64,000 nucleotides of DNA from contig NZ_CP091788.1 of NCBI RefSeq assembly GCF_022024055.1, positions 1,736,001-1,800,000 of the forward strand. Direction: 5' to 3'. The notes beneath the pieces were generated by a model. That model did no database searches. It saw only the letters and a list, made by a program, of their open reading frames with translations, and was not told the origin of the DNA. The translations under genes and the position numbers were made by a program. Positions 1 through 64,000 of the stretch are shown in pieces; position 1 is the first letter of the stretch; every line of letters begins with the position of its first letter. The DNA comes from Prevotella sp. E2-28 (GTDB lineage: Bacteria > Bacteroidota > Bacteroidia > Bacteroidales > Bacteroidaceae).

Positions 1-3000
1 GTTATCAGTGTGGCGCCAGTCAGCAGTGCACAGAAGATATCAATGACGGAAGCGTCGAAGATATAGGTTGAGAACTGGATGATACGATCGTCTGCCGTGG
101 GACAATAGACACTAGGAGCACCTATCGTCACCATAGAAACCACGCTACTATGAGGTACGATAACTCCCTTTGGCTGTCCTGTTGTTCCTGATGTGTAAAT
201 CATATAGGCTGGAGTAGATGCCGTAATCTTTGGTTGTAGCGTATCTTCTATTTGTGCCTCTATCAAATCCTCTATGAGATAAATGCGGACTGATGGCACA
301 AGGTCCTCGATATCTTTCTTTAGACTTTGAGTCGTTACAATTCGTTGCATCCCACTATCGGTCATAATATGACGTAAACGTTCCTTGGGATAGGAATCGT
401 TGAGTGGTACATAGAAACAGCCAGCACGAACGATACCAAGAATGGTGGCCAGAGACTGAGAAGAACGTTCACAATAAATGCCTACAGCACCTTGTGGAAG
501 TTCATCGGAAAGAAGTGACGCAGCCACACGGTGTGACGCCTCATCAAGTTGCTGATAGGTATAGCTGCAGTTTTCGTCTTTTAAGGCTAAATGATCTGGA
601 TGATGCGCTACCTGATGAAGGAATACATCAATGATGGTCTCTTTCGGTTTAGAGAGTGGAGAGATTGTATTCAATCTCACCTGTCTGTCATATTCAGACT
701 TATCTACCATAGATGCCGACCTTACAGAATGCTTGTCATTATCCTCCACAAGGTTCTGTAGTAATGCCAGATAGCAACGGCTTAGTAATTCTACATCCTT
801 TTTCTCGGCCATAGATTGACGATAAAGCCATCTGCATTGAAGATTCTTATCATCGTTATCAACAGTCAGCGTTAGTGGAGCCAACTGATAAGGCAGATTA
901 ACGCCTATACTTGTTTCATAGCGCATATTCTCTAATGTAAAATTGAAATACGGTAACTTCACAAGTGCATAAGGATGCGCCGTGGCTTCCCGTATATCTT
1001 TCATAGTATGATTGCAGAGTTGACTGAAGGTCATATCGAGCAGAGAGGAATCATACTTCAAAGGATAGGGATGAACAAAATAGCCCACCAAATCAAAATG
1101 AGTTGATGACGCACGTCCAGATGAAGGATAGCCTATCGTAAACTGTTGCTGTCTGGAAATTCGACTGCAAACCAGCATGAATGCTGATGAGAGGAATGAG
1201 AACAATGTGACATGATGTTGTGAACAGTAGTCATGAATAGCCTTTGACAAAGTTGGATTCATACTTGCAGCAACACATCCTGTCGTATAATCTGTGTTAT
1301 CTGAATCAGTTTTGAAACCAGGTAAATTCAACTCTGGCACATCCTGCAGATATTGATCCCAATACTGTTTGCTATCTGTACCCAAAGCGCTCTGTTCCTT
1401 CTCGTTGGTATTAAAGACATAGTTGGCAAAATTATCTTTTACCGTTATCTCTTTCCCTTCATATAGTTTATAAAGCTGCTTGCTTAGTTCATCAAGCGAC
1501 CAACCATCAGAGATGAGGTGATGTGTATAAACAGCAAACAGCCATCGTCCGTCGGCATCATGATAGAGCTCTACAAAATAAAGAGGTCCATGCATCAAGT
1601 CGAATGGATGTGACAGTCGTTCTGTAACAAGTTCCTTTATGGCATTTTCATCAGCAACGCTAAATTCAGGAATATCAGTTTGCTCTTTGAAGTCATTCAC
1701 CTTCAGATAATGCTTTCCTTCACTATCCGTAAAGAATGTCATACGAAGGGCAGACTGTATCTGTACCAGTTTGTTCCATGCTGCTAAGAGTTTGTCCTTT
1801 TCCAGCGACAGTCCAAAAGGAATCAGTTCTACCAGATTATAGGCCAGTGATGCCTGCTGACTGAGTTGGCAATGTACAAAGACATTCTGAAGATAGTAGG
1901 ATAGGGGAACAGTCTGTAGGTCTGTATCCTCAGATGTTGACGTCGATATATTCTCTCCTTGTACGGCAGAACTAACAAATAATGCTATTTGACGTAGTTT
2001 CAAATGAGAATATACATCATCTATCGTTATCTGAATATTGAATTGCTGTCGCAACTGTTCCGTCATCAAGATGACAGAGATGGAGTCACCACCAACTCCA
2101 ATGAAATCACTATCAGAATCGAATGGTGTGGCATCGCCTAAAATATGATGCCATATAGCGGCAATCTCACGTTCAACATCTCCAGAGATTTCATCTTGCA
2201 GATGCTCAGTAGGCATCATAGCAGCTAACGCATGGAAATCGGTCTTGCCATTTATGTTCTTTGGTATTGTAGACACTTCAATGATACGGGAGGGTATCAT
2301 GTAAGGGGGTAGTTTTCCCTTCAGTTCTTCACGTACTTGCACAGGATTTATCGGACTGACCGCAGCCTTCACGAAAGCACGCAAATACTTCTGCTCTCCT
2401 TGTGTAACAGCCTCTACAGCAGCAGATTCAACAGATTCGCATTTCTCCAAGGCAGTCTTTACTTCGCCTAACTCAATACGGAAGCCACGAATTTTTACCT
2501 GACTGTCCTTTCGTCCGCAGTAGATAATATGTCCGTCTGGCTGCTGATATACCATGTCGCCACTGGCATAAAGAATGGGAGCTGATGGAGCTTGGCTGAC
2601 GAATGGGTTCGCAATAAATTTCTGCTTGTTTAGTTCCTCATTATTCAGATAACCACCCGACAATTGAATGCCACCGATATACAATTCACCTTTGGTGCCC
2701 TGTGGAACTTGATGCAGATGCTCATCCAAAATATAACAGGTTACCCCTTGAAACGGTTTACCTAAATCATTGGCAGAGCTTTCAGGCGTCATGATGCCTG
2801 CCACCGTGACTACCGTTGTCTCTGTAGGACCATAGGCATTAATCACCTTACATGCCTTCTGCCATTTGCGAATCAGAGGCTCAGGACATGATTCACCTGC
2901 AACAGTCAGGTACTTCAAGTGAGGGTATTTCTTAAAAGGAACGACAGACAGATGGGTAGGAGTGATACTGAACGTAGTGACGGGCTGGTGTTCCAGCAGT

Positions 3001-3671
3001 TCAGCTATCAATTGTGGATTATTCCTCTCCTGTTCGCTGAGGAAATACACAGGAGTTCCTGTCATCAACGGACAGAATATTTCCCAGATGGAATAGTCGA
3101 ATACGATACTGGCAAGACTCGTTTCCAGCGTATTCTCTTCAGAAGGAATTAATTGCAGACGTGCTTCTATGAGATTTTGTACGCCAGCCTGTGTAATGGG
3201 TGAACCTTTTGGCCTGCCTGTTGTGCCTGAAGTATAGATAACGTAAGCGTAGGTATTCGGTTCTGCGCATATCGAGGTAGGATGAACATCGTTCAATACA
3301 GACTCATTGATAGTCATCCAATGTGTCAGGGGATAATCTGCTGTTGGTGCAACGCAATCAGTTAGTATCAATTGCAGCTTACAGTCATCAAGAATATAGT
3401 CAATACGTTCTGACGAGAATTTCGGGTCCATCGGAACATAGGCGAAGCCTGCTTTCCAGATGCCGAGCATCATTGGAATAGTATATAAGGTACGCGAAGA
3501 ATAAAGACCTATGAAAGGACATTCCTTGGGGGAAAGTCCGCAATCAATTATCAGTTGTGCTATTTTATCTGATATTAGGTCCAACTCATGGTATGTGGCA
3601 CTCTGATTTCCGAATTTAAGGGCTATGTCAGATGAATGTTGTTCTACTATTCTTTTGAAGAGGTTATTCAT
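1..3671 (-). CDS. Nonribosomal peptide synthetase, A-PCP-C-A (3' end beyond the window)
   Basis: The reading frame opens with ATG at 3671, two bases after the stop of the TonB receptor, and stays open to the window edge (about 1,223 codons), so the C-terminus is missing. Domains in order: adenylation domain 1 (about residues 10-480; YTSGTTGRPKG, FDYSIWEIF with Asp at residue 192, NAYGPTETT); a carrier domain with phosphopantetheine serine about residue 530 in GVGGDSIS; a condensation domain (about 565-960) with HHLISDG about residues 717-723; and adenylation domain 2 (from about residue 1010; YTSGTTGQPKG, FDASVIDIF near residue 1206). No condensation domain precedes the first adenylation domain, as expected of an initiation module. 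By homology to GrsA I read first-pocket residues D,Y,W,S,T,A,A,V,V, which I cannot assign to a substrate. It likely makes a short peptide; number of modules and release domain lie outside the window. Confidence 0.93.
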   Translation of the reverse strand, partial: MNNLFKRIVEQHSSDIALKFGNQSATYHELDLISDKIAQLIIDCGLSPKECPFIGLYSSRTLYTIPMMLGIWKAGFAYVPMDPKFSSERIDYILDDCKLQLILTDCVAPTADYPLTHWMTINESVLNDVHPTSICAEPNTYAYVIYTSGTTGRPKGSPITQAGVQNLIEARLQLIPSEENTLETSLASIVFDYSIWEIFCPLMTGTPVYFLSEQERNNPQLIAELLEHQPVTTFSITPTHLSVVPFKKYPHLKYLTVAGESCPEPLIRKWQKACKVINAYGPTETTVVTVAGIMTPESSANDLGKPFQGVTCYILDEHLHQVPQGTKGELYIGGIQLSGGYLNNEELNKQKFIANPFVSQAPSAPILYASGDMVYQQPDGHIIYCGRKDSQVKIRGFRIELGEVKTALEKCESVESAAVEAVTQGEQKYLRAFVKAAVSPINPVQVREELKGKLPPYMIPSRIIEVSTIPKNINGKTDFHALAAMMPTEHLQDEISGDVEREIAAIWHHILGDATPFDSDSDFIGVGGDSISVILMTEQLRQQFNIQITIDDVYSHLKLRQIALFVSSAVQGENISTSTSEDTDLQTVPLSYYLQNVFVHCQLSQQASLAYNLVELIPFGLSLEKDKLLAAWNKLVQIQSALRMTFFTDSEGKHYLKVNDFKEQTDIPEFSVADENAIKELVTERLSHPFDLMHGPLYFVELYHDADGRWLFAVYTHHLISDGWSLDELSKQLYKLYEGKEITVKDNFANYVFNTNEKEQSALGTDSKQYWDQYLQDVPELNLPGFKTDSDNTDYTTGCVAASMNPTLSKAIHDYCSQHHVTLFSFLSSAFMLVCSRISRQQQFTIGYPSSGRASSTHFDLVGYFVHPYPLKYDSSLLDMTFSQLCNHTMKDIREATAHPYALVKLPYFNFTLENMRYETSIGVNLPYQLAPLTLTVDNDDKNLQCRWLYRQSMAEKKDVELLSRCYLALLQNLVEDNDKHSVRSASMVDKSEYDRQVRLNTISPLSKPKETIIDVFLHQVAHHPDHLALKDENCSYTYQQLDEASHRVAASLLSDELPQGAVGIYCERSSQSLATILGIVRAGCFYVPLNDSYPKERLRHIMTDSGMQRIVTTQSLKKDIEDLVPSVRIYLIEDLIEAQIEDTLQPKITASTPAYMIYTSGTTGQPKGVIVPHSSVVSMVTIGAPSVYCPTADDRIIQFSTYIFDASVIDIFCALLTGATLI

Positions 3672-3673
3672 GT

Positions 3674-6097
3674 CTAAAGAGTATATTTGATAGAAGCCAG
3701 CAATGTACGTCCTGGGTTATACCACGGCATAATAATTAGCGTAGCACCAGAAATATATGTTTTCTTATCGAAAATGTTCTCACAATCCAATTGCAAACTC
3801 ATGTGCTTACCAAACTGATAACGTGCTCCCAAGTCAATAACGGTATTGTCTGAATACTTCGTGTCTTCAAGTGTAGGATCTGGTGACTGGATATAGAACT
3901 TGCTACCGAATTTCACATTTGATGTCAGCCAAAGATGTTGATTATTTTTTCCTAATACATCATACATCAGTTGTACATTACTAATAAAATCAGGTACCGA
4001 ATAAATATGATGCCCCTTGACTGGATAGTCCTTTGCACTCAAAATGCGGGTGTGACTGGCTGTAAAGTTTGCCTTCAGTCGCTTACCGTTATAATGTAAG
4101 GCACATTCAGCACCAATCGTTTCCAGTTTACCAGAATTTCTATACTTGTCATCCTCGAGACCAGCAGAAGGAATGGAATAAATAATATCGGAGAATCTAT
4201 TGTAGAATAGATTGACATCGTATGTAAGGTTTTTAAGTAAGATGTCCCCCATTACGTTAAACTGAACAGCATTCAGGTACTCAGGTTTCAAGTCAATACT
4301 GCCTTTATAGGTATTATCCATATTCAAACGATAGAAATAAGGTGCATCTACAAATGAACGTGAATAAGACAGTTTCATGCTCAGCGCTCTGGATGACGTA
4401 TAGATAAATGCCACACGTGGAGAGAAAGCATTAATTCGAACACCGTTAGCGCGATATTTACTATCGAATCGTGTACCCGCATTCAAAATAAGTTTTGGAG
4501 TGAAATAATGTTTGTCTTGTACAAAGAACGAGATATTATTCTCACGTCCCGTCTTAATCGTATTATTCTTTTCAGAAAAGAACAGCATGATGTCGTCGAA
4601 ATTTACGCCCACCATTCCATATGTATCATACAGGGAGAAATACTCGTATTGCATACCGGCCAGAAGGTTACCTTTCATCTTTCCCAAGGTGTAATTATAG
4701 TCCCCTCTAAGTGATGCACCGATAGTCATCTCTTTCCAATCATAAATCTGGTATGCGCCAATATAAGTTATTTTAATAGGATTGCCTTGCTCATCCTTCG
4801 CAGGAGTACCATCATCATTGAACTCTTCATATTCCATGAAGTCTGAAGCTGCACTATAATCATTAATGTCATACCAGTCACCATATACGGAGGCATTCAG
4901 CGAGAAATTTCCCAGTTTTTTGCTGTAACTCAAGTCTGCATGGTTCTCATCAACACAATAGCCAGGCTTTTGTCCGTCGAACCACCGATAGGTATCATAA
5001 TCATAAAGGTGAGACAGCACAGAATACTGTTGCGTTTTTTTGCCACTCTTACTCGAGAACATCAGACTGAAATCATTCAATTTTATGTTGACACCTACAT
5101 CGTAGGAAGGCTTTTCTGCGTATTTGTTGATATGGGCATAACCTCCGTATGATGAAGGCACCCCCGCAATTCTATAAATGTCTAACGACTGATCCAATTC
5201 TGGAGACAGATAACGGTCTTCACCATCAGAACTATACAGGGAAGCCCAGGCAAAGACATCACAATTCATGAAATGCGTTCCTGCTTGGAAGTCTGCTTTG
5301 TGCGTATTCAGAGAACCATAGCCATACTGAGCTGTCAGTCCATTAACGCTGGTACCATCCTTTGTAATGATATTAACCACAGCAGTAAGAGCCACGTTGC
5401 CGTAAAGAGAAGATGCAGGCCCACGAAGCACCTCAATATGATCAATCTTCTGCGTATTGATAGCATAGTCAGTACGTCCCAGGTTGGTGGAACGGGCATT
5501 CAAACGATGACCATTCTCCATGATAAGGATATTCTCCTGACTGGCCGTATAGGCACCATGCATGGCAATATTGTCAAGATTAGCCGAAGCTACCTCTGAT
5601 ACACCCGGAATATATGCAGCCAGGATTTGATTGAGGTTCTTGTTATAGCCCAGCATCTCAATCATCTCGGATGTAATAATCGTTACGGGCACAGGAGCCT
5701 CACTAATTTTCTCAGCCTGACTGGAAGCCGTTGTCACAGTCGTTGAACGTCCCGTCTTCAGTCTGCTTATCATATCCTCGAAACGCACTGGGTCTTGCAC
5801 CGAAGTGTAGTAGGGGTTTTCTTGAATCAACAGCGACGTATAGCTTTCTGCCAAAGCAATACTGTCTTGAGCCAGATAGCATAGCGAAAGCAAACGATAG
5901 GCATTCTGCTTCAGGTTGCCATTGAAATACTTCAGGTTGCTCTTCAGTAGTTGGGTGGCTTGTTCCAACCGACCTATCTGATATTCCTTTTCTGCCTGAT
6001 CATAGATCTGTCGAGCTGACCCGACATCCTGTGCCGAACCGGAAAGGGGCATTTGAAAACAAAGTATTGCTATGATGATAAGAACTTTCTGTCTCAT
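3674..6097 (-). CDS. TonB-dependent receptor with TPR-like N-terminal domain
   Basis: An 807-residue outer-membrane receptor. Residues 1-23 form a signal peptide ending SGSAQ. Residues 24-100 look like TPR helices (YDQAEKEYQIGRLEQATQLL, NAYRLLSLCYLA) rather than the usual carboxypeptidase-like domain. Residues 131-250 are the plug (PVPVTIITSEMIEMLG, VLRGPASSLYGN, AVVNIITKDG). The rest is a 22-strand-type beta barrel ending in an aromatic-rich strand (GRTLLASIKYTL). It overlaps the stop of the upstream histidine kinase by 4 bases and lies two bases before the NRPS start, so all three are probably translated from one message. By family knowledge it imports a TonB-dependent ligand; import of the NRPS product, perhaps as a metallophore, is inference from position only. 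Confidence 0.9.
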   Translation of the reverse strand: MRQKVLIIIAILCFQMPLSGSAQDVGSARQIYDQAEKEYQIGRLEQATQLLKSNLKYFNGNLKQNAYRLLSLCYLAQDSIALAESYTSLLIQENPYYTSVQDPVRFEDMISRLKTGRSTTVTTASSQAEKISEAPVPVTIITSEMIEMLGYNKNLNQILAAYIPGVSEVASANLDNIAMHGAYTASQENILIMENGHRLNARSTNLGRTDYAINTQKIDHIEVLRGPASSLYGNVALTAVVNIITKDGTSVNGLTAQYGYGSLNTHKADFQAGTHFMNCDVFAWASLYSSDGEDRYLSPELDQSLDIYRIAGVPSSYGGYAHINKYAEKPSYDVGVNIKLNDFSLMFSSKSGKKTQQYSVLSHLYDYDTYRWFDGQKPGYCVDENHADLSYSKKLGNFSLNASVYGDWYDINDYSAASDFMEYEEFNDDGTPAKDEQGNPIKITYIGAYQIYDWKEMTIGASLRGDYNYTLGKMKGNLLAGMQYEYFSLYDTYGMVGVNFDDIMLFFSEKNNTIKTGRENNISFFVQDKHYFTPKLILNAGTRFDSKYRANGVRINAFSPRVAFIYTSSRALSMKLSYSRSFVDAPYFYRLNMDNTYKGSIDLKPEYLNAVQFNVMGDILLKNLTYDVNLFYNRFSDIIYSIPSAGLEDDKYRNSGKLETIGAECALHYNGKRLKANFTASHTRILSAKDYPVKGHHIYSVPDFISNVQLMYDVLGKNNQHLWLTSNVKFGSKFYIQSPDPTLEDTKYSDNTVIDLGARYQFGKHMSLQLDCENIFDKKTYISGATLIIMPWYNPGRTLLASIKYTL

Positions 6098-6915
6098 GCT
6101 TTCTTAATAGGTAATACAAAGGTAAAGCAGGTGCCTTGTCCTTCATTGGAATCAAAGGACAACTGGCCCCCATGCTTGTTTTCTATGATATCACGTGTGA
6201 TGCCCATGCCAAGACCAGTACCTTGACCAACGGGCTTCGTGGTGAAGAAATTCTCGTAAAGATGCTCCTTCACCTCGTCGCTCATACCTGTTCCGTTATC
6301 TTTAATCTGAATAATCAGTTCATCGGCAGCCGAAACCACCACCTCTATCGTAGGCTGATAGTCGGCACCTTCCTGCTGACTGCGCTGCTTCACAGCGTAG
6401 CAGGCATTGCTCATCACATTAAGCACCGCGCGACTCAAATCCTGCGGAATCACCATCATTTGGGGAATACCTTCCTGATAATTCTCCTTGATGCTGATGT
6501 TGAAACTCTTGTCATTGGCACGCATAGCATGATAAGCCAACCATACGTACTCTTTCACCAGATGGCAGACGTCCGTAGGCAGGAACTCGTTCTCTTTGCC
6601 TCTTGACATCAACAGGATACCACGGATGATGCTGATAGCCCGCTCACCATGTTCCACGATCTTCGCCATATTCTCTTTCAAGTCAGCCACGATGTCCTCT
6701 ACCTCCTCACGATCGTTTTCAGGCAACTTATCCTCGTTGTCCTCCACGATTTCCGTCAGGTCGTTCAATAACTTGTCAGACATCTTGCTGAAGTTGATGA
6801 CGAAGTTCAGCGGGTTCTGTATCTCATGGGCAATACCTGCGCTGAGCAGTCCCAGCGATGCCAGTTTCTCCTGTTCTTTCAACTTCTGTTGCAGGTCTTC
6901 CATTTGCTTCTCCAT
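6094..6915 (-). CDS. Soluble histidine kinase (no sensor domain)
   Basis: A 273-residue cytoplasmic kinase consisting of a short coiled coil (residues 1-20), a HisKA-like dimerisation domain with an intact H-box (AGIAHEIQNPLNF, His30) and a HATPase domain with N-box (NVMSNACYAV), G1 (DNGTGM), F-box (FFTTKP) and G2 (GQGTGLGMG). There is no membrane segment or sensory domain, so the input must come from elsewhere. The gene lies seven bases after the propeller sensor, whose own histidine is missing, and overlaps the TonB receptor by 4 bases. I infer that it provides phosphoryl transfer for the cassette, with the receiver-PP2C protein as the likely target. A normal orphan kinase is the alternative. 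Confidence 0.88.
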   Translation of the reverse strand: MEKQMEDLQQKLKEQEKLASLGLLSAGIAHEIQNPLNFVINFSKMSDKLLNDLTEIVEDNEDKLPENDREEVEDIVADLKENMAKIVEHGERAISIIRGILLMSRGKENEFLPTDVCHLVKEYVWLAYHAMRANDKSFNISIKENYQEGIPQMMVIPQDLSRAVLNVMSNACYAVKQRSQQEGADYQPTIEVVVSAADELIIQIKDNGTGMSDEVKEHLYENFFTTKPVGQGTGLGMGITRDIIENKHGGQLSFDSNEGQGTCFTFVLPIKKA

Positions 6916-6922
6916 AGTCGTA

Positions 6923-9745
6923 TCAGTTTTGACTTATTGGTAATGTGATTGTAAATTCCGTATAGACATCCTTCTCTGACTTCACGCTGATATCGCCACT
7001 GTGGTTCTGGATAATCTCACGGCTCAGGTACAAGCCTACGCCAGCAGCTTCGCCAGTAGGTTTCGTCGTGAAGAAGGGGTCGAATACCTTATTAATAATG
7101 GTATCTTCAATGCCAATACCGTTATCGCGAATGGCGATGGTAAGATGGTCGGCAGTGGTATCGACGCTTAGTGTAATCTCTGGGTCGTACTTCTCGCGCT
7201 GAGCTTTCTTCACGACCGCATAGACAGCATTACCCAGCATGCTCATCAGCGTCATGCTCAACTGCTCTGGATTACCATTGATAGAAATGCTCTCCTGCGG
7301 AATGTTGAAGTTGACCTTGATGCTGTACTCTTTTATCTTCTCAGCAAAGTAGCTATTAGTCATTTCCTTATCCTGATTCAGCACAGGCACTAAGTCCATA
7401 GGTTTGATACCACCGCTACGGTCTTTCAGCATCTCTTCCATAGCCTTTAGGATGCGCGTATTATTCTGTCCGTGTTCACTCACTTTCTGCAGGTTACCTA
7501 TCAGCATATCGAGCACATCCATCGTATCCTCGTAGTTGTCCTCGCTCATGTTATCTTTCTCGTCCTCAATGTTGGCTTTAATATCCTTTGCCAGTCCTTC
7601 TGAGAGCTTTGCGAAGTTATTGATATAGTTCAGCGGGTTCAAGATACGGTCAATGAGTCCTTGTGTCAACTTACCTGCAGTGGCCATCTTCTCTTGACGA
7701 ATCAACTCGTTCTGCGCCTGAGCCAGGTCATTGAGTGCCGTTTGCAGACTCTTAGACTTCTCCTCAATCTCGTCTTTCTGTTTCACCACCTCGGCAGTAC
7801 GTTCCTGCACGATGTTTTCCAGTCGCTGCTTTTCCTTCTCCAACTGGCGGACATGGCGCTTGGCAAATGCATAGAGCAAGAAGACGAAGAGTAAGAAATA
7901 TGAAATGAGCATATACCAGCGCTGGTAGAACGGGAATTGTATGGTAAACTTCAGTTGTTCCGTCTGAGTGATATTACCATAAGCATCCATTGCCTGCACC
8001 TCGAAGGTATGGCTGCCATAATTCAAGCTGGTGAATTTCACCTCCTGTTCGTCATCCCATGCCGACCAAGGTTGGTTGTCCTGTCTGTAGCGATAGAGGG
8101 TTTTCTTGATAAGGATGGTATTATCGAGGCCGAAGGTGAACTCCAGGTTACGCTCATCGCTCGACAATTTGAAATTCTTTGGCATCTCGCCATATCCACC
8201 CCACAGGATGCTGTCGCCATTCAGCTTCACGGTACGGATAAACAGTTTCGGCTGACTCTCCAGAATGGGGTCGGTGAAATTGCTTCTGTAGGTAATCAGA
8301 CCGAAGTCGCCACCCATGATGAGCCTGTCGTCCATAAGCAGCATATCGCGTACATTATACTCGCTGATAGCATTCAGTTGCTTTTCATACGTCTTCTGTC
8401 TGTTGCCATCCTTAATACAGTAAAGTCCGCGTCCGTCGCTATTCGTCAGCCAAGTTGTTCCCGTCTTGTCCTTATAAGCCATCTGAGGGTAGGGTATAGG
8501 CTCTGTCTGATTCGCGCTGATGGTAAGCAGTCCCTTGTCCGTAGGCACTATCATGCCTGGCACCGTCTTATCCCCTTCCAGTATAACCTGATGGAAGTCT
8601 TTCTCCGCAGCCTTCTTACACCAGATGATGCCGTATAGGTTCTGGAGCCACATTGCCCCCTTCTCATCCATATAGATTTGCGTCACACGCTCCAAGTCGG
8701 CAATCTTCTTCCTGCTGCCGTTATCGCCGTTCAGGTACACACCATCGGGCTCACCCGTATAGAATCCCCCCTGCGCCTCCTTCACCGACATGGTGTTCTG
8801 GTTGTTCAGACGCTTAGCGTTGTTCTTATTGTTCACCAAGTAGAGACCGTTGCTTGTTGCCACGAGCAAGCCTTTCTTCGTGGTAATCATCTGCCAGCAT
8901 TGATGCGACATATTGGCTACGGGGTGGAAGAACTTGTCTTCCATGTAGAACAAGCCATTGGTAGTTCCCGCGTAGAGCGTTCCCTCATGATAGAGGATTG
9001 ACAAGGCCTCACCACGCAGACCCTCCTGTGCAGTAGAGTGGGTGTAGGTTGTAGGCACGGCAATGCAGAACAAACCATTGTTGGTGGCACCCCATAGGAT
9101 ACCCTTGCCGTTATAGGCCAACTTATTGATGGCATTCGAGCAAAGTCCGTTGTCCTCTGTGATGAAATATGCCGTCATGCCATTACTGAGAAACTCCACG
9201 CCATTCGCCTCTGTGGCCTTTGCCTTCAGCCCGAATCCGAGGTCAACCAGTTCGTTGCTTGGAGCCGTGTTCAGTATGTTCTGTTGGGCTTCCTTGATTT
9301 CCCCTTTGTCCAGGGTATATACATTTCCATCCTCCAGTTGGAAGACCATCTGCTTTCCGTTTTCCCATATTTGGGAAATGACGCCCTGAAAACTACCTTT
9401 CTCTACGGCATTATTCAGGATCAAGTCGCCCCTCTCATTACCCTTGATGAAGCCCAGATAATTATAGCCACCTGCCCAGATGGTACCTTTCGCATCACGG
9501 TACAGGGTCGTTATTCGGGTGATGTTCGGCGTGTGGATGATGCGCCATTCCGCCTGATCGTAATACAGCAGTCCCTCGAAGTTTGCCACATACACAAATC
9601 CCTTGTCATCCGTGGTGATGTCGAAGTTACGGTTATGCGCCTGATACTCATTGGCGCTGAAGTTACGCAGGAAGGGAAGTCCCTGTGCAAAGCACGTGAT
9701 GAGTGATAAATGAAGGGCGATAAGTAGTAGCAGTCGTTTATTCAT
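6923..9745 (-). CDS. Propeller sensor kinase lacking the phospho-acceptor histidine
   Basis: A 940-residue membrane sensor: signal peptide (1-21), periplasmic two-component-regulator propeller repeats (about 30-500), a Y_Y_Y domain (about 530-605), one transmembrane helix (about 612-632), a coiled coil, a HisKA-like helical pair and a HATPase domain. Where the adjacent soluble kinase reads AGIAHEIQNPLNF, this protein reads QGLIDRILNPLNY, so the histidine is Asp699 (codon GAC at 7651-7649). The ATPase keeps the N-box asparagine, G1 (DNGIGI) and F-box (FFTTKP), but its G2 box is weakened (GEAAGVGL). It lacks the receiver and AraC domains of the hybrid two-component systems that use the same sensor. 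It overlaps the upstream gene by 4 bases. Probably a signal-binding pseudokinase acting through a partner. Confidence 0.88.
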   Translation of the reverse strand: MNKRLLLLIALHLSLITCFAQGLPFLRNFSANEYQAHNRNFDITTDDKGFVYVANFEGLLYYDQAEWRIIHTPNITRITTLYRDAKGTIWAGGYNYLGFIKGNERGDLILNNAVEKGSFQGVISQIWENGKQMVFQLEDGNVYTLDKGEIKEAQQNILNTAPSNELVDLGFGLKAKATEANGVEFLSNGMTAYFITEDNGLCSNAINKLAYNGKGILWGATNNGLFCIAVPTTYTHSTAQEGLRGEALSILYHEGTLYAGTTNGLFYMEDKFFHPVANMSHQCWQMITTKKGLLVATSNGLYLVNNKNNAKRLNNQNTMSVKEAQGGFYTGEPDGVYLNGDNGSRKKIADLERVTQIYMDEKGAMWLQNLYGIIWCKKAAEKDFHQVILEGDKTVPGMIVPTDKGLLTISANQTEPIPYPQMAYKDKTGTTWLTNSDGRGLYCIKDGNRQKTYEKQLNAISEYNVRDMLLMDDRLIMGGDFGLITYRSNFTDPILESQPKLFIRTVKLNGDSILWGGYGEMPKNFKLSSDERNLEFTFGLDNTILIKKTLYRYRQDNQPWSAWDDEQEVKFTSLNYGSHTFEVQAMDAYGNITQTEQLKFTIQFPFYQRWYMLISYFLLFVFLLYAFAKRHVRQLEKEKQRLENIVQERTAEVVKQKDEIEEKSKSLQTALNDLAQAQNELIRQEKMATAGKLTQGLIDRILNPLNYINNFAKLSEGLAKDIKANIEDEKDNMSEDNYEDTMDVLDMLIGNLQKVSEHGQNNTRILKAMEEMLKDRSGGIKPMDLVPVLNQDKEMTNSYFAEKIKEYSIKVNFNIPQESISINGNPEQLSMTLMSMLGNAVYAVVKKAQREKYDPEITLSVDTTADHLTIAIRDNGIGIEDTIINKVFDPFFTTKPTGEAAGVGLYLSREIIQNHSGDISVKSEKDVYTEFTITLPISQN

Positions 9746-11352
9746 TTCTCACCTCCTTTCACGTTATTGATAAACATCTGGTAAGAAGCACTCTTGCCGA
9801 TGTAGTTGTTCCATTGCTCTTCCGTGAGCAGATGCCCTTTCAGTCGGTCCACCATCAAATCAACTGATACCAGCGTCTCCGTGAGGTTACCGTTGTTATC
9901 GCCCGACCATAGGTGCGTCTTCTTATTGTCAATGTTGAAGTACCTGATCCATCCGTCCGACTCATCCGACTGGAACAGTTGTATAGGTTCTACCTTCTCA
10001 TTCTCGTAAAGCCAGAGGTGCATCTTGCCGTCATAGCTCGACGAATAAAGCTGGTTACCGTTCACCTTCAAACGGGTGACGCGTGAGCGATGCCCCAGTA
10101 GTTCCTTCACCTTGCCATTCTTCTCCTCCACGTAAATCTTTCCGTCGCTGGTGCCGTAGGTGTTGATGCCCTTGTTGTCAGAACGGGCAAAGGCTGTCAC
10201 GATACCCTTCACGGCATTGGGCTTGCGCCTGCTTTCCATCTTGTTCACACTCACAATCTCGTGCGTGTTGCCCTGCTCGTCAAAGATATACGGATGCTTG
10301 TTGATACGTCCAGAGGCCGTTATCTTGGCATTGAAATGTAAGGCGCCCTGCTGCTCGTAGGTCTTGGTATTCATAAACACCACACTACGTTCACCTACCA
10401 CCACCAGTATGTCGTCACCAAACATATCCAATGCCTTGGGGTGACTGATGTCCGTCAGCATGATTGACTCAGCCTTGCCGTTTGCAGGGATGACAACCAA
10501 CTGCCCCGTGTAACTTGCGGCGAAGATGGTGCCAGCAGGGTCAACATACACACTACGGAAATCATAATTGCTGTTAGCGAAGAGACTCTTCGTCTTCAAC
10601 TTCTCATCCTGATTCACATGACGGAAAATCTCGCCATAGCTGCTCACGGTGACCAGTTCGTTATTGGTATTGGGGATAAAAGCGATGCCCGTAATACCAC
10701 CCTTGTGCAAGCGGTTCCAACTGTGCTTGCCCTCGCTGACCTCCATGAGAGCCTGAATCTCCGAGAAATGATACATGTCGTTCCTGTTGCCGTAGGTCTT
10801 CGTAAACCAATACGACGTGTAGGCCAGTCGCTTGGCCAGTTCCTTGTTACCACCCGACTGATACTGATTAGAGGCCATGGAGGCGAGCGAGCGTCCTAGC
10901 GCGATATAGCTTAGTGTATCTGCCACGCGCTTGTTCAGCTCCGCCGTCTTCCTCTGGTCGTTGGCTATCTCGGCCTGTCGCTTAGCCTCCTTGCTCTGTG
11001 CCTCGGCATTATCGCGCTCTTTTCTAGCCACCTCTTCCGAAGCCTTTGCCTGATTCTGGGCTACGATGGCTCGTTGCTTCTCCTCCTCGGCAATCTCGGC
11101 CTGCTTCTTTGCCTCTTCAGTACGCTCATCGCTGATGCGCTTCTGTTCGTAGGCAATTTCCTCCATCTGCTTGTTGATGCTCTGGTCAATGACGGCCCTG
11201 TGCTCCTTCTTGCTCAGTTCTGCCAACTGCTGTTCCAGTTCCGCCGTCCTTTCCTTCTCAAAATAATAGAAGCCAAAGCCAAGGGCACATCCTGTACCTA
11301 AGACAGCACAGGCCAGCCCCCAAAGCATATTCTTTCTAATCAGCTCTTTCAA
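9742..11352 (-). CDS. Membrane-anchored coiled-coil protein with C-terminal beta propeller
   Basis: A 536-residue protein with an N-terminal membrane helix (about residues 10-30, GLACAVLGTGCALGFGFYY), a long charged coiled coil (about 35-150, rich in EEAKKQAEIAEEEKQRA-like heptads) and a WD40-like propeller (about 205-480; ITGIAFIPNTNNELVTVSS, GHRSRVTRLKVNGNQLYSSS, GKMHLWLYE). No catalytic motif is visible. The last four bases overlap the start of the propeller sensor and the first codon lies six bases after the receiver-PP2C gene, so it belongs to the same signalling unit. The architecture resembles the scaffold end of WD-repeat signalling proteins. A role in docking kinase and phosphatase at the membrane is my inference. 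With Lys/Arg before the helix, the propeller could equally be periplasmic. Confidence 0.75.
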   Translation of the reverse strand: MKELIRKNMLWGLACAVLGTGCALGFGFYYFEKERTAELEQQLAELSKKEHRAVIDQSINKQMEEIAYEQKRISDERTEEAKKQAEIAEEEKQRAIVAQNQAKASEEVARKERDNAEAQSKEAKRQAEIANDQRKTAELNKRVADTLSYIALGRSLASMASNQYQSGGNKELAKRLAYTSYWFTKTYGNRNDMYHFSEIQALMEVSEGKHSWNRLHKGGITGIAFIPNTNNELVTVSSYGEIFRHVNQDEKLKTKSLFANSNYDFRSVYVDPAGTIFAASYTGQLVVIPANGKAESIMLTDISHPKALDMFGDDILVVVGERSVVFMNTKTYEQQGALHFNAKITASGRINKHPYIFDEQGNTHEIVSVNKMESRRKPNAVKGIVTAFARSDNKGINTYGTSDGKIYVEEKNGKVKELLGHRSRVTRLKVNGNQLYSSSYDGKMHLWLYENEKVEPIQLFQSDESDGWIRYFNIDNKKTHLWSGDNNGNLTETLVSVDLMVDRLKGHLLTEEQWNNYIGKSASYQMFINNVKGGEK

Positions 11353-11358
11353 TGCTTC

Positions 11359-12522
11359 TTACTTTCGTTTAAATGATAATAATGTGATATCATCACTTTG
11401 CGGTGCACCATCGGCGAATGCCTTCACACTTGCCAGTATGCCGTTAACCGTCTCCTGACAATTCAGCCCCTGTAGCATGTTCAGTGTCTGTTTCAGTCTT
11501 GGCTCGCCATATTCCTCAAGGTCATTGTTCACAGCCTCGTTTACACCGTCTGTGTACATCACCAGCATATCGCCCTTTTCCAGTGATAGCGAGCCAGCCT
11601 CGAAGTCTAGTTCCTCTAAGGCGCCAATCATGCAGTTGGTACTCATGGGCAGAGCCTCTGCCTGTCCGTTGACATGAATGATATAGGGGGAGTTATGTCC
11701 TGCGTTACAATAGTTTATCTCGCCAGTCTTAGTGTTGTAGATGGCGTAGAACACCGTAACGAACATACAGTTCACTGACTCCTTACACAGCAGCTCGTTG
11801 GCACGAGTCATCACGTCGTCAGGCTTATTTCCCTGCATACCTATAGCACGAATCAGCGTACGGCTCACGGCCATAAAGATAGCAGCGGGTACACCTTTAC
11901 CGCTTACGTCGGCCATCACGAAACCAATCCTGTCTTCATCAATGCGGAAAAAGTCATAGAAGTCACCACCCACATCCTTTGCGGGTGTCATAGATGCTGA
12001 TACGTCCAGAATATCCTCTATCTCAGGGAATGGCGGGAATACGCGTGGCAGAATAGCCTGCTGAATCTCTCCAGCTACAGCCAAGTCCGTTTTCAGCGAC
12101 TCCAGCTGTGTGTGCTCCTTTTGTGATTGTTTGATATAGTCTATCTGTTCAATAGCCTTCTCGATAGTGACGCTCAGATCGTCCAGGTCAATAGGCTTTG
12201 TGGCAAAGTCGAACGCACCGTTGTTCATAGCCTGACGGATGTTGCCCATATCGCCATAGGCGCTCACCATGATACATTTCATAGCAGGGTTCTGCATCTC
12301 GTTAATCTTCGTGAGCAGGGTCAGACCGTCCATCTCGGGCATATTGATATCACTCAGAATGATGTCGAAGTCCTTGTGCTGAAGCATCATCGTCAGTGCC
12401 TCCACACCGTTGTGGGCGAAATGAAACTCGTACTCTCCTTTACGGATCTTCCTTCTGAAGTATTGTGTCAAGAGCAACTCGAGGTCCATCTCGTCATCGA
12501 CACTAAGAATTTTTGTTGGCAT
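11359..12522 (-). CDS. Response regulator with SpoIIE/RsbU-type PP2C phosphatase output
   Basis: A 387-residue protein. Residues 1-125 form a receiver domain with acidic pocket D9/D10 and phospho-acceptor Asp58 ([12 protein letters not shown]). A linker helix (130-170) joins a PP2C-type phosphatase (about 175-387) with the metal-binding signatures [31 protein letters not shown] and SDDITLL. The family dephosphorylates serine or threonine on partner-switching proteins such as anti-sigma antagonists. No STAS or anti-sigma gene is in the window, so the substrate is unknown. It is the first gene of the compact cassette, 57 bases after the pyrophosphatase gene with no recognisable promoter between. 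The cassette's histidine kinase is the obvious phosphodonor candidate. Confidence 0.9.
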
Positions 12523-12579
12523 AATATTTTTGTCGTTTTATGTTTGTTATCGTTTTTGTATTTTATTGTTGTCTGTTGT

Positions 12580-14766
12580 TTACGAGAATAATACGGTTAG
12601 ACCTGCCATCACGATGCTTACCATCGACATCAGTTTGATAAGGATGTTCAGCGACGGACCTGAGGTGTCCTTGAAGGGATCACCGACGGTGTCGCCTACG
12701 ATAGTAGCCTTGTGAGCAAACGAGCCCTTTCCGCCGAAGTTACCTTCCTCTACCATCTTCTTGGCATTATCCCAAGCGCCGCCGGCATTAGCCATAAACA
12801 CGGCGAGGGTGAAACCACTCGACAGTCCGCCAACCAGCAGTCCCAGCACACCGGCTATTCCCAGCACACAACCTACCACGATAGGAATGGCGATAGCCAG
12901 GAGCGACGGGATAATCATTTCGTGCTGAGCAGCGCGAGTAGAAATCTCTACGCAAGAACCATAGTCGGGTGTGCCTGTTCCCTCAAGGATGCCCTTGATC
13001 TCGCGGAACTGTCGGCGCACTTCCTCCACCATCTTCTGGGCAGCACGTCCCACGGCCTCCATGGTGAGTCCGCAGAACAGGAAGGCTGCCATGGCGCCGA
13101 TGAAGGCTCCCACCAGCACGCGGGGGTTCATCAGGTTCACCTGGAAGTAGTTCATGAAGTCGGGTATGGTGGCGTTCATCGCGTCAATCTGCTGACCTGC
13201 CAAGTTCACGATGAAGTCGCCAGAGCGGTGCATCGCAATCTTCACCTCCTCGATATAGGAAGCCAGCAAGGCCAATGCCGTGAGGGCAGCCGAACCAATG
13301 GCAAAGCCCTTGCCCGTAGCAGCCGTGGTGTTACCTAATGCGTCGAGGGCATCCGTGCGATGACGCACCTCTTCGCCCAGTTCACTCATCTCGGCATTAC
13401 CACCCGCGTTGTCGGCAATAGGTCCGTAGGCGTCGGTAGCCAGCGTGATACCCAGCGTAGAGAGCATTCCCACGGCAGCGATACCGATGCCATAGAGACC
13501 CTGCGACAGGGCTTCTGCGTTCATATCCATCACGAAACCGTTAGCGCAGAGGTAGCTCAGCATGATAGCTACACCGATGGTTACCACGGGGATGCAGGTG
13601 GACATCATACCCGTACCGATACCCTTGATGATGACCGTGGCTGAGCCTGTAAGACCTGCCTCGGAGATTTTCTGCGTGGGTTTATAGGAGTGTGAGGTAT
13701 AGTATTCCGTGGCCTGTCCGATGATGACACCAGCCAGCAGACCCGTGATGACTGAGAACGAGAGTCCCAGCCAGTTGTCTATCTGGAGCATATAGAGGAT
13801 GCCGAAGGTGGCTGCGGCAATCAGCAGGGCGCTCACATTCGTGCCAAGCGACAGCGAGCGGAGCAGGTCTTTCATCGTAGCGCCCTCCTTGGTGCGAACC
13901 AGATAGATACCCAGAATGCTGAGGAATACGCCCACGGCAGCTATCAGCATCGGGGCTATCACGGCCTTGAGCTGCATCTCACCTGAAGCGGCGAAAGCAA
14001 CGGCACCCAGTGCTGCGGTAGAAAGTATCGAACCGCAATAGCTCTCATACAGGTCGGCACCCATGCCAGCCACGTCGCCTACGTTATCACCCACGTTATC
14101 GGCAATGGTAGCGGGGTTGCGGGGGTCATCCTCGGGGATGTCGGCCTCCACCTTACCCACGATATCGGCGCCTACGTCGGCAGCCTTCGTATAGATACCG
14201 CCACCCACACGGGCAAACAGCGCCTGCGTTGATGCACCCATTCCGAAGGTCAGCATCGTGGTGGTGATAGAAATCAGTCCGTCGGCATCAAACTGGTTCA
14301 GAATGAGGAACCACACGGCGATATCCAGCAAGCCGAGGCCTACCACCGTCAAACCCATCACGGCTCCCGAGCGGAAGGCAATCTTCAATCCGCCGTCCAG
14401 ACTCTTGCGGGCTGCGTTGGCTGTACGCGCAGAGGCATAGGTGGCTGTCTTCATGCCGAAGAAGCCTGCCAAGCCACTGAAGAAACCGCCTGTCAGGAAG
14501 GCAAACGGCACCCAGGGATTCTGTACACCAAAACCATAAGCCATGATAGAGAAAATCACGGCCAGCACAATAAATACTATCAGTACTACTTTATACTGCT
14601 GTTTCAGGTAAGCCATAGCGCCACGGCGCACGTGTCCTGCTATTTCGCGCATTCTCGGTGTGCCTTCATCGGCCTTCATCATACTACGGAAGAAAATGAA
14701 AGCCATTCCCAGTGCCACGATTGATGCGATGGGCACCAGCCAGAATTCAAAAGGTATAGTATTCAT
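12580..14766 (-). CDS. hppA: Membrane-bound cation-translocating pyrophosphatase
   Basis: A 728-residue polytopic protein of the membrane pyrophosphatase family, which couples PPi hydrolysis to export of H+ and/or Na+. The catalytic loops are clear: [20 protein letters not shown] in the middle and DNAKKMVE plus [20 protein letters not shown] near the C-terminus. The diagnostic segment reads [10 protein letters not shown], with Ala where potassium-independent enzymes have Lys. By family knowledge this marks the K+-dependent branch, which contains the Na+ and Na+/H+ pumps found in Bacteroides. Length is normal. A promoter lies just upstream (14807-14836). The signalling genes follow 57 bases downstream and may be partly co-transcribed. 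Confidence 0.95.
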
Positions 14767-14806
14767 ATCAGTTAATATTTATTGGTGATTGGTTATAATT
14801 TGTTTG

Positions 14807-14836
14807 CAAAAATACAAAATAAATCGGAAATACAAA
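14807..14836 (-). promoter_or_regulatory. Putative promoter of hppA
   Basis: On the minus strand, TATTTTTG (14814-14807) fits the Bacteroidota -7 element TAnnTTTG. TTTG (14836-14833) lies 18 bases upstream, slightly shorter than the usual 19-21. Confidence 0.45.
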
Positions 14837-15119
14837 ACGTTTTTGGCGAAAAACATGAAAAATACTGTTAACTGCCTAGGTTGTTCCGTGTAATTGGCCA
14901 AGTTGTGCCTCGCAAAATGGGAAGTTGTGTCTTTTCATTTTGACCATGACGACTGTTACCTTATTTAGTACCAGAATTTCGAAAAAGTCAATGATTTTTG
15001 AAGGATGTTGTTCGAATCGTTAAAGGGGAATGTGTGAAAAATAGCGGATTTTTTGCTCTTAATTAGTGGAAATATCACACTTATTGTAAATTTTGAACAC
15101 TATTTTCGCGCGAAATTTG

Positions 15120-15127
15120 TACCTTTG
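15120..15127 (+). promoter_or_regulatory. Promoter -7 element of the secreted-protein gene
   Basis: TACCTTTG matches the TAnnTTTG consensus and lies 37 bases before the start codon. A TTTG at 15092-15095 is 24 bases upstream, too far for a standard -33 element, so only the -7 box is called. Confidence 0.5.
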
Positions 15128-15164
15128 CACCCCGAAAAATCAACTATAAGCATAAAAAGCAAGA

Positions 15165-18100
15165 ATGAAACAAAGATTTGAGTCATTCATTGCCAGCCCT
15201 TCCTCGATGCTGGGCCGCGCAATGAGACGGGCAGCTTTGATGCTGCTCTTGTGTGTGCTCACCGCCACGACGGCGTGGGCAGAGAACGCCTTTACGGATA
15301 ATGGCGACGGTACTTATACTATTAATGATGCCGAAGGGTGGGGGCAGTTCTGCCTCGCCCTGCAGGACAACGACACCTACAACCACTTCAGCGACAAGAC
15401 CGTGTATCTGGGCGACGACATCGAGGTAAGCTGCATGGCGGGCACGGACAGTGATCACGACTTCTGTGGTACGTTTGATGGACAAGGCTACACGCTGACC
15501 TTCAATTACACCGCCACAGAGGATTACACCGCCCCCTTCCGCTACGTGGGTGATGGCTGTACGATTGAGAATCTGCGCGTCTGCGGTACTATCACCACTC
15601 CGTACAAATACGCTGCTGGTTTCATCGCCAATCTTATCGGCAACGTAGCAATCCGCAATTGTCGCAGCACCGTCACCATCAATAGTAGCGTTGATGGCGA
15701 GGGCTTCCATGCCGGATTTGTGGGCGAAGTGGGCATCCTAGAACCCCTCAGCGAAGGTAACCTCACTATGGAGGCCTGCCTCTTCGATGGAAAGCTGCTC
15801 ACCACTGGCGGCACCGACGGCTGCGGTGGTTTTGTGGGCTACAACAGCGGCACGCTCACCATTAGTAACTCGCTCTTCAATCCCGCTGAGGTTACAGTAG
15901 GCGATGAGAGCAGCGCCACCTTTGTCCGAGGCAATGCGCCTACTATCACTAACTGCTACTACACCGCTGCCTTCGGCACAGCCCAGGGCAAGCAGCGCCG
16001 CCGCATCATTGCAGGCGATTACGTCACCGTCAACACCTCCCTCACCGGTAACTATACGACCTATAACGTCAGCCGCATCATGGCCTACACCGGCGGTGGA
16101 CTCATCTATGTCGATGGCAGCGTGAAATACTATGGAAACGGAGACCCCGTGTTATTATTCTATAGTCACTCATACCGTGCAGGCTACAAATTCAACGATT
16201 ATACCTTCAGCGCAGGCAAACTCCAAGGCGTATATTTCACTATGCCCGATGAGGATGTGATTGTAGACGGCAGTTGGTCTATAATAGACTATAGAATCTC
16301 TTACGAGCTCAACGGTGGCGAGCTTCCTGCTGGCAAGAGCAACCCCGACAGCTACACCGTAGAGACGCCAACCTTCACCCTCTGTGAACCCGTCAAAGAT
16401 CGCTATGTCTTCGAAGGTTGGTATACCAACGATGCGTTTACTGGTGATGCTGTGACTTCTATTCCCGTGGGTTCCACTGGCGACATGACCTTATATGCCA
16501 AGTGGACTCCAGTCACCAATAATATCAGCGTTAGCTATATTGACGAGAATGGCGATCAGCAAACCGCTATGGCACTTAAGCTTGATGGCAGCGAGACCAC
16601 ACTTACCCCAGGCTGGTATGTCGTTCAGGGCGCCGTCGATTTCACCAGCACCAAAGAGTTATCAAATGCCATCACTCTCAATGGCGACGTGAACCTTATC
16701 CTTGCCGACGGAGCAGAGATGACCGTCAACAACATAGAGCGGAATGGCTTTGGCATCCGCGGTGACTATGCGCTGACCATCTTTGGACAAAGCGCAGGCA
16801 CAGGCCGTCTCTCCCTGACATGTGGCGCATGGGGTAATGCCATCGATGTTAAAAACATGGAAGTCAACGGTGGTAATATCTATGCTACCAACACGTCTGA
16901 TGGAAATGCCACTATCGATGTCAATAACCTCACCATCAACAGAGGTACAGTCAGTGCCACCAGCGTGACCACAAGTGCCGCCATTCATGGTAAAGTGATA
17001 CTTAATGACGGTCAGCTCACCGTCAGCAATACCTGTGACGCTGGTTTCCCCTATGCCTATAGTGGTAATCTCATCGTCAATGGCGGACAGTTCATCGCTT
17101 CTTCTGACTATGGTTGTACTTTGTCGGCAACTACCAATTTTAATGGCGGAACTTTCAGCGCTACAAACACCAACGGTACTGCAGTCGATGGTTGTTTGTA
17201 CCTCAACTGGACTAGCATCTCCGACAGTTTCTATGCCAGCAGCTTCGACAATATGAGTCCTGAAATAGCAGAGGGCAAGTCGTTTATTGACGAAGAGGGT
17301 AACGTCTATCAGGGCTTAGTCGAAGGTTACTTACTCGATGGCAAGACGCTGCGTCCTTACGGTGCTCCCGTAGAATTGGCCACCACAGTTACGGCCACCA
17401 CAGCCACCCTCAGTTGGAAGGGATTCCAGGAGAAGTACAATGTACGTTACAAAACTACCAAAGTATTTCTCTCAGAAGGCTTCGAAGGCGGCTCCATGCC
17501 TGAGGGATGGACACAAACTGATGAGTATTGGAAGGTTACTTCCGGTACAGGACATGATGATTTTGCAGGGGCAGCAACGGGCAGTTGGAATGCTGGATGC
17601 TTTATAGATATAGAAAATGCTGATGATTCTGATATGTTAATCACTCCTGTAATGGATTTGAGTAGTGCTACATCAGCAACACTGACCTTTAATTTCTGGA
17701 ATACAAGCTGGGGTGGAGACATCAATACGTTGAATGTGTATTATTGTGTGGATGAAGGTGAGTGGATTCTGCTGAACACTTATGATCAGGAAGTATCATC
17801 TTGGACACCAGTAGAAATTCCTCTTGAAGGCATGGATGCCAACTATCAGATTATTTTTGAGTGTGTAGGTAATTACAGCTATGGTACGGGTATCGACGAC
17901 GTTGTAGTGGCTCAAAATGGCTCATGGACAAATGTCAACAACGTGACCAGCCCGCTGACCATTACTGGTCTCACGCCTAATACAAGCTATCTATGGCAGG
18001 TGCAGGGCATCCTTGATGACGGCGAGACCGGATGGAGCGAGGGAACCTTTACCACCGATGAACTCAACCTCGTTCTCTATAATAATGGTTCCGATGCTTT

Positions 18101-18806
18101 GGATAACGCATTAGCCGTTAGCGACAATAATGGTTTTGTAGCGCAGGATGTTGTGCTCCAGGGTCGCACCCTTTATAAGGATGGCGACTGGAACACGCTG
18201 TGTCTGCCATTCAACGTGACGATTAGCGGAAGCGTGCTCGACGACGATAACGTAGTGGCAAAGGTTCTCAACGAGACGTCTGTACTGAATAACGGCGAGC
18301 TGACGCTGAACTTCAGCGATGCTCCAGCTACGATTACTGCTGGCACGCCATTCATCATCAAATGGGACAATACGGGTGAAGACCTTGTAAACCCCGTGTT
18401 CAACGCCGTGACTATCAACAATACCCCAAACAATGTGGAGTTCACGGGCGGTACGTTCCGTGGCAACTACGCTCCGCTGGAGATTACCGCCGACAACCGC
18501 AACGACATCCTGCTGCTGTCTTCAGGCAACAGACTGGGCTACGCTAAGACCGACCGCACCATCGAGAACGGTAAGGCACTCGGCGCATGTCGTGCATACT
18601 TCGAGATTCCAGCCAACGGTGGCGTTCAGACCGCCCGCCAATTTACGCTGAACTTCGGCGATGGCGAGGAAACCACAGGTATTATTGAGGTGAACACGAA
18701 TCTCACGAATAAGACCAGCGATGCCTTCGACCTGCAAGGTCGCAAGGTAGAGAATCCCAAGAAGGGTCTGTACATTGTAAATGGTAAAAAGGTAGTAATA
18801 AAATAA
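15165..18806 (+). CDS. Large secreted multi-domain surface protein (InlB-type repeat, jelly-roll, FN3, C-terminal tail)
   Basis: 1213 residues. A long signal peptide (1-39, ending TTAWA) precedes a GLUG-like region (40-260; GTFDGQGYTLTF, AAGFIANLIGN), a Listeria-Bacteroides InlB-type repeat (about 375-445; YELNGGELPAG, FEGWYTND, TLYAKWTP) and a beta-rich region (450-710). A cleaved-adhesin/MAM-like jelly roll (about 767-918; SEGFEGGSMPEGWTQ, MLITPVMDLSSA) appears inserted within a fibronectin III domain whose halves read TATLSWKGFQEKYNVRYKTT and LTITGLTPNTSYLWQVQG. The end (FDLQGRKVENPKKGLYIVNG...) is a Bacteroidota C-terminal tail resembling sorting signals. Probably an exported adhesin or carbohydrate-interacting protein; the ligand is unknown. 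A 59-residue peptide gene follows immediately. Confidence 0.88.
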   Translation: MKQRFESFIASPSSMLGRAMRRAALMLLLCVLTATTAWAENAFTDNGDGTYTINDAEGWGQFCLALQDNDTYNHFSDKTVYLGDDIEVSCMAGTDSDHDFCGTFDGQGYTLTFNYTATEDYTAPFRYVGDGCTIENLRVCGTITTPYKYAAGFIANLIGNVAIRNCRSTVTINSSVDGEGFHAGFVGEVGILEPLSEGNLTMEACLFDGKLLTTGGTDGCGGFVGYNSGTLTISNSLFNPAEVTVGDESSATFVRGNAPTITNCYYTAAFGTAQGKQRRRIIAGDYVTVNTSLTGNYTTYNVSRIMAYTGGGLIYVDGSVKYYGNGDPVLLFYSHSYRAGYKFNDYTFSAGKLQGVYFTMPDEDVIVDGSWSIIDYRISYELNGGELPAGKSNPDSYTVETPTFTLCEPVKDRYVFEGWYTNDAFTGDAVTSIPVGSTGDMTLYAKWTPVTNNISVSYIDENGDQQTAMALKLDGSETTLTPGWYVVQGAVDFTSTKELSNAITLNGDVNLILADGAEMTVNNIERNGFGIRGDYALTIFGQSAGTGRLSLTCGAWGNAIDVKNMEVNGGNIYATNTSDGNATIDVNNLTINRGTVSATSVTTSAAIHGKVILNDGQLTVSNTCDAGFPYAYSGNLIVNGGQFIASSDYGCTLSATTNFNGGTFSATNTNGTAVDGCLYLNWTSISDSFYASSFDNMSPEIAEGKSFIDEEGNVYQGLVEGYLLDGKTLRPYGAPVELATTVTATTATLSWKGFQEKYNVRYKTTKVFLSEGFEGGSMPEGWTQTDEYWKVTSGTGHDDFAGAATGSWNAGCFIDIENADDSDMLITPVMDLSSATSATLTFNFWNTSWGGDINTLNVYYCVDEGEWILLNTYDQEVSSWTPVEIPLEGMDANYQIIFECVGNYSYGTGIDDVVVAQNGSWTNVNNVTSPLTITGLTPNTSYLWQVQGILDDGETGWSEGTFTTDELNLVLYNNGSDALDNALAVSDNNGFVAQDVVLQGRTLYKDGDWNTLCLPFNVTISGSVLDDDNVVAKVLNETSVLNNGELTLNFSDAPATITAGTPFIIKWDNTGEDLVNPVFNAVTINNTPNNVEFTGGTFRGNYAPLEITADNRNDILLLSSGNRLGYAKTDRTIENGKALGACRAYFEIPANGGVQTARQFTLNFGDGEETTGIIEVNTNLTNKTSDAFDLQGRKVENPKKGLYIVNGKKVVIK

Positions 18807-18986
18807 ATGAAGGATAATACAATGAAAAAAGAATATATAAAACCAGCCATGCAGGTCGTCCTGCTGCAACATCAGAGTCATCTTATGCAGACCAGCGGCG
18901 AAGTAGTCCGCTCAATGGGCGATAGTAGTCCTGAAGGGTTCGATTTTGATTCCGAAGGCTTTGATGACAAAGAAGTCTTTAGATAA
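18807..18986 (+). CDS. Small companion peptide (59 residues)
   Basis: The frame starts at ATG 18807, directly after the stop of the secreted-protein gene, and ends at TAA 18984-18986, a few bases before a strong terminator. It opens MKDNTMKKEYIKPAMQVV and ends with an acidic tail (EGFDFDSEGFDDKEVFR). Met6 (18822) is an alternative start. It has no signal peptide or membrane segment. I recall peptides beginning M-K-K-x-Y-I-K-P with acidic tails as common in Prevotella and Bacteroides, often next to large surface-protein genes, but I know of no established function. Both genes share one terminator, so they are very likely co-transcribed. Confidence 0.65.
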   Translation: MKDNTMKKEYIKPAMQVVLLQHQSHLMQTSGEVVRSMGDSSPEGFDFDSEGFDDKEVFR

Positions 18987-19008
18987 CAGAATCTCTATTT
19001 AACGTAAT

Positions 19009-19046
19009 ACTGCTCCTATACGATTTTGTATGGGAGCAGTTTTTTC
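19009..19046 (+). terminator. Intrinsic terminator
   Basis: A 12-bp stem (19009-19020 with 19029-19040, one G-T pair) with an 8-base loop followed by TTTTT. It ends the secreted-protein/peptide transcript. Confidence 0.88.
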
Positions 19047-19067
19047 TATTTAGCCTACTTACGATAA

Positions 19068-19151
19068 TAACTCTTAGACTTATTTTGCTAACTCTTAGAC
19101 TTACGAAAATAACTCTTAGAGTTATGAAATTATCTCTTAGAGTTATGGGTG
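19068..19151. repeat. Four tandem 21-bp repeats
   Basis: Four head-to-tail 21-base units start at 19068, 19089, 19110 and 19131, with a consensus close to TAACTCTTAGACTTATGAAA. Units 3 and 4 carry the near-palindrome AACTCTTAGAGTTAT. The same repeat occurs six times at 45164-45289. There are no spacers, so it is not a CRISPR array. Confidence 0.85.
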
Positions 19152-19181
19152 ATAAACGGGCTGATTATAGATTTCAATCTT

Positions 19182-19303
19182 GATGGACAGTGGACAGTAT
19201 TTGACAGTAAATTTATAAAAAGTCTCACGCGTACGTACATATATGCGCAGACGTACGCAATGAGTTTATGAAAAACCACTGTCATTAGTGTCCACTGTCC
19301 ATC
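19182..19303. repeat. 122-bp imperfect inverted repeat
   Basis: The left arm begins GATGGACAGTGGACA and the right arm ends TGTCCACTGTCCATC, a perfect 15-base terminal match. Matching continues imperfectly inward (TTGACAGT against ACTGTCAT; CGCGTACGTAC against GACGTACGC). The whole could fold into one long hairpin. It may be a small non-autonomous element, but I see no clear target duplication. Confidence 0.75.
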
Positions 19304-19402
19304 GTCAAAAACAGAATATAGAAGGGACAGACAAGCGTATCATCCCATTAAAACAAAGAACGAATACCTACTTTTGATTAACCAGATTTTACAGGTACTT
19401 AC

Positions 19403-19447
19403 AGGTGCGCAACATTTAAAACACTCGTTTTTAGGTATTGCGCACCT
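19403..19447. promoter_or_regulatory. Inverted repeat overlapping the DUF2023/flavodoxin promoter
   Basis: AGGTGCGCAA (19403-19412) and TTGCGCACCT (19438-19447) are perfect 10-base inverted copies 25 bases apart. The right copy covers the -33 element of the promoter, a placement typical of an operator. The protein that binds is unknown. Confidence 0.5.
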
Positions 19448-19468
19448 TATTTGTTTGCCGTACCTTTG
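19438..19468 (+). promoter_or_regulatory. Promoter of the DUF2023-flavodoxin operon
   Basis: TTG (19438-19440), 20 bases, then TACCTTTG (19461-19468) match the Bacteroidota promoter consensus, 24 bases before the start codon. The -33 element sits in the extended motif TTTTAGGTATTGC, which recurs at the promoter near 21187. Confidence 0.8.
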
Positions 19469-19492
19469 CACCGTGATTAGAAACAATAAGAA

Positions 19493-19888
19493 ATGAAAAC
19501 GACGACAGCAATTCCCACAGAGCTCAAGGTACTGATGAACCACATCTACGAACTGAATAAGGGCGTGCGACAGATGGTGCTGTTCACCTGTAATAAGAAA
19601 TATGGTCAACAGGCCATAGAACGATTAGAGAGTCAAGGCATTCCCTATGTGTTACAGCCCGCCGGACAGCAGAACTTGAATATGTATTTCGGACGACGCG
19701 AGTGTCTGGATGCTATCCGACTCATCGTTACACGTCCGCTCAACCAACTTACGCCCGAAGAGGATTTTATCCTCGGCGCCATGCTCGGCTACGACATCTG
19801 CGCACAATGCGAGCGTTATTGCAAACGTAAACAGAGTAAGTGCGAATGTAACGGGAAGTGCGATGGGAAGTGTATCAAACGAAATTAA
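19493..19888 (+). CDS. DUF2023 family protein with Cys-rich tail
   Basis: 131 residues. The body (1-100) matches my memory of the DUF2023 family (KVLMNHIYELNKGVRQMVLFT, NMYFGRRECLDAI, LTPEEDFILGAMLGYDI), a group of unknown function often found beside flavodoxin in Bacteroidota. The last 30 residues are unusual, with seven cysteines in CAQCERYCKRKQSKCECNG and GKCDGKC; they could bind a metal or an Fe-S cluster. The flavodoxin gene starts 22 bases downstream, and one promoter serves both. A role in electron transfer with that flavodoxin is inference from linkage. Confidence 0.8.
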   Translation: MKTTTAIPTELKVLMNHIYELNKGVRQMVLFTCNKKYGQQAIERLESQGIPYVLQPAGQQNLNMYFGRRECLDAIRLIVTRPLNQLTPEEDFILGAMLGYDICAQCERYCKRKQSKCECNGKCDGKCIKRN

Positions 19889-19910
19889 CCACATAATTAT
19901 TGATAAAGTA

Positions 19911-20405
19911 ATGAATGCAACTATTGTAATTTTTGGTTCCTCGACTGGAACTTGCGAGGCTATTGCAGAGAAGATTGCCTCTAAACTGGGCTGCGAAGCC
20001 CTGAACGTACAAGACTTGACCGCTGATGTCGTGGCCGCTAACCAGAACCTGATTCTTGGTACCTCGACCTGGGGCGCAGGAGAATTGCAGGATGACTGGT
20101 ACGACGGTCTGAAGACGCTACAAAGTGCTGACCTCAGTGGCAAGACCATCGCCATCTTTGGCTGTGGCGACTGCTCTTCATACAGCGACACATTCGTGGG
20201 TGGCATGGGTGAACTCTACAATGGCATTAAAAACAGCGGTGCCAAGTTCGTTGGCTGCGTGGAGACTGACGGCTACACTTTCGATGACTCAGAGGCAGTG
20301 ATTGACGGTAAGTTTATCGGCTTACCCCTGGATGACATCAATGAGGATGACAAGACAGACACGCGCATTGAGGCATGGATAGCCGCCATCTCGCCTAGCT
20401 TATAA
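19911..20405 (+). CDS. fldA: Flavodoxin
   Basis: A 164-residue long-chain flavodoxin, a soluble FMN electron carrier. The phosphate-binding loop is at the N-terminus (IVIFGSSTGTCEAIAEKIA) and the FMN-contacting loops follow (LGTSTWGAGELQDDWYD, FGCGDCSSYSDTFVGGMGEL). I start it at ATG 19911 because this places the first strand directly at the N-terminus; the frame is open further upstream only because it runs through the preceding gene in another frame. It is co-transcribed with the DUF2023 gene and followed by a terminator. The 20-residue insertion typical of the long-chain class is present. Confidence 0.95.
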   Translation: MNATIVIFGSSTGTCEAIAEKIASKLGCEALNVQDLTADVVAANQNLILGTSTWGAGELQDDWYDGLKTLQSADLSGKTIAIFGCGDCSSYSDTFVGGMGELYNGIKNSGAKFVGCVETDGYTFDDSEAVIDGKFIGLPLDDINEDDKTDTRIEAWIAAISPSL

Positions 20406-20480
20406 TCACAGGTATATTATTCTTGCAAGTAAGCAAGCGACAAAAAGTCGAGCACATTTTAGTATTTGTTTAGTTTAATG

Positions 20481-20516
20481 AGGTGGTTAGTCGGTGACGA
20501 ACAACCACCTTTATTT
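20481..20516 (+). terminator. Terminator after flavodoxin
   Basis: AGGTGGTT (20481-20488) pairs with AACCACCT (20503-20510) across a 14-base loop, followed by TTATTT. Confidence 0.7.
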
Positions 20517-20546
20517 AATCTATAGATTCCAGACTTATTTGTTTCT

Positions 20547-21173
20547 ATGCAGATAAAAAAAGATTATACACACGAAAAGATTGTAGAGGTGGCCAAGCGG
20601 ATTTTCTTGAAGAAAGGCTACGCCAAAACCTCAATGCGCGATATAGCGGCAGGGGCGGGCATAGGTGTGAGTAACATCTATAACTATTTTAAGGGTAAGG
20701 ACGAGTTATTTCGTTATATCGTGGGTCCGCTCATCGCTGAGCTGGAACGTATGATGCGCGAACATCATAACGTGAAGGATCAGGAGGACTTTCTCTGCTA
20801 TGCCACTGGTCAGAGCAACGGGATGATGGGCGACCACGTGAAGGAATATATGTTGCTCATCAATAACCATCGCGACGAGCTGAAGTTGCTGCTCTATCAG
20901 TCGCAGGGCTCCTCGCTCGAGAACTATATCGACACCTACACGGATGAGTGCACGCAACTCGTCCTGGCGTTTATGAATGAGTTTATACGCAAATACCCAG
21001 AGTACAGCGTCACACAGACGCCCTTCACCTATCATGTGCATACGGTGTGGATGTTTAGTTTCATTTCTGAGGTCATCAAGCACAATCTGCCTGCCGACGA
21101 GATACGACGCGCCATTGAGGACTACATTCAGTTTGAGTTTGGAGGGTGGCGCACACTAATCAATACGAAATAG
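20547..21173 (+). CDS. TetR/AcrR family transcriptional regulator
   Basis: 208 residues. The N-terminal helix-turn-helix is typical of TetR proteins (KTSMRDIAAGAGIGVSNIYNYFKGKDELF, about residues 26-54, preceded by IVEVAKRIFLKKGY). The remaining 150 residues form the ligand-binding and dimerisation domain, and their effector cannot be read from sequence. It lies between the flavodoxin operon and a membrane-protein/transporter pair. Both neighbouring promoters carry TTTTAGGTATTGC around the -33 element, so they are plausible targets. Confidence 0.9.
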   Translation: MQIKKDYTHEKIVEVAKRIFLKKGYAKTSMRDIAAGAGIGVSNIYNYFKGKDELFRYIVGPLIAELERMMREHHNVKDQEDFLCYATGQSNGMMGDHVKEYMLLINNHRDELKLLLYQSQGSSLENYIDTYTDECTQLVLAFMNEFIRKYPEYSVTQTPFTYHVHTVWMFSFISEVIKHNLPADEIRRAIEDYIQFEFGGWRTLINTK

Positions 21174-21186
21174 TCAGTTTTAGGTA

Positions 21187-21217
21187 TTGCACATATCAGG
21201 AAATCATCATACCTTTG
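21187..21217 (+). promoter_or_regulatory. Promoter of the membrane protein / EamA pair
   Basis: TTG (21187-21189), 20 bases, TACCTTTG (21210-21217). The upstream extension TTTTAGGTATTGC is identical to that of the promoter at 19438. Confidence 0.75.
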
Positions 21218-21242
21218 CAGCCGAAAATTTACCAGCGCCTTC

Positions 21243-21746
21243 TTGGGCTTCTTGAGTCCTTGGTGCTGGATAGTTGTTTTCCCTGCTCTGGCCGCCATAT
21301 TGGGTGCGCCTTCATATCTATGGGCTGCGTCTAGATGGCAGCGATTTGGCGTAGCTACGTTATTCTCTGTATTATTCTCTGTAATTTTGTTTTCTATGGG
21401 TGAGATAAATATTATCCAAACAGCTTTGATGATTATTGTAGGTTTTGTTTCTGATGACGTCCGACAGCTCGTTGGAAATAAATCAGAGCAAGGTGCTCTC
21501 TTCGCTTATCCTATTCTGTCACTCGGAGTTATTGCCTGGCTAATGAAACTGTGGACAGACTCAGAGTGGTACTATCGGGGGGCAGCAGAAGAGATTGGGA
21601 TTGATTATGCCGAAGGGCTTAAGACACTCTCGTCTATCTGGGCACTTCTCCTAGTTATTGCTCTTACTCTCGCCGTGAGCTATTATACAATAAAAATTCT
21701 GTTCTGTCGTTACAATATAAAATGTAAGAATGACAACAGAAAGTAG
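21243..21746 (+). CDS. Hypothetical small membrane protein
   Basis: Up to 167 residues with three or four predicted hydrophobic segments (about 8-28, 35-75, 90-103 and 128-150). I do not recognise the family. The start is uncertain: TTG 21243 gives a sensible N-terminal helix, but no ribosome binding site is visible, and the next in-frame ATG (near 21396) would remove two helices. It begins about 25 bases after a promoter -7 element and its stop abuts the ATG of the EamA transporter, so the two are translated together. The low content of charged residues in the first half supports an integral membrane protein. Confidence 0.6.
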   Translation: MGFLSPWCWIVVFPALAAILGAPSYLWAASRWQRFGVATLFSVLFSVILFSMGEINIIQTALMIIVGFVSDDVRQLVGNKSEQGALFAYPILSLGVIAWLMKLWTDSEWYYRGAAEEIGIDYAEGLKTLSSIWALLLVIALTLAVSYYTIKILFCRYNIKCKNDNRK

Positions 21747-22679
21747 ATGTCAAAAACTAATATATTCCAACGCCCATTGTGGGCAGCTCTTTTCGCCTTT
21801 ACCGCAGCATTCTTGTGGGGATGGGCCTATCCGTTTATAAAACTAGGGTTCGATGAGTTTGAGATAACTACCGAGATGACTGGTAGTAAGATGCTGTTTG
21901 CAGGCATACGCTTCTTTCTCTCGGGTGTTATCATCCTCACCGTTGCACGATTGACACACAGGTCGTTCTCATTAAAAGATGAAGCTAAATCCAGTTTGCT
22001 TGGCAGTAGCTTGTTTCTGTTGCTTTTCACATTACTGAACACAACGCTGCATTATGCCTGTTTCTATATTGGATTATCCCATAGTCAAGGCAGTCGTGCC
22101 GCGATTCTGAATTCTCTGAGTGTTTTCGTGCTAGTCCTTCTGGCATGTATGTTCTTTAAGAGCGATAAGCTGACCATTCGCAAGATAATGGGTTGTACCA
22201 TAGGTTTCTCAGGTATCCTTTCGCTCAATCTTGGAGGTGCAGAAAGTGGTACTTTCACGCTTCTGGGTGATGGTATGATTATCCTTAATGCTTTATGCGG
22301 AGCCTTCGCAGGTCTGATGACCAGAGGCGTTGGAAAGCGTGTGGATGTATTTGTGGGTACAGGTTATAGTCTTGGTATCGGAGGCGCCTTGTTGATGATT
22401 CCTGGATTACTGATGGGAGGCACATTACCCCATGTTACTTTGCTGGGCCTTTTCTATCTGTTGATGCTTATTGGCATCTCAACAATTGGCTTTACGCTCT
22501 ATAACAAATTGCTGACGTGTAATCCCGTAGGAAAAATAGCTATCTGGAACTCACTGATTCCTGTCGTAGGCGCTGTTACGTCCTGTTTATGCCTCTCAGA
22601 GGAATTCCAATGGAAATATGCCGTAGCTGCCACATTGACCACAACTGGTATTTACATTATTAATAAGGGAAAGAAATGA
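21747..22679 (+). CDS. EamA/DMT family transporter
   Basis: 310 residues with about ten hydrophobic helices arranged as two EamA repeats (1-150, beginning WAALFAFTAAFLWGWAYPFIKLG; 165-308, with ALCGAFAGLMTRGVGKRV and a GISTIGFTLYNKLLTCNPVGKIAIWNSLIPV stretch). The family moves small metabolites such as amino acids, nucleosides or drugs across the inner membrane, and the substrate cannot be predicted. It directly follows the small membrane protein with no gap. The TetR gene upstream may regulate the pair. Confidence 0.88.
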   Translation: MSKTNIFQRPLWAALFAFTAAFLWGWAYPFIKLGFDEFEITTEMTGSKMLFAGIRFFLSGVIILTVARLTHRSFSLKDEAKSSLLGSSLFLLLFTLLNTTLHYACFYIGLSHSQGSRAAILNSLSVFVLVLLACMFFKSDKLTIRKIMGCTIGFSGILSLNLGGAESGTFTLLGDGMIILNALCGAFAGLMTRGVGKRVDVFVGTGYSLGIGGALLMIPGLLMGGTLPHVTLLGLFYLLMLIGISTIGFTLYNKLLTCNPVGKIAIWNSLIPVVGAVTSCLCLSEEFQWKYAVAATLTTTGIYIINKGKK

Positions 22680-22687
22680 CAGATTTC

Positions 22688-22718
22688 TTTGCATTTTCGT
22701 TTTTTATGCTTATCTTTG
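22688..22718 (+). promoter_or_regulatory. Promoter of the DUF1015 gene
   Basis: TTTG (22688-22691), 19 bases, TATCTTTG (22711-22718), 33 bases before the start codon. The -33 box lies just after the stop of the EamA gene. Confidence 0.75.
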
Positions 22719-22750
22719 CAGTCCGTAATTAAAACTTCATAAATAAACCT

Positions 22751-23998
22751 ATGGCAACAATAAAACCATTTCGTGGCATTCGCCCACCAAAAGAGCTTGT
22801 AGAACAAGTTGAGAGCCGTCCCTATGATGTATTGGATTCTGAGGAAGCCCGCGCAGAGGCTGGCGACAACGAAAAGAGTCTCTATCACATCATTAAGCCA
22901 GAGATCGATTTTCCTGTTGGCACCAGCGAGTATGACCCAAAGGTCTATGAGAAGGCTGCCGAAAATTTCCAGAAGTTCCAGGATAAAGGCTGGTTGGTTC
23001 AGGACGAGCAGGAGCATTACTACATCTATGCACAGACAATGAACGGTAAGACGCAATACGGTCTTGTAGTTTGCGCTCATACCGATGATTATATGGCCGG
23101 CCGTATCAAGAAGCACGAGCTGACCCGTCGCGATAAGGAAGAGGACCGTATGAAGCATGTTCGTGTGAACAATGCCAACATTGAGCCAGTTTTCTTTGCT
23201 TATCCTGACAATGCCGTACTCAACGAGTTGATTATGCGCTATGCTGCTACCAAGCCAGAGTATGATTTTATTGCACCTATCGATGGTTTCCGTCATCAGT
23301 TCTGGGTTGTTTCAGACGACAAGGACATGCAGACCATTACCAGCGAGTTTGCCAAGATGCCTTCAATGTATATCGCCGATGGTCATCACCGTTCAGCTGC
23401 CGCAGCTCTCGTTGGTGCTGAGAAGCAAAAGCAGAACCCCAACCACAAGGGCGATGAAGAGTATAACTTCTTCATGGCTGTATGTTTCCAGGCTTCTCAG
23501 CTGACCATTCTCGACTATAACCGTGTGGTAAAAGACCTGAACGGACTCACCAGCGAGCAGTTCTTGAAAGCGTTGGAAAAGAACTTCATTGTAGAGGATA
23601 AGGGTACTGAAATCTATAAGCCCCAGCAGCTTCATGAGTTCTCACTCTATTTGGATCTCCACTGGTATAGCTTGAAAGCCAAGGAGGGTACCTATGATAA
23701 TAGTGATCCTATCGGCGTGCTTGATGTGGATATCTCTAGTCGCCTGATTCTCGATGAGATTCTGAATATTGGCGACCTGCGTTCTTCTAAGCGTATCGAC
23801 TTCGTAGGCGGACTGCGTGGTCTTGGTGAACTGAAGCGTCGCGTTGATAATGGTGAGATGCGTGCTGCCTTGGCTCTTTATCCTGTTTCTATGCAGCAAA
23901 TCATGGATATTGCTGACAGCGGAAAGATTATGCCTCCAAAGGCTACTTGGTTTGAGCCAAAGCTACGCTCTGGACTGGTGATTCACAAATTATCGTAA
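22751..23998 (+). CDS. DUF1015 family protein
   Basis: A 415-residue soluble protein matching the DUF1015 family over its full length (N-terminal ATIKPFRGIRPP and VESRPYDVLDSEEAR; central IADGHHRSAAA; C-terminal FEPKLRSGLVIHKL). The His-rich GHHR segment resembles the nuclease-like folds sometimes proposed for this family, but no activity is established that I can name. It has its own promoter. In other Bacteroidetes it often accompanies serine-biosynthesis genes, which are absent here. Confidence 0.88.
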   Translation: MATIKPFRGIRPPKELVEQVESRPYDVLDSEEARAEAGDNEKSLYHIIKPEIDFPVGTSEYDPKVYEKAAENFQKFQDKGWLVQDEQEHYYIYAQTMNGKTQYGLVVCAHTDDYMAGRIKKHELTRRDKEEDRMKHVRVNNANIEPVFFAYPDNAVLNELIMRYAATKPEYDFIAPIDGFRHQFWVVSDDKDMQTITSEFAKMPSMYIADGHHRSAAAALVGAEKQKQNPNHKGDEEYNFFMAVCFQASQLTILDYNRVVKDLNGLTSEQFLKALEKNFIVEDKGTEIYKPQQLHEFSLYLDLHWYSLKAKEGTYDNSDPIGVLDVDISSRLILDEILNIGDLRSSKRIDFVGGLRGLGELKRRVDNGEMRAALALYPVSMQQIMDIADSGKIMPPKATWFEPKLRSGLVIHKLS

Positions 23999-24001
23999 TA
24001 A

Positions 24002-24027
24002 CGTTATAACGATATCACGTCATAACG
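24002..24027. repeat. Intergenic palindromic motif, CGTTATAACG type
   Basis: CGTTATAACG is a perfect 10-base palindrome, followed by ATATCACGTCATAACG. A closely similar sequence lies at 56664-56697, also between two genes. Confidence 0.55.
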
Positions 24028-24034
24028 GGAAAGA

Positions 24035-24619
24035 ATGACAGACGAATTCAAGACGATAGCAACTACAAGCGAGGGATTTTACTCTGAGAAACGGAGTAAA
24101 TTCCTCGCTTTTGCACATCATGTTGAGACAGTCGATGAGATAAAGGATATTATTGCGCAATATCGTAAGAAGTATTACGATGCCCGTCATGTATGCTATG
24201 CCTATATGTTGGGAGCGGATAGGGAGGAGTTTCGTGCAAATGATGACGGCGAACCTTCGTCAACGGCAGGGAAACCCATCCTTGGTCAGATTAATTCCAA
24301 TGAGCTCACAGATATACTGATTGTCGTCGTGCGTTATTATGGTGGTGTTAATTTAGGTACGAGTGGCTTGATTATAGCCTATCGCGAGGCTGCTGCAGAT
24401 GCTATTGCACATGCAGAGGTGGTAACGAAGCAAGTTGAAGAGTTGGTTACTTATACTTTTGCCTATCCGCTGATGAACGATGTGATGCGTATTGTCAAGG
24501 AGATGAACCCACGTATCGTCAGTCAGACATACGATAATACGTGCCAGATTTGCCTAAGCATTCGCAAGAGTGAAGCCGAGCAGTTGAAAAGTAGATTGTC
24601 AAAACTTTCTTTTGAATAA
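24035..24619 (+). CDS. YigZ / IMPACT family protein
   Basis: 194 residues. The N-terminal UPF0029 (IMPACT) domain shows SEGFYSEKRSKFLAFAHHV, RHVCYAYMLG, NDDGEPSSTAGKPIL and VVVRYYGGVNLGTSGLI; a small DUF1949-type domain follows (about 135-194). Bacterial members are soluble proteins linked to translation or nucleotide metabolism without a firmly assigned reaction. The gene is 36 bases after the DUF1015 gene and probably shares its transcript; a tRNA-Ser gene follows with its own promoter. Confidence 0.9.
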   Translation: MTDEFKTIATTSEGFYSEKRSKFLAFAHHVETVDEIKDIIAQYRKKYYDARHVCYAYMLGADREEFRANDDGEPSSTAGKPILGQINSNELTDILIVVVRYYGGVNLGTSGLIIAYREAAADAIAHAEVVTKQVEELVTYTFAYPLMNDVMRIVKEMNPRIVSQTYDNTCQICLSIRKSEAEQLKSRLSKLSFE

Positions 24620-24620
24620 A

Positions 24621-24652
24621 TTTGGCGTTTTCAGGGAAAGTTAGTACCTTTG
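24621..24652 (+). promoter_or_regulatory. Promoter of tRNA-Ser
   Basis: TTTG (24621-24624), 20 bases, TACCTTTG (24645-24652), 33 bases before the mature tRNA. Confidence 0.8.
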
Positions 24653-24685
24653 CACTCGTTTAATCGGGGCGTTAAAAATTTACTA

Positions 24686-24772
24686 GGAGAGTTGGCAGAG
24701 TGAACGATTGCGCTGGACTCGAAATCCGGTATACCCTTACGGGTATCGGGGGTTTGAATCCCTCACTCTCCG
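24686..24772 (+). tRNA. tRNA-Ser (anticodon CGA)
   Basis: An 87-base class II tRNA. Acceptor arms GGAGAGT and ACTCTCC pair perfectly. The anticodon stem CTGGA/TCCGG holds the loop CTCGAAA, anticodon CGA, reading UCG. The long variable arm (ATACCC TTAC GGGTAT) is as expected for serine. The T loop reads TTTGAAT. The CCA end is not encoded. Confidence 0.96.
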
Positions 24773-24781
24773 CTGATTAAT

Positions 24782-24812
24782 AAAAAAGGGAACCCAACGG
24801 ATTCCCTTTTTT
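24782..24812. terminator. Bidirectional terminator after tRNA-Ser
   Basis: AAAAAAGGGAA and TTCCCTTTTTT pair across a 9-base loop. It lies between the tRNA and the convergent lipoprotein gene and can serve both. Confidence 0.85.
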
Positions 24813-24839
24813 CGTGCTTATAAATGTACAACGTAAAAG

Positions 24840-25238
24840 TTACTGATAATCTTCTTTCTGAAGCATGATGTCAAAGTAGATTTTCTTTGGATCAGCAGTA
24901 GAACGATAAACGTAGCGGAAATTGACACCTCTTTTCATTAAAGCCTTATAGGAAGGTGTGTTCTTTAATTCCTTAATCAAAGCGCCTTTGATGTCAGTAT
25001 CTTTAAGAGCAACTACCATACTGTCGTTATCACTATCACCCGTAAAACGGAAATACTGGGTTTGCGTAATTGTAGGAATATCAAAGACAATGCTGTCAAG
25101 ATACATGTTGTCACCTATTGGCATCGGGCACTTTGACTCTGTTACTTCACGTGCCTCTCGTGCGGCTCTTTCCTCCATTGATTCCTGACATGATACAAGC
25201 ATCAGAACAGAAAATACGAATAATATATATTTCTTCAT
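24840..25238 (-). CDS. Hypothetical lipoprotein
   Basis: 132 residues. The signal peptide carries a lipobox (SVLMLVSCQES), with the lipidated cysteine at residue 17. The mature part is small and charged, with YFRFTGDSDNDSMVV and KIYFDIMLQKEDYQ near the end, and I do not recognise its family. It is a single gene, divergent from lepA, with a -7 element TAACTTTG on minus at 25273-25266. Confidence 0.75.
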   Translation of the reverse strand: MKKYILFVFSVLMLVSCQESMEERAAREAREVTESKCPMPIGDNMYLDSIVFDIPTITQTQYFRFTGDSDNDSMVVALKDTDIKGALIKELKNTPSYKALMKRGVNFRYVYRSTADPKKIYFDIMLQKEDYQ

Positions 25239-25265
25239 AAATATGAACTAATAAAAATTTTGCAG

Positions 25266-25273
25266 CAAAGTTA
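25266..25273 (-). promoter_or_regulatory. Promoter -7 element of the lipoprotein gene
   Basis: TAACTTTG read on the minus strand, 28 bases before the start codon. The best upstream TTG is at 25293-25291, only 17 bases away. Confidence 0.5.
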
Positions 25274-25315
25274 CGAAAAAAAACTAAAATCAATGGCTTT
25301 TTCTTTTCTTTTTTG

Positions 25316-25323
25316 TAACTTTG
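25316..25323 (+). promoter_or_regulatory. Promoter -7 element of lepA
   Basis: TAACTTTG, 24 bases before the lepA start. No good -33 TTG is seen; the upstream stretch is T-rich. Confidence 0.55.
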
Positions 25324-25347
25324 CATCGAAAAGACACGTATACGTTA

Positions 25348-27129
25348 ATGAAGAATATCAGAAATTTCTGTATAATAGCACATATTGACCACGGCAAGTC
25401 GACACTTGCCGATAGATTGTTAGAGCGCACCAAAACCATACAAGTGACTGAGGGACAGATGCTTGATGACATGGATTTGGAGCGTGAAAGGGGTATAACA
25501 ATTAAAAGTCATGCCATCCAGATGGAGTATGAGAAGGATGGCGAGAAATATATCCTTAACCTGATTGATACTCCGGGACATGTGGACTTCTCGTACGAGG
25601 TGTCACGTAGTATTGCTGCCTGTGAGGGCGCGCTGCTTGTGGTTGATGCTACTCAGGGCGTGCAGGCTCAGACAATTTCGAACCTCTACATGGCAATTGA
25701 TAATAATCTGGAGATTATCCCTGTTATCAACAAGATTGATATGCCCAGCGCAATGCCTGATGAGGTGGAAGACGAGATTGTGGACCTGATTGGTTGCGAC
25801 CCTTCAGACATCATCCGCGCCTCTGGTAAAACAGGTGAAGGTGTTGAAGATATATTGAATGCTGTGGTTGATAGGATTCCACATCCTGTAGGCGACGAGG
25901 AGGCTCCGCTTCAGGCGTTGATCTTTGACTCAGTCTTTAATTCCTTCCGTGGTATTATTGCCTATTTCAAGATTACCAACGGTGTTATCCGTAAAGGTGA
26001 TAAGGTGAAGTTCTTTAATACGGGTATGGAATACGAGGCCGACGAGGTGGGTGTGCTAAAGATGGACATGATACCTCGTAAGGAATTGCGCACAGGCGAC
26101 GTAGGCTATATAATAAGTGGTATAAAGAACTCGAAAGAGGTGAAGGTGGGTGATACAATTACCCACGTGGAGCGTCCTTGTGATAAGGCTATCGAGGGTT
26201 TCCAAGAGGTGAAACCAATGGTGTTTGCCGGCGTTTATCCTATAGACCCCACTGACTATGAGAACCTGCGTGCCTCGTTGGAGAAACTGCAGTTGAACGA
26301 TGCATCGCTGACCTTCCAGCCTGAGTCTTCCGTGGCTCTGGGTTTTGGTTTCCGCTGCGGATTCCTTGGATTGTTGCACATGGAAATTGTGCAGGAACGA
26401 CTGGATCGTGAGTTCGATATGGATGTGATCACCACAGTACCCAACGTATCGTATATGTGCTATACGAAACAGGGTGAAGTGAAAGAAGTTCATAATCCTT
26501 CTGGATTGCCCGAACAGACAATGATTGACCATATCGAGGAGCCTTACATTCGTGCATCTATCATTACGGCAGCTGACTTTATCGGTCCAATCATGACGCT
26601 CTGTCTGGATAAGCGTGGCGAACTGATAGACCAACAATATGTCAGTGGTAACCGCGTGGAGCTGCGCTTCATGTTGCCTCTTGGCGAAATCGTGATTGAC
26701 TTCTATGATAAGTTGAAGAGTATCTCGAAAGGCTATGCTTCTTTCGACTACCATATTGACTCGTTCCGTCCTTCTAAGCTGATTAAGCTGGACATCCTTT
26801 TGAACGGTGAACCCGTTGATGCTTTGTCAACGCTGACCCATCAGGACAATGCGGTGACCTTCGGACGCCGTATGTGCGAGAAGCTGAAAGAACTGATTCC
26901 TCGTCAGCAGTTTGATATTGCCATTCAGGCAGCTATCGGTGCAAAGATTATTGCACGTGAAACGGTGAAGCAGGTACGTAAGGATGTGCTCGCCAAGTGT
27001 TATGGTGGTGACGTGAGCCGTAAGCGTAAACTGCTGGAGAAACAGAAGCGAGGTAAGAAGCGCATGAAGCAGATTGGAAATGTGGAGGTGCCTCAGAAGG
27101 CTTTCCTCGCTGTTCTGAAGCTTGATTAA
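25348..27129 (+). CDS. lepA: Elongation factor 4 (LepA), translational GTPase
   Basis: 593 residues from ATG 25348, the start that gives the usual [21 protein letters not shown]-terminus; an upstream in-frame codon would overlap the promoter. GTP-binding motifs are complete: AHIDHGKST (G1), DTPGHVDF (G3) and NKIDMP (G4). The C-terminal LepA-specific domain ends [20 protein letters not shown]. The factor acts on ribosomes, promoting back-translocation or supporting initiation. Length and motifs are normal. It is divergent from a lipoprotein gene and followed 47 bases later by a Crp/Fnr regulator. Confidence 0.97.
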
Positions 27130-27176
27130 TAATTAATATTTGCTACAAAAATCCTATATCTAAATAGTTAACAACA

Positions 27177-27776
27177 ATGCCAAACCTAAGTTTAACACCG
27201 CGCGATGTGGCCCGCGAACTGGCCAGAAGATACAGTACGATGACACACGAGGAACTCGACATCCTTGAGAGTGTCCTTATTCCTATGAAGTTTGCCAAGA
27301 ACGAGAAAATTCTAGGCGAGGGTGAGACGTGTGAATATATTTACTGGGTTGTAAAAGGCTTAGTGCGTCAGTATTACTTTAAGAACGGTAAGGACTTGAC
27401 AGAATACATGGCTACAGAGAATACGATTGTGATGAGTATTGAGAGCCTGTTTATGGAGAAGCCCTCTTCGCAAATCATCCAGACTCTTGAGCCTACCATT
27501 GTGTATGCTATGTCTAAAAAGGAGCTTGAGGCTGTGGCAATGCGCAGTGTTAATATTCAGATATTATATCGTAAAATATTGGAGGAATCTCTGATTATCA
27601 GTCAGCAGCGTGCTGATATGTTGCGCTTTGAAAGTGCTCAGGACCGTTATCAGAAACTGGTGAAGAGCTGTCCACAGTTGGTTCTGCGTGCACCATTGGT
27701 GTATATTGCCAGTTATTTGCAGATGACACCAGAGACGCTGAGTCGTGTGCGTACTGCAGTGCTGATGAACTCATAG
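27177..27776 (+). CDS. Crp/Fnr family transcriptional regulator
   Basis: 199 residues. The N-terminal cyclic-nucleotide-binding-type beta barrel covers about residues 20-130 (MKFAKNEKILGEGETCEYIYWVVKGLVRQYY), followed by a long helix and a short winged helix-turn-helix at the C-terminus (ASYLQMTPETLSRVRTAV). No cysteine cluster of the FNR type is present, so oxygen sensing by an Fe-S centre is unlikely. The ligand and regulon are unknown. A hairpin motif and a terminator follow. Confidence 0.88.
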   Translation: MPNLSLTPRDVARELARRYSTMTHEELDILESVLIPMKFAKNEKILGEGETCEYIYWVVKGLVRQYYFKNGKDLTEYMATENTIVMSIESLFMEKPSSQIIQTLEPTIVYAMSKKELEAVAMRSVNIQILYRKILEESLIISQQRADMLRFESAQDRYQKLVKSCPQLVLRAPLVYIASYLQMTPETLSRVRTAVLMNS

Positions 27777-27791
27777 GAAGTTGACTATCAC

Positions 27792-27826
27792 AACTTACCA
27801 AGTTGTAATTTACAAATTGGTAAGTT
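27792..27826. repeat. Nested inverted repeat downstream of the Crp/Fnr gene
   Basis: AACTTACCAA (27792-27801) and TTGGTAAGTT (27817-27826) are perfect inverted copies. Between them TTGTAA and TTACAA also pair. It could fold as an RNA hairpin or bind a dimeric regulator. Confidence 0.6.
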
Positions 27827-27833
27827 ATAACGA

Positions 27834-27872
27834 AGAAGAGGCTACGTCATTGACGCAGCCTCTTCTCTTTTT
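27834..27872. terminator. Terminator between the Crp/Fnr gene and uxaB
   Basis: AGAAGAGGCT pairs with AGCCTCTTCT, with an inner CGTC/GACG pairing after one mismatch; then CTTTTTG. It ends the plus-strand transcript and may also act on the convergent uxaB transcript. Confidence 0.85.
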
Positions 27873-27886
27873 GTATTTTATGTATA

Positions 27887-29329
27887 TTACAGGATAGTCT
27901 TTACAGCCTCCAGCATACCTTTCTCCTGAATCAGGTCAAGGAACTGCTTCACCATCTGGTTCAGACCTGCAACCTTATTCAGGTCTTCCTGCCAGATGAA
28001 CTCAGCACTCAGTACACCGTCGGTTACCTTCTGAGTATCGCCAGTAGCCCAGAGCTCCTTCAGCAGATCCATAATCTTCTGGTCATCGTTAGGTGTAATC
28101 TCGGCTCCGTCGAAACGCTTACCACCCTTATAATAGGTGATGATAGCAGCCAGACCGAATACCAATCCCTTAGGCAGCTCACCCTTGCGCTCCAAGTAAG
28201 TCTTTACACCGGGCAGGTCGCGAGCCTGGAACTTGGGGAATGAATTCAGCATGATGCTGGTTACCTGATGATCTACGAATGGGTTGTCGAAGCGCTCAAG
28301 CACGTCAGCAGCAAACTTCTCCAGTTCGTCCATAGGCAGGTCGAGTGTCTGCATCAGCTCCTCAAACTGTACCTTGTGGATATATTTTCCGATAACCTCA
28401 TGGTTGCAAGCATCACGTACAATATTTACACCACTCAGATAAGCCACAGGGCTTAATACGGTGTGAGGACCATTCAGCAGGGTAACCTTACGCTTATGGT
28501 AAGGCTCCTCAGAAGGCACAAACAGCACGTGCAGTCCAGCTTTATCAGCAGGGAATTCCTGAGCTACTTCCTTTGGAGCTTCAATTACCCAGAGATGGAA
28601 GTTCTCGGCCTGTACAACGAGGTTGTCACGATAACCTACCTTCTCCTGAATCTCTGCAATTTCCTTGCGGGGGAAGCCAGGAACGATACGGTCAACGAGG
28701 GTGGCATAAACACCGCAAGACTCCTCGAACCACTTCTTGAAGCCCTCAGGCAACTGCCACAGCTCAATATATTTGCGGATGCAATCCTTCAGCACGTGGC
28801 CGTTCAGGAAAATCAGCTCGCAGGGGAATATGATAAGACCCTTGGTGGGATCACCATTGAAAGTCTGATAACGACGATACAGCAACTGAACCAGTTTGCC
28901 AGGATAGCTGCTTGCAGGTTTGTCCTCCAGCTTACAAGCAGGATCGAAAGCGATACCTGCCTCTGTGGTATTAGAAATCACAAAACGAATCTCGGGCTGG
29001 TCGGCCAGTGCCATGAAGGCATCGTTCTGAGAATAGGGATTCAGGGCACGACTAATCACGTCGATACGCTCAAGGGTGTTGACGGGCTTGCCGTTCTCAC
29101 GGCCCTGCAGGTTTACGTGATACAGGCAGTCCTGACCATTGAGCCAGTCAACCATACCGCGTTCGATGGGCTGCACAACAACCACACTACCATTGAAATT
29201 GGTCTTCTGGTCCATGTTCCAGATAATCCAATCAACAAAAGCACGAAGGAAGTTTCCTTCACCAAACTGAATCACCTTTTCAGGCATAACGCTCTTAGGA
29301 GCGAAGTGTTTGTTTAATGGTTTCAACAT
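27887..29329 (-). CDS. uxaB: Tagaturonate reductase (altronate oxidoreductase)
   Basis: 480 residues of the mannitol dehydrogenase / UxaB family, which reduces D-tagaturonate to D-altronate with NADH in galacturonate breakdown. The N-terminal Rossmann-like start is QFGEGNFLRAFVDWII. The catalytic-domain segments include PCELIFLNGHVLKDCI, DRIVPGFPR and the family signature KVTLLNGPHTVLSPVAYL with the catalytic lysine. Length fits UxaB. The other galacturonate genes (uxaA, uxaC) are not in the window, so it is a stand-alone unit with its own promoter at 29371-29402. Confidence 0.93.
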   Translation of the reverse strand: MLKPLNKHFAPKSVMPEKVIQFGEGNFLRAFVDWIIWNMDQKTNFNGSVVVVQPIERGMVDWLNGQDCLYHVNLQGRENGKPVNTLERIDVISRALNPYSQNDAFMALADQPEIRFVISNTTEAGIAFDPACKLEDKPASSYPGKLVQLLYRRYQTFNGDPTKGLIIFPCELIFLNGHVLKDCIRKYIELWQLPEGFKKWFEESCGVYATLVDRIVPGFPRKEIAEIQEKVGYRDNLVVQAENFHLWVIEAPKEVAQEFPADKAGLHVLFVPSEEPYHKRKVTLLNGPHTVLSPVAYLSGVNIVRDACNHEVIGKYIHKVQFEELMQTLDLPMDELEKFAADVLERFDNPFVDHQVTSIMLNSFPKFQARDLPGVKTYLERKGELPKGLVFGLAAIITYYKGGKRFDGAEITPNDDQKIMDLLKELWATGDTQKVTDGVLSAEFIWQEDLNKVAGLNQMVKQFLDLIQEKGMLEAVKTIL

Positions 29330-29370
29330 TGTAAAATTGTTTTAGAATTTGTTTTTAATGTATTTGTGTG

Positions 29371-29402
29371 CAAAAGTATGAAAAGTATTTTAAATCACCA
29401 AA
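29371..29402 (-). promoter_or_regulatory. Promoter of uxaB
   Basis: On minus, TTTG (29402-29399), 20 bases, TACTTTTG (29378-29371). Consensus spacing. Confidence 0.75.
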
Positions 29403-29433
29403 TAATTATCAAAATGTTAAAGAACTATGTTAT

Positions 29434-30543
29434 TTATTGCAGCTTTTCGCTGATAAACTTCTGGAGTTCCTCATGGTTCATTCCTTTTGCCAAAATTGTA
29501 CCTTCTTTGTCGAGCACCACAGTGTAAGGAATAAACTGAATATTGAAGCTGCGCTGTACATATGTTGTACCGCTAATAGCAACTGTCTGAGGCCAGGTCA
29601 GTTCCAGTTCCTCAATACTTTTAATCCATGCATCCTTATCGTCATCAATAGATAAACCAATAATGCCGAAGCCCTTCTCCTGATAGTCGGCCAGCAACTT
29701 TTTCATAGCTGGCATACCCTCACGACAGGGCATACACCATGAAGCCCAGAAATCGAGGAGGGTTATCTGGTTTTGTTTTACCAAATCCATGATACCTACC
29801 TCCTGACCTTCTGTAGAGTGTAATTTGAAATTAGGGATTTTCTGACCTATCTCCGTAGGAAATGTATCATTGATTTTTTTCTGAATATCTTTGATTGCCT
29901 GACGCTCTTTATACTCTTCTGGCAATTTCGATAAGGCATCAATGAGTTCATCTCTTGAGAATTGATCGCCGTAGGCAAGTTGTGTCAGGAAGAAATAACC
30001 AAACTCATTATTGAGATTGTTCATCGTCATTTCCTTCATCTTAACACCTACCTCTTTCTGCAATTCATTCAACTGTGTGTAAATCTCAACCTGCTGCTCC
30101 TGATCCAGACCGCCAGCATTAATCTTCTCCATTAACGCCTCAGCCTTTTTCTGGGATTCAAAGAACACCTTATTCATTTCCTGCAGAGCATCATTAGCCT
30201 CAGTGCCTGATATCTGGGATTCACCAGAGGCAGACAGCAGCATCTTAATGGTTCCTGCTTCACGGAAGAACATGGCGTATGTCCTAGTCTTTGGAGCAAC
30301 AACAGTGCAAAGGAATACAGAATCAACGTCACCTTTCCACTCAAACTCACCGTCGCTTACAACGAGCGTGTCAAGTGGGTCAGAACTTTCAGGGGCGAAT
30401 GGATAGATGAGCAGTGTGTCACCGTCATCAATACCTTCTACAACACCTTTCACCTTGAATCCATTAGAATTACACGATGTCATAGAAATAGCTGCAATAG
30501 CTAATCCGATAATGAATTTCAGTCTTTTCATCCCCTTTTTCAA
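29434..30543 (-). CDS. TlpA/ResA-like thiol-disulfide oxidoreductase lipoprotein with DUF4369-type N-domain
   Basis: 369 residues. The signal peptide has a lipobox (AISMTSCNSN). Residues 27-125 resemble DUF4369 (VVEGIDDGDTLLIY), a charged helical linker follows, and residues 228-369 form a thioredoxin fold with active site WASWCMPCREG (cysteines about 265 and 268) and the cis-Pro segment QFIPYTVVLDKEG. Such proteins are membrane-tethered in the periplasm and reduce disulfides. An MKRLKF start five codons in is possible. It lies 9 bases after prs, so it may be co-transcribed with it. Confidence 0.9.
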   Translation of the reverse strand: MKKGMKRLKFIIGLAIAAISMTSCNSNGFKVKGVVEGIDDGDTLLIYPFAPESSDPLDTLVVSDGEFEWKGDVDSVFLCTVVAPKTRTYAMFFREAGTIKMLLSASGESQISGTEANDALQEMNKVFFESQKKAEALMEKINAGGLDQEQQVEIYTQLNELQKEVGVKMKEMTMNNLNNEFGYFFLTQLAYGDQFSRDELIDALSKLPEEYKERQAIKDIQKKINDTFPTEIGQKIPNFKLHSTEGQEVGIMDLVKQNQITLLDFWASWCMPCREGMPAMKKLLADYQEKGFGIIGLSIDDDKDAWIKSIEELELTWPQTVAISGTTYVQRSFNIQFIPYTVVLDKEGTILAKGMNHEELQKFISEKLQ

Positions 30544-30552
30544 TTAAATTGT

Positions 30553-31491
30553 CTATACTAAATACTGGTCACTGATACTCTCGTTCTCAATGACACGACG
30601 GATAGTCTCAGCAAACATATCAGCAACACTGATCTGCTTAACCTTGGCACAACGTTGAGTATAAGGAATAGAGTCTGTGAAAACAATCTCTTCAAGAGCA
30701 GATTCCTGTACACGGTCACTAGCAGGACCACTCATCACACAGTGAGATGCACATGCACGTACACTCTTCGCACCTGCCGCCATCATCAAGTCGGCTGCTT
30801 TGGTGATAGTGCCTGCGGTATCTACCATATCATCAATAATGACTACGTTCTTTCCTTCGACATCACCAATAATCTGCATTGTAGCAACGACATTGGCACG
30901 TGCGCGGGTCTTGTTGCAAAGTACTAGCGGACAACCCAGATACTTAGCATAAGTGTTGGCACGCTTAGAACCACCTACGTCAGGAGAAGCAATCACCAAA
31001 TCGTCAAGTTGCAGACTCTGCAGATAGGGTAGGATAACGCCTGAAGCATAGAGATGATCTACAGGTACATTAAAGAATCCCTGAATCTGATCAGCATGTA
31101 AATCCATCGTAATAACACGATTAACACCAGCTACGCTCAGCAAATCGGCAATCAGTTTGGCGCCGATGCTAACGCGGGGTTTGTCCTTACGGTCTTGACG
31201 TGCCCAACCGAAATAGGGAATTACAGCGTTAATGGTACGAGCAGAAGCGCGCTTGGCAGCATCAATCATCAGGAGCAGCTCCATCAGATTGTCACTATTA
31301 GGGAATGTGCTCTGTACGAGGAAGATGTCTCGTCCACGAATAGATTCCTCATAAGACACAGCAAATTCTCCGTCAGAGAATTTCGTGATTTGCAATTTAC
31401 CAAGGGGGCACCCCAGACTTTGGCAGATTTTCTCAGCCAGGTATCTGGTTGCTGTACCAGAGAACACCATGTAAGAATCTTGTGTTGTCAT
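30553..31491 (-). CDS. prs: Ribose-phosphate pyrophosphokinase (PRPP synthetase)
   Basis: 312 residues, normal for class I PRPP synthetase, which makes PRPP from ribose 5-phosphate and ATP for nucleotide, His and Trp synthesis. The divalent-cation site reads RVITMDLHADQIQGFFNVPV, and the PRPP-binding loop reads NVVIIDDMVDTAGTI. The N-terminal FSDGEFAVSYEESIRGRDIF loop is typical. Flanked by a ThiE-like gene 33 bases upstream and the TlpA-like gene downstream. Confidence 0.97.
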   Translation of the reverse strand: MTTQDSYMVFSGTATRYLAEKICQSLGCPLGKLQITKFSDGEFAVSYEESIRGRDIFLVQSTFPNSDNLMELLLMIDAAKRASARTINAVIPYFGWARQDRKDKPRVSIGAKLIADLLSVAGVNRVITMDLHADQIQGFFNVPVDHLYASGVILPYLQSLQLDDLVIASPDVGGSKRANTYAKYLGCPLVLCNKTRARANVVATMQIIGDVEGKNVVIIDDMVDTAGTITKAADLMMAAGAKSVRACASHCVMSGPASDRVQESALEEIVFTDSIPYTQRCAKVKQISVADMFAETIRRVIENESISDQYLV

Positions 31492-31524
31492 TACTTTTTA
31501 TAGTTCGTAAAATTGAATTGTAAT

Positions 31525-32133
31525 TTAATTGGCTGCTTTTTGCAATTTCTGGAAATGCGAAATCAAATCTTTGTAGTCTTGTTCCTGATGAATATTAAAA
31601 CGATTCCAAAGATCACCACAGATGACTACGCCACCAAAGCCCAGATCACGCATTTGCCTGATATTGTCTAGATTAATACCACCCATAGCGTAAACGTGTT
31701 TATCTATGAGTCCTTTCTTACTGGCTTCACGTAATTCTTCCTCAGTCAGTGTTTGCTTGTCATTAGGATTACTCTGACTATCAAAGATCGTTTTCAGAAA
31801 CACATAATCAGCCTTTTTCTTGGCGTCATGCAGCTCACTGATTTTATGACAAGTACAACTGAAGTGTCCTTTATATCCATAGGGCAACTCCGCATCAGCC
31901 GTATTAAGATGAATGCCTTTTAAACCAAACTCTTCACGTAGATAAAAATGGTCGTGAACAGATATTTTCCTGTAGTAATCCTCAGGAAGGAGGGTGAGTA
32001 ATCGTTCGGAATACACTGGTTCCGAACCTGGTTTGTATAAGTGCAGATTGTCCATCCCTTCTTCGAAAAGAGTGGTCAGGATTTTGTCTTCCTCCACGAA
32101 AAACGTGGCCTTTGTCAGGATGATAAGTTTCAT
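31525..32133 (-). CDS. Thiamine-phosphate synthase-like (ThiE/TenI family) protein
   Basis: 202 residues with a TIM-barrel of the ThiE/TenI family: LHLYKPGSEPVYSERLL, KGIHLNTADAELP, SCTCHKISELHDAKKKADYVFLKTIF and MGGINLDNIRQMRDLGFGGVVICGDLW. Family members join thiamine pyrimidine and thiazole phosphates or aromatise the thiazole. This one lacks the usual ThiE phosphate-contacting GQ.D and is alone, away from other thiamine genes, so a TenI-like or different role is quite possible. It probably shares a transcript with prs. Confidence 0.8.
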   Translation of the reverse strand: MKLIILTKATFFVEEDKILTTLFEEGMDNLHLYKPGSEPVYSERLLTLLPEDYYRKISVHDHFYLREEFGLKGIHLNTADAELPYGYKGHFSCTCHKISELHDAKKKADYVFLKTIFDSQSNPNDKQTLTEEELREASKKGLIDKHVYAMGGINLDNIRQMRDLGFGGVVICGDLWNRFNIHQEQDYKDLISHFQKLQKAAN

Positions 32134-32193
32134 CTACAACCCATTTATTAGAAAAGCCCCATCCGTTAAGAATAAGGGCTTTATGTAATTAAG

Positions 32194-32267
32194 TGATTCC
32201 GTCGGGATTCGAACCCGAGACCCACAGCTTAGAAGGCTGTTGCTCTATCCAGCTGAGCTACGGAACC
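32194..32267 (-). tRNA. tRNA-Arg (anticodon TCT)
   Basis: A 74-base tRNA on minus. The acceptor GGTTCCG pairs with CGGAATC (one G-T). The D arm reads GCTCAGCTGGATAGAGC, the anticodon loop CTTCTAA has anticodon TCT (reads AGA), and the T arm contains GGTTCGAATCC. The CCA end is not encoded. Confidence 0.96.
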
Positions 32268-32302
32268 AGCCTCGCCTGAGGATTGTCCCTCATTTGCGAG
32301 TG

Positions 32303-32334
32303 CAAAGGTACTCTTTTTTTATGAATTCACCAAA
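32303..32334 (-). promoter_or_regulatory. Promoter of tRNA-Arg
   Basis: On minus, TTTG (32334-32331), 20 bases, TACCTTTG (32310-32303). Transcription may continue into the ThiE-like gene and prs. Confidence 0.8.
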
Positions 32335-32409
32335 TTTTAAAGCAGCGAAAGCAAAAAAAACTTGTTTTCTTTGCTGAGTCGCGAGAAAATTCGAGGTTGC
32401 CCTCAAATT

Positions 32410-33207
32410 TTAGACCTTAAATCTGATGTACGATCTGTCATCAAATGAATTATTTCCCTCTGTAAAGGCTTTCGTTGCCTTAAACTGCCCAATATTCAGC
32501 GGATCTTCTTCCTTTTGTCGTGCAAGCCGCTGTTCTGACTCCTCAAGTGTACTGCACAAGAATGGATAGCCATCGCTGGCCAACACAATCTCCCACGGCT
32601 GGAAGTCGAGTGTTATAACGCGTACATATTGTTCTGGAATATGGAATCCGTCAATGACGCTATAAGTTACGTTTTGCAGTTTCATGGTCTCCAGCATCCG
32701 TGGAATAATCTGTTGACGTGCCGTATCGTTTGTAAGATAGTGTTCTTTGGGCTCCTCACCTGATAGGATTATTTGCGCCCTTTGCTCTGCCAACTCCTGT
32801 TCATAGGGTTTTGGATTATCGTAGAATTCACCACCAACCAGACATTGACAGTCGCCTATCATCCATATTTCACGCCTCACTCTACTGAAAATAATTGCAC
32901 TGGCTGTGAGCCTTTCCTCTGGATGTTCAGCCAAATGGGGAATCTCTGAGTTCTTATAGTGCTTACGGATTTTCTTGGTTACACCTACGCAGAAGTCATG
33001 GCACGAAATATTCTTTGGCGCTTTGCGAATGAACTTCTCGATAATCTGCATGGCATAGCGTCCGTTACTTTTGAAATAACTATAACGACGATTGGTTTTT
33101 GATGTGGAACCATCGATAACTGCAATGAAGTCATCAGTGACGACGATTCCGTCCTCGCTTTTCCTCTTGGGGTCTTTCGCTATGATGCTTTGCTCGAGAA
33201 TTATCAT
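32410..33207 (-). CDS. Divergent PP2C-like phosphatase
   Basis: 265 residues from ATG 33207. The frame is open further upstream, but those codons lie within the YgiQ gene and read as low-quality sequence, whereas MIILEQSIIAKDP starts a sensible protein. Four short motifs occur in the order expected of PP2C enzymes: FIAVIDGSTS, WMIGDCQCL, IVLASDGYPF and FDDRSYI. These correspond to the metal-binding aspartates, but the fit is distant, so activity is unproven. It overlaps the end of the YgiQ gene by 74 bases, which implies coupled translation. It ends the six-gene run. Confidence 0.65.
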   Translation of the reverse strand: MIILEQSIIAKDPKRKSEDGIVVTDDFIAVIDGSTSKTNRRYSYFKSNGRYAMQIIEKFIRKAPKNISCHDFCVGVTKKIRKHYKNSEIPHLAEHPEERLTASAIIFSRVRREIWMIGDCQCLVGGEFYDNPKPYEQELAEQRAQIILSGEEPKEHYLTNDTARQQIIPRMLETMKLQNVTYSVIDGFHIPEQYVRVITLDFQPWEIVLASDGYPFLCSTLEESEQRLARQKEEDPLNIGQFKATKAFTEGNNSFDDRSYIRFKV

Positions 33208-35140
33208 TGTTAAAATTTGGATTATACGATTTGGGCTTATTACTTGCTGAAGCGCGTTGTTCGCCATACGGACGCTTATCGCTATACGGACGATAGTTGT
33301 TGCCTTGTGATGGTGGCATGCCGCTATACAGCTTTGCAATCAAGTCAGAACGGCCAATGCGGCGTAACGACTGCTCGATGCCACGACGTTCTTCGGGCTT
33401 GTACCAGAAGAAGAACTGACGCTGCGCCAACTTGTCCTTTGGAGTTTTGGCGCTAAACACGGGTTGTAGCGTATAAGGATCGTAGCCTGTGTACCACGTT
33501 TCAGTGGCATTGGTAAGTGGCGTTGGCGTAAAGTCCTGCACCTGTTCGAGATGAAAATCAAGCCCCTTGGTTATCACAGCCAACTCGGCCATATCCTCCT
33601 CCTGACAACCTGGATGGCTCGAGATGAAGTAAGGGATGATTTGCTGGCGAAGTCCCTCCTCGCGATTAATACGATCGAAGATGCGCTTAAACTCGTAGAA
33701 CTGCTGGAATGAGGGCTTGCGCATGAGATAGAGAACACGGTCGCTGGTGTGCTCAGGGGCTACCTTCAGACGTCCTGACACATGACGGGTAATCAGTTCG
33801 CGGGTGTACTCCATAGCGGCCTTGTTGCTGGCCTCGTCCTTACTCTTATATAATAATAGGTCGTAGCGAACACCACTGCCTATATAGCTGTGCTTGATGC
33901 CTGGAAGGGCATCTACAGAGCGATAGATATCAAGCAACTTAGAATGATCGGTATTGAGGTTAGGGCATATCTGCGGGTGCACACATGATGGGCGACGGCA
34001 CTTTTCGCAGGCATTCTTGTTGCGTCCACTCATGCCGTACATATTGGCCGATGGACCACCCAAGTCTGAAAGATTACCCTTAAAGTCGGGCATCTGGATA
34101 ACCTGTTTTACCTCACGAAGAATACTCTCTTTTGAACGGCAGGTTATAAATTTGCCCTGGTGAGCCGAAATAGTACAGAAGGCGCATCCGCCAAAACAAC
34201 CGCGATGGATGTTTACGCTGAACTTAATCATATCGTAAGCCGGAATGCGCTTGCCCTTATATTTTGGGTGTGGCTGGCGGGTGTAGGGCAAATCGAACGA
34301 TGCGTCGAGCTCCTCGGTAGTCATCGGGGGATATGGCGGGTTGATAACCACGTACCTGCCATCAACGCCCTGCAGCAGGCGCTGGGCGTGCATCATGTTA
34401 GATTGCTCCTCTACATTCTTAAAGTTCTCAGCCTGAGCCTTTTTGTTTTTGAGGCACTCCTCGTGTGAATGCAGCACAATGTCGCGATCGGTAATGCCGC
34501 CCAGGATATCCTCCTTGCGCGATAGATAAACGGTTTGCGGCAGGTCACGAATATCGCGAATGTTCTCGCCGGCAGCCAGTCGGCGTGCCAACTCGATAGT
34601 AACTTTCTCGCCCATGCCGTAGGTAATCATATCGGCAGGCGAATAGCACAGCAGACACTTCTTCAGGCTGTCGCTCCAGTAATCGTAATGACTCAAGCGG
34701 CGCAGCGAGGCCTCAATACCGCCCAGTACTACGGGTACATCGGGATACAGTTCCTTAAGGATTTTGGCGTAAACGATGGTAGGGTACTCGGGACGCATGT
34801 CGTGGCGACCGTCGGGGCTATAAGCATCCTCGGAACGCAGACGGCGAGCGGCGGTGTACTTGTTTACCATTGAGTCCATGCAACCTGGGGCTATACCGAA
34901 GAAAAGGCGAGGTCGTCCTAACTTCTTAAAGTCGCGATAGTCGCCATGCCAGTCGGGCTGGGGCACGATGGCCACACGGAACCCCGCGGCCTCGAGTGTG
35001 CGGCCAATAACGGCGGCACCAAAAGATGGGTGATCTACATAAGCATCACCCGAGAACAGAATCACATCTACGTAATCCCATCCTCGCAGTTCCAGTTCTT
35101 TTTTGGTAGTCGGTAGAAAATCAGTCAGCCGATACTCCAT
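33134..35140 (-). CDS. YgiQ family radical SAM protein
   Basis: 668 residues. The radical SAM cluster motif is CFGGCAFC (in NIHRGCFGGCAFCTISAHQG), following an N-terminal UPF0313 domain (DVILFSGDAYVDHPSFGAAVIGR, VVLGGIEASLRRLSHYDYW). A second cysteine group (CEKCRRPSCVHPQICPN) may bind another cluster. The C-terminal 70 residues are basic, low-complexity and probably disordered. The reaction of YgiQ proteins is not established. It overlaps the upstream small gene by 20 bases and the downstream PP2C-like gene by 74 bases. Confidence 0.93.
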   Translation of the reverse strand: MEYRLTDFLPTTKKELELRGWDYVDVILFSGDAYVDHPSFGAAVIGRTLEAAGFRVAIVPQPDWHGDYRDFKKLGRPRLFFGIAPGCMDSMVNKYTAARRLRSEDAYSPDGRHDMRPEYPTIVYAKILKELYPDVPVVLGGIEASLRRLSHYDYWSDSLKKCLLCYSPADMITYGMGEKVTIELARRLAAGENIRDIRDLPQTVYLSRKEDILGGITDRDIVLHSHEECLKNKKAQAENFKNVEEQSNMMHAQRLLQGVDGRYVVINPPYPPMTTEELDASFDLPYTRQPHPKYKGKRIPAYDMIKFSVNIHRGCFGGCAFCTISAHQGKFITCRSKESILREVKQVIQMPDFKGNLSDLGGPSANMYGMSGRNKNACEKCRRPSCVHPQICPNLNTDHSKLLDIYRSVDALPGIKHSYIGSGVRYDLLLYKSKDEASNKAAMEYTRELITRHVSGRLKVAPEHTSDRVLYLMRKPSFQQFYEFKRIFDRINREEGLRQQIIPYFISSHPGCQEEDMAELAVITKGLDFHLEQVQDFTPTPLTNATETWYTGYDPYTLQPVFSAKTPKDKLAQRQFFFWYKPEERRGIEQSLRRIGRSDLIAKLYSGMPPSQGNNYRPYSDKRPYGEQRASASNKPKSYNPNFNNDNSRAKHHSERPQEEKRGRNRRH

Positions 35141-35441
35141 CTTCTATTTGGTTCTTCTTCCAGTCAAGGAACAGTTTTGTTAAGTTCTGCAATCCCAGTG
35201 CTTTCATGTTCGGATGATAGATCACATCCAGACAGAGGTCCAGTAATTGTTTATCGCGTCCAGCTTCCGACTCCAGCAGAGAGCGAATGTTCAGCTTGAG
35301 TTTATCAAGCACGTCTTCATCTACATATCCATTGGAATCTATGAGGTCACGAAGTAGTTGATATTGCTCTATAGTAGCCAGATGCTGCTCGCTTACTTCG
35401 ATACTTCTTGTACCTGAAGCGTTAGTTTGAATCTTTGCCAT
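35121..35441 (-). CDS. Hypothetical small helical protein
   Basis: 106 residues, soluble and mostly helical (SEQHLATIEQYQLLRDLIDSN, LLDLCLDVIYHPNMKALG, LTKLFLDWKKNQ). I do not recognise it. The gene starts two bases after the golvesin-type exoprotein gene ends and overlaps the YgiQ start by 20 bases, so translation is tightly coupled to both. No catalytic or binding motif is visible. Confidence 0.75.
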   Translation of the reverse strand: MAKIQTNASGTRSIEVSEQHLATIEQYQLLRDLIDSNGYVDEDVLDKLKLNIRSLLESEAGRDKQLLDLCLDVIYHPNMKALGLQNLTKLFLDWKKNQIEDGVSAD

Positions 35442-35443
35442 AA

Positions 35444-38032
35444 TTATCTGTTAATTAAAAATTTAAGTATTCCTCGCATAATCAGTTCCTGCTGTTTCTT
35501 ATCTTTAATACACTCGAATGGGAATCCCATCGTAAAGGCTCGGTAGTCATTACCTTGATAAGCCACAGCAGCACAGGTATTATTGTTATATACCATCGTT
35601 GGGAAGGCATTCATAGTAGAGGCTGATAGGACATCACTTTGCATGGCGGCATAATGCGTCTCGTTCAACTGACGATAGAATTTGAAGTCCACGCCTAGTC
35701 CGTTCACGTTCTCACTCAACTCATTGTTAGTGCCCTCATAATTCACGTTCAGCACTTCCGAAAGGAATGCTTGGTCTTCCGTCGAAGTCATATCAGAGCC
35801 CACATAGGCACCACTCACAAATAGGTTTCCACCGTAGGCCGTATAGTCTCTCAGACGTTCTTGCATAGACTGATGAAAACTCTTATATGGTACCAGACTA
35901 TGTCCGTCATTCTTTTCCAGTCCCAATATCAGGTCAATGATATCGTACCTGTTCAGGTCGCAGTCACCGTTTTCTATCGCCACCGATGAACTGCTCACAA
36001 TATTATATTCGCCCGCAGTCTTAATAGCATTAGCATGGGTAGTCACATAGTTAAAGTCATTTCCTGCGATAAACATACCCTGCAAATCTGGCGTGGTATA
36101 TCCTAATCCAGTGGAATCCTCCACGCCAATCTTCTTGACGTCAAAAATACGCTGAACGCCCAGCCATCCTGCCGTTCTTCCGTACGACACACCAATATCC
36201 TCATTCAGGTCGAATCCTTGTCCCACCTTGCTGATAGCAGGTGACGACAGACGGTTAAATCCGTTGATAATCATCACCGTTCTTACTGAATTAGGATTAT
36301 AGAGTGCCACCAGTTCCTCCGTCGGGAAACTTTCTCCACCCTCATTAATGGCTGTCACGCGAAAGCGATACAACACATAAGGTCTCAACTTCAATTTGCA
36401 CGAGGTGCCGCGCAGTAATGTGCCGTTATCAAAACCGGCATCATCTTGAGCAATATAAAGGACATAACCTGTAGGCTTTGATGTAGGCTCTTGTCCGTCT
36501 ATGATACCCTGCCAACTAAGGCACGCCTCATTATGCTCTCCTGTCAACTCCACATGAAAGCGGTTAGGAGTCAGCGGTTGCACCACACAGTCCTGATGAT
36601 GGCCCTTCGTCATGTAGCGCAACAGTGTCTTATAAATAGAGCGTGCCAGCGTAAAGCGGAAGTTTGGGTCCAGTCCGTAACGCATATCCCCGAAATTCTG
36701 ATGCGACAAGGTCTCCAAGATAGAACTTGGCACTACTGGCACACGTGTCTCGTTGTAGTTACGATCTCTAACCTGTCTCTTGGTCCATTCACCATAATTA
36801 TATGTCAGGTCTGTGGTCACATTATCCAGCAAGGCCGTTGCCAATTCACGCGACACCTCTCTGCTCAGACCGGCAGCCAGTTGCTTATCACCATTCTGTG
36901 TTGTACAGATAGAAAGAGATCCGTACACACCTTCACCCGTCTCGGTGTAACCTGCATCGCTGTGAACAGCCAGTGACAACTCTATGGGCACATGGCGACC
37001 TACGGAGTCAGGAGCAAATACAGAACCGCCACAAAGCAGGTTAGTCATCAGTGAGCGTGCGTTCAAATCGTCACCGTAATCATCTACGCCGTTCTTGCAG
37101 CTATATATCTCATACGGCATTCCTGCCCACTGGGCATAATAGCGTGCACCCTCCAGGCAGCGGGGCAAGCCACTCGTCTCTCCGCCACGCTCCACATTTC
37201 CCATACCTCCACCAAAGCGCACTGCATCAGTAGTTACTATACCCTTGTGTTTACTGAGGTTTGACACGACGACCTTGTTCTTCTCACTGCATCCCTTGTC
37301 AAAATCAAAGGTTCCCAGATAGACCCAAGTAAAACCGCCCATCTGCTGGTTCACGGCAAACTCAGTCTTCTGCCCTTTGTGATATACGGTATAATGAGCA
37401 TCGTCAATGCTGTTCTCTACCGTCTGGTAACTCACATACACCGCATAGCGACCATCCTCAGGGATATCCGGCTGATAGGTCACGGTGCTCAGTCTTGATG
37501 TGCTATGCGTGCTCTCAGCCATACGAGCCGTACCAGCCATAAACGGGTTGTCCTTGTCTTTGTAATTACCTTTGTGATAGGCAAAGCCCTGACTTGGAGC
37601 TGTTTCCCATTCATATCTCAGACTGTGCTCCTGGTAATTCACAAGTGAAGGCATGTTGTCATTATCTACGATAACCTCATTACGCTGCCAGTCGCGTTCA
37701 CGCGGTGTGAATACTGTGGCGCCTGCGTTTTCCAGCATCGGTATAAGGTATGGCACCACAATGGTTTGTGTAAAGAGATCTTCCGTCGTTCCATACAAAG
37801 GTGGACGTTGCCAGCGCCAGCGCCCTTCGTGATTATCGAAATAGCGCCCGTGACTAGCCCAGATGGAGATATGCCTTCCCGCCAGTCCCTGTTCAATAGA
37901 GTAGGGGCGCGAGGTATTCTTGACCCAAGGCTCTCCTTTATAATCTATATTCCCCCATATAGCCTGTGCTGACAGACTCTGGGAGACTGTCAGCAACAAT
38001 AAGCTCATGAAGAGATTCGTAAATCTACACAT
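35444..38032 (-). CDS. Secreted golvesin/xanthan-lyase-like protein with amidase-like region
   Basis: 862 residues from ATG 38032, which gives the signal peptide MCRFTNLFMSLLLLTVSQSLSA; further upstream codons lie in the acyltransferase gene. Met30 of the longer frame (38008) is an alternative. The N-terminal part (ISIWASHGRYFDN, VVPYLIPMLENAGATVFTPRERD) resembles N-acetylmuramoyl-L-alanine amidases. An inserted golvesin C-terminal-like carbohydrate-binding domain follows (YAVYVSYQT to AVRFGGGMG), then more amidase-like sequence (IELSLAVHSDAGY) and an FN3-like segment before a C-terminal Rossmann-like region. Such proteins are often annotated xanthan lyase in Bacteroides. Cell-wall or polysaccharide processing is likely; the exact substrate is unknown. 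Confidence 0.8.
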   Translation of the reverse strand: MCRFTNLFMSLLLLTVSQSLSAQAIWGNIDYKGEPWVKNTSRPYSIEQGLAGRHISIWASHGRYFDNHEGRWRWQRPPLYGTTEDLFTQTIVVPYLIPMLENAGATVFTPRERDWQRNEVIVDNDNMPSLVNYQEHSLRYEWETAPSQGFAYHKGNYKDKDNPFMAGTARMAESTHSTSRLSTVTYQPDIPEDGRYAVYVSYQTVENSIDDAHYTVYHKGQKTEFAVNQQMGGFTWVYLGTFDFDKGCSEKNKVVVSNLSKHKGIVTTDAVRFGGGMGNVERGGETSGLPRCLEGARYYAQWAGMPYEIYSCKNGVDDYGDDLNARSLMTNLLCGGSVFAPDSVGRHVPIELSLAVHSDAGYTETGEGVYGSLSICTTQNGDKQLAAGLSREVSRELATALLDNVTTDLTYNYGEWTKRQVRDRNYNETRVPVVPSSILETLSHQNFGDMRYGLDPNFRFTLARSIYKTLLRYMTKGHHQDCVVQPLTPNRFHVELTGEHNEACLSWQGIIDGQEPTSKPTGYVLYIAQDDAGFDNGTLLRGTSCKLKLRPYVLYRFRVTAINEGGESFPTEELVALYNPNSVRTVMIINGFNRLSSPAISKVGQGFDLNEDIGVSYGRTAGWLGVQRIFDVKKIGVEDSTGLGYTTPDLQGMFIAGNDFNYVTTHANAIKTAGEYNIVSSSSVAIENGDCDLNRYDIIDLILGLEKNDGHSLVPYKSFHQSMQERLRDYTAYGGNLFVSGAYVGSDMTSTEDQAFLSEVLNVNYEGTNNELSENVNGLGVDFKFYRQLNETHYAAMQSDVLSASTMNAFPTMVYNNNTCAAVAYQGNDYRAFTMGFPFECIKDKKQQELIMRGILKFLINR

Positions 38033-38579
38033 TACCAATAGTAAACAATTCAGGCCGCTTGCCCTTGAAATCTTTGAAGTATAGTTTAATCTCACGCATG
38101 TCGGCCTCTAGGTCACCAGTTGGCCTAATGGTCTTGGTGCACTGAATGTGTTTCTTCTCATAGTCTAATCCATACAGCAGAATAGGTATCTCAGCTTTCA
38201 GGGCTATGAAATAAAAGCCCTTCTTCCATTCCTCCACACGTGCTCTTGTTCCCTCGGGCGTGATGCAAAGGTGGAATATCTTAGCCTGCTTGGCCGTCTC
38301 TGCCATAGAATCAGTCATGCTGGTGTGCTTCTGGCGATACACGGGTATGCCACCCATGCTTTTGAACAGTGGTCCCAATGGCCAGAAGAACCATTCCTTT
38401 TTCATTAAAAAGTTACTGCCCAGCCCTTTTGCGCCATTATACAGTTGACCTATCAGAAAGTCCCAGTTGCTGGTGTGCGGAGCCAGACAGATAATATATT
38501 TCTCAGGGTGTTCTTCTGTTACTTCAGCAGTCCACCCCATTTTCTTAAATAATAACCAGTTACAAAATTTCTTCCACAT
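38025..38579 (-). CDS. 1-acyl-glycerol-3-phosphate acyltransferase-like protein (PlsC family)
   Basis: 184 residues. The acyltransferase catalytic motif HTSNWD gives His35 and Asp40 (H-x4-D), and the phosphate-binding motif TPEGTR follows near residue 110, both in order. The protein is shorter than PlsC and lacks a clear membrane anchor, resembling the small Bacteroidota subgroup. It would transfer an acyl chain to a lysophosphatidate or ornithine-lipid type acceptor at the inner membrane. It overlaps the exoprotein start by 8 bases and begins one base after the stop of the small gene upstream. Confidence 0.88.
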   Translation of the reverse strand: MWKKFCNWLLFKKMGWTAEVTEEHPEKYIICLAPHTSNWDFLIGQLYNGAKGLGSNFLMKKEWFFWPLGPLFKSMGGIPVYRQKHTSMTDSMAETAKQAKIFHLCITPEGTRARVEEWKKGFYFIALKAEIPILLYGLDYEKKHIQCTKTIRPTGDLEADMREIKLYFKDFKGKRPELFTIGNV

Positions 38580-38849
38580 TTACAAGTTGTTTATTTGATC
38601 GGCGATTTCGCTAGCCTGTGCAGCAAACTTCTCTCGCAAATCCTTGTAATATGCTTTCGCCTGAATACCAGGTTCAGGGTGTGATACGCGACTGATAAAG
38701 TTACGCTGTGTTTTAACAAGTGCCACAAGTACCGCCTCGGTGTTGTCCTTGTGCGATTCTGTTCCATACAGTGAAGCAGCTACAGCCTCAGTAAACAGTT
38801 CTTCACAAATCTGGTTAATAGCCTTCTTAAGTGTTCTTTTGTTTGCCAT
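38580..38849 (-). CDS. Hypothetical small protein, first gene of a six-gene run
   Basis: 89 residues from ATG 38849 (MANKRTLKKAINQICEELF). An in-frame ATG at 38885 lies within the -7 element of the promoter and cannot be the start. The protein is helical and basic at the N-terminus (EAVAASLYGT, ALVKTQRNFISRVSHPEPG). I recall similar small proteins in Bacteroidales without a function. It precedes the acyltransferase with no gap. Confidence 0.75.
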   Translation of the reverse strand: MANKRTLKKAINQICEELFTEAVAASLYGTESHKDNTEAVLVALVKTQRNFISRVSHPEPGIQAKAYYKDLREKFAAQASEIADQINNL

Positions 38850-38882
38850 AGTCTTAAATATAAAATAGTACAGATTCAACTG

Positions 38883-38914
38883 CAAAGATAAACACTTTAT
38901 TTTAAACCACCAAA
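38883..38914 (-). promoter_or_regulatory. Promoter of the 38849-32410 gene run
   Basis: On minus, TTTG (38914-38911), 20 bases, TATCTTTG (38890-38883). Six genes with overlaps or gaps of at most two bases follow. Confidence 0.8.
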
Positions 38915-38930
38915 TTTTCAGGGACTTTTC

Positions 38931-39914
38931 CTACTTGATTTCCCATCCAATAGCAGAAGCACCCAGTACAGCAGCTGAAGCACCGTCAAGGGCACTAATC
39001 AGGAACTGCGCCTTACCGCGGAATGGTTTCATCACATGAGCATCATAAGCCTCGCGAATAGGCTTCATAATCAGTTCGCCTGCCTTCGTCATACCACCGA
39101 AGAAGATAAATGCCTCAGGCGATGAGAAAGCTGCGAAGTCTGCACAAGCCTCGCCCAGCATCTTTCCGGTGAACTCATAGATTTCCAGTGCCAGTTTATC
39201 GCCCTTTTCTGCAGCGATACTAACATCCAGTGAGGTGATTTCTTCGGCATTCATGTTACGAAGCAGTGACGGACGTGTGGTAGTCTGAAGCAGTTCGCGA
39301 GCTGTGCGTGCCACGCCCGTAGCAGAACAGTAGGCTTCCAAACAACCCGTACGACCGCATCCGCAGGGACGACCCTCAGCACCACGTACCATCGTGACGT
39401 GTCCCAGCTCTCCTGCAAAACCGTCATGTCCGTAAAGCAGCTGTCCGTTAGCCACGATACCCGAACCTACACCAGTACCCAGTGTAATAACGATAAAGTC
39501 CTTCATGCCACGTGCAGCACCATATACCATTTCACCTACGGCAGCAGCGTTAGCATCATTTGTCAGACCTACGGGGATTCCCTCCAGTCGGTCAGAGAAC
39601 ATCTTTGCCAGTGGCACGATGCAGTCATGTGCCCAAGGCAGATTGGGAGCAAATTCAATGGTTCCTTTATAATAATTAGCGTTAGGAGCACCTATACCCA
39701 TAGCCTTGATTTTGCTGATGCCACCCACCTGTTCAATGATGGGCTGCAGAGCTGCCACGCAAGCATCCACATAGGATTCTGCTGTGGCGTGACCGCCAGT
39801 TTTGATAGCTGTGGTAGCCTTGATTTCTCCACGTGCATCAACGATTCCGAAAACGGAGTTTGTACCTCCCAGGTCAAGACCTATTACATAGGGCTTTATT
39901 CCTTGTTGTTCCAT
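38931..39914 (-). CDS. ROK family glucokinase
   Basis: 327 residues. The phosphate-1 loop (VIGLDLGGTNSVFGIVD), the second ATP site (IVITLGTGVGSGIV), the catalytic region (GLTNDANAAAVGE) and the ROK zinc motif (CGCGRTGCLEAY) are all present. ROK kinases phosphorylate glucose or a related hexose at the C6 position. Length is normal. It has its own promoter and ends 16 bases before the -33 element of the next minus-strand operon. Confidence 0.93.
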   Translation of the reverse strand: MEQQGIKPYVIGLDLGGTNSVFGIVDARGEIKATTAIKTGGHATAESYVDACVAALQPIIEQVGGISKIKAMGIGAPNANYYKGTIEFAPNLPWAHDCIVPLAKMFSDRLEGIPVGLTNDANAAAVGEMVYGAARGMKDFIVITLGTGVGSGIVANGQLLYGHDGFAGELGHVTMVRGAEGRPCGCGRTGCLEAYCSATGVARTARELLQTTTRPSLLRNMNAEEITSLDVSIAAEKGDKLALEIYEFTGKMLGEACADFAAFSSPEAFIFFGGMTKAGELIMKPIREAYDAHVMKPFRGKAQFLISALDGASAAVLGASAIGWEIK

Positions 39915-39955
39915 ATGTTTTTTAGTTTTAGTTTGAATTTATGCGCTTTAGACTG

Positions 39956-39985
39956 CAAAGATAATAAATAATTGCGAATTTGCAA
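39956..39985 (-). promoter_or_regulatory. Promoter of the ROK kinase
   Basis: On minus, TTG (39985-39983), 19-20 bases, TATCTTTG (39963-39956). Confidence 0.7.
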
Positions 39986-40026
39986 CAGATAATTGTTATA
40001 TATTTCATAACAAAAGCATTTTTTTT

Positions 40027-40054
40027 ACTTTTCACTTTTTACTTTTCACTTTTT
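40027..40054. repeat. Heptamer repeat (ACTTTTC/ACTTTTT)
   Basis: Two exact 14-base copies, each made of two 7-base units, ACTTTTC and ACTTTTT, ending 5 bases before the -7 element of the LysE-type gene. Confidence 0.85.
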
Positions 40055-40058
40055 TTTG

Positions 40059-40066
40059 TACCTTTG
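40059..40066 (+). promoter_or_regulatory. Promoter -7 element of the LysE-rfbD-prfC operon
   Basis: TACCTTTG lies only 8 bases before the start codon at 40075, so the leader would be nearly absent. The region where a -33 TTG should be is occupied by the heptamer repeat. Confidence 0.65.
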
Positions 40067-40074
40067 CAAACACT

Positions 40075-40755
40075 ATGACATTCTACGTAAACACGATACC
40101 CAATTTATTGGATATAGTCTTCAAAGGACTGTTAATTGGCATCATCGCTTCTGCACCTATGGGACCCGTTGGTGTACTTTGCGTTCAACGTACACTGAAC
40201 AAAGGACGTTGGTATGGCTTCGTCACGGGCTGTGGCGCTGCCTTGAGCGATATTATATACGCTGGTATCACGGGATTGGGCATGGGTATGGTAGTAGATT
40301 TGGTAAGCAATGAGACCAATCGTTTCTATCTCCAGATAGCCGGTAGCCTGATGCTTCTGGCCTTTGGAATCTTCACTTATCGCACAGACCCCACTAAGCG
40401 CATACGAAAGCCTGGACAGAAGAAAGGCACGCTGACCCATAACGGCATCACAGCCTTCTTTGTCACATTAAGCAATCCGCTGATTATCTTCCTCTTTATG
40501 GCTTTGTATGCCCAGTTCTCATTTGGTCTTCAACCCGAAAGGCCTATTGAACTGGTTGCCGGTTTCACCAGCATCGTTGGCGGTGCCCTGCTTTGGTGGT
40601 GGGGCCTCACGTGGCTGGTTGACAAGATCCGCCTGAAGTTCGATAATAACGGTATTCGCCTCATTAATCAGATTATCGGCATGGTGGTTATGCTGGGCAG
40701 TGTTATCATCTTACTCACTACGCTGTTCAGCCTTCATCTCTATAATATTTTCTAG
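40075..40755 (+). CDS. LysE family translocator
   Basis: 226 residues with about six membrane helices. The family start GLLIGIIASAPMGPVGVLCVQRTLNKGR is clear, followed by the GAALSDIIYAGITGLGMG helix and a central FFVTLSNPLIIFLFMALY helix. LysE/RhtB proteins export amino acids or related compounds; the substrate is not predictable. ATG 40075 is nearly at the expected transcript start, which suggests little or no leader. It is the first of four closely spaced plus-strand genes. Confidence 0.9.
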   Translation: MTFYVNTIPNLLDIVFKGLLIGIIASAPMGPVGVLCVQRTLNKGRWYGFVTGCGAALSDIIYAGITGLGMGMVVDLVSNETNRFYLQIAGSLMLLAFGIFTYRTDPTKRIRKPGQKKGTLTHNGITAFFVTLSNPLIIFLFMALYAQFSFGLQPERPIELVAGFTSIVGGALLWWWGLTWLVDKIRLKFDNNGIRLINQIIGMVVMLGSVIILLTTLFSLHLYNIF

Positions 40756-40764
40756 GTTATATAT

Positions 40765-41307
40765 ATGTTTGTAGCACAGGAATTACGTAAAAAGAATATT
40801 GCGGAATACCTGCTCTATATGTGGCAGGTAGAGGACACCATACGTGCTTTCGGCTGTTCGCTGGCACGTATTCGTCGTGAGTATATCGACCGTTTCGATT
40901 ATAACGAGGAGCAGAAAGACGAGGAGGCCGACTGGTTTGGCAACCTCATTAAGATGATGAACGAGGAGGGCTGTCGTGAGCAGGGCCACCTACAGATTAA
41001 TAAGGTGACACTGCAGTTGCTCACCGAGCTTCATCAGCAGTTGCTATCCTCATCTAAATTTCCCTTCTATAATGCCGAGTATTACAAGGTGCTGCCCTTT
41101 ATCGTGGAACTGCGCAACCGTGGTGCCAATAAGGAAGAGGGCGAGATAGAGACTTGCCTGAACCTGCTCTATGGCGTTATGATGCTGCGCTTGCAGAAGA
41201 AGGAGATTACCACCAGCACCGAGCACGCCCTGAAGGAGGTTTCAACCTTTATCGGTATGCTCAGCGATTATTATAAGAAGGATAAAGAAGAACCCTTAGA
41301 GTTCTAA
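40765..41307 (+). CDS. DUF4924 family protein
   Basis: 180 residues, soluble, mostly helical. The sequence (VAQELRKKNIAEYLLYMWQVEDTIRAF, NLLYGVMMLRLQKKEIT) fits my memory of DUF4924, a Bacteroidota family of unknown function. The gene starts 9 bases after the LysE-type gene and precedes rfbD by 22 bases, a neighbourhood I recall from other Bacteroidales. No catalytic motif is visible. Confidence 0.8.
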   Translation: MFVAQELRKKNIAEYLLYMWQVEDTIRAFGCSLARIRREYIDRFDYNEEQKDEEADWFGNLIKMMNEEGCREQGHLQINKVTLQLLTELHQQLLSSSKFPFYNAEYYKVLPFIVELRNRGANKEEGEIETCLNLLYGVMMLRLQKKEITTSTEHALKEVSTFIGMLSDYYKKDKEEPLEF

Positions 41308-41329
41308 CAGAAATATATTGGCGTAGCTC

Positions 41330-42178
41330 ATGAACATACTTGTAACAGGATGCAACGGTCAGTTAGGCAACGAAATGCAGTTGCTGGAGAAAGAGAACCC
41401 GCAACACACCTATTTTAATACTGACGTGCAGGAGCTGGACATCACCGACCAGGCAGCTATCAATGCTTTTGTAGAGGAACATCACATTGACGGCATCGTT
41501 AACTGTGCCGCCTATACCGCTGTTGACAAAGCCGAGGAAAACGAGGCATTGTGTCAACTTCTCAATGCCGAGGCACCTGCTTTCCTGGCTCATGCCGTTG
41601 GCCAGCGTGGCGGATGGATGATTCAGATTTCTACCGACTATGTGTTCGACGGTACTAACTGCACCCCTTATACCGAGGAGGAAGACACCTGTCCAAACAG
41701 TGTTTACGGAAAGACAAAGTTGGTGGGCGAGTTCAATGTGCAGAAACTGTGTCAGCAGTCCATGATTATCCGCACGGCATGGCTTTACTCTACATTTGGC
41801 AATAACTTTGTGAAGACCATGCTTCGCTTAGGCAAAGAGAAACCTGAACTGGGTGTTATCTTTGACCAAATAGGTACGCCTACGTATGCACGCGATTTGG
41901 CAGTAGCTATCTTTGCAGCCATCAATCAGGGCGTGAAGCCAGGCATCTATCATTTCTCTAACGAAGGTGTCATCTCATGGTACGACTTCACCAAGGCTAT
42001 CCATCGCATCGCAGGCATCACCACCTGCAGAGTGCGCCCCTTGCATACCTCTGAATACCCCACACCCGCAGCACGTCCTCATTACAGCGTGCTCGATAAG
42101 ACGAAGATAAAGAATACATACAACATAGAGATACCTTATTGGGAAGATTCCCTTGCAGAATGTATTAAGAAATTATGA
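41330..42178 (+). CDS. rfbD: dTDP-4-dehydrorhamnose reductase
   Basis: 282 residues, an extended short-chain dehydrogenase with N-terminal nucleotide-binding loop [14 protein letters not shown], the STDYVFDG segment and the catalytic YGKTK (Tyr-x3-Lys). It makes dTDP-L-rhamnose for surface polysaccharide from the 4-keto sugar using NAD(P)H. The other rhamnose genes (rfbA, rfbB, rfbC) are not in the window. Its last four bases overlap the start of prfC. Confidence 0.94.
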
Positions 42179-43764
42179 ATCAGGAGATAGAAAGAAGAAG
42201 AACATTTGCGATTATTTCGCACCCCGATGCCGGTAAGACCACACTGACTGAGAAGTTCCTGCTCTTTGGCGGACAGATTCAGGTGGCTGGCGCAGTGAAA
42301 AGTAACAAGATTAAGAAGACCGCCACGTCTGACTGGATGGAGATCGAGAAGCAGCGTGGTATCTCGGTATCGACCTCTGTGATGGAGTTCGACTATACCC
42401 CCGATGGTAAGGACATTGAATACAAAGTAAACATCCTCGACACCCCGGGTCACCAGGACTTTGCCGAGGACACCTTCCGCACGCTGACCGCTGTTGACTC
42501 GGCTATCATCGTGGTTGACGGTGCCAAGGGTGTTGAGACTCAGACACGCAAGCTGATGACCGTGTGTCGTATGCGTAAGACGCCAGTCATTATCTTCGTT
42601 AATAAGATGGACCGTGAAGGTCGCGACCCCTTCGACCTGCTCGACGAGTTGGAACAGGAACTGGAGATTAAGGTGCGCCCCCTCTCTTGGCCTATCAATC
42701 AGGGTGCCAAGTTCAAGGGCGTCTATAACATCTACGAGCAGAAGCTCGACCTCTTCACGCCCGATAAGCAGCGCGTCACTGAGAAAGTCAGTGTAGAAAT
42801 CAGTTCCTCTGAGCTCGACGAGCGTATTGGTGAAGCCGATGCCGCTAAACTGCGCGAGGACCTGGAACTGGTTGATGGTGTTTATCCTGAGTTCGATGTT
42901 GAGACCTATCGCTCGGCTGAGGTGGCTCCCGTGTTCTTCGGTTCTGCATTGAATAACTTCGGTGTGCAGGAGCTGTTGAACTGCTTCGTAGAGATTGCCC
43001 CCAGTCCTCGTCCCACAAAGGCTGAGGAGCGCGAGGTGCAGCCCGAGGAGCAGAAGTTCACTGGCTTTATCTTCAAGATTACCGCTAATATCGACCCCAA
43101 CCACCGTTCATGTATCGCTTTCTGTAAGGTATGCTCTGGCAAGTTCCAGCGTAACGTGCCTTACCTGCATGTGCGTCAGGGAAAGACCATGCGCTTCACC
43201 TCGCCCACGCAGTTCATGGCCCAGCGTAAGAGCACTATCGACGAGGCTTGGCCAGGCGATATCGTAGGTCTGCCTGATACCGGTGGTATATTTAAAATAG
43301 GTGACACCATTACCGAGGGTGAGCAACTGCATTTCCGTGGACTTCCCTCGTTCTCACCAGAGCTGTTTAAGTATATCGAGAATGATGACCCCATGAAGTC
43401 AAAGCAGCTCCAGAAAGGTATCGACCAGTTGATGGACGAAGGTGTGGCTCAGCTCTTTGTCAACCAGTTCAACAACCGTAAGATTATCGGTACCGTAGGT
43501 CAACTGCAGTTCGAGGTTATTCAGTATCGCTTGGAGAACGAATATAACGCCAAGTGCCGCTGGGAGCCTGTACACCTGTATAAAGCCTGCTGGATTTCCA
43601 GCGACGACGAAAAGGAACTCGAGAACTTCAAGAAGCGTAAGTACCAGTATATGGCGAAGGATAAAGAGGGTAGGGATGTGTTCCTGGCCGACTCAGGCTA
43701 TGTGCTGCAGATGGCTCAGCAGGACTTTGAGCACATACAGTTCCACTTCACCAGCGAGTTCTAA
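42175..43764 (+). CDS. prfC: Peptide chain release factor 3
   Basis: 529 residues, a translational GTPase that recycles release factors 1 and 2. The G1 motif is [15 protein letters not shown]3 is [14 protein letters not shown], and G4 is [18 protein letters not shown], all characteristic of RF3. The C-terminal domain reads [15 protein letters not shown]. Length is typical. It overlaps rfbD by 4 bases and is convergent with the LuxR-type gene across 18 bases. Confidence 0.97.
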
Positions 43765-43782
43765 GACAAAGAGAGATAAGAA

Positions 43783-44382
43783 TCAAATCTTATTGATATC
43801 CACGTATCCGTGCATCACTGCGTAGATGGTGAGCGCGGATACGCTTTTCATACCCAGTTTCTCCATGATATTCTTTCGGTGCGTTACCACCGTAGCCAGA
43901 CCAATGTTCAGCTTATCGGCTATCTCCTTGTTAATAAAGCCCTGCACTATCAGCGACATCACCTCAATCTCACGGTCCGATAGTATTTTCTGTTGCAGAA
44001 TCTTAGGCATCGGCGGCATGTTACGCCCACCACTATGACCCATCTGCTGAAGCATCAGCAGTGCACGTACCAACTCTGATTCCGGTACGTTGATGCAGAG
44101 TGAATGAAACTCCGACAGCTTGCTGTTCTCATTCAGGGAGAGAGTCAATACAATGGTCTTCCTACGATTCTCCGTAAAGAAAGGTCTGTTCTCTAGAACA
44201 ATATTCATCGACACAAAATAATGCATATACTGTTCCGGCTTATTTGCCATCAGTTCCGCCATTGTTCCAAAGGTATCTACGGTAGCAATAGGCATCACGT
44301 TTTGCAGTAATTGCTTCAGTCCTAGCACGGCCAGCGTGTTAGGATCAATGATAGCTATATGTGGGCGACCTTCCATCTTCAT
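43783..44382 (-). CDS. LuxR-type regulator with degenerate receiver domain
   Basis: 199 residues from ATG 44382; ATG 44376 is equally possible. A longer frame to 44421 would start upstream of the promoter -7 element (44399-44392) and is rejected. The N-terminal 120 residues have the length and secondary-structure pattern of a receiver (PHIAIIDPNTLAVLGLKQLL), but the phospho-acceptor position falls in YFVSMNIVLENRP, with no aspartate. The C-terminal LuxR helix-turn-helix is clear (LSDREIEVMSLIVQGFINKEIADKLNIGLATVVTHRKNIMEKLG). Phosphorylation-independent control is likely. No kinase gene is adjacent. Confidence 0.88.
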   Translation of the reverse strand: MKMEGRPHIAIIDPNTLAVLGLKQLLQNVMPIATVDTFGTMAELMANKPEQYMHYFVSMNIVLENRPFFTENRRKTIVLTLSLNENSKLSEFHSLCINVPESELVRALLMLQQMGHSGGRNMPPMPKILQQKILSDREIEVMSLIVQGFINKEIADKLNIGLATVVTHRKNIMEKLGMKSVSALTIYAVMHGYVDINKI

Positions 44383-44391
44383 AACGGCTTG

Positions 44392-44422
44392 CAAAGTTAC
44401 AAACAAATTATTAAAAACCAAA
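44392..44422 (-). promoter_or_regulatory. Promoter of the LuxR-type gene
   Basis: On minus, TTTG (44422-44419), 19 bases, TAACTTTG (44399-44392). The -7 box is only 9 bases before the start codon at 44382. Confidence 0.75.
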
Positions 44423-44482
44423 GAAATGTTTGCGCTACCAGGTTAATAAACTTTAAAAAACAAAACAAATCATAGGGTATAG

Positions 44483-44513
44483 TTGCTAATTTAAAAAGAA
44501 AAGTTTAAATTTG
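44483..44513 (+). promoter_or_regulatory. Orphan promoter on plus strand
   Basis: TTG (44483-44485), 20 bases, TAAATTTG (44506-44513). No protein gene follows on this strand for 9 kb, so it may drive a short RNA ending at the terminator at 44653. Confidence 0.5.
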
Positions 44514-44519
44514 CAACGT

Positions 44520-44653
44520 GTTTTTCATGGTATTAGATTATTAAGGTTAATTATCGAGAATTGTATGTCGCGAGACAAATAATTTTCACCCCACAGCAAT
44601 TACGATTTGTAATTGCTAACGAAAAAGGGAGCCTGTGAAGGTTCCCTTTTCTC
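44520..44653 (+). ncRNA. Candidate small RNA (about 135 bases)
   Basis: The interval runs from an expected transcript start after the promoter at 44483-44513 to a terminator-like hairpin. It contains a perfect 8-bp hairpin GCAATTAC/GTAATTGC (44596-44603 with 44609-44616). ATGs inside lead to reading frames of at most five codons. I do not recognise an RNA family. The terminator could belong instead to the minus-strand remnant at 44665. Confidence 0.3.
44622..44653. terminator. Bidirectional terminator hairpin
   Basis: AAAAGGGAGCC (44623-44633) pairs with GGTTCCCTTTT (44640-44650), one G-T pair, 6-base loop. T-runs occur on both strands. Confidence 0.7.
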
Positions 44654-44664
44654 ATTCTTTTATC

Positions 44665-44760
44665 TTACTCAGCGCCACCTTGGCTGACGCCACCCTCGCT
44701 CAGAGGGATGTTGCCACCGGTGATTATGATGGTGATAGTGTCAGTAGCAGCAGGGATCGC
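44665..44760 (-). pseudogene. C-terminal remnant of a Gly/Thr-rich protein gene
   Basis: The minus strand reads AIPAATDTITIIITGG, then NIPLSEGGVSQGGAE and a stop at 44665-44667, 12 bases before a terminator hairpin. The residue pattern is protein-like and not random. Upstream the frame stays open only to about 44808 and has no ATG, merging into AT-rich sequence. It looks like the 3' end of a lost gene. A 46-codon gene starting at an in-frame TTG is the alternative. Confidence 0.35.
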
Positions 44761-44836
44761 AAATTTTTGTGAAAAGTCAAAGAAATATATGAGACAAATA
44801 CGCAAATCATTCCATTTTTCTCATTTTTTTTTCATA

Positions 44837-45162
44837 AAAAATTAGCCTTCACCATCACCATATTATCTTGAAATTTACCAACTTACAGTGAAGGGTATTT
44901 TAAGTCGCACGAAATTTAAGGTCGCACGAAATTTTATTGTCGCACAGATTTCACAGATTACACAGATTTTTTTCTGACGAAAAACCATGCGGATGATATT
45001 TTGCGGCGCTAGCCCGATTCGCTTAGCGAATCAAAAATCTGTGAAATCTGTGAAATCTGTGCGACAATAAAAAAGTCCTAGGAATCTGTGCGACATATAA
45101 ACGGCCTTCACTATATCCGATTGATATTTGATAACTTATAGAGAAGGTGAAGGCAAAAATTA
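44837..45162. mobile_element. Foldback/MITE-like element with 8-bp target duplication
   Basis: The element (44845-45154, 310 bp) begins GCCTTCACC and ends GGTGAAGGC. The two arms match each other imperfectly for well over 100 bases: left CAGTGAAGGG, GTCGCAC, TATTGTCGCACAGATTTCAC; right, read in reverse, TAGTGAAGGC, TGTCGCACAG, TATTGTCGCACAGATTTCAC. AAAAATTA directly flanks both ends (44837-44844 and 45155-45162), consistent with a duplicated target site. There is no transposase, so it would depend on one elsewhere. Confidence 0.8.
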
Positions 45163-45163
45163 A

Positions 45164-45289
45164 TTACTCATAGAATTATGAAAATAAGTCTTAGAGTTAC
45201 GAGCGTAACTCTTAGACTTACGAAATTATCTCTAAGACTTATGGAAATAACTATAAGACTTATGAAAATAACTATAAGACTTATGAGGT
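45164..45289. repeat. Six tandem 21-bp repeats
   Basis: Units begin at 45164, 45185, 45206, 45227, 45248 and 45269, for example TAACTCTTAGACTTACGAAA and TAACTATAAGACTTATGAAA. They belong to the same family as those at 19068-19151. The array begins right after the foldback element and ends 14 bases before the 3' end of hmuV. Confidence 0.88.
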
Positions 45290-45302
45290 GAAAAGCTGCG
45301 AC

Positions 45303-45641
45303 TTATTCCGGGACGTATATTATCTCACCGTTATCAAGCTCATAGGCAATGCCGACACGCTTTCCTTTAGCACCATCGGCATTCGACTGATCTTCACTCG
45401 GCGTATAACGGTTGATGGTATGACCTTCCTTCGTAATAATCTCCATGTTGTCCTTACCCGGGTTCTTCACCATTGTGAAGTCTTCCTGCGAAAACATCTC
45501 AGTCATGTTAAAATGGGTGACGAGGGCCACCATCAAGGCAACAGCAAACACCATAGACACATCAAACAGGTTGCTGACAACAGACATCGGGTCGTCGTCC
45601 TCGGCCTGCGCCAACATCGATTTATTTCTTCGTTTCAACAT
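45303..45641 (-). CDS. hmuV: HmuV-like DUF2149 membrane protein
   Basis: 112 residues from ATG 45641 (MLKRRNKSMLAQAEDDDP); the frame continues 14 codons upstream into the spacer, which reads as unlikely N-terminus. DUF2149 signature: DDDPMSVVSNLFDVSMVFAVALMVALVTHF, a single membrane helix, then a short periplasmic domain (MEIITKEGHTINRYT, GIAYELDNGEIIYVPE). It resembles the ExbD/TolR partner in topology. It is the last gene of the hmuYRSTUV order known from Porphyromonas gingivalis, where the membrane proteins serve heme uptake. The spacer after hmuU contains a heptamer repeat. Confidence 0.85.
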   Translation of the reverse strand: MLKRRNKSMLAQAEDDDPMSVVSNLFDVSMVFAVALMVALVTHFNMTEMFSQEDFTMVKNPGKDNMEIITKEGHTINRYTPSEDQSNADGAKGKRVGIAYELDNGEIIYVPE

Positions 45642-45694
45642 AATTTTTCTTTTAGTCACTTCGCTTGGTAAAAGCGTCCCCAAGGGGCCGAGCG

Positions 45695-45728
45695 AATGTT
45701 TAATCTTTAATGTTTAATCTTTAATGTT
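45695..45728. repeat. Heptamer repeat (AATGTTT/AATCTTT)
   Basis: AATGTTT and AATCTTT alternate for nearly five units between hmuU and hmuV, and the array includes the stop codon of hmuU. Period 14 made of two 7-base units, as at 40027 and 52200. Confidence 0.85.
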
Positions 45729-46308
45729 CCAACAGGTCTGCCAGGAACTGAAGATTCACACTGTCACGACGGTACCAACGGGTCTTTACCTGACCGGTGA
45801 TGAAACCTATGGCAGCAGAGAAAAGACCCACAACGGTGGTAGCAAATGCCACTTGCATATTATAAGCCATAGAAGCAACATCGCCCGTTGACAAGCCTAC
45901 GAGTGCCGGACCCATAGGGATGAGTGTACCCATCAAGCCCAGCATGGGCCCCATCTTTGCGAGGGTCTTACTGGTAGAAAGATTGGCTGCTGCAGCGATA
46001 TCGAAGTCGGCTAACAGCTTTTGCAGGTGCGCCTCGCTGTCCTGATGCTGCAACATACGGTGCATATAGGTGACCACCAACGATTTCTGTGTCTTTGGCA
46101 AACGCTCAGCAAGGGTACGCACATTCTCACTATTCAGATTGTCGAACTCCTGTTTCAGGAGCGCTTCTGTTTGGCACACAGCGAGGTACTGACCGAAGAA
46201 ACTGCCAATAAGCAACAAGGCACGTGCAAAGAGCATGATGAGTAATACGATGACAGGCACAAGGAGTCCTGTGGAAATCCAATAAAGGATGTCGGAAATG
46301 TAATGCAT
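45721..46308 (-). CDS. hmuU: HmuU-like MotA/TolQ/ExbB proton-channel family protein
   Basis: 195 residues with three membrane helices (about 12-35, 112-135, 150-172). The family signature covers SKTLAKMGPMLGLMGTLIPMGPALVGLSTGDVASMAYNMQVAFATTVVGLFSAAIGF, typical of MotA/TolQ/ExbB. It should use the proton gradient to power a partner, here probably the DUF2149 protein and the CobN-like HmuS or the HmuR receptor. It lies 27 bases after hmuT. The stop codon is inside a short repeat. Confidence 0.88.
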   Translation of the reverse strand: MHYISDILYWISTGLLVPVIVLLIMLFARALLLIGSFFGQYLAVCQTEALLKQEFDNLNSENVRTLAERLPKTQKSLVVTYMHRMLQHQDSEAHLQKLLADFDIAAAANLSTSKTLAKMGPMLGLMGTLIPMGPALVGLSTGDVASMAYNMQVAFATTVVGLFSAAIGFITGQVKTRWYRRDSVNLQFLADLLEH

Positions 46309-46335
46309 ATCTGATGATTTTAATTTGTTTTGTTT

Positions 46336-46932
46336 TCAGTTAACGACAGAGATACCTGCTACTGCCGTCCTTCCGTTCACAGTGGCAATGATACCCAGAA
46401 TAGCAATGAGGGCATTTGAGAGGAAGAACACCTCCAGGCGTAATTCCTTTTCAGGGATAAGCCACTTGACGCCCCACGTCAGTGCGGGGATAGCCAGCAG
46501 TACAACGAAGGCTAATCCATAAGCTATGGCGGTGAAACTCACACCTGTGAGCCAGAACATACACATGGTTTCAAGATGAAACAGCACGGGGAAAACTAAT
46601 AGTCCAGGAAACAAGCGTAATAATCTATATATCAACAACGTACGGTGGCTCACCTTTTCCGCATTCATCAGGTGAACAGCTATTAGGCAATAGGACATTT
46701 GGATGATGACTTCAATGCTTAGCACCAATGCCGTATCGAGCATCAGCGCAGGATTATTGAGCCAGTCCTGCAGCTGCGTCTTGCTTTGTTCGATAGCCCA
46801 CGGCCAAGTGAAGGCCACAAACAGGGAACACACTACAGACGCAGCAACCACCATCCATACCTTGCGGTAGGTCTGCTTCAGCACGAAGTTGAAGCAAACC
46901 AATAGTATCATAACTAATACGACTATCTCCAT
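46336..46932 (-). CDS. hmuT: HmuT-like DUF2162 membrane protein
   Basis: 198 residues with six hydrophobic helices, beginning MEIVVLVMILLVCFNFVLKQTY and containing LVLSIEVIIQMSYCLIAVHLM and FVVLLAIPALTWGVKWLIP. This fits the polytopic protein (DUF2162 type) between hmuS and hmuU in the heme operon. Its exact function is unproven; membrane passage of heme or assistance to the TolQ-like channel is possible. One base separates it from hmuS, so translation is coupled. Confidence 0.8.
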   Translation of the reverse strand: MEIVVLVMILLVCFNFVLKQTYRKVWMVVAASVVCSLFVAFTWPWAIEQSKTQLQDWLNNPALMLDTALVLSIEVIIQMSYCLIAVHLMNAEKVSHRTLLIYRLLRLFPGLLVFPVLFHLETMCMFWLTGVSFTAIAYGLAFVVLLAIPALTWGVKWLIPEKELRLEVFFLSNALIAILGIIATVNGRTAVAGISVVN

Positions 46933-46933
46933 G

Positions 46934-49900
46934 TTATTCTTTTCTTACCTTTCGGCGGTGACGAATCAAGACTATCATGAGCAGAACGAAGACGGTGAGG
47001 ATAACCGCAACGACCATATTACTGACCCATGTGGTTGCCTCGTTAACGGTATTCAGCTCTTCTTTCTTCAGCACCTTGCCGTCATGAGTGCTTACCTGCT
47101 CCTGGCGCACCTCACTGATTTGCTGCTTATAGGCAGTGGCCAGTGAAGCATCCACCTTATCGGCAATGTAGTTCTGCAGTTTCTGATTGTCGCTCACCAT
47201 CTGCGAACCGCTGGCGCCAAACTTGTTTACCAATTCTGTATGCAGTTTCGCCACTTCCTTCAACCGAGCCGCAGATGCTTTCCAGTAGCCCTTTCGTGAC
47301 GATTCCATCATAACGGCAGTCATCTCCTGCAGCGCGGCAGGATTCTTGTCTTCAAAGAAGGCGCGCGTGCCCAGGTTGAACTGATCCCTGACGTAAATAT
47401 CATAGATGTCATCCCACATCTCATTATCAATGGCTTCAGGCTTCATCACGTTCCATCCGAACGTGTTCTGCACCAGTTCGGCAAAGACATTCGCATCGCT
47501 GGCACCGCCCTGCATTTTCTCCTTGATATAGGTGGGATTGAAGAGCGTGGTGCGACTTTCAACGCCAATGGCCTCTTTCACCTCCTGCATCTTCGCACGG
47601 TTACGGTTGCGATAGTCGGAGAGATAGGCATCGGGCTCCTTACCCGTTACGTTTCTGACAGCCATGTTCATACCGCCCATGAACTCATAGACATGATCCA
47701 ATGAGAGTGCGCCCCAGGTGTTTGACTGACGCGGCTGAATCACAGCATCTGTATTTGTCAAGGCGGCCTCGAAAGCATACTGGCTGAAGGTTTCCCACTG
47801 GTCTTCCTTACCATAGAAAGCGCCCATATTGTTCAGATAGACCTCAGCCAGTTCAGACTCCTGCTCCCATCGGTCGCTGGCCATCGTCATACCCTGAATA
47901 CCGGTGCCGTAATTACCGTTGACACCTCCAAACACACGATGGGTGCTCACCTCACGGGCCTCCTTTGGCGACAGACCTTTATCCACCAACAGGCGCTCGG
48001 CATCCTTCACACCCTCGGCCACATGATTAGCATAGGCATCATCCTTAGCCTGTGATGCCATTTCCACGGCACGGGTAATGAGAAACAGGCGTGAAGCAGC
48101 AAGGTCGCGCAACTGTCCGGAGGTCTGCACAACGACATCAATACGCGGACGCCCCAGTTTCTTAGAAGGAATGAGGCGGATATCAGTTACCCTGCCGAAA
48201 GCATCACGAATAGGCTCTACACCGAGCATATACAGACACTGGGCAATGGTGGCACCACCAGTCTCGATGAACTCGCTAGACCACAGTGTATAGCTCACCT
48301 TACGAGGAATACTGTCGTGATGACGCTCACGATACAGGCGGATGGTATTCTCGGCCAGTTCCTTACCTTTTTCCCAAGCCTGCTCAGTGGGGCACGTCTC
48401 TGTGTTCACGCCATAAAGGTTACGGCCCGTGGGTACTGCGTTAGGATTACTAATCACATCGCCACCAGGCGAGGGGGCGGTATAGCCACCATTCAGGGCA
48501 TTGAGCATACTTCTCACCTCCATAGCAGGCGAAGTAAGCAGCGCCGACCTGTAGTTGTTGACATTACGAATAGTACGTTCCACCTCCAGCACCACGCGCG
48601 AAAACGCCTTGTCTTCCTTCGTCAACATGGCAGCCTCGGCGGCTTTGTCAATCATGGCCTGCATAGCGGGCGACATATTAGCCATCTTGTTATCGGCATG
48701 GGCATCAGATGATGCGCCCTTCTTTCCTTTCATCATACTCTCCTTCATCTTCTTGAGTTGCTCAGGCGTGGCTCCCATCATCTTAGCTAAGGCAAGGGCT
48801 TTCTTGGGGCTCATGGATTTAGGCATGGAGTGGGTGGGGTGAGTGGGCTTTATGGGGTCTTTGGGGCCTTGGGGAGAGGCTGCGCCTTTTACTTTATGCT
48901 TTGCACCAGGCACTTCGCTGGCCATGCTCATCATCATAGACATCATCTGCTGAGGAGCAGCCATGACGGAGTCAATATGGTGAGCACGACGGAGGTCGGA
49001 CGGTGTGATATGCGCTATCTGACACACCTCGGCATCTGTCACATCAGTCTGACGATGAAGCAACTGACCCACCAATGTCTTTGCAGGATTCAGGTAACGG
49101 GCGGTGAAGAGCGTCTGGTGCTTCTCCACATCACCAGTAGCACGCTTCTGCATCTTATCGAGCGCCAGCAGACTATAGGCGATAGGCTCTGTAGCCATCG
49201 CATAGACCGAGGAGTTGATACGCTCGGTATCGTAAGGCACCCCCAGCGTATAGAACTTGCTGGTAATCTTTTCGTTCATCAATTCCTCGGCAAACGCCTC
49301 AATGCGTGCTATCTCGGCCTCGGTATAAGGCTTATTCTTCACAGAATCCAGATGCAACTCACGATGAATGCCCATATCAACGGCGACAGCCTTTACTGCG
49401 AGCGAAGCCTTATCGCCAGGCTTTTTATTGTAAGTCTCAATGGCACTATTCAGTTTGCCGTAGAGCGTGCGCAGATTACTCTCCATAAACGGTGGCGTGA
49501 GGTATGACACCAAGGAAGCATAGGTGCGACGCTTGGCAATCATGCCTTCGCCCACATTACCAATGGTATAGAGATAGAAGTGGGGGAGCGAACCAATGAG
49601 TCGGTCGCTCCAACAATTCTGTGACAATGCCACCTGTTTGCCAGGCGTATATTCCAACGAGCCATGCGTACCGAAATGGATAAGTGCATCGGCCTTGAAT
49701 CCCTGTTGCGCCCAGAGGTACTGCGCAATATATGGATAAGGCGGCGCACTCTCTGTGCCGTGAATCATCTTAAAGGAATCACTACCAGTGCCTGCCGGCA
49801 TCTGCGGCATCAGGACTACATGACCAAACTGAATAACGGGCAAGCCCAGCGTCTGAGCATCCTTTGCCAGATAATGACCGGGGAAGTTGCCGTTGACGCG

Positions 49901-51226
49901 CAGCATCTCGTCGTGCATCTCCTTGGTGAAGAGTGCCTTCGTCCAGGTGTCAAAGTCGTGCTTGGTCACCAGCTGGGGCTGTCCCTCATTGAGAAACTTA
50001 GCCTGAGCACCCTCAGCGTAAGTACCGAAAATGCTGCCCTGCTGCTGAATCATGTCAGCGAGTGCCTCGGGGGATGCAGGCAATCCCTTGACATCATAGC
50101 CCGCCTCATGCATACTGACCAAGAGGTTATAAAGTGAGGGCACCACCTCTAAGCCTGAGGCAGTAAGGGCATTGGAGCCTGGGCCTTTGAAATAAACGAT
50201 AGCTACCTTCTTATACTTATTTGCAACAGACTGCAAGCGGATGTGATGGTTAACGGCACTGACAAAGGATTCCAGGCGTTCGGGAATGGTGTAAGCCTCG
50301 GGCAATCCGTCCTTTCCCTCACGAATGGCGAAAAGGACAAAGGGACGAATCATACCGTCAATCTCGGGGGTGATGATGCTCTGCGACAGGAAGCCGCCTT
50401 GCATACCCTGTTTGTCGGACTCCCAGTCGGCCGTCATACGGTTTACATTGACAGTAGCAAACAACGGGATGTTTTGCTCTTTGAGATAAGCGACCACTTC
50501 ATCGCCCAAACGTCCATGCGCCATATCGATAACGGCAGCAGGCTGAATGCTATCAATACTATGTGTCTTGATGAGCGTAGCGATGCTGCGAGTGGCATAG
50601 ACCACATTACCCGTTTCCTCCAAACGCTTGATGAGGTCTGTGGCATCACCCATCATACCCGTGATAAGGATACGCGGGGCGTTACCATGATGGGGCGCAC
50701 CCAGATGGTAGAAGAGTTCCGCCTCCTGTTCCTCTACAGGCTCCACATCCTGCAGGAAGAAGAGTTTGCCATCAACCTCATTTCGCAGGTAGTTCAGGAA
50801 ACTGCGATAGTTTTTTTTGCCACCAGCCGAGAGATATTGCTTCAGCGAGTCGGCATCCCATTCATCCACGCTAACGATATTATTAGCAGGATTCGTTGCG
50901 GCGGTAGTTAGCACCTGCAAACCCTGATCGGCAAGGGTCTGAATCTGGGTACGCTGCTCCTCGGTGATGCGGAGCCCCATGCCGTTAATCAGCACCACAT
51001 CATAATCGGTCCACGCATCAATATCATCAAGCTTGGCTTCATGCAGGCGGATAAAACTGTTGTCGTTAGACTTAGAAATCTCGCCAAGCGTGATAACCTG
51101 ATAGTTGACAAAAGCCACATCAGTAGTGCTGCACATGGAGCGCCAGAAAGCTGTGAAGGCGGTGATAACCAGTGCGGCGAGGATAATGAGTAACAGGTAT
51201 TTCTTCTTAAACTTAAATGTCTTCAT
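46934..51226 (-). CDS. hmuS: HmuS, CobN-like heme-processing protein
   Basis: 1430 residues, homologous to the CobN subunit of cobaltochelatase across its length (FLSQSIITPEIDGMIRPF, ALIHFGTHGSLEYTPGKQVALS, WSSEFIETGGATIAQCLYMLGVEPIRDAFGRV, NNMGAFYGKEDQWE). Membrane helices at both ends (about 12-30 and 1395-1418) place the large domain in the periplasm. A Met/Lys/His-rich insert covers about residues 755-870 (MMSMMMSMASEV, KALALAKMMGATPEQ). In this operon CobN-like proteins act on heme rather than cobalamin; iron removal from heme has been reported for Bacteroides HmuS. No cobalamin gene is nearby, which supports that reading. Confidence 0.9.
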   Translation of the reverse strand: MKTFKFKKKYLLLIILAALVITAFTAFWRSMCSTTDVAFVNYQVITLGEISKSNDNSFIRLHEAKLDDIDAWTDYDVVLINGMGLRITEEQRTQIQTLADQGLQVLTTAATNPANNIVSVDEWDADSLKQYLSAGGKKNYRSFLNYLRNEVDGKLFFLQDVEPVEEQEAELFYHLGAPHHGNAPRILITGMMGDATDLIKRLEETGNVVYATRSIATLIKTHSIDSIQPAAVIDMAHGRLGDEVVAYLKEQNIPLFATVNVNRMTADWESDKQGMQGGFLSQSIITPEIDGMIRPFVLFAIREGKDGLPEAYTIPERLESFVSAVNHHIRLQSVANKYKKVAIVYFKGPGSNALTASGLEVVPSLYNLLVSMHEAGYDVKGLPASPEALADMIQQQGSIFGTYAEGAQAKFLNEGQPQLVTKHDFDTWTKALFTKEMHDEMLRVNGNFPGHYLAKDAQTLGLPVIQFGHVVLMPQMPAGTGSDSFKMIHGTESAPPYPYIAQYLWAQQGFKADALIHFGTHGSLEYTPGKQVALSQNCWSDRLIGSLPHFYLYTIGNVGEGMIAKRRTYASLVSYLTPPFMESNLRTLYGKLNSAIETYNKKPGDKASLAVKAVAVDMGIHRELHLDSVKNKPYTEAEIARIEAFAEELMNEKITSKFYTLGVPYDTERINSSVYAMATEPIAYSLLALDKMQKRATGDVEKHQTLFTARYLNPAKTLVGQLLHRQTDVTDAEVCQIAHITPSDLRRAHHIDSVMAAPQQMMSMMMSMASEVPGAKHKVKGAASPQGPKDPIKPTHPTHSMPKSMSPKKALALAKMMGATPEQLKKMKESMMKGKKGASSDAHADNKMANMSPAMQAMIDKAAEAAMLTKEDKAFSRVVLEVERTIRNVNNYRSALLTSPAMEVRSMLNALNGGYTAPSPGGDVISNPNAVPTGRNLYGVNTETCPTEQAWEKGKELAENTIRLYRERHHDSIPRKVSYTLWSSEFIETGGATIAQCLYMLGVEPIRDAFGRVTDIRLIPSKKLGRPRIDVVVQTSGQLRDLAASRLFLITRAVEMASQAKDDAYANHVAEGVKDAERLLVDKGLSPKEAREVSTHRVFGGVNGNYGTGIQGMTMASDRWEQESELAEVYLNNMGAFYGKEDQWETFSQYAFEAALTNTDAVIQPRQSNTWGALSLDHVYEFMGGMNMAVRNVTGKEPDAYLSDYRNRNRAKMQEVKEAIGVESRTTLFNPTYIKEKMQGGASDANVFAELVQNTFGWNVMKPEAIDNEMWDDIYDIYVRDQFNLGTRAFFEDKNPAALQEMTAVMMESSRKGYWKASAARLKEVAKLHTELVNKFGASGSQMVSDNQKLQNYIADKVDASLATAYKQQISEVRQEQVSTHDGKVLKKEELNTVNEATTWVSNMVVAVILTVFVLLMIVLIRHRRKVRKE

Positions 51227-51235
51227 AAGTATCGG

Positions 51236-53191
51236 TTAAAAGCATTTATCAATATCAATAGAGAGACCTACGGTCAGCGTGGTGCCCAGTGTGACGGGCG
51301 AGTTAGCATAGTAGGTATCGGGCTTATAATTAAAGAAGTTGTCAACAACAACATTCAGATTGAACGCTTTTGCGATGCGCTGTGAGAGCGTGAACTTCCA
51401 GATAGAATAGCCATCGTAATGCGTCTTGGTCATATCATCCAAAGTGGTAGAGGTATATTCCGTCACGTCAACAGCCGAGAGGAAGCGACCCGACAAAGCA
51501 GCATAGAGACTATAGTTGGACGAGAAGTCGTGACTATAATCCATGCGCCACGTCATAGAGTGTGGGCGGGCAGCGGTGAGGTCGGGCTTGCCCTTCTCAA
51601 CGATATTCTTCACAAAAGCGTAAGACACCTTGGTGCCCAGTCCGCTGATATGGTGCAACTGCGCATTCACGTCGGCACCTACTATCTGCTGTTTGCCCAC
51701 GTTGGTGTACATCTGTCCGTATTCACCATTGCGCTGGACGGTGGCTGTGGTGATATAGTTACGGAAGTGATTATAATAGCCCGTGGCCGAAGTACAGTAT
51801 TTGAAGTTGTCGCCCATACAACCGTGATGTTCCCACGTGAGCGAGAGGTTATGATTAGTCTCGCATTTCAAATCAGGATTACCGTAAATCATGAAGATGC
51901 CGCCCATGAAGAAGTCCATGTAAAGTTCCTTCAGCGACGGGGCACGGAAGCCTGAGGCGTAAGAGGCGCGGATGCTGTGATGAGCATTCTTCCACATACC
52001 TGCCAGTTTCCATGTTGGCATACCCTTGCTGGAAGCCGAGAAATAGTCATAACGGATGCCACCGATGAACTCCCAATGACTGGTAGGCGCATAGTCCCAC
52101 TGCACGAAGGCATCGTAGCTGTTCTGCGAACGGTCCTTGTCAGTATCAGAGAACTGATACGTCATCAGGTAGTCGTTCATATAGTCGGCACCGATGATGA
52201 GTTGAGAGTTAAGAGTGGAGAGTTGAGAGTTGTAAAGCGCACGTGCTACATGCTGACGATTAGAATAGTCGCGCAGGTCTTTATGCGTCAGCATGTTCAG
52301 GTCGGACTTATCATACTGGTCGAAGCTGTAGCCCACCTCAAGCTGCTGTTGGGAAGTGATGCGCCAGTTCATCTTCAAGCCGTCGTTGAAGTCGCGATAA
52401 CGCTCATGACTGACATTGCCGGATTCACGCTCACGGAAGAAATAGCCTGCACGAGCCGTGAGTCGCAGGGCATCAGACAGTTGCCAGATAAGACGCTCCT
52501 TCACGTTGTGCGACGTACCACCATAAGTAGGCAGTGATGACGATTCGCCCAGATTGAGGGCTTTGGAATCGGTGGTCTGATACGTGGTCAGCGAGTTCAC
52601 TCTTCCCACACTGAAATCAGCACTGCCACCATGGCGCCATTCCTTCGTAGCACCCTCGTAGCGTGTGTTCACATTAGCAGCCCACGATGCTGAGGGGTCT
52701 TTCGTAATGAGATTGATAACGCCACCCATAGCCGAAGAACCATAGAGCGTAGAGGCAGCTCCTTTCACGATCTCTATACGGTCAATACTGGAAAGGTTGA
52801 GTCTTGAGAAATCAATATTATCAAGGGATTCGCCAGCCATTCGCTCGCCATCAACAAGGAACAGGATGTTATTACCGTCGTAGCCGCCCATGTTGAGTAC
52901 TTGCTGACCCATAGAATAGGTAAACTCTAAACCGGGAATCTCCTGTTGGAGCATATCCTTCACGTTAGTAGCATCCACCTTTTTGATATCCTCGGCCGTG
53001 ATGACACGTGTCACCACAGGGATATCCTTCAGGTTCTTGGGGGTACGTGTGGCAGTCACTACGACCGTCTCCAGTCCCAGCGGGTCTTTGTTCCAAATGC
53101 TGCTGTCGGCAGGTTCTTCATTCGCAAGTACATTGCCACAGGCACACATCGCCACGGCAAGCGTCATGTATAATCTTGTTTGCATCTTCAT
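51236..53191 (-). CDS. hmuR: HmuR, TonB-dependent heme receptor
   Basis: 651 residues. A signal peptide (1-23) is followed by the plug (GLETVVVTATRTPKNLKDIP; VDGERMAGESLDNIDFSRL; IEIVKGAASTLYGSSAMGGVINLITK) and a beta barrel with a C-terminal aromatic strand (GTTLTVGLSIDIDKCF). In P. gingivalis HmuR takes heme from the lipoprotein HmuY, whose gene lies directly upstream here (12-base gap). The barrel contains an in-frame heptamer repeat encoding NSQLSTLNSQL (52200-52232), probably in a surface loop. Nine bases separate it from hmuS. Confidence 0.92.
   Translation of the reverse strand: MKMQTRLYMTLAVAMCACGNVLANEEPADSSIWNKDPLGLETVVVTATRTPKNLKDIPVVTRVITAEDIKKVDATNVKDMLQQEIPGLEFTYSMGQQVLNMGGYDGNNILFLVDGERMAGESLDNIDFSRLNLSSIDRIEIVKGAASTLYGSSAMGGVINLITKDPSASWAANVNTRYEGATKEWRHGGSADFSVGRVNSLTTYQTTDSKALNLGESSSLPTYGGTSHNVKERLIWQLSDALRLTARAGYFFRERESGNVSHERYRDFNDGLKMNWRITSQQQLEVGYSFDQYDKSDLNMLTHKDLRDYSNRQHVARALYNSQLSTLNSQLIIGADYMNDYLMTYQFSDTDKDRSQNSYDAFVQWDYAPTSHWEFIGGIRYDYFSASSKGMPTWKLAGMWKNAHHSIRASYASGFRAPSLKELYMDFFMGGIFMIYGNPDLKCETNHNLSLTWEHHGCMGDNFKYCTSATGYYNHFRNYITTATVQRNGEYGQMYTNVGKQQIVGADVNAQLHHISGLGTKVSYAFVKNIVEKGKPDLTAARPHSMTWRMDYSHDFSSNYSLYAALSGRFLSAVDVTEYTSTTLDDMTKTHYDGYSIWKFTLSQRIAKAFNLNVVVDNFFNYKPDTYYANSPVTLGTTLTVGLSIDIDKCF
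52200..52232. repeat. In-frame heptamer repeat inside hmuR
   Basis: AGTTGAG, AGTTAAG, AGTGGAG, AGTTGAG and AGTTG follow one another on plus; on the coding strand this reads NSQLSTLNSQL without disturbing the frame. It has the same 14-base (2 x 7) period as the intergenic repeats at 40027 and 45695. Confidence 0.85.
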
Positions 53192-53203
53192 ATCTACTTC
53201 AAA

Positions 53204-53845
53204 TCAAAATACAGGATATTGATAATTCACAGTCATCCAGCCTTTAATCTGGTATCTATCAGTGCTCATGAAATTGACGAGCTGGATGGCGGCATAAGTG
53301 CTGTCGGCGAATCGGATGAGCATCACGTTATCATACATGGCATAGTTTGGCGGCATATTGCTGGTATCAACGTTGACCCATTTACCCAGTTCGGTATTTT
53401 TATAACCAGGCGCATAGACAAGGTAGCCCTCCATCATGTGTGACATATCAACCGTGACGCACTCATCGCTATATTCATCGGCTACCCACTGGCACTCTTG
53501 AGGCATACCGGCCATTTCCAAATCCTCGATGGTGTGATAAGGGGTCATGACGACTGCAGCGCCGTTGGTCTTCACGTCATAACGGTGATGAGCGATGTCC
53601 CATTCAGAGGGCGCACCCGTCTCACTCATATCGTCGAGACTAATGGTTGAGGTGGTAATGGTGGGAGTGGGGGTGTGCAGGTTGATATAAACCCACTGCG
53701 CATAGTCGGTGGCATCAACGTAATACTGGCCCTCTTTCTTCTCTACACTGGGATCATCATAGGCATCCTCCAGCACGTCACAAGCAGAAAACAATCCCAT
53801 CACTGAAACGATTCCCATCATGACAAGGCATTTGCGTAATTTCAT
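53204..53845 (-). CDS. hmuY: HmuY-like heme-binding lipoprotein
   Basis: 213 residues with a lipobox (SVMGLFSACDVL; Cys22). The mature domain matches the HmuY family (YVDATDYAQWVYINLHT, EWDIAHHRYDVKTNGAAVV, YAAIQLVNFMSTDRYQIKGWMTVNYQYP). HmuY proteins are surface hemophores that hand heme to HmuR. Where the P. gingivalis protein uses two histidines, Prevotella members are reported to use methionines; several Met residues occur near DMSHMMEGY, but I cannot assign ligands from sequence alone. It is the first gene of the operon, with a promoter 74 bases upstream. Confidence 0.9.
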   Translation of the reverse strand: MKLRKCLVMMGIVSVMGLFSACDVLEDAYDDPSVEKKEGQYYVDATDYAQWVYINLHTPTPTITTSTISLDDMSETGAPSEWDIAHHRYDVKTNGAAVVMTPYHTIEDLEMAGMPQECQWVADEYSDECVTVDMSHMMEGYLVYAPGYKNTELGKWVNVDTSNMPPNYAMYDNVMLIRFADSTYAAIQLVNFMSTDRYQIKGWMTVNYQYPVF

Positions 53846-53918
53846 CGAAAAAATATAATTTATAATGTTGATTATTGCTTATTACGGCACATAAGTTATC
53901 CCTGCCGTTTTCGATGTG

Positions 53919-53949
53919 CAAAGGTACGGCGAATCCATAAAACGCACAA
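53919..53949 (-). promoter_or_regulatory. Promoter of the hmuYRSTUV operon
   Basis: On minus, TTG (53949-53947), 20 bases, TACCTTTG (53926-53919). No clear Fur-type 19-base palindrome was found around it. Confidence 0.8.
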
Positions 53950-54048
53950 TACTCAAAAGTAGGGCTTTATCACGGTGTATTCCCCAACAGATACCTTGAT
54001 AATTAATCACAAATAGGTATGAGGCGCAAAAAAAAAACAGGTGTTTGT

Positions 54049-54079
54049 TTTGATTTCTTCCCAGTTTTCTGTAACTTTG
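54049..54079 (+). promoter_or_regulatory. Promoter of the second uptake locus
   Basis: TTTG (54049-54052), 19 bases, TAACTTTG (54072-54079), 20 bases before the start codon. It is back to back with the hmu promoter; about 100 bases separate the two -33 boxes. Confidence 0.8.
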
Positions 54080-54098
54080 CAACCTGATGACGTAGGTC

Positions 54099-54464
54099 AT
54101 GGAACAGAACGTGAAACTGGAGAACAGACGACATATTGCATCCGTGTTGCTATTGGCAGTGATAGTGCCAATGCTGCTACTATCGTCGCTTCATATACAT
54201 GAAGATAATGCGACGGTGGCAGTAACGGAGTGTACGGACTGTCTGCACCACAGCTGTCACGGCCACATCACGCAAACCGTTTCGTGGACGCATGACTGTG
54301 TGCTTTGCCAGTTTCTGACCTTAACTTTTGTAGCCGTTGGCGCTGTCACCCTTATTATATTAAATAAGGTGGTCAACGTCAAGAACGATGCCCAGCAACG
54401 CAACGTATGCATTGCATATTACGGCACCGTAGGTCTTCGCGCCCCTCCTGCTTTCTCCATTTAG
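54099..54464 (+). CDS. Small Cys/His-rich membrane protein
   Basis: 121 residues with an N-terminal helix (14-30, SVLLLAVIVPMLLLSSL) and a second helix (about 66-88). Between them is a short, probably periplasmic loop rich in Cys and His (LHIHEDN, TECTDCLHHSCHGH, WTHDCVLCQF). I do not recognise the family with certainty; the DCxLC end resembles DUF2946-type proteins. The loop suggests binding of a metal or heme. It is the first gene of a transcript that continues into a TonB receptor 75 bases downstream. Confidence 0.7.
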   Translation: MEQNVKLENRRHIASVLLLAVIVPMLLLSSLHIHEDNATVAVTECTDCLHHSCHGHITQTVSWTHDCVLCQFLTLTFVAVGAVTLIILNKVVNVKNDAQQRNVCIAYYGTVGLRAPPAFSI

Positions 54465-54539
54465 CAATCAAGGGGAGTCGGCATCTGATAAGGTGTCGGC
54501 TATAGTTACGTATTTATTCAATTAAATGGAGAAAGAAGC

Positions 54540-56654
54540 ATGACGATATCCATTCTGGCTGCGGCGTTGATGACGTGCGTAGCTGGTGATAATGGGCAGG
54601 GACAGCCAGCTGATACCACTGTGGTATTAAAAGGCGTAACCGTGAGTGGACAGCGACAGCGTGACTTCCAGATGCGCACGTCACAGTCGGCTGTACAGAT
54701 AAGTCACGACTACCTGCAGCAACACTTCTCGGGCTCGCTGATGCAAACCTTAGAAGGAATACCCGGCGTAAAGGCAATGGCCATAGGCTCAGGACAATCG
54801 AAACCCACCATCCGCGGATTGGGATTCAACCGTATGGTGGTGAGTGAAGACGGTATTAAACACGAGGGACAGCAATGGGGCGACGACCACGGACTGGAGA
54901 TAGACCAGTTTGCGGTAGATCGTGCTGAGGTTATCAAAGGCCCCGCTGCATTACTTTACGGCTCGGATGCCATTGGCGGTGTGCTAAACCTTTATACCAA
55001 CCACGTGCCAACGGAGCCTTTAAGCGGCAGCGTGCAGTTCTTTGGACGCTCGAATAACGAGCAGATAGGACTGACGGCGAAGCTGGGCGGAAGACATGGT
55101 AATTGGTTCTATCGTGTGGGTGCCACGCTGATAGATTATGCTGACTATCGCGTACCGACAGACAGTATTCAGTATTATTCATACTGGATAAAACTGAAGG
55201 ACGGAAGGCTGCGTAACACCGCCGGATGTGAGCGTGATGGCAGCATGGTACTGGGCTATGCCGGTTATCGATTCCATACTGACCTGCGCATATCAGACAG
55301 TTACTCAAAGAGTGGTTTCTTTGCCAATGCGCATGGTTTGGAAGTGAGACTCAGTGACATTGACTATGACCACTCACGGCGTGATGTAGATTTGCCTTAT
55401 CAGTGGGTGAACCATTTTAAGGTTCTGAGTCATACCTCATGGCAGGGAGAACGCCTACGAATGGAAGCGAACCTGGCATGGCAAAACAACCATCGTGAGG
55501 AGCTGAGTGAGCCCGTAAGTCATGGGTATATGCCACGACCAGACGGAACACTGGAACGCCGCTTCGTGAAAAACACGCTGACGGCTAATCTGGGGGTAAC
55601 ATTAAATCTGGGTGAACGGCATGAGCTAAGTGTGGGCGTTAATGGTGAATATCAGCATAACCGACGTGGCGGTTGGGGATTTATTATTCCTGATTTTGAA
55701 ACCACCAGTCTGGGTGCCTATGCCATGGACCGCTTCACCGTGAATGAACGACTGAAGTTGAATGCCGGTATCAGACTGGATCATGCTCATATGCACATCA
55801 GCAGTTATCATGACTGGTATTTAACGCCCACGGGCAATGGCGACTCTGTCTATATGGAACGTTCGCAGGACGTGGATCGGCACTTTACAAGTCTGACATG
55901 GTCAACAGGCGTGAACTATGCCGTGGGCCATTGGGTCTTTAAGGCGAATGTAGGCAAGAGTTTCCGTGTGCCTATTCCCAAGGAACTTGGTGCGGACGGC
56001 GTGAACTACCACATCTTCCGCTATGAACGTGGTAATGCTAAACTGAATCCTGAAGAGAGTTACCAGATGGATTTGGGTCTTCACTGGGATAATGACGTCA
56101 TCTGTGTGCAGGTAGATCCCTACGTAAACTATTTCCCCAATTATATTTACCTGAATCCTACGGCACAATACGTAGAGGGCTTGCAGCTCTACAATTATAC
56201 GCAAGCTCGTGTACTGCGCTATGGCGTGGAGACACAGACCACGTGGATTATCAATCCGCACTGGGAGGCAGAACTGAAAAGCGAGTATCTCTATGCCCGT
56301 CAGCTGTCAGGACAGAAGAAGGGCTACACGCTGCCTTTCAGTACACCATGGTCAGTAGATGCAGGTGCAAAATATTCGTTTCAGTGGAAAGGAGATGCTT
56401 TCGTGGGTCTGAATGCTCATATCGTGGGCGCACAGCACGAATTTGTACCTCCAGAAAAGCCTACCGATGGTCACTGGACGCTGAACCTCTCGGCAGGAAA
56501 GCAGATTCCATTAAGGAAGTGTCAGCTGAACATTGCCCTACATGCTGACAACCTGCTGGATTGCCGCTATTATGATCACACCAGCTATTACCGCCTCATT
56601 GATGTACCCGAACCGGGAAGAAACGTTTCCTTGATGGTGGGGCTGGAGTTTTAA
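54540..56654 (+). CDS. TonB-dependent receptor, metal/heme type
   Basis: 704 residues. A short signal peptide (1-16) precedes a plug (VVLKGVTVSGQRQRDFQMR; RMVVSEDGIKHEGQQWGDDHGLEIDQ; RAEVIKGPAALLYGSDAIGGVLNLYT) and a barrel that ends PGRNVSLMVGLEF. The KHEGQQWGDDHG plug segment resembles receptors of the ZnuD/HmuR group, in which histidines and acids bind metal or heme. It is followed by two small lipoproteins of the DUF4625 type, a linkage I recall from metal-uptake loci in Bacteroidota. Zinc, iron or heme import is likely; sequence alone does not decide among them. Confidence 0.88.
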   Translation: MTISILAAALMTCVAGDNGQGQPADTTVVLKGVTVSGQRQRDFQMRTSQSAVQISHDYLQQHFSGSLMQTLEGIPGVKAMAIGSGQSKPTIRGLGFNRMVVSEDGIKHEGQQWGDDHGLEIDQFAVDRAEVIKGPAALLYGSDAIGGVLNLYTNHVPTEPLSGSVQFFGRSNNEQIGLTAKLGGRHGNWFYRVGATLIDYADYRVPTDSIQYYSYWIKLKDGRLRNTAGCERDGSMVLGYAGYRFHTDLRISDSYSKSGFFANAHGLEVRLSDIDYDHSRRDVDLPYQWVNHFKVLSHTSWQGERLRMEANLAWQNNHREELSEPVSHGYMPRPDGTLERRFVKNTLTANLGVTLNLGERHELSVGVNGEYQHNRRGGWGFIIPDFETTSLGAYAMDRFTVNERLKLNAGIRLDHAHMHISSYHDWYLTPTGNGDSVYMERSQDVDRHFTSLTWSTGVNYAVGHWVFKANVGKSFRVPIPKELGADGVNYHIFRYERGNAKLNPEESYQMDLGLHWDNDVICVQVDPYVNYFPNYIYLNPTAQYVEGLQLYNYTQARVLRYGVETQTTWIINPHWEAELKSEYLYARQLSGQKKGYTLPFSTPWSVDAGAKYSFQWKGDAFVGLNAHIVGAQHEFVPPEKPTDGHWTLNLSAGKQIPLRKCQLNIALHADNLLDCRYYDHTSYYRLIDVPEPGRNVSLMVGLEF

Positions 56655-56663
56655 AAATCATCT

Positions 56664-56697
56664 CGTTATAACGAAATAAAGATATAACGTGATAACG
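56664..56697. repeat. Intergenic palindromic motif, CGTTATAACG type
   Basis: CGTTATAACG, ten bases, then ATAACGTGATAACG. Related to the copy at 24002-24027; it lies between the TonB receptor and the lipoprotein genes. Confidence 0.55.
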
Positions 56698-56725
56698 AAA
56701 ATAATAATTTAAAATTAAAACAACA

Positions 56726-57136
56726 ATGAAAAATTTAAAATATATGAGCCTGATGATGGCTCTCTTGTGTGCATTCTCTTTTGGTTTTACATCATGTAAT
56801 AACGATGACGACGGGCAACCAGCTCCTGTTATCACGATTGATGAAGCCAACATAGAAGGAGATATTCTTTGCGTTCAGGCAGATATCGTTGCCAAAGGAC
56901 GCACGGCTGCCATCGTGCTGAACATTACTGACAAGGCAGGCAATACCAAAGTGGCGAAGCCTATTACTGACAGTAAATACATCGGTGTGCTAAATATTGA
57001 CGGATTCCATGAGCATGTAGATATTGCTGGCAAGAACGTAGAGGAGGGTGATTTGCTTAAAATGAGTGTCACCGACAGCGAAGGCCAGACGACTACAGTG
57101 CAGAAAGAGATTACTGCCGAGGAAGATGAAGATTAA
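56726..57136 (+). CDS. Small DUF4625-like lipoprotein
   Basis: 136 residues. The lipobox is GFTSCNND (Cys24), followed by an acidic linker and an immunoglobulin-like domain (VITIDEANIEGDILCVQADIV, AIVLNITDKAGNTKV, FHEHVDIAGKNVEEGDLL). It resembles the DUF4625 lipoprotein downstream in size, layout and the His-containing FHEHVD strand. By linkage it is a cell-surface partner of the TonB receptor. No enzymatic motif is present. Confidence 0.75.
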   Translation: MKNLKYMSLMMALLCAFSFGFTSCNNDDDGQPAPVITIDEANIEGDILCVQADIVAKGRTAAIVLNITDKAGNTKVAKPITDSKYIGVLNIDGFHEHVDIAGKNVEEGDLLKMSVTDSEGQTTTVQKEITAEEDED

Positions 57137-57175
57137 CACGAGCATCATCACGACAAACAAGTTTTATATATTGAT

Positions 57176-57640
57176 ATGATCAAAAAAACTATTTATTCCA
57201 TCATGCTGCTGTGCGCACTCTGTGCGTGCAGCAGCAACGATGACGACATGGAAAAGCCTGTCATCAGCGACCAAGGTATCACAGCCAATCCCATTGATTG
57301 TCAGCAATATCATCGCGGGGATGTGATTTCTTTCCATTACATGATGAGCGATGATCAGGAGTTGGGAAACTTTAATATCGAAGTACATAACAACTTCGAC
57401 CATCACACCCATAGCACCAGTATAATAGAATGTCCTATGGATGAGAAGAAGGAACCTGTAAAGGCATGGGTGTATAATAAAGACTTCGAGATACCAGCAG
57501 GTCTTCAGAAATACGAAGCCCGTGTCGATATCCAGATTCCGTCAGACATCGACACGGGAGATTATCATTTCTCTATTCGCCTGACCGACCACGCAGGTTG
57601 GCAACAAATACACGCTGTAGCAATAAAAATCGTGGAGTAA
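57176..57640 (+). CDS. DUF4625 family lipoprotein
   Basis: 154 residues with lipobox ALCACSSND (Cys17-Cys19 region). The DUF4625 domain shows FHYMMSDDQELGNFNIEVHNNFDHHTHS and ends YHFSIRLTDHAGWQQIHAVAIKI. The His-rich HNNFDHHTHS stretch could bind a metal. Last gene of the plus-strand uptake locus, convergent with trmD across 10 bases. Ligand capture for the adjacent TonB receptor is inference. Confidence 0.82.
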   Translation: MIKKTIYSIMLLCALCACSSNDDDMEKPVISDQGITANPIDCQQYHRGDVISFHYMMSDDQELGNFNIEVHNNFDHHTHSTSIIECPMDEKKEPVKAWVYNKDFEIPAGLQKYEARVDIQIPSDIDTGDYHFSIRLTDHAGWQQIHAVAIKIVE

Positions 57641-57650
57641 CAACTCCTGA

Positions 57651-58325
57651 CTATTTCAACAGGTCGGGGCGCAACCTACGGGTGCGCTCCATAGCCTGTT
57701 CCATTTCCCAGTCACGGATCTTGGCCTCGTTGCCACTGAGCAGGATTTCAGGAACCTTCCATCCCTTATAGTCAGCAGGACGGGTGTAGATAGGAGCTGC
57801 AAGGATATCATCTTGGAAACAGTCGGAAAGGGCGCTCTGCTCGTCGCCAATAACGCCGGGAACAACGCGTACAACGGCATCAGCAATCATGGCAGCTACG
57901 AGTTCGCCACCCGTCAGGACGAAGTCGCCAATGGAGATTTCACGCGTGATGAGATGGTCACGCACACGCTGGTCAATCCCTTTATAATGACCGGCAAGAA
58001 TGATGAGGTTGCCCTTAAGGGATAGCTCGTTGGCCATGTGCTGGTCGAAACGCTCGCCATCGGGTGAAGTGAAAATTACTTCATCATAGTCGCGCTCGGC
58101 CTTGAGGGCAGAGATACAACGGTCAATAGGTTCGCATTGCATCACCATGCCGGCAGAACCACCATAAGGATAGTCATCTACACGACGCCATTTGTCGAGC
58201 GTGTAGTCACGGAGGTTATGAAGGCGAATCTCAGCCAGTCCTTTCTTCTCGGCACGTGCCAGTATTGATTCATGAACGAAGCCCTCAAGCATTTCGGGCA
58301 ACACGGTTATAATGTCTATTCGCAT
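57651..58325 (-). CDS. trmD: tRNA (guanine-N1)-methyltransferase
   Basis: 224 residues of the SPOUT family, which methylates G37 of tRNAs with a G36 neighbour using S-adenosylmethionine. Trefoil-knot motifs are clear: [13 protein letters not shown] at the start, [30 protein letters not shown] and [28 protein letters not shown]. Length is normal for Bacteroidota. It overlaps the patatin-like gene by 10 bases, so translation is coupled. Confidence 0.96.
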
Positions 58326-59164
58326 AAGTATTTCTTTATGTCTTGTATATGTTGTAATCCTGAATGGCGGCCCATGTCGTAAACCTGCTGCATACGGGCC
58401 GCATTATGGCTCACATGGCCAATGGGTATGCTGGTTTCAGGGCGGATAACAAGGCATCGGCCTTCGCGCTCAGCTTGTAATACATAGTCAAGTTGACGAT
58501 TGTACATTTCATGGCGGTGAGCCATAGCCTTAATCATGTGTGGATATTTCCGCAAAGAAAGTCGCATCAGAGGCATCAGGGGATTTGGTTCTTTACGATA
58601 GCCCGCAGGCTGGGTGAGAATAACCACTGTACGCTCGCATCCCATCTGTTCTGCATAAGCCAAGGGAATGCTATCACTGACGCCTCCATCAAGTAGTTTT
58701 TTACCTTCAATCTCAACCACACGTGAGACGAGGGGCATAGATGCCGAGGCACGTATCCAGTCGTACGTTGTGTCGTTAGCCTTAGTGAGATGTTTGTAAA
58801 CAGGTTCTCCGGTTTCTACATCGGTACATACTGCCACAAACTCCATAGGGTTCTGTTCGAATGCCTGATTATCAAAGACATCGAGCGAACGAGGCATGAC
58901 ATGATAGGCGAAATTGGCATTGAAATAATCGCCAGTAGTCAGTAAAGACCATACACCGCTGTAACGTGAATCACGTGCATAGCGTGTGTTATATCGGATA
59001 GCCCTTGCTATCTGGCGCGACTTATAGTTACAGCCAAAGGCCGCTCCTGCCGATACGCCAATAAGGAAGTGTGGCCACACATCGTGCTCCATCATGACAT
59101 CAATAATGCCCGCAGTGAAGAGTCCACGCATGGCACCTCCTTCAAGTACTAGTCCGGTCTTCAT
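58316..59164 (-). CDS. Patatin-like phospholipase
   Basis: 282 residues. The oxyanion loop ([13 protein letters not shown]), nucleophile elbow GVSAG (Ser38) and the catalytic [10 protein letters not shown] aspartate complete the patatin dyad. The sequence resembles the YjeP/RssA-type cytoplasmic patatin group. It should hydrolyse an acyl ester of a lipid; the substrate is unknown. It overlaps trmD by 10 bases and follows a membrane-protein gene by 6 bases. Confidence 0.9.
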
Positions 59165-59170
59165 TCCTTA

Positions 59171-59806
59171 TTACTGGATAACAGGTATCGATGAGTTGTT
59201 TTTCTCGGATTTGCCCTCATGAATCTTATCGAGTTCATTAAAAGACACGATGTTCTCGTAATCTTTCTTGAACTGCTCGCGGGCCTCGGCAACACCATTT
59301 TTGTCGTATTCATGTTCTCCCTGCTCGTCACGCCATCCTTTATAGATAGCCCTCATCTGCCAAAGATGAGTCTCGCTGAGAACTTGATGCTCGTTTTGAT
59401 AATCAATGACTTTCTGAATCTCACCCTCACGAAGTAGCTGCACAATGTCATGATAGCCGTTGACTTTCGCTATAAAAAAGGAATCAACATGGGAAGCATT
59501 AACACTATCCTGTAGCCACTGATACATATTATCAATGTAAACGTAGAGGAGATGATCACTTTCCAACTGTTGATTGAATTTCTTCAGTTCCTTCTCAATA
59601 AGTTTATCGGCTGCACTCTGAGGGGGAACAGGGTTGACTTCCTCTTTTGGGATACTGTTAGCAGCATCCGCTTCCTGGGAATCGTTACTTAAAAAAAACA
59701 GACTAAAGACCCATACGCTAACAAAACCTATGATAAAGGTAAGGCATGGTAATCCTATCAATTGCAAGATAGTCTGCTGGCTGTTTTTTTTCTCGTTTGC
59801 TTTCAT
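59171..59806 (-). CDS. Hypothetical membrane-anchored protein
   Basis: 211 residues from ATG 59806; the in-frame ATG at 59815 lies inside the promoter -7 element and is rejected. One membrane helix (about residues 15-40, LIGLPCLTFIIGFVSVWVFSLFFL) is followed by a charged, mostly helical domain (LIEKELKKFNQQLESDHLLYVYIDNMYQWLQD, WQMRAIYKGWRDEQGEHEYDKNG). I do not recognise the family. It heads the operon with the patatin-like gene and trmD. Confidence 0.75.
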   Translation of the reverse strand: MKANEKKNSQQTILQLIGLPCLTFIIGFVSVWVFSLFFLSNDSQEADAANSIPKEEVNPVPPQSAADKLIEKELKKFNQQLESDHLLYVYIDNMYQWLQDSVNASHVDSFFIAKVNGYHDIVQLLREGEIQKVIDYQNEHQVLSETHLWQMRAIYKGWRDEQGEHEYDKNGVAEAREQFKKDYENIVSFNELDKIHEGKSEKNNSSIPVIQ

Positions 59807-59812
59807 TGTTTG

Positions 59813-59844
59813 CAAATTTACCGTTTTTTATTTAATCAAACAAA
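59813..59844 (-). promoter_or_regulatory. Promoter of the 59806-57651 operon
   Basis: On minus, TTTG (59844-59841), 20 bases, TAAATTTG (59820-59813). The -7 box ends 7 bases before ATG 59806, so the transcript would be almost leaderless. Confidence 0.7.
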
Positions 59845-59883
59845 TTTTTTTTGCCTTTTATAACATTAGCGCCATTTTTTTTG

Positions 59884-59891
59884 TAATTTTG
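59884..59891 (+). promoter_or_regulatory. Promoter -7 element of ligA
   Basis: TAATTTTG lies 20 bases before the ligA start. A TTTG at 59850-59853 is 30 bases upstream, too far for a standard -33. Confidence 0.5.
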
Positions 59892-59907
59892 TAGGCTGAA
59901 AACGTAA

Positions 59908-62633
<2,726 letters not shown>

Positions 62634-62669
62634 AGACTCGATACAAACTATCGGGATATTGAAAGAATT

Positions 62670-63587
62670 ATGTGGTTAATATTAGCATTTTTGTCGGCTG
62701 CCTTTCTGGGTATTTATGATTCCCTGAAGAAGAAGGCACTAAAGGATAACGCCGTCATTCCTATTTTATTTCTCAACACGCTATTCTCGTCGTTGATATT
62801 CCTGCCGTTTATCATTGTGAGCGGTACTACAGACATGCTCGACGGAAGCATTTTCCACGTGGCCAGCGGGGGATGGGAAGTACATAAATACATTTTATTG
62901 AAGGCTCTCATCGTACTATCGTCGTGGATATTGGGCTATTTCGGTATGAAACACCTGCCGCTCACGATTGTAGGTCCTATCAACGCCACACGACCAGTAA
63001 TGGTATTGGTGGGTGCGTTGCTGTTCTTTGGCGAACGACTTAATGTGTGGCAATGGGTAGGTGTGTCATTGGCAGTTATCTCGTTCCTGCTACTCAGTCG
63101 TAGTGGCAAGAAGGAGGGAATAGACTTTAAGCACGACCACTGGATTTACATGATTGTGGGAGCTGCCATGCTGGGGGCTGTGAGTGGACTCTACGACAAA
63201 TATCTGATGGCACCAGAAGGCGAGGGTGGAGTAGGACTGGACCGCATGATGGTGCAGTCGTGGTATAACATCTACCAGTGCTTCATGATGCTGGCAATGC
63301 TACTGCTACTGTGGTGGCCAAAGCATAAGCAGACCACGCCCTTCCATTGGGACTGGGCTATCATTGGTGTGAGTGTGTTCCTCTCTACAGCCGACTTCAT
63401 GTACTTCTACTCATTGTCTCTGCCTGCAGCAATGATCAGTATTGTGTCAATGGTGCGTCGTGGTTCAGTTATTGTCTCGTTTATGTGCGGCGCCATGTTC
63501 TTCCGCGAGAAGAATCTGAAGGCAAAGGCTGTGGACTTGGCACTGGTGCTCCTGGGAATGATATTCCTCTATATCGGCAGTCACTAA
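62670..63587 (+). CDS. EamA-like (DMT) transporter
   Basis: 305 residues with about ten membrane helices. The start LILAFLSAAFLGIYDSLKKKALKDN and the PLTIVGPINATRPVMVLVGALLFFGERLNVWQWVGV segment fit EamA-type transporters, and the second half repeats the fold (AMISIVSMVRRGSVIVSFMCGAMFFREKNLKAKAVDLALVLLGM). The substrate is not known. It ends the ligA-truA transcript and is convergent with the BadF-type gene. Confidence 0.88.
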   Translation: MWLILAFLSAAFLGIYDSLKKKALKDNAVIPILFLNTLFSSLIFLPFIIVSGTTDMLDGSIFHVASGGWEVHKYILLKALIVLSSWILGYFGMKHLPLTIVGPINATRPVMVLVGALLFFGERLNVWQWVGVSLAVISFLLLSRSGKKEGIDFKHDHWIYMIVGAAMLGAVSGLYDKYLMAPEGEGGVGLDRMMVQSWYNIYQCFMMLAMLLLLWWPKHKQTTPFHWDWAIIGVSVFLSTADFMYFYSLSLPAAMISIVSMVRRGSVIVSFMCGAMFFREKNLKAKAVDLALVLLGMIFLYIGSH

Positions 63588-63593
63588 TTGTTC

Positions 63594-64000
63594 TTATCCC
63601 TTAATAAGCGCATCAAGCGGGGAACGCAGAATATTCCCTATAGTATAGCCTTCCTGAATGGCGGCTTCAGCCAACTGTTCTTTAAAGAAAAAGGCTATAC
63701 TACCCACGGCAGATATGGGTAAATCTGTACGTTGGTAGGGGGCTATGTTGTGGCGAATAAAATCGATGAAGTTCTGTACCACAATAGTCTTAACAGCAGG
63801 ATAGTCAAGATGTTGATGGATGAAGACGGAAAGGGAAGCCAACCATCTGTTAGGCATTGGCTGACGATAGACACGCTCTATAACCTGAGCCATCGACATT
63901 CCTGTAGAGGTCTCGAATTCCATACGTATCTGATCTGACAGTCTATTCTTATATAGTGCATTCAGAAAACGGATACCCAATACGGCTCCACTGCCTTCAT
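63594..64000 (-). CDS. BadF/BadG-type kinase, C-terminal part (N-acetylglucosamine kinase-like)
   Basis: The reading frame enters at the right edge and ends at TAA 63596-63594, leaving the last 135 residues or so. The first codons read EGSGAVLGIRFLNALYKNRL, matching the GDEGSGA-type ATPase motif of the BadF/BadG/BcrA family that contains GlcNAc kinases. The rest (VKTIVVQNFIDFIRHNIA, ISAVGSIAFFFKEQL, GNILRSPLDALIKG) fits the family's C-terminal domain, which contains a VGSIA loop and ends near SPLDAL. The N-terminal half and start lie outside the window. Confidence 0.85.
   Translation of the reverse strand, partial: EGSGAVLGIRFLNALYKNRLSDQIRMEFETSTGMSMAQVIERVYRQPMPNRWLASLSVFIHQHLDYPAVKTIVVQNFIDFIRHNIAPYQRTDLPISAVGSIAFFFKEQLAEAAIQEGYTIGNILRSPLDALIKG

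What the first reader, a model, noticed from the sequence alone, without database searches (positions are those of the whole stretch)
1..12522. Signalling cassette fused in operon with a TonB receptor and an NRPS
Six genes on minus are joined by gaps of -4 to +7 bases: receiver-PP2C phosphatase, membrane propeller protein, propeller pseudokinase, soluble histidine kinase, TonB receptor and NRPS. This layout shows directly in the sequence. NRPS clusters are rare in Prevotella-type genomes, and I know of no described system in which one is wired to such a split phosphorelay with its own receptor. I infer a sense-make-retrieve loop: an outside signal controls a peptide that may return through the receptor.
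Basis: partly seen in the sequence, partly recalled or inferred. Interest (0 to 1): 0.85.

Follow-up and report, generated by a model that had tools for sequence, protein, structure and literature searches.

The report
Swappable peptide-maker and receptor under sensor
A gut-type bacterium keeps a conserved five-gene surface-sensing cassette next to an enzyme that builds a small peptide, and relatives have swapped the enzyme together with the neighbouring outer-membrane receptor while keeping the sensor genes, which suggests a system for detecting or recovering a self-made molecule.

Summary
Observation confirmed: six co-directional genes, junctions +6, -4, +7, -4, +2 nt. The NRPS ends just outside the window (1837 aa). 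The first five genes form a conserved Bacteroidales cassette: receiver-PP2C, WD40 protein, propeller kinase, soluble kinase, TonB receptor; of 60 loci picked by receiver-PP2C alone, 57 have the four signalling genes in order. The NRPS is optional: 30 of 93 de-duplicated cassettes carry one beside receptor or kinase. NRPS and receptor travel together: NRPS presence needs 3-4 changes on the receptor tree, 8-14 on signalling-gene trees. Cassettes with 98-100% identical receiver-PP2C carry different NRPS/receptor pairs, and two diverged cassettes share a near-identical pair. All 105 receptors carry an N-terminal extension seen only on cassette receptors in 31 genomes searched. The propeller kinase has Asp for His in 109 of 109 readable sequences, the soluble kinase His in 106 of 106. 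Output is probably a STAS/RsbW partner switch. 'Sense-make-retrieve' is partly supported; product, signal direction and transcript are untested. Ten full-text searches of the held library listed no description.

The parts
3..3671 (-). NRPS, N-terminal 1223 aa inside the window; complete gene is 1837 aa (L003:158-5671 = G000:C1:1734158-1739671): A-T-C-A-T and a C-terminal thioesterase-like part with Cys at the nucleophile motif (GLCLGG from residue 1690)
3674..6097 (-). TonB-dependent receptor, 807 aa
   Evidence: Pfam Plug and TonB_dep_Rec; predicted structure pLDDT 83.7 with barrel
5744..6028 (-). N-terminal helical (TPR-like) extension of the receptor, residues about 24-118
   Evidence: profile matches 105 of 105 cassette receptors, weakest E 7e-19; in whole genomes it hits only the cassette receptor(s) in 13 of 13 cassette genomes and nothing in 18 of 18 genomes without the cassette; five helices in the model of the own protein; the 22 PDB sequence matches begin at residue 113 or later
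5384..5707 (-). plug domain of the receptor (residues 131-238)
   Evidence: Pfam
6094..6915 (-). soluble histidine kinase with phospho-acceptor His (GIAHEIQNP)
   Evidence: His in 106 of 106 different sequences (58 of 58 rows)
6923..9745 (-). propeller (Reg_prop, Y_Y_Y) kinase with Asp in place of the phospho-acceptor His (GLIDRILNP) but an intact HATPase_c
   Evidence: Asp in 109 of 110 different sequences, the other does not cover the place (60 of 62 rows, two not covering)
9742..11352 (-). WD40 membrane protein: N-terminal hydrophobic helix, long helix (residues 70-165), propeller (209-494)
11359..12522 (-). receiver-PP2C (SpoIIE) response regulator; receiver D9, D10, D58, S87, K109 and phosphatase D187, D205, D325, D377, D378 present; all invariant in 9 aligned sequences, own included

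Best explanation
The operon is a surface-sensing circuit with an exchangeable specificity unit. The NRPS makes a small peptide that is the ligand of the TonB receptor coded next to it (inferred from co-variation and joint exchange). Ligand binding in the receptor is passed by its cassette-only helical N-terminal domain to the WD40 and propeller proteins, which are probably periplasmic (inferred). The propeller kinase cannot carry phosphate on His, so it works with the soluble histidine kinase (conserved Asp/His split shown; trans-phosphorylation or allosteric control inferred). The soluble kinase phosphorylates the receiver-PP2C (inferred). The PP2C dephosphorylates the stand-alone STAS protein, which then binds the RsbW-type kinase (inferred from copy number, co-occurrence and, in other genomes, direct linkage). 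The RsbW target is unknown. Cassettes without an NRPS would use the same circuit for a ligand made by others or by the host or diet.
For: Conserved order: 57 of 60 loci picked by receiver-PP2C alone. NRPS presence needs 4 changes on the receptor tree against 8 (soluble kinase), 12 (propeller kinase), 12 (WD40) and 14 (receiver-PP2C), 93 loci, shuffled means 25-26; 3 on the receptor tree after the receptor of L123 was corrected. NRPS distance follows receptor distance after removing the four signalling genes: partial r 0.42, 0.56 with L123 corrected, permutation p 0.001 both times, 30 loci. Natural swaps (NRPS compared over the last 830 aa): L113/L114 receiver-PP2C 100%, soluble kinase 99.7%, receptor 49%, NRPS 34%; L197/L202 98%, 93%, 41%, 33%; converse L151/L153 receptor 100%, NRPS 99.6%, receiver-PP2C 84%, propeller kinase 72%. 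In L113/L114 DNA is 97-100% identical to about receptor codon 100, 92-93% to about codon 140, then mostly about 65% or less, and resumes right after the NRPS stop: the extension stays, plug, barrel and NRPS are replaced. Extension on 105 of 105 cassette receptors and only there in 31 genomes. Asp/His split 109/109 readable and 106/106. Partner switch: own genome has one strong SpoIIE match, 182 bits, the other 25.4, one short stand-alone STAS and one HATPase_c_2 match over the cut-off, in a short gene. Short HATPase_c_2 genes (frame up to 240 aa; limits set after seeing the list) in 29 of 29 genomes with the receiver-PP2C against 1 of 27, and 39 of 40 against 6 of 40 within the genus. L117 has STAS directly before the receiver-PP2C and RsbW directly after the receptor; L048/L113/L114 carry STAS and RsbW inside the cassette.
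Against: Most cassettes (63 of 93) have no NRPS. Receptor barrels diverge in NRPS-less cassettes too: for pairs with receiver-PP2C at least 84% identical the median barrel identity is 61% (39 pairs without NRPS, down to 24%), 42% (29 pairs with) and 31% (12 mixed). In the own genome the STAS/RsbW pair lies about 570 kb from the cassette. No exporter lies in the operon. No link between receptor extension and sensors was tested. In L197/L202 the swap starts at the receptor start codon, so there the extension was exchanged too. The plug is conserved in all these receptors, so plug/barrel contrasts between more distant pairs say little. Trees are FastTree only and loci are related; shuffles and Fisher tests do not correct for shared ancestry. 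G638 has the receiver-PP2C but no short HATPase_c_2, and six genomes without the receiver-PP2C have one.
Confidence: 0.55

Rival explanations
1. Metallophore system: the NRPS product scavenges a metal, the receptor imports the complex, and the kinases sense metal supply or the loaded complex, as in pyoverdine uptake.
For: The best NCBIfam matches of the receptor are TonB haem (101.9 bits) and siderophore receptor (95.2 bits) models, both below their cut-offs; the best fold matches are FhuE, FhuA, FoxA and Fiu, with FpvA further down. Joint diversification of synthetase and receptor is the known mark of pyoverdine (PMC11734721, passages; PMC11366639, abstract).
Against: Many cassette NRPSs are single-module A-T proteins of about 812-880 aa, small for a chelator, with no tailoring genes in the operon. 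Cobalamin and haem receptors also score in the fold search. No metal-regulation motif was searched for.
Confidence: 0.22
2. Passenger hypothesis: the gap between kinase and AAA_14 is a recombination hot spot; NRPS and receptor enter together but are not functionally tied to the signalling genes.
For: Right boundary (AAA_14, pyruvate:ferredoxin oxidoreductase) is the same in many loci with and without NRPS. NRPS position varies: before the receptor in L111 and in 7 of the 60 loci, after it elsewhere.
Against: A receptor with the cassette-only extension usually follows the kinase with or without an NRPS. NRPS cassettes recur in at least five genera. One exchange kept the extension with the sensor side.
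Confidence: 0.13
3. Toxin or antibiotic: the NRPS product harms neighbours and the receptor recycles it or protects the producer; the cassette senses competitors.
For: Exchange of the pair between relatives. Cys at the thioesterase motif in 9 of the 18 NRPS rows; the Cys thioesterases of ObiF and SulM form strained lactone or lactam rings (PMC11298585, passages).
Against: No immunity or export gene in the operon. The own thioesterase-like end has no Pfam match, though some close relatives are listed with the Thioesterase domain, so its chemistry is unknown. Seven receptors in the sister clade of the own clade lack an NRPS.
Confidence: 0.08

Closest known systems
Pyoverdine synthetase and FpvA receptor (Pseudomonas)
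   Same: NRPS and TonB receptor often near each other and co-varying (PMC11734721, passages); whole NRPS sets replaced by horizontal transfer (PMC11366639, abstract).
   Different: FpvA signals through an STN-type domain to an anti-sigma/ECF pair (recalled). Here no STN domain is found, the N-terminal domain is modelled as helices, and the neighbours are a split kinase pair and a receiver-PP2C. Metal binding is not shown.
RsbU/RsbV/RsbW and receiver-SpoIIE partner switches
   Same: SpoIIE phosphatase with receiver; STAS and HATPase_c_2 partners in the same genome, in some relatives in the same cluster.
   Different: Apparently driven by a split kinase pair and linked to a TonB receptor and NRPS. 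RsbW target unknown.
Bacteroidales hybrid two-component sensors (Reg_prop/Y_Y_Y; recalled)
   Same: Propeller and Y_Y_Y sensor domains.
   Different: No receiver or AraC domain on the propeller protein; receiver sits on a separate phosphatase; acceptor His replaced by Asp.
DivL-type pseudo-histidine kinases
   Same: Kinase-like protein without the phospho-acceptor His that works with another kinase (PMC9430884, start of abstract in the listing: DivL regulates CckA; that DivL lacks the His is recalled).
   Different: Asp in a GL[IV]DRILNP motif; coded next to a His-bearing soluble kinase in nearly all cassettes seen (L027 is rearranged).

Membership tests
FpvA/FecA-type TonB-dependent transducer | N-terminal STN signalling domain | tested here: not met
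   No STN in the Pfam scan; residues 25-115 of the own receptor modelled as five helices
FpvA/FecA-type TonB-dependent transducer | adjacent FecR-type anti-sigma and ECF sigma genes | tested here: not met
   The six genes and the next gene on either side hold none by Pfam; rest of the genome not searched
Pyoverdine-like synthetase/receptor pair | receptor close to and co-varying with the synthetase | tested here: met
Pyoverdine-like synthetase/receptor pair | product binds iron and is imported by the receptor | not testable with these tools
   needs product and uptake assay
Receiver-PP2C partner switch | SpoIIE phosphatase with conserved metal-binding Asp residues and a complete receiver (residues recalled) | tested here: met
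Receiver-PP2C partner switch | STAS and RsbW-type kinase present | tested here: met
   co-occurrence; linked in L117, L048, L113, L114
Receiver-PP2C partner switch | identified RsbW target (sigma factor or other) | not tested
   not searched
Hybrid two-component system | propeller, kinase, receiver and AraC output in one protein | tested here: not met
   propeller protein has no receiver or HTH

The most novel reading that the evidence does not exclude
A small-molecule self-recognition ('pherotype') system built on NRPSs: each lineage makes its own peptide and senses it with the matching receptor. Specificity is changed by swapping NRPS plus receptor (in one case plug, barrel and NRPS only) under a constant trans-envelope split-kinase and partner-switch circuit. 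Cassettes with an NRPS-type receptor but no NRPS listen to others.
Probability: 0.3. Interest if true: 0.92.

Novelty: new variant of a known kind. Interest (0 to 1): 0.8.

Why it matters
It would give Bacteroidales a system in which an exchangeable NRPS/receptor pair is read out by a conserved kinase circuit. It offers natural swap pairs that make the question 'does the receptor see the product of its neighbour?' directly testable. It also points to a TonB receptor signalling domain of a different type (helical, cassette-only), an obligate His-less/His-bearing kinase pair, and a partner switch with an unknown target in Prevotella-type bacteria.

Tried and rejected
NRPS as fixed part of the operon: rejected, absent from 63 of 93 de-duplicated loci. 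NRPS continuing far beyond the window with more modules: rejected, one 1837 aa gene followed by AAA_14. Assembly chimera as the cause of the layout: unlikely, because the order recurs in many genomes. First reading of the swap boundary as 'end of the plug' (BLAST ends; notebook entry written) was corrected by fine windows: about codon 140 in L113/L114, start codon in L197/L202. Internal promoters: no convincing one. The sigma-70-type scan of window 1-15000 found 31 sites against 24.6 in shuffles; TAnnTTTG (recalled as the Bacteroidales -7 motif) occurs on the minus strand in the operon at 1427, 6117, 10281 and 10419; at 6117 I saw no TTTG at the recalled spacing. The 57 nt between H+-pyrophosphatase and receiver-PP2C hold no terminator-like site, so the operon may start further upstream. 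Adenylation-domain specificity codes were not used, because the code positions would rest on recall.

Rows left out or chosen. Of the 80 named loci I looked at the gene order of 42 and took 30 into, after seeing the orders; the other 38 were not annotated. Of the 140 genus genomes, 60 loci were fetched, from the top of the list by score with some passed over. Of 118 loci 10 could not be classed (contig ends); loci lacking one of the five genes, or identical in receiver-PP2C and receptor, were dropped before (93 kept). Two 'none' loci of the genus set (L170, L189) hold the receiver-PP2C without the cassette. In some searches L123 was paired with its second receptor; searches use the one before its NRPS. 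The counts include genomes seen twice (G104 as L021 and L129; one Phocaeicola record as L048 and L113); one search counts different sequences. Genomes 'with the cassette' are those with the receiver-PP2C orthologue. One search used 40 of the 60 fetched and 40 without; an incomplete genome may have lost the cassette to assembly. G720 was counted with a 233 aa frame. The lists are capped, but the matches behind the negative counts were seen or lie below the limits used. One search used 31 of the 56 handles. Paper searches: in the held open library only; no listing showed this cassette. Papers seen beyond listings: passages of PMC11734721, PMC8241843 and PMC11298585; abstract and outline of PMC11366639.
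Full report
WHAT IS THERE. The window is G000:C1:1736001-1800000 of a 3.76 Mb genome in two contigs. The NRPS continues past the window edge and ends as one gene of 1837 aa, with two adenylation, one condensation and two carrier domains, and a C-terminal part with the motif GLCLGG, a Cys where thioesterases more often have Ser. It is followed by an AAA_14/DUF4143 ATPase and a gene that matches pyruvate:ferredoxin oxidoreductase, on the same strand. A proton pyrophosphatase lies 57 nt upstream of the first gene. The genome has a single match to the 4'-phosphopantetheinyl transferase family.

THE CASSETTE. Relatives of the WD40 protein were found in 13 of 121 family genomes, own included; nine of the other twelve loci share the neighbouring signalling genes. 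A named scan with the receiver-PP2C alignment kept 80 loci, among them Prevotella, Phocaeicola intestinalis and Parabacteroides; 42 of them were annotated. Receiver-PP2C orthologues occur in 29 of 399 family genomes at E 1e-70 and in 140 of 398 genomes of the genus at E 1e-120. Of 60 genus loci picked by this gene alone, 57 have receiver-PP2C, WD40, propeller kinase and histidine kinase in order and 54 a receptor after them; of the 19 family loci. Identity to the own protein differs by gene: outside the closest few, about 66-77% for receiver-PP2C, 67-78% for the soluble kinase, 40-53% for the propeller kinase, 34-45% for WD40 and mostly 32-50% for the receptor.

THE NRPS IS OPTIONAL BUT RECURRENT. 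One search classed 34 loci with an NRPS directly beside receptor or kinase, 74 without and 10 cut by contig ends; some genomes appear under two loci. After removal of loci identical in receiver-PP2C and receptor and of incomplete sets, 30 of 93 have one. Domain sets include A-T-C-A-T, C-A-T and single A-T proteins. The Cys motif was matched in 9 of 18 NRPS rows, own included; in the other nine my pattern missed it, the contig ends, or it is absent. Where no NRPS is present, the receptor is often followed directly by the same AAA_14 and oxidoreductase genes that follow the NRPS in the own genome.

RECEPTOR AND NRPS MOVE TOGETHER. On trees of the same 93 loci, NRPS presence needs 4 changes on the receptor tree, 8 on the soluble kinase, 12 on the propeller kinase, 12 on WD40 and 14 on receiver-PP2C; shuffled labels need 25-26 on average (FastTree). 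One locus (L123) had been paired with its second receptor; with the first one the receptor tree needs 3. Among the 30 NRPS loci, NRPS distance correlates with receptor distance (Spearman 0.49; 0.60 corrected), and this remains after removing the four signalling genes (partial 0.42; 0.56 corrected; permutation p 0.001 both); the partial values of the other genes lie between -0.16 and 0.16. Pairs show the events (NRPS over its last 830 aa). L113 and L114 are 98.7-100% identical in the four signalling proteins, but 49% in the receptor and 34% in the NRPS. L197 and L202: 93-98%, 41% and 33%. The own locus and L111: 73-91%, 49% and 29%. In the other direction, L151 and L153 share receptor (100%) and NRPS (99.6%) with 72-94% signalling proteins, and L185 shares receptor (80%) and NRPS (88%) with the own locus at 39% WD40. 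For pairs with receiver-PP2C at least 98% identical, receptor barrels are 31-32% identical in the two NRPS pairs and 94-97% in the five NRPS-less pairs, three of which come from one trio of loci. With a looser limit (84%) barrels diverge in NRPS-less pairs too: median 61% (39 pairs), against 42% with NRPS (29 pairs) and 31% mixed (12 pairs).

WHERE THE SWAP STARTS. In L113/L114 DNA identity is 97-100% through the kinase and the first 300 nt of the receptor, 92-93% to about nt 420, then 77% or less, mostly about 65% and falling. It resumes right after the NRPS stop codon. So the N-terminal extension stayed with the sensor genes, while plug, barrel and NRPS changed. In L197/L202 the drop is at the receptor start codon. 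The boundary therefore varies.

A CASSETTE-ONLY RECEPTOR DOMAIN. All 105 different receptors match the extension profile (weakest E 7e-19) and have at least 107 residues before the plug. In the own protein this stretch is modelled as five helices, and PDB sequence matches begin only behind it. In whole genomes the profile hits the cassette receptor or receptors in 13 of 13 cassette genomes, nothing else in them, and nothing in 18 of 18 genomes without the cassette. I infer that it couples the receptor to the cassette sensors; no contact was tested.

A SPLIT KINASE PAIR. At the phospho-acceptor position the soluble kinase has His in 106 of 106 different sequences and the propeller protein Asp in 109 of 109 that cover the place, one more being too short. 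The propeller protein keeps a strong HATPase_c domain, so it may phosphorylate its partner or only regulate it.

THE PROBABLE OUTPUT. The PP2C is of the SpoIIE type and keeps its Asp residues. The own genome holds one strong SpoIIE match, this one (182 bits); the other is 25.4 bits. It holds one short stand-alone STAS gene (two other STAS matches lie in open frames of 402 and 560 aa) and one HATPase_c_2 match over the cut-off, in a 137 aa gene. These two lie together, with a histidine kinase, a CitMHS/TrkA_C transporter and a RelA_SpoT-domain gene, about 570 kb away. Short HATPase_c_2 genes (open frame up to 240 aa, over 58 bits) occur in 29 of 29 genomes with the receiver-PP2C and 1 of 27 without, and in 39 of 40 against 6 of 40 in a second set within the genus (Fisher p about 4e-15 and 5e-15, without correction for kinship). 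In L117 a STAS gene precedes the receiver-PP2C and an RsbW gene follows the receptor; L188 and L205 have an RsbW gene after a receptor; L048, L113 and L114 carry two STAS and one RsbW between receiver-PP2C and WD40. What RsbW binds is unknown.

MECHANISM. Shown: operon-like layout, conserved cassette, joint exchange of NRPS and receptor, a cassette-only receptor domain, the Asp/His split, and co-occurrence with a short RsbW gene. Inferred: the receptor binds the NRPS product, signal passes from receptor to kinases, phosphate reaches the receiver, and the PP2C acts on STAS. Not known: the product, the export route, whether the product is a signal, a metallophore or a weapon, and the RsbW target. 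No exporter lies in the operon.

COMPARISON WITH KNOWN SYSTEMS. Coupled diversification of synthetase and receptor is known for pyoverdine (PMC11734721, passages read; PMC11366639, abstract read). A rumen survey reports 5,346 NRPS clusters and expressed Prevotella NRPSs, but the words TonB, two-component and histidine kinase do not occur in its held main text (PMC8241843, passages). The receptor is not an FpvA-type transducer by its defining domain. Ten searches of the held open library listed no description of this cassette; most subscription papers are not covered. I therefore rate it a new variant of a known kind, with an open and bolder reading as a pherotype-like system.

Noticed in passing
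L143, L144, L146 (G122, G302, G294): A second NRPS/partner-switch association: larger NRPSs in the same cluster as proteins of 734-744 aa with SpoIIE and HATPase_c_2 matches; the one of L143 also has a Cache/PDC sensor, and L143 holds an Alginate_exp-type protein and a MATE transporter.
   Followed up: partly
L145:2800-4617 (G281): A MATE transporter fused to a HATPase_c_2 domain (605 aa) directly before a very large NRPS (open frame 5774 aa), hinting that an RsbW-type domain may act on an exporter rather than on a sigma factor.
   Followed up: no
L130:7397-12495 (own genome, C1 about 1169396-1174494): The short RsbW and STAS genes lie with a histidine kinase, a CitMHS/TrkA_C transporter and a RelA_SpoT-domain gene, with overlapping or near-touching ends.
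   Followed up: partly
L161, L164, L199 and L198, L207, L208, L209: Receptors in the sister clade of the NRPS-linked own clade but without an NRPS; the first three stand in tandem with a second receptor: possible listeners or cheaters.
   Followed up: partly
L048, L113, L114 (Phocaeicola intestinalis and a relative): The cassette is interrupted by a GlcNAc 2-epimerase-type gene, an isoamylase-type gene, two STAS, one RsbW and a DJ-1/PfpI gene.
   Followed up: no
L052, L055, L063, L090: Parabacteroides/Tannerellaceae loci with the Asp-type kinase as a 371-373 aa protein next to the soluble kinase and receiver-PP2C but no WD40 or receptor hit; in L052 the two genes before them are STAS and RsbW by Pfam, in the others two genes of like size stand there (Asp read in L052, L055 and L063).
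   Followed up: partly
window 12580-14766: Proton pyrophosphatase 57 nt upstream of the first gene with no terminator-like site between; it may share the transcript.
   Followed up: partly
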